A stretch of DNA of 11,437 nt from an uncultured Candidatus Competibacteraceae bacterium (GTDB lineage Bacteria > Pseudomonadota > Gammaproteobacteria > Competibacterales > Competibacteraceae), in assembly GCA_937872125.1 (NCBI GenBank), contig CALMNY010000500.1:1-11437 (forward strand), written 5' to 3'. A program made the translations under genes and the position numbers. The notes under the pieces are model-generated. The model had not been told where the DNA came from, made no database searches, and saw only the letters and a program-made list of their open reading frames with translations. Positions 1 through 11,437 of this stretch are shown here, in pieces. The stretch's first letter is position 1; each line of letters begins with the position of its first letter.

Positions 1-225
1 AGCTACTCATACATCCAAGACCGGGACAATAACACCGCAGGTGATCAGTGGCAGGCGAAAGTGCTGGCTGCCATCGAGTATGGAAATCAGCAGCGATCCT
101 CTCTTGAAAGAGAGAATCAGGCGCTTCTGGAACAGGTGAAGTCGCAGAGTGCCCGCATCGCGTATCTGGATGCGTCTCAACGCGTATCCGTTAAATCCAC
201 GGCATCAAAGCAAATGCCGAGATAA
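1..225 (+). CDS. C-terminal fragment of a coiled-coil protein, 5' end outside window
   Basis: The frame is open from the first base and stops at TAA 223-225, giving the last 74 residues of a protein that begins outside the window. The middle (about residues 30-60) is rich in Glu, Gln, Leu and Arg, with the run ERENQALLEQVKSQSARI, which reads as an amphipathic coiled coil; the tail is basic (SVKSTASKQMPR). No catalytic motif is visible. C-terminal coiled coils of this kind are common in plasmid partition or accessory proteins and in mobilisation proteins, but nothing here selects one family. Base composition is moderate, like the next 1.9 kb and unlike the GC-rich remainder. It is transcribed towards the minus-strand operon that ends at 441. 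I am confident it is coding and have no functional assignment. Confidence 0.65.
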   Translation, partial: SYSYIQDRDNNTAGDQWQAKVLAAIEYGNQQRSSLERENQALLEQVKSQSARIAYLDASQRVSVKSTASKQMPR

Positions 226-261
226 CAGGACGTACCCAGGCTTTTTTCACCAGCTGGAACC

Positions 262-396
262 GTGCTGATCATCCCGCCCTTCGATCCGCAATTATCCATC
301 GTGACCTCTGTCTATGACGTAAAACGCGAGACGATGCGCCGCGCGCTGGATCCGGTTGACAGCCGGCCGGCGGATGATGCAGATGAGGACCAGTAG
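262..396 (+). CDS. Possible small protein of 44 residues
   Basis: A GTG-initiated frame runs from 262 to TAG 394-396. It is in the same frame as the preceding fragment, separated from it by that gene's TAA and 36 bases without a stop. The product starts MLIIPPFDPQLSIVTSVYDV and ends in an acidic tail (ADDADEDQ), a natural-looking composition. There is no convincing Shine-Dalgarno site before the GTG. It could be a small downstream gene, a remnant of a longer C-terminus cut off by the TAA at 223, or chance. It ends 45 bases from the convergent gene that stops at 441. No family is recognised. Confidence 0.3.
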   Translation: MLIIPPFDPQLSIVTSVYDVKRETMRRALDPVDSRPADDADEDQ

Positions 397-440
397 CCAG
401 AATGAAACAGGGGTAAGGAAACAGAGCATCCCTGAGAGGG

Positions 441-1136
441 TCAGAGCGCCATCAAAGTTTTCACGAGTTGTGGCATAAACCCGGTACGTGCCGGCTGGTC
501 TTCTAAACCAAGCAATTGGTACACCTGGCCGCCAATGCCTGGCCGGACCTCCCCGGTTTCCGTGCGGCAATCGTCCACGGCGAAATAGACGAACTCGAAT
601 AAATCGGCGATCGCGGGCGGAAACTCGTCGCGTAAAGCGTTTTCAGCCCCGATATACATCACCGGAGAGACGACAAAAATCCTCTTCGGGGAGATTTGTT
701 CGATCAGAGCCAGAATATTCGTTCTGACAACACAGCTTGATGAAATAATCGACTTAACCACGACGAGATAGTCAGCATCCTGGTATCCAGGTTGCAAATA
801 ACGATGGACGACAGGCGCAATGCTACCATTGTTGAGCGGGTAGTGATTATTCCAAAAAATGGCCGCCAGGATGTCTCGTGAGCTGCGCAGCGATTCGATG
901 ACGCCCGCCGCCAGATAATCGGCGTCTTCCGCGGTGGCGACAACGAGGCATTTGCTTCCAATGGGTATGCTGCTGTCAACAATGCGACCGAGTTGGCGCC
1001 CGATATCGGTCATGGACGCGCGATACGCGCTCGGCTCCCGGGTGCTTTCCAGCAGAGTGTTCAGGGCGTTCTTTGCGCCCTCATCGGCACAAGACGCGAA
1101 TCTACGGTGCGCTTCAGGAGTACCCATGGTTGACAC
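441..1136 (-). CDS. Uracil-phosphoribosyltransferase-like protein with altered PRPP loop
   Basis: 231 residues from GTG at 1136 (an in-frame ATG at 1127 is an alternative; neither has a clear ribosome site) to TGA at 441. The second half follows the type I phosphoribosyltransferase fold of the uracil branch. A hydrophobic strand (DYLVVV, about 122-127) leads into a loop KSIISSSCV (128-136) where Upp enzymes carry DPxLATGGS. Next come IFVVSPVMYIGAE (153-165) and then VDDCRTETGEVRPGIGG (187-203), which matches the Upp ending that closes in PGLGDAGDR. The acidic residues and TGG of the PRPP loop are missing, so ordinary uracil salvage is unlikely; a binding, sensing or altered catalytic role is my inference. 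It starts 7 bases after the stop of the nuclease-like gene, so the two are probably co-translated. PRTase-like proteins are known partners in some bacterial defence systems, including certain retrons, but no reverse transcriptase is present here. Confidence 0.72.
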   Translation of the reverse strand: MSTMGTPEAHRRFASCADEGAKNALNTLLESTREPSAYRASMTDIGRQLGRIVDSSIPIGSKCLVVATAEDADYLAAGVIESLRSSRDILAAIFWNNHYPLNNGSIAPVVHRYLQPGYQDADYLVVVKSIISSSCVVRTNILALIEQISPKRIFVVSPVMYIGAENALRDEFPPAIADLFEFVYFAVDDCRTETGEVRPGIGGQVYQLLGLEDQPARTGFMPQLVKTLMAL

Positions 1137-1143
1137 CCAAGTT

Positions 1144-2067
1144 TCAGTTTGCCAATTCTGGCGCCGCCTGCAACATCAGATACGACAGCACCTGGTTTAA
1201 GGTTTGCGCCGTTGCCAACGCGGCCGGCATCTGCGCCTCGATCTCCACCTTCATTGCGATCGATAGTCCGCGGTATGTCACGACATAACGCCCGGCCTCA
1301 ATGTGCAGTTCGAGCCCTGCGTACTTCGAGCACAGGCCCGTGAGCCACGGTGGGGGCGGCCCTGGCGTGGGGTCAAGGCCCAGGAACAGATCGGGCTTTG
1401 ATATGTGTCGTGCCTGGCGCACCAGGTCATCTAATCGCGCAGCCGCCTGCGCCGAGAGCCACACCCCGAGCAGAAGCGAAAACACGGCGTTGGCGGTCGA
1501 TACATCATCCGATCCGCAGATCACCTTTAAGTTTTCTCTGACTGTATCCTCTCCGAATATGAGCTGCACGCTGGCAGGAAAATAGGGAAAGTACTCGCAC
1601 CGGAAGGAGGCGCGTCCGCATTGGCTAATCTTCTGGCGATTCGCCTCGGCCATGCTTGGGCAGGAGACCACGAGCACTTGGTTGCTCGTATCCACTCTGT
1701 GAAAATCGAGATCGATCACGGTCTGCCTGGCGAATCGCTCTGCGTGCGTCGGCGTCCATCGCGCGGCATTCCCGGATGAGTTCTTCGCTTGGTAATTAGT
1801 CTTGGTGTTATTCGACCGTTGCCGCAGACAGAGATCGTCGACGTAGCTGTACTCTTGGGCTGACAACGTAAAGTCGGCCAGGTTGTCTTCACTCGCAACG
1901 ATTTCGCAGATTTTCGCCACGGCAAAGAAATTTTCGTACACACCGCCTTTATGGTTGTTGTCACCGCCAGTCCTGATAGACCTGAGCTGTGTTACCGCAT
2001 CGCCGCCAAATTGCTGTTCGACGAATGCCTCTAACGCTTCAGTCTCAGCGCCATCACCAAGCATCAT
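1144..2067 (-). CDS. Putative PD-(D/E)XK-type nuclease-like protein (DUF4297/Cap4-like N-terminus)
   Basis: 307 residues from tandem ATG codons at 2067 and 2064 to TGA at 1144. Residues 41-95 carry an ordered motif set: GGVYENF with Glu45, then VDDL (76-79) with Asp77 and Asp78, then NYQAKNS with Gln93 and Lys95. The order E, DD, QxK after a glycine pair is that of restriction-endonuclease-fold domains of the DUF4297 type found in anti-phage nucleases such as Cap4; Lys95 would be the catalytic lysine. After about residue 120 the protein does not resemble a family I know. It contains a short hydrophobic stretch (AVFSLLLGVWL, 194-204) and a proline-rich linker (about 233-240). It is the first gene of an operon with the PRTase-like gene and has its own promoter (2106-2133). 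There is no evident Shine-Dalgarno site. Assignment to nuclease rests on the motif only. Confidence 0.7.
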   Translation of the reverse strand: MMLGDGAETEALEAFVEQQFGGDAVTQLRSIRTGGDNNHKGGVYENFFAVAKICEIVASEDNLADFTLSAQEYSYVDDLCLRQRSNNTKTNYQAKNSSGNAARWTPTHAERFARQTVIDLDFHRVDTSNQVLVVSCPSMAEANRQKISQCGRASFRCEYFPYFPASVQLIFGEDTVRENLKVICGSDDVSTANAVFSLLLGVWLSAQAAARLDDLVRQARHISKPDLFLGLDPTPGPPPPWLTGLCSKYAGLELHIEAGRYVVTYRGLSIAMKVEIEAQMPAALATAQTLNQVLSYLMLQAAPELAN

Positions 2068-2105
2068 AGTAGGAAAATGCGATGTGTTTGCAGAAATATA
2101 CTGTT

Positions 2106-2133
2106 AATTTAGCTTGACGCAACCTGATGTCAA
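2106..2133 (-). promoter_or_regulatory. Promoter of the nuclease-like/PRTase-like operon
   Basis: On the minus strand a perfect -35 box TTGACA (2128-2133) is followed after 16 bases by TAAATT (2106-2111, 4 of 6 to TATAAT). A start near 2099 would leave a leader of about 32 bases before the ATG at 2067. The surroundings are AT-rich compared with the DNA to the right. Confidence 0.55.
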
Positions 2134-2270
2134 CATTTATTGAGGGCAAGTGCGGCTCAGATCATAGACGCTCCCTCCCGCTCCTCCTTTAGGCGGGGTG
2201 GTTAGCGGACGGCAGTTCCGGTGCAAGACCGCGCGTGACACAGGAAACCTTGTGTCGTGGCGGCCCGCGG

Positions 2271-3054
2271 CTAGATCCACGGCTCGATGCAGAACGGGCC
2301 GGCCGGGTGGCGCGTGCCGACCGCGGCGCCACGGACATAAGCCACCGCCCACGCCAGACACGCGGCGCGCAATTCGGCCGTGAACGGATCGTTAGCGGCG
2401 GGCGCCGCCTGGGGCCCGATGATTTCCTCCGGTGCCACGTCCGCCAGACCGTCCCGGAAGAACCCTGCGCCGGCGTCGTCGTCCGCGGACAGCGGCGCCA
2501 GATCCTCCCAGCCCCAATGGTCATAGACGTCCCCCGGGGGCTCCGCCCCGGCCATGTCGGGTTCCTTGGGCAACAGGAGCGTATAGCACCAGTCCTGGCG
2601 CGGACCGTCCGGCGTGGCCGACACAAATCCCGACGTATTCCTCGTGCGCCGTCTGGTCTGTTCCGTGTTTCTGCCGCATCCAATGCCGCACCCAACCCCG
2701 CACGGAGTTCCTCCAGGGCCTTATCGGGTGGTAACCCCGTCCATGTGATGGTGCGTTCACCGTGACCCGACGTGTCCAAATCGTCGCTGAGCGACACTTC
2801 ACAGCACGCGCGCCACTGCCCGTCGGCCGGGTACAGCGCAGGCGAATGGACATGATTTCCTTCTTGACCCCGACCCACCCGGTATCGAAGGCCGTGGCGG
2901 ACGCCAGAGCGTCCTGTAACAAGGCGCGGAACTCGGGGTAAAACTCAAACGTACCATGGTGATCCCGGTCCCCCGCATAGCGGGCGAACTGCGCGGTGAA
3001 GTCTCCCGTCCCCGCCGGGCCCGTCCCCGCCGATTCGACCGTCGGTGCGTACAT
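2271..3054 (-). pseudogene. Unknown gene, about 260 residues, disrupted by two frameshifts
   Basis: Three overlapping minus-strand frames join into one natural-looking protein. The start ATG at 3054 (MYAPTVESAG) follows a strong ribosome site GGGGGAGGG. The first frame runs through FDTGWVGVKKEIMSIRLRC. A shift near 2825-2850 leads to a frame reading DGQWRACCEVSLSDDLDTSG and on to LRAGLGAALDAAE. A second shift near 2630-2690 leads to ATPDGPRQDWCYTLLLPKEP and an acidic, Ala/Asp-rich end at TAG 2271. Beyond each breakpoint the old frame degrades into Arg/Pro/Gly-rich noise, which is why I join them. I do not recognise the family, and there is no signal peptide or membrane segment. It points away from the ThyX-like gene and towards the defence-like operon. 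The shifts may be sequencing errors or true decay. Confidence 0.55.
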
Positions 3055-3145
3055 CGCACTACCCTCCCCCGCGCGTGGCGCTTGATCAACTAGGGGCTTT
3101 CTTGTCATTACCGACCATTTTTTTGCAAAGCGATTTAACCGGCGC

Positions 3146-3172
3146 TTGCATTTGCCACCCCCCTGCTACGAT
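3146..3172 (+). promoter_or_regulatory. Weak candidate promoter for the ThyX-like gene
   Basis: In the divergent gap 3055-3258 a TACGAT box (3167-3172, 4 of 6 to TATAAT) lies 15 bases after TTGCAT (3146-3151, 3 of 6 to TTGACA). The leader to ATG 3259 would be about 80 bases. The match is weak and the spacing short, so this is a suggestion only. Confidence 0.25.
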
Positions 3173-3258
3173 GCGGCGGTTTAGCGTCACCGGGCTCAGC
3201 GGTTTTCTGCCCAGGGCCCCTCCCCCTTCGCGCGCTCGCCCCATCCTTATCCCGCTCA

Positions 3259-3907
3259 ATGCACGCCACCTTACTCACCGCGACCGGGGATGATCACCTG
3301 GTCCTTACCGCCGGGGACGCCGCCGCTGCCGCCGCGGCACGGCCCGCCGCCACGCCGCGCGCGCGGCTGCGGGCGCAGGCGCGCCGCCAACGCTGGGCGG
3401 GCTTTCAGCGCCCGTGGGCGGTCTTCCGCCTGGACGCACCGGATTTTGTCGCCCAGCAGTGCCTGGAACATCTGGCGAACGCCCACCCGGCAGCGGCCGC
3501 CGGCGTGCTGCCGGCCCTCATTGCCCCCGGCCCCGCGGGCGCCCTGGCGCGCAGCCTCCCCGGGCCACCCCGCGGTCGGGACCCCCCTGCCCCCGGCCCT
3601 GCAGCGCGAAGCCAGCCTCCGCTACGACCAGGCCCTCGCGTGGGCCCGCTTCAGCTACCAGCAACTGCGCCTCCTCGGCGTCGACCCGCAGCAGGCCACC
3701 CAGGTACTGCCCCCGGCCCTGCGGGCGCCGTGGACGGCCGTGGGCTCCCGGTATGCCTGGGGCCGCGTCTGTCAGGCGTGCACCGCCCCCACCACCCCGG
3801 CGGAACTGCGCCGCCTGACCGCCCAGGTGGCCGCGGCCCTGGAAGAGCAGTTCCTGCTCGCCTGGGCGGAGCTGTGCGCCGCATTGGCGGCGCCCGCCAC
3901 CCCCTGA
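3259..3907 (+). pseudogene. Degenerate ThyX-like (flavin-dependent thymidylate synthase-fold) gene with one frameshift
   Basis: The first frame starts at ATG 3259 and is natural to about residue 101. The frame continuing one base later carries the rest to TGA 3905-3907. Removing one C from the C4 run at 3558-3561 restores ARSLPGHPAVGTPLPPALQ and gives 215 residues, a normal ThyX length. Two ThyX landmarks are visible. FRLDAPDFVAQQCLEHL (56-72) aligns with the family's F-x-APxFVARQxxRHR stretch, and WARFSYQQLRLLGVDPQQA followed by VLP aligns with the family's Y-x-xL-x-x-G-V-x-x-E-x-A-R-x-VLP region. The substrate-binding RHR is replaced by EHL, and the following Ser/Asn-Glu residues are also absent. 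Ordinary dTMP synthesis is therefore unlikely even if the frame is restored. The start lacks a clear ribosome site. It is followed 61 bases later by a MazG-like gene, consistent with a nucleotide-metabolism origin. Family assignment is by motif memory only. Confidence 0.5.
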
Positions 3908-3968
3908 AGACGGCCCCGCCTGCTCCCCCGCGGGGCACGCCCCTCCCCTCACCCCGTTTGAGCCGCCC

Positions 3969-4446
3969 ATGGATTCCCTGACCTATCTGACCGAGTCCGC
4001 CCTTACCGCCTCAGGCCAGTTCCACCCCGACCGGGTGACGCCGACGCACCTGCACGACACCCTGCAGACCCCTCCCCGCCCCCGCGGCCGCCGCGCCACA
4101 CGCCCCGGCGTCCGCGCCCCGGGAGCTCCGCGCGTTGCCCCCGGCACTGCTCCATGCCGTTCTCGGGCTCTACACCGAAGCGGCGGAAATGCTGGAGGCG
4201 CTGTGGGCGGCGCTGCACGGCGCGCCGTTGGATGAGATCAACCTGTTCGAGGAGGCGGGCGACCTGGAGTGGTACCTGGCGCTGTTGTAGCGCCAGCTGC
4301 AGCGCACCCCGGGGCAGGCGAAGGCCGCGAATATCGCCAAATTGCGCCAGCGGTACCCGGCGCAATTTGACCCCGGCCGCGCGCAGGTCCGCGATCTGGA
4401 CGCGGAACGGGCCCTGCTGGCCGAAGCGGCCCGCGCCACCCCGTAA
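3969..4446 (+). pseudogene. MazG-like nucleoside triphosphate pyrophosphohydrolase gene with a frameshift and an amber codon
   Basis: The ATG at 3969 opens MDSLTYLTESALTASGQFHP and remains natural through HLHDTLQT. The frame one base later takes over within the C-rich stretch near 4068-4095 and runs to TAA 4444-4446, giving about 158 residues. It contains the MazG metal-binding signature: LYTEAAEMLEAL (ExxE), then PLDEINLFEEAGDLEWYLAL (ExxD). After it comes the C-terminal ANIAKLRQRYPAQFD seen in phage and plasmid MazG-like enzymes. Such proteins hydrolyse NTPs or dNTPs to monophosphates. TAG at 4288-4290 interrupts the frame directly after WYLALL. TAG ends the neighbouring gene at 4496, so reassignment is not supported. 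The gene has a frameshift and a nonsense codon and is probably inactive, unless both are assembly errors. It shares strand and likely pathway with the ThyX-like gene. Confidence 0.62.
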
Positions 4447-4455
4447 CGCCCTCCC

Positions 4456-4486
4456 GCGGCGGGCGCGCCCGGTGCCGGCCCGCCGC
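4456..4486. terminator. GC-only hairpin between convergent genes
   Basis: GCGGCGGGC (4456-4464) and GCCCGCCGC (4478-4486) form a perfect 9-bp stem with a 13-base loop. It sits in the 49-base gap between the stop of the MazG-like gene and the stop of the convergent gene at 4496. There is no T tract on either side, so it may end transcripts weakly or protect 3' ends. Confidence 0.35.
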
Positions 4487-4495
4487 CCCGGAGCC

Positions 4496-5791
4496 CTAAT
4501 CCGTTAGCACCGTGACGGTATGGGGGTGATTGAGGATAAAGCCCTCCGGCTGGGCGCGGTCGTAGGCCGGGACCGACCGCAGCCCGCACGGGAGCTGGGC
4601 ACGCAGCTGCGCCACCCGGGTGGTAAACAGCGTCTGGTCCAGCCCCAGCGGATAGTCGACGGTGATGGCGATGGCCTGCGGTCCCGGCAGCGGCTCGTCC
4701 GCCGCGTCTGGACAACAGTACAGCGAGGCGTGGCGCACGAGGTGCGTGTCGACGAAGCCCAGGACCGCCAGCAACACCCGCCGCAGCGAGGAAGCCGCGT
4801 GCAACCCGGCGCCCACGCCGGGCAGCCCCCCGCCGGCGGTGGCATACGCCGCGTAATCGAAGCCCAGGGCGGTCAGCTGCGCCGGGTCGGCGAACAGCAG
4901 TTCGCCACCGCTCCCGGCCGGCAGTGCGGGCCCGGCGGGGGTCAGGGAAACGCACGCGGGATCGACCACGGCCCACAGCCCGCGCAAGCAATCCCGCTGC
5001 GCTTCCAGGGCGCGGTCGAGATCGAAGGGTAACAGGCCGGCCGCCCCCTGGGCGTACGCGGCGGCGATGGCGGCCGAGGCGGGCACGCTCACCTCCACCG
5101 CCCGCCCCCCGGCCAGATCCAGCCCGAGGGCGAACCCGCGGTCGGTGACGCGCGCCGGATGCGTGGCCCGGCAGCCGCCTTCCCAGAGAAGCGTCCAGGC
5201 CAGGCGCGCGGGCCGCACCGGCGAGCCCAGCTCATCGCACCAGCAAAAGCCCCCGGTGCCGAGGCGGTGCTCTGCCCGGACCCAGGCTTCCGGTCCCGCG
5301 GGGTCGCGTAACGTCCCGTGGAGGAGCGCCGCCCCCGGCGCCCCGCCGACCGCAGCGGGCGGCGCGGCATCCCCCGGCCACCCGCCCCGGGCGTAACGCG
5401 TGAGCAGCGGCGCCAACAACCCGGCGAGCGGCGCCCCGTCCCGTGCCTGGAAATCACAGCCGAAATACACCTCGCCATAATGCACGCCGAGGGGCGCCGC
5501 CGGCAGGACCCAGTCCGACGCCAGCGGTTCGAGCCGCGTCACCGCGTCCGCCGCGGGCGCCAGGCGCACGGCGGCGAAATAATGCGTCACCACCCGCGGG
5601 ATGGCATAGCACCCCGTCACGGTGACACCGAGCGCGGCCAGCTGGTCCCTTAAATCGCGGGCCAGGGGGGCCACCGCCACCGTCGGCGGGGGGGCGTCCC
5701 TGGCGGCATCCACGTCCGCCGGGTCGCTGACCCAGGCGAGCGGTAGCGACATCATCAGGGCAAAGTCGCGGTGAGCATTATTGTGCAGCAT
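4496..5791 (-). CDS. Unknown protein of about 431 residues
   Basis: An intact frame ends at TAG 4496. I place the start at ATG 5791 (MLHNNAHRDFALMMSLPLAW), because upstream of it the same frame turns into Gly/Arg/Pro-rich noise although it stays open to 6115. GGAGG lies 12 bases before this ATG, somewhat far. The protein is soluble-looking and Ala/Gly/Leu-rich, with many natural segments such as HYGEVYFGCDFQARDGAPL and GLDQTLFTTRVAQLRAQLP. It has no signal peptide, no clear membrane span and no catalytic motif I recognise. It is divergent from the Xre regulator at 6321 and has a plausible promoter at 6076-6104, which implies a long leader. Unlike the three genes to its left it needs no frameshift correction, which suggests it is still maintained. 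Confidence 0.7.
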   Translation of the reverse strand: MLHNNAHRDFALMMSLPLAWVSDPADVDAARDAPPPTVAVAPLARDLRDQLAALGVTVTGCYAIPRVVTHYFAAVRLAPAADAVTRLEPLASDWVLPAAPLGVHYGEVYFGCDFQARDGAPLAGLLAPLLTRYARGGWPGDAAPPAAVGGAPGAALLHGTLRDPAGPEAWVRAEHRLGTGGFCWCDELGSPVRPARLAWTLLWEGGCRATHPARVTDRGFALGLDLAGGRAVEVSVPASAAIAAAYAQGAAGLLPFDLDRALEAQRDCLRGLWAVVDPACVSLTPAGPALPAGSGGELLFADPAQLTALGFDYAAYATAGGGLPGVGAGLHAASSLRRVLLAVLGFVDTHLVRHASLYCCPDAADEPLPGPQAIAITVDYPLGLDQTLFTTRVAQLRAQLPCGLRSVPAYDRAQPEGFILNHPHTVTVLTD

Positions 5792-5936
5792 ATCGTCTTC
5801 AAACCTCCGGTGATAAGCAGCGGCACGGCCGCCAGTTCCTCCGCCGCGCGCTCCCTCCCGCATGAAAAGGGGATGGCGCGCTCTTCCGTAACCGCAGCCG
5901 GACCGAGTGTCCGGACCGCCTCCGTCAATCCGACCA
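5755..5936 (-). CDS. Possible small protein of 60 residues overlapping the next start
   Basis: In another minus frame, ATG 5936 to TGA 5755 reads MVGLTEAVRTLGPAAVTEER and then a balanced mixture including ELAAVPLLITGGLK. This looks far more natural than the frame extending upstream of 5791. It overlaps the 5791 start by 37 bases and contains that gene's GGAGG, the arrangement expected of a coupled leader gene. There is no clear ribosome site of its own. It could be a real small gene, the mis-framed N-terminus of the 431-residue protein, or chance. Confidence 0.28.
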
Positions 5937-6075
5937 TTGCCGGGCACGGGCGCCCTAGCGGCGGCGGGCCAGAAAGGGCCCGTCGCGGGGATGGAATGCG
6001 GGCGCATTTCGCCACCGTAAGCGCCCGCCTGAGGCAAATAATAACCAGCACTTCCTGTCGTTATTCCTAGGGCAC

Positions 6076-6104
6076 AGTATAGTGAATGCCGGCGCTTTTG
6101 GCGA
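6076..6104 (-). promoter_or_regulatory. Candidate promoter for the minus-strand gene ending at 4496
   Basis: On the minus strand TCGCCA (6099-6104, 4 of 6 to TTGACA) lies 17 bases before TATACT (6076-6081, 5 of 6 to TATAAT). A start near 6069 gives a leader of about 280 bases before ATG 5791, long enough to contain the possible small frame at 5755-5936. The same -10 sequence TATACT is used in front of the divergent regulator. Confidence 0.45.
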
Positions 6105-6134
6105 ATGCGCCACATCGAATTCGCGCAAAATTAA

Positions 6135-6153
6135 GGCCGGCAATGCAGGCCGG
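6135..6153 (-). terminator. Short hairpin resembling the 6784 terminator
   Basis: Read on the minus strand, CCGGC and GCCGG pair around a 7-base loop and are followed by CCTTAATTTT, a weak terminator shape. The core at 6135-6151 matches 16 of 17 bases of the strong terminator core at 6785-6801. The stem is short and no minus-strand gene clearly ends here. Confidence 0.25.
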
Positions 6154-6241
6154 AATAAACGCGGGATCGGGTCAGCGCGGGCCGGCGGACGCCGGCCGGT
6201 AACGCCGGGCACCGTGTGGTGGTGGCCGCGTGGGCGTCCTC

Positions 6242-6263
6242 TATACTAAGGATTCCTGAGTAT
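6242..6263 (+). promoter_or_regulatory. -10 box and overlapping operator-like inverted repeat of the Xre gene
   Basis: TATACT at 6242-6247 matches 5 of 6 positions of the -10 consensus and lies 73 bases before the GTG at 6321. No good -35 box is seen. From 6243 the half-site ATACTAAGGA (6243-6252) is mirrored around T6253 by TCCTGAGTAT (6254-6263), 9 of 10 positions complementary. A two-fold symmetric site placed over the promoter of a small Xre-type gene is the usual arrangement for autoregulation. Confidence 0.6.
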
Positions 6264-6320
6264 CCCCGCGACCGAAAATCACCACAATCTCGCAGCCCAC
6301 GTCGCGGGTGAGGTGACAGG

Positions 6321-6590
6321 GTGGGCGAGAGAGCGAGCAGTCCGGTGCCAAGACGCCTGCGGGAGGCGCGTGAACTCCTGGGGATCTCCCAGCGCGAGCT
6401 GGGGGTACGCGCCGGCCTGGATCCCGCCAGCGCCAGTACCCGGATTAACCAGTACGAGCGCGGGCGCCATGCCCCGGATTACGGCACCCTGGCCGCCCTG
6501 GCGCGGATCCTGCAACGGCCCGTTGCGTTTTTCTACGCCGAGGAAGACGGTCTCGCCGCCTGGATTTGCCGCTACGAGGCCGCCGCGTAA
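6321..6590 (+). CDS. Small Xre-family helix-turn-helix regulator
   Basis: 89 residues from GTG 6321, with GAGG about 8 bases upstream, to TAA 6588-6590. Residues about 11-66 are a Cro/C1-type HTH domain: RRLREARELLGISQRELGVR gives helices 1-2, ASASTRINQYERGRHAPDY gives the recognition helix and following turn, and LAALARILQRPVAFFYAEED gives the closing helices. The ending with FYAEED is typical of short stand-alone Xre proteins on islands and plasmids. An operator-like inverted repeat overlaps its -10 box, so negative autoregulation is likely. Whether it also controls the divergent gene at 4496-5791 is open, because no second perfect site was seen there. The gene is intact, unlike several neighbours. 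Confidence 0.88.
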   Translation: MGERASSPVPRRLREARELLGISQRELGVRAGLDPASASTRINQYERGRHAPDYGTLAALARILQRPVAFFYAEEDGLAAWICRYEAAA

Positions 6591-6605
6591 GCGTGCCGGC
6601 GGGAT

Positions 6606-6623
6606 CCCGGCCATGCGGCCGGG
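6606..6623 (+). terminator. Hairpin just downstream of the Xre gene
   Basis: CCCGGCC (6606-6612) and GGCCGGG (6617-6623) form a perfect 7-bp stem with loop ATGC, starting 16 bases after the TAA at 6588-6590. No T tract follows, so it is an RNA hairpin that may stabilise or end the regulator transcript. Confidence 0.35.
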
Positions 6624-6750
6624 TGGATCGGCCGCCGGTCCGCCTCCGGTAGCGCCCCCCTCCCGGACCGCCACACCGGCACCCGGCGCTCGCCCTGCCG
6701 ACCGCGCCCCGCCGGGAACGGGGATCCCCTCCGCAGCAGCCCGCCCCGCG

Positions 6751-6772
6751 CGGCGCCGGACGCCCGGCGCCG
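6751..6772. repeat. Perfect GC hairpin next to the terminator
   Basis: CGGCGCCGG (6751-6759) and CCGGCGCCG (6764-6772) pair perfectly over 9 bp around ACGC. It lies immediately beyond the T tract of the 6776-6802 terminator as read on the minus strand, and may act as a back-up block or as a terminator for the plus strand. Confidence 0.4.
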
Positions 6773-6775
6773 CGG

Positions 6776-6802
6776 AAAAAAAAAGGCCTGCAATGCAGGC
6801 CT
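6776..6802 (-). terminator. Intrinsic terminator of the 6879-8895 gene
   Basis: On the minus strand a perfect inverted repeat AGGCCTGCA / TGCAGGCCT (6784-6802) with a tiny loop is followed directly by a T tract (complement of the A run 6776-6784). It lies about 77 bases past the stop codon at 6879. This is the clearest Rho-independent terminator in the window. Confidence 0.85.
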
Positions 6803-6824
6803 GGAATGGCTTTAACGGGGGAGA

Positions 6825-6871
6825 GCCGCCCGGCCCCGGGGGATGAAGGTCACCCCCGGACGCCGGGCGGC
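6825..6871 (-). repeat. Long two-tier hairpin just after the 6879 stop codon
   Basis: An outer stem GCCGCCCGGC (6825-6834) with GCCGGGCGGC (6862-6871) is 10 bp and perfect. Nested inside is CCGGGGG (6836-6842) with CCCCCGG (6853-6859). On the minus strand it begins 7 bases after the stop codon at 6879-6881. It could protect the 3' end of the message or assist the downstream terminator. Confidence 0.5.
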
Positions 6872-6878
6872 GGACGGC

Positions 6879-8895
6879 TCAGGCCGGTACCCCGGGCATG
6901 GCGCGTTGCCGGGCGCCATCGGCATAGCCCGTCGGACTTGCCATGACGACCGCCTCGGCGCACTTGGGACAGCCCAGCACCTTGGCCAACTTTGCGGTCA
7001 ACCCGTAGTGGGTGTCCCCCAGGCGCACGCCGGTGACCCCTAGCCGGCCCATGGCCTGCCGGGCGCCCGCCTGGACCAGCTTGGCCACCCCCTCGACGTA
7101 GGCGGTGTCCAGGCCCTCGATGGAATCGAGGACCAACTGGTCGGTTGTAGCCCGCCAGACCCAGCTTTGGGCCACTACCTGGGAGCGGTACTCCACCACC
7201 CAGAAGGCCGAGTGTGGGCTGTCCACCCCTGCGCGGGCACAGGACCGGGCCGCCCCGTGGAGGTGCTGAACAGTAGGTCACCACCCCCAGCATGGGGCCC
7301 AGCGGATCGTCGTGCGCTAGTTGGCGCAACAGCCAATCCCCCTCGTGCCCGACCTGCGCGCCGGTGACGCGCACCGCCGGCACCGCCTCCCAGGCCTTCA
7401 GGGGACCGCGCATCAGCCCACGGTAATCCTCGAACTGGCTTTGCCCCAGGCCGACCTTGGCCGCGATGGTCGCGACCTCGAGGTCGCCCAGGGTCTCGAT
7501 GCCGGCGGACAGCAGTCGCGCCGCCACCTGGCGAAGCTCCGTCAGGGTCGCGGGGACGCGACCGAGCTCGCGCTCGATGTCCCCCCACTGCCCCGCCCGG
7601 GCCAGGGTCTTCTTGGGGTGCTTGAACACCCGCCGGCGCCAGCCGGCGGCGTCGAAGCGCCCGGTGGGGAGCGGGAACTGCCCCAGGTCATGGATGCCGT
7701 CGGCATCCAGCGTCGCCCCGTGCAGGGCGGCGAAGTGCTGCATCTCGCCCAGACGGCCGAACAGCCGGGCGAGGTTCATCGCCGGCTGGCGTAGCCCGCC
7801 CGGATGATCCGGCCCGGCCAAGGGCGCGACGCCGGCCCGGACGCACAGCGCCCGGTAGATCCCCATGGGCAGTCCGGCCACCGCCAGCTCCTTGGCGATC
7901 CCCGCCGGCAGATCCACCCCTTGCAGGTACTGCCACTGCAGCCGCGACGGGGTGTGCTGGGCACGCCGCCAGCGCGGACCCTTCTGCAGCCGGTCGACCT
8001 CTGCCCAGTTGAGGTCCATGAGGCCAATGACGGCCAGCGTGGCGCGCGCCTCGAGGACGCCGCTGCTCACCGCCGCCCACCGCGCCCAGGGCGCGATGCG
8101 ACCCAGGGCCACCAGCGCCCGTTTGGCGAAGCGCCAGGCCCCGCCCTTGACGTTGGCCTCCGCCCAGCGCACGCCGCGCAGCACATGTGCGACGCGGGCC
8201 GCCGAATCGCGCTTGGATACCCACTTGCGCATGGGCGCATGGGCCACCTCCGGGCGCAGCCGATACAGGCCGGCGACGGTCCGGCGGAACTTGCGCCCAT
8301 CCCGGCAGCCGGCCTGGTACCAGGCGCGCGCCACCTGATCGGCAGACACGCCGTAGTGGCCGGCCCCCTCCCAGCCGCCCCGGTGGCGCGCCGGGACCCC
8401 GGTGGGGTCGGTGGCCGGCAGGGGGTCGCCGTAGCGCCCGCCGGCACAGGCGGCCAGCACCGTCTCCGCCGCGACGAACGCCTTGGGATCGACCTTGGCG
8501 TCCAGCAGCGCCGGCCAGTAGGCCAGCCCGCGGTCGGCCGCGCGGCGCTTGAGCCCCCGCAGCCGTCCCTGGCGGCGGCCCTCCAGGCGCAGCAGAGTCG
8601 TCAGCGCCCGCACGGGCTGGGCGGTGCCGCCGACCAGAGCGAGGTACGCCTGGTCGTAGTCCCGCGCCGCCTCGCCCGTCACCCCCGCCCCGCGGGCGAA
8701 GCACTCCGGGCTGGGGAGCCGCAGCCGCGCGAGCGCGGCCAGGGGGCGGTCCCCGGCGTCATGCACCGGGAAGGCGGCCCCGGCGGCGCGGGCGACCAGG
8801 GTGTCTTCCGTGACGGCGACTTCGGCCAGGAATACGGCCTCGCCCATGTCCCCGATCACGGGGAAAAAATTACAGTGGAAGTTCAAGTTGGACAT
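6879..8895 (-). pseudogene. Large accessory protein with GNAT-like C-terminal domain, one frameshift near 7270
   Basis: The start ATG 8895 (MSNLNFHCNFFPVIGDMGEA) follows GGGGGAGG at good spacing. The first frame is natural for about 541 residues and then reads VVTYCS before turning to noise. The frame continuing from there runs to TGA 6879 and reads CAR, GVDSPHSAFWVVEY, VVAQSWVWRAT, LVLDSIEGL and finally SPTGYADGARQ. Allowing a lost TG or an extra T at about 7267-7272 restores a Cys-(Cys)-Gln-His-Leu-His-Gly junction. The pattern CCQ, AQSWxW, (F/D)-S-I-E and Y-x-D-A-x-x-Q recalls a GNAT-like C-terminal domain of phage and mobile-element proteins; this rests on memory. The N-terminal and central parts (Arg/Trp/Ala-rich, for example GGAWRFAKRALVALGRIAPW) are unrecognised. 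The restored length is about 670 residues. The gene has its own terminator. The shift could be a sequencing error. Confidence 0.6.
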
Positions 8896-9262
8896 GCCTA
8901 CCTCCCCCTGACGGGTGTTGCATCGGGGCCTGTGACCCGAGGGAAAAACAAAAACCCGATGAGGCAGGCATGCCAGCGCCCCGTGGGGGAACATGGCCCT
9001 CACGGGGGGAGCGCGGCGGCGCCGCCGCGGCAGGAAGTCAACACCCACCGCACGGGGGGTCGACCTTCAGACAGTTCGCGCGAACGCGCGACCCGAAGAA
9101 CATCGCTGTTGGGGACTGGCCAGCTCCCAGGCGAGCGGCGATCGCGAAAATACGGGGGTAACCGCGGCGCCCGGGTGGGGCGTTCACGCCCGCTCCGGGG
9201 TCGTCCTGCCGCGGTAACGCCGGTTATCGCCCGCGCGCCGGTTAAGGAGCCGGGCGGGCCGC
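8896..9262 (-). other. Intergenic leader with palindromes upstream of the 8895 gene
   Basis: This 367-base stretch holds no convincing gene; open frames here are Arg/Pro-rich. It contains, from left to right, the ribosome site of the 8895 gene, an A-rich tract GGGAAAAACAAAAACCC (8941-8957), the palindrome GGCATGCC (8967-8974), an inverted repeat CCCCGTG / CACGGGG (8979-8985 and 9001-9007), and a perfect 18-bp palindrome at 9012-9029. Read on the minus strand these form a structured leader. TTGACT (9036-9041) resembles a -35 box, but no -10 box lies at the right distance. Confidence 0.4.
9012..9029. repeat. Perfect 18-bp GC palindrome
   Basis: CGCGGCGGC is followed immediately by its reverse complement GCCGCCGCG. 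It lies about 117 bases upstream of the ATG at 8895 in the minus-strand leader. It may be an operator or a chance product of GGC-rich DNA. Confidence 0.4.
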
Positions 9263-9748
9263 TTACGGCGTCGCCGGCCGCGGGGCCGCCAGCGCCGCCA
9301 CCTTGACCCGGGCCACCCCCGTCCCCTCCATGGCCAGGTGGCGGGCGGCGGCGCGCGACAGATCGATAATCCGGCCGCGCCGGCGCGGACCCCGGTCATT
9401 GATGGTCACCGCGACCGTCTTGCCGTTGGCGAGTTTGGTCACCTGGACCCGGCTGCCGAGGGGCAGCTGGGGATGGGCGGCGGTCAGCGCGTGTTGATTG
9501 AAGGGTTTGCCGCTGGCAGTCTTTTTGCCATGGAAGCCCGGGCCGTACCAGCTCGCCAGGCCGATCTGCGCCCCGCCCCCGCCGCCGGCCCGCGGCGCCT
9601 TGGCGGCGACCTTGCGCGGGGCAGCATACGCCGGCAGCGCCGGCAGCGCCGGCCCCAACGTCAGCGCCAGCACCAGCGCCAGATGGCTCACCCCCCAGCG
9701 GCGGGCGGCGCGGTGGCGCGGGCGCCAGCCGCGGGCGGGCCCGTTCAT
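9263..9748 (-). CDS. rlpA: Secreted RlpA-like double-psi beta-barrel protein
   Basis: 161 residues from ATG 9748 to TAA 9263. An Arg-rich N-terminus is followed by a hydrophobic core (SHLALVLALTLGPALPALPA, 21-40) and a likely signal peptidase site after AYA; there is no lipobox. After a Gly5 linker comes the RlpA barrel: GLASWYGPGFHGKKTASG (63-80), LTAAHPQLPLGSRVQV (88-103), TINDRGP (115-121) and GRIIDLSRAAARHL (125-138). RlpA proteins cleave denuded glycan strands or bind peptidoglycan in the periplasm. His92 and Asp118 match the conserved catalytic positions, but the usual Glu after TxSG is Lys81, so activity is uncertain. There is no SPOR domain, unlike chromosomal RlpA. It follows the 143-residue gene by 26 bases and probably shares its promoter. 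In an accessory region it could help conjugation or phage-like passage through the wall. Only a weak ribosome site (GGGGG) is seen. Confidence 0.85.
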   Translation of the reverse strand: MNGPARGWRPRHRAARRWGVSHLALVLALTLGPALPALPAYAAPRKVAAKAPRAGGGGGAQIGLASWYGPGFHGKKTASGKPFNQHALTAAHPQLPLGSRVQVTKLANGKTVAVTINDRGPRRRGRIIDLSRAAARHLAMEGTGVARVKVAALAAPRPATP

Positions 9749-9774
9749 GGCGCCCCCGGCGCGGCCAGCGCCGC

Positions 9775-10206
9775 TCAGGCCGGCCATCCCGCCAGCCGCT
9801 GCTGCAGGGTGGCCATGTCGGGCGCATCCTCCAGCACCCCTTCCAGGAAGGCGGCGGCGGCCAGCGGCCAGCGGCCAACGCGGAATGGCGCCGCGTCCGC
9901 GGAGCCGGCGGCGGTGATCACCAGTTCCTGCGGCGCCCGCTGCAGCGCGGCATACAGCGGCGCGCCGAACCGTGCGGGCTGGGCAAGGATGGCGTCGACC
10001 GCGACCGGGCGGTCGCCCGGCCACACCAGATCGACGCCCGGCCGCACCCACCCAGGCAGGGCGGCGACAAACCGCCAGTCACCCCCCCCGGCCACGCGGC
10101 GGGCGGCGGCAAAGGCCGCGGCGGGGGTGGCGGCCTGCACCGGCCAGCAGGCCAGCTGCCGGCACGGCGCGCCATAGCCGATCACGGTAAAGGGTCGGAG
10201 TGACAT
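9775..10206 (-). CDS. Unknown 143-residue protein upstream of the RlpA-like gene
   Basis: ATG 10206 (MSLRPFTVIGYGAPCRQLAC) follows GGGGAG at 6 bases; the frame extends upstream to 10287 but without a ribosome site. It ends at TGA 9775. The sequence alternates hydrophobic strands and Ala-rich helices (AAFAAARRVAG, VDAILAQPARFGAPLYAAL, FLEGVLEDAPDMATLQQRL) and looks like a compact soluble domain. Two cysteines occur near the N-terminus (15 and 20), and there is no signal peptide or membrane span. I do not recognise a family. It is the first gene of a two-gene unit with the RlpA-like protein and has a plausible promoter at 10238-10267. A role linked to the wall enzyme is possible but rests only on position. 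Confidence 0.72.
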   Translation of the reverse strand: MSLRPFTVIGYGAPCRQLACWPVQAATPAAAFAAARRVAGGGDWRFVAALPGWVRPGVDLVWPGDRPVAVDAILAQPARFGAPLYAALQRAPQELVITAAGSADAAPFRVGRWPLAAAAFLEGVLEDAPDMATLQQRLAGWPA

Positions 10207-10237
10207 CGGATGCTCCCCTGCAATTAATCGGTAATGC

Positions 10238-10267
10238 ATTGTAGTCCGGCATGGCTCCAGCTGTATA
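10238..10267 (-). promoter_or_regulatory. Candidate promoter of the 143-residue/RlpA-like unit
   Basis: On the minus strand TATACA (10262-10267, 4 of 6 to TTGACA) is followed after 18 bases by TACAAT (10238-10243, 5 of 6 to TATAAT). The leader to ATG 10206 would be about 25 bases with GGGGAG in place. The local AT-rich patch stands out in GC-rich DNA. Confidence 0.5.
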
Positions 10268-10317
10268 GCGCGCCGTAAACCGACCACCGCCTGCGCGGTC
10301 CGGCGGGGCCGAACTGC

Positions 10318-10571
10318 TCAGTAAGCCCCGTCCAGCACGGCAGAGTCTTCCGTGCAGGAACCAGCCCCCAGCGGCGGGCCGGCGGGTGGTGCCGGCGACG
10401 GTGCCCAGTCGGGTGGCAGACGGGTAATCTGAAAGGTATAGAGCGTTAGCGATCGCGCCGTCAAGGGCGGCGGTATTTCCGGCGCCGTCGTCCGGGGGGC
10501 GCCAGTACGTCCGTGGTCAGGAACAGCTGGCAGACCAGGGGCAATCCGGCCAGCAGAGGTGCGAATGACAT
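10318..10571 (-). pseudogene. Small secreted-type protein, about 84 residues, frameshifted in a G6 run
   Basis: ATG 10571 opens a hydrophobic start (MSFAPLLAGLPLVCQLFL, then TTDVLAPP) that looks like a signal peptide or single membrane anchor. The frame then enters an Arg-rich end and stops. If one base is added at the G6 run 10494-10499 (C run on the coding strand), it continues as TTAPEIPPPLTARSLTLYTF, then QITRLPPDWAPSPAPP, and ends at TGA 10318. The restored mature part is Pro/Thr-rich. No clear ribosome site precedes the ATG (CCCCC stands there). I do not recognise a family. It occupies a gap that would otherwise be empty, between the 143-residue gene and the second Xre gene, and lies on the same strand as the RlpA-like unit. 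Confidence 0.4.
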
Positions 10572-10655
10572 GGGGGAATTCAACCGCAAAACAGGGGTGA
10601 GCAATGGCTGCGTACCGCCGGCGTTCCTGTCACCAAAGGTCAGAAACTATTTGCA

Positions 10656-10669
10656 GCGAAGCGCTTAGC
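10656..10669. promoter_or_regulatory. Operator-like palindrome upstream of the second Xre gene
   Basis: GCGAAGC followed by GCTTAGC forms a 14-bp inverted repeat with one mismatched pair and a perfect AAGCGCTT centre (10659-10666). It lies 63 bases before ATG 10732. An Xre regulator often binds such a site in its own promoter. A TTGCAG box (10652-10657) overlaps it, but the -10 box is unclear. Confidence 0.4.
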
Positions 10670-10731
10670 CATACAGTAGCATAGCGTAGGCGTTGCGGCG
10701 AACCGCCCGCTGACCTTGCTACAGGAGACCT

Positions 10732-11226
10732 ATGTCCGAGATCATCCACCCCCCCGCGTTTGGCGCGCGCATTGCTTCCCGGCTGGAGAAAACCCAGCTC
10801 ACCCGGCATGAGCTGGCCAATACGCTCGACGTGACCCTGGCCACTGTCAACCGCTGGTTGAGCGGTGAGACCTGCCAGGCGCGGGCCGCCTTTCTGCCAG
10901 CGCTCGCCGAAGTGCTGGAATGCGAACTCCGCTGGCTAACCACCGGGGAAGGCCCGGAGCAAGGCGACGACGCCCTGAGTCCCAATCGCCACGCCGTGAT
11001 CCGCGAAGCGTATGCCCTGGCGGAAAACAAACTCACCGCCTTGCTGTTCCTGATCGATGGTCTGAAAAGTTCGGAAAGTGACGAGCTGGTGGCCGTCCAA
11101 TTGGCGCTCGATGACGATGAGCGCGCGATCATCCATCACCTGCGGCGCGCCCCCCCGCCCCTCCGCCCCCTGCTGCGGCAGCTGAGCGCGCTGAGCGCCG
11201 CGTCCGGGCGCGAGCACCCGAGCTGA
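10732..11226 (+). CDS. Xre-family helix-turn-helix regulator with C-terminal extension
   Basis: 164 residues from ATG 10732, preceded by AGGAG at good spacing, to TGA 11224-11226. Residues about 8-66 form a Cro/C1-type HTH: FGARIASRLEKTQLTRHELA, then LDVTLATVNRWLSGETCQAR with the recognition helix, then a closing helix and LRWLTTGEGP, an ending typical of phage-repressor-like Xre proteins. The remaining hundred or so residues are mostly helical, with ENKLTALLFLIDGLKSSESD and DDDERAIIHHLRRAPPP. They lack the Ser/Lys pair of LexA-type peptidases, so RecA-driven self-cleavage is not expected; this part may serve dimerisation or ligand sensing. A palindrome upstream suggests autoregulation. It is divergent from the small secreted-type gene and the RlpA-like unit, which are natural candidate targets. 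Confidence 0.85.
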   Translation: MSEIIHPPAFGARIASRLEKTQLTRHELANTLDVTLATVNRWLSGETCQARAAFLPALAEVLECELRWLTTGEGPEQGDDALSPNRHAVIREAYALAENKLTALLFLIDGLKSSESDELVAVQLALDDDERAIIHHLRRAPPPLRPLLRQLSALSAASGREHPS

Positions 11227-11437
11227 ACCACGGCGCGTCCGCCCCCTCCCCTGCCAGCGTTCCCTCTGCCCCCTGATACCGCCCTCAAACACCACGCCCT
11301 GCTCGCCGCCCTCGTCGCTACCCAGACCCTGTGCTGGCTGCCGCTCCTGAGCAGCTGGTGGCTGGCCCTCGCGCCCCCCGCCGGCGCTAAGCGCCCCCCT
11401 CAGCCAAAATCCGCGCCCGGGAACGTGGCAAGGTAGT
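11227..11437 (+). other. Open frame encoding a hydrophobic segment, no ATG/GTG/TTG start
   Basis: Directly after the TGA of the second Xre gene the same frame stays open to TAG 11435-11437. It contains ALLAALVATQTLCWLPLLSS, then WWLALAPP and a basic Pro-rich tail. That is the shape of a small single-span membrane protein. No ATG, GTG or TTG lies in frame, only CTG (11251 and 11266), and there is no ribosome site. It may start at CTG, be a remnant, or follow a frameshift. Confidence 0.25.

Follow-up and report, generated by a model that had tools for sequence, protein, structure and literature searches.

A recurrent gene pair encoding a candidate Cap4/DUF4297-type nuclease and a remodelled UPRT-like protein

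Two adjacent genes in the window, the whole stretch of 11,437 nucleotides analyzed here, form a real unit that occurs sporadically and spans Gammaproteobacteria and Cyanobacteria. Gene 1 encodes a candidate Cap4/DUF4297-type PD-(D/E)xK nuclease that presumably cleaves DNA, and gene 2 encodes a protein resembling a uracil PRTase (UPRT) in which the characteristic motifs are replaced. We consider it fairly probable that the pair is a horizontally moving conflict module, serving in defense or resembling a toxin-antitoxin system, in which gene 2 would restrain the nuclease and a change in ligand would release it. The nuclease belongs to a known class of effectors; we found no record of its UPRT-like partner.

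Gene layout, composition and a shared cassette

The window is contig C500, one of 553 contigs in a genome bin with a completeness of 80.7%. Gene 1 (2067..1144, minus strand) is an open reading frame (ORF) of 307 amino acids that starts with ATG. The ORF of gene 2 (1136..441, minus strand) starts with GTG and encodes a repurposed UPRT-like protein of 231 amino acids, or of 228 if the alternative ATG three codons in, at 1127, is used. Both are taken to be real genes because both have many homologues. The ORF coordinates agree with the 7-base gap between the gene 1 stop and gene 2 given by a sequence-only reading of this DNA. That reading had also proposed a well-formed promoter ahead of the pair. 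A TTGACA-16-TAAATT site with 10 of 12 consensus matches is indeed located ahead of gene 1 (2106..2133, minus strand), but it does not stand out from chance, being the one promoter-like site in positions 1-2500 where 1.0 +/- 1.0 are expected. The deviating composition it described is evident: the GC content of 441-2067 is 0.558, compared to 0.688-0.753 in 154 overlapping segments of the same length across 2134-11437. Positions 1-440 are similarly low (0.545).

No known RNA families or tRNAs were found in the window. The high-GC DNA adjoining the module contains overlapping partial frames (2189-3108, minus strand; 3259-4507, plus strand), possibly frameshifted or decayed genes. By eye, two further ORFs (6321-6590 and 10732-11226) are helix-turn-helix-like, which would suit a mobile element or plasmid, and the C-terminal part of an ORF at 9263-10051 (minus strand) is RlpA-type-like.

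Positions 274..2254 are 98.3% identical to a locus (L002) from a different genome bin, where the DNA flanking it upstream is unrelated. Between the two genomes, both of them bins in which incompleteness or mis-binning is possible, the window's own lacks this 2.9-kb flank save two matches of about 90 bases, and window positions 2255-5500 are absent from the L002 genome save 51 bases. Only the 2254 side represents a junction, as the opposite end of the match is the end of the L002 contig. These comparisons indicate that 274-2254 is likely a mobile cassette. Upstream of the near-identical module, L002 encodes a helix-turn-helix protein with an ImmA/IrrE-like peptidase region (1527-2720, by eye).

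A candidate nuclease and a UPRT-like partner

The motifs GG-x-x-YE, YVDDL and YQAK follow each other in gene 1 in the order noted earlier. Its predicted structure (pLDDT 92.0) shows a PD-(D/E)xK layout at residues 39-134, the fold on which the nuclease assignment had been staked in advance. The predicted catalytic residues E45, D77/D78, Q93 and K95 are encoded by codons 45 to 96 (1780..1935, minus strand); E45, D77, D78, Q93 and K95 are identical in 53/53 aligned homologues, making Lys95, the proposed target for mutation, the conserved motif lysine. The 12 best structural matches (VIA) are all Cap4/DUF4297-type PD-(D/E)xK nucleases, in lists (VIA-align) where a missing family does not mean an excluded one, and the nearest relatives include cyclic-nucleotide-bound Cap4. 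Gene 1 continues past approximately residue 230 with a C-terminal region of about 75 residues.

At the sequence level, gene 1 has no match to PF14130 (Cap4_nuclease) at E values up to 10, in a search where HMMER filters discard most matches above about 0.1, and PF14130 is absent from the 17 families listed for 31 gene 1 homologues (E up to 1). A gene 1 profile queried against PDB sequences gave no match up to E 10, and PF14130 relatives were too few for profile comparison (2/143 genomes matched). The earlier term "DUF4297-like" is thus appropriate for the predicted fold but has no counterpart in a PF14130 sequence match, and the likeness holds at the fold level only. None of the described partners of this nuclease type (SAVED, HerA, LmuB, HamB, Avs) was found beside gene 1; its constant partner is gene 2.

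Gene 2 has a predicted UPRT fold across most of the protein, as judged by a test of overall fold. Its active-site motifs were compared to those of UPRTs in 54 members picked by hand from 120 listed gene 2 proteins (set A2); in set A1, the near copy P0001 and the fragment P0017 were removed before counting. In the PRPP motif DPMLATGGS, P131 is replaced by K, T135 by S and S138 by C in 54/54 members, and D130 by V, A, I or T. All 54 also carry E instead of R78 in the PPi loop PILRAG and W instead of the flexible-loop arginine R103. The uracil-binding loop PGLGD reads PGIGG in gene 2, with P, G and G kept and D199 changed to G (54/54). Other residues have become fixed: K125, S129 and C132 of gene 2 are kept in 76/76 aligned members, and 21 of 38 invariant residues fall in four loops comprising 57 of the 228 residues (p 1e-5, with loop limits chosen by hand). 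Four features of Upp, namely the PPi loop, the flexible-loop arginine, the PRPP motif and the PGLGD aspartate, thus have a different conserved set in their place in gene 2. Because the PRPP/PPi site is replaced, uracil PRTase activity of gene 2 is unlikely on sequence grounds. Of the earlier description as an Upp-like PRTase, the fold part stands and the enzymatic part calls for revision. A working UPRT was rejected as a candidate for gene 2, its motifs being replaced.

Sequence similarity between gene 2 and UPRTs is faint. With E values up to 1 allowed, 14/54 gene 2 members match the UPRT family PF14681, the best of them at E 0.00029; the window's own protein has no such match. Profile-profile comparison (hhalign) with four UPRTs, two of them in the wrong strand, gave no match, and the homology therefore rests on the fold, the colinear alignment and a weak match of the gene 2 profile to 1vst (E 0.0084). 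It is hardly credible that gene 2 is an ordinary pyrimidine-salvage UPRT gene located behind a nuclease gene by chance. The UPRT fold and the lack of a PF14681 match in the host bin G000 (80.7% complete) would fit such a role, but DPMLATGGS, PILRAG and R103 are all replaced and the pairing with gene 1 is constant. Moreover, PF14681 is above the cut-off in only 9/36 genomes of the class, 3 of them strong, so its absence from the host bin is not unusual.

The fully conserved, replaced active site suggests a new activity instead of decay. Gene 2 could therefore be a new enzyme, with acidic E67/D68/D70, W92, K125 and C132, in which case it would produce or modify a nucleotide signal for the activation of gene 1, much as the CBASS cyclase does for Cap4. 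The cyclic-nucleotide-bound Cap4 among the nearest relatives of gene 1, and the C-terminal region of gene 1, are consistent with this idea. However, that region is far below the size of the rest of Cap4 (target lengths 415-439), and the solo retention of gene 2 described below is ill-suited to a pure activator, which renders this reading improbable.

At E <= 1e-3, a profile built from ten distant gene 2 members brought up 1,644 proteins, and none of the best 120 of these relatives has a functional name. Six relatives of 308-328 amino acids (P0154, P0161, P0165, P0182, P0183 and P0226) contain an extra DUF2188 (PF09954) domain.

Pairing, distribution and genomic neighbors

Scanning 84,980 species genomes for gene 2 yielded 19 loci, and a gene 1 homologue lies directly upstream on the same strand at 19/19, one of them broken (L018, with gene 1 in two frames, possibly through decay or a sequencing error). 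Both plasmid records with gene 2 carry the pair. From the gene 1 side, a search of the phylum matched 2/398 genomes, the window's own and G525, where gene 2 is adjacent; gene 1 is thus present in 1/397 other genomes of this sample. Searches of viral contigs and plasmids with gene 1 added another four distinct loci. Each of these has gene 2 as well, giving 6/6 gene-1-seeded loci with the partner and none with gene 1 only. Set aside were L025 (30% identity over a part, no gene 2 profile match) and G891/L072 (E 2.4e-4). In addition, pairwise distances of gene 1 and gene 2 correlate (r 0.90 over 22 loci, including the near-identical window and L002 rows; 0/5000 permutations as high); L018 was left out here, as it was from the conservation counts and the tree. 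Adjacency of homologues, which the sequence-only reading had named as decisive, is therefore observed at nearly every locus examined.

The distribution is patchy. Gene 2 was found in 0/368 other genomes of the class sample, the window's own genome apart, and a sample of 339 cyanobacterial genomes, from the phylum of G748 (the L018 genome), gave 9 strong gene 2 matches including G748. Four cyanobacterial rows form a group with G525 in the midpoint-rooted tree (100/96; order of branching open), Actinobacillus is placed among Moraxellaceae rows, and row L020 is very long. The pair is carried on a 10-kb plasmid, a conjugative plasmid and a prophage-like contig, as well as among tra genes. No DNA match to the Chimaeribacter pair (L004) was found in E. 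coli genomes, and a protein search of phage records gave no match.

Several copies have defense genes nearby, including Cas5e (L003), a CBASS cyclase with E1-E2 (L008), and an IIG/DrmMI-like methylase with a DruE-like helicase (L021). In G525 (L053), genes with N6_N4_Mtase and ResIII/RE_endonuc Pfam domains precede the pair, resembling a type III restriction system. Other neighbors include the F-type transfer proteins TraC and TraN (L016, in a transfer region), a DUF927/primase protein (L007) and a recombinase-like ORF (by eye) on a viral-collection contig (L024). Speaking against such a setting, the neighbors in L006, L012, L014 and L020 are housekeeping-type genes, and among 20 large neighboring ORFs, hand-picked from 185 and tested singly, 15 had no PADLOC match at 1e-8. 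PADLOC matches that were untraced to loci, namely mad3 (2/87 and 4/98 ORFs), mad6, PDC-S02, PDC-S07, PDC-S67 and Cas genes except Cas5e, were not used as evidence. Together with the effector type, part of these genomic contexts suggests a putative role in defense.

The restriction-modification (RM) neighbors raise the question of whether the pair monitors an adjacent RM or helicase system and is triggered by a block of that system. PrrC, an anticodon nuclease beside type I RM, would be the precedent, and RM-like neighbors are present in L021 and L053 and, by eye, in L076 and L077. At the other loci, however, no RM neighbor was identified among the genes examined, in part through tallies listing 25 families each, and the pair adjoins housekeeping genes at four loci and also resides on a small plasmid. 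Such a back-up function is very improbable. Separately, the pair or its remnant occurs in two cyanobacteria with a large methylase-like and a very large helicase-like protein (L021:11-11915, by PADLOC; L077:1-9860, by eye), which suggests a recurrent larger locus.

Known relatives, proposed mechanism and loss of gene 1

For both proteins, Pfam gave no match over the cut-off and NCBIfam none at all. In PADLOC-DB 2.0.0 (library of 2023), gene 1 has no match and gene 2 one chance-level row (E 0.035). No description of the pair was found in the literature searched, which covered few subscription papers and no supplements, in keeping with the earlier remark that this pairing was not familiar as a named system. 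In the DefensePredictor paper (PMC13092281), a PRTase is named in a figure legend, and the system meant there might overlap with this pair.

At least five anti-phage systems, which differ in their triggers, use nucleases with the fold of gene 1. The HerA-DUF4297 anti-phage complex is among the closest known systems. CBASS Cap4, which works with a CD-NTase, contains its SAVED receptor in the same chain, whereas gene 1 is shorter and has a UPRT-like partner. The regulators of the Lamassu LmuA, Avs3 and Hachiman nucleases differ from gene 2: LmuA is paired with an SMC-like protein and Avs3 with a STAND ATPase. For the Hachiman nuclease, the source excerpt names a helicase. Like this pair, the DprA-PRTase loci of P2-like phages and retrons with PRTase effectors are anti-phage loci with a PRTase protein (excerpts of PMC9122126 and PMC12548924). 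There, the PRTase is the proposed effector and is accompanied by DprA or a reverse transcriptase, whereas gene 2 accompanies a nuclease and is without the UPRT-type PRPP motif. Polyvalent proteins of mobile elements contain PRTase domains as well (excerpt of PMC5512222). The pair extends the range of partners of this nuclease fold to a protein that descends from a nucleotide-salvage enzyme.

In the mechanism that we favor, gene 2 would be a UPRT-derived cognate regulator, with its PRPP and PPi loops remade as another pocket that is strictly conserved. UPRTs are oligomers. In the resting cell, gene 2 would bind gene 1 and hold it inactive; a ligand change in the remodelled pocket would release gene 1 or let it dimerize, after which it would cut DNA. 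For HerA-DUF4297, dimerization of the nuclease domains is reported, with an arrangement that resembles the active "inward-facing" Avs3 pair (PMC11291478). Gene 2 probably senses a ligand. A pyrimidine base or nucleotide that changes in level or form upon infection is our best guess, favored because of the retained PG-x-G loop and the fold. A pyrimidine signal of infection is possible, since sk1 infection of Lactococcus strongly down-regulates pyrimidine synthesis operons within minutes (PMC10986495, in part). More tentatively, a salvage enzyme may have been turned into an infection sensor, whose non-PRPP pocket reads a pyrimidine nucleotide or its phage-altered form and gates a Cap4-type nuclease, with some phages keeping the sensor as an antidote. 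The pair makes it testable whether bacteria sense infection through pyrimidine pools.

Intact gene 2 persists beside a broken or missing gene 1 in several lineages. Among the 9 strong cyanobacterial genomes, gene 1 is in one frame in 5 (L064, seemingly the same record as L022, L065, L069, L070 and L071), broken in 3 (L066, L067 and, going by its locus L018, G748) and not found nearby in 1. In L066 and L067, which represent one lineage, all that is left of gene 1 lies beyond profile position 223; L066 also contains an IS-like transposase ORF. L077 has no other gene 1 part within 19 kb. On the viral contigs L057 (gene 2 at 9962-10669), L058 and L060, a tRNA-Tyr and other DNA replace gene 1; from 27 bases before gene 2 onwards, these contigs are 100% identical over 2.8-3.6 kb to L059, which carries the whole pair (3905-5511). 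The last approximately 10 codons of gene 1 remain beside the tRNA-Tyr in L057, L058, L060 and L061. Because L061 repeats this structure with an upstream identity of 93-94%, an assembly error is unlikely. Selection analysis of solo gene 2 was uninformative, with three changes only.

These losses bear on whether the pair is a plain toxin-antitoxin module, with gene 1 as toxin and gene 2 as antitoxin holding a plasmid or prophage, no infection sensing, and a pocket that is a structural leftover. Two adjacent co-directed genes kept together, carriage on plasmids, a prophage-like contig and among tra genes, and an intact gene 2 outlasting gene 1 all agree with addiction. On the other hand, conservation in gene 2 is highest in the remodelled pocket, a feature that a mere scaffold would not need, and several copies are chromosomal, beside other defense systems. 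Furthermore, the effector relative Avs3 is activated by phage proteins (PMC11291478, in part). Pure addiction therefore appears unlikely. Under the favored mechanism of a ligand-released nuclease, gene 2 alone would be harmless and phages could keep it as an antidote, which L057 fits; the solo gene 2 of the phage-like contigs is possibly such a phage-borne antidote. Contigs keeping only this presumed antidote are thus on offer.

In L068, where 19 kb of sequence contain no gene 1, gene 2 follows hsdR-, hsdM- and hsdS-like genes (by eye). A solo gene 2 lies directly behind an hsdR-hsdM-hsdS-like operon (by eye) in the cyanobacterial locus L076 (8600-9307).
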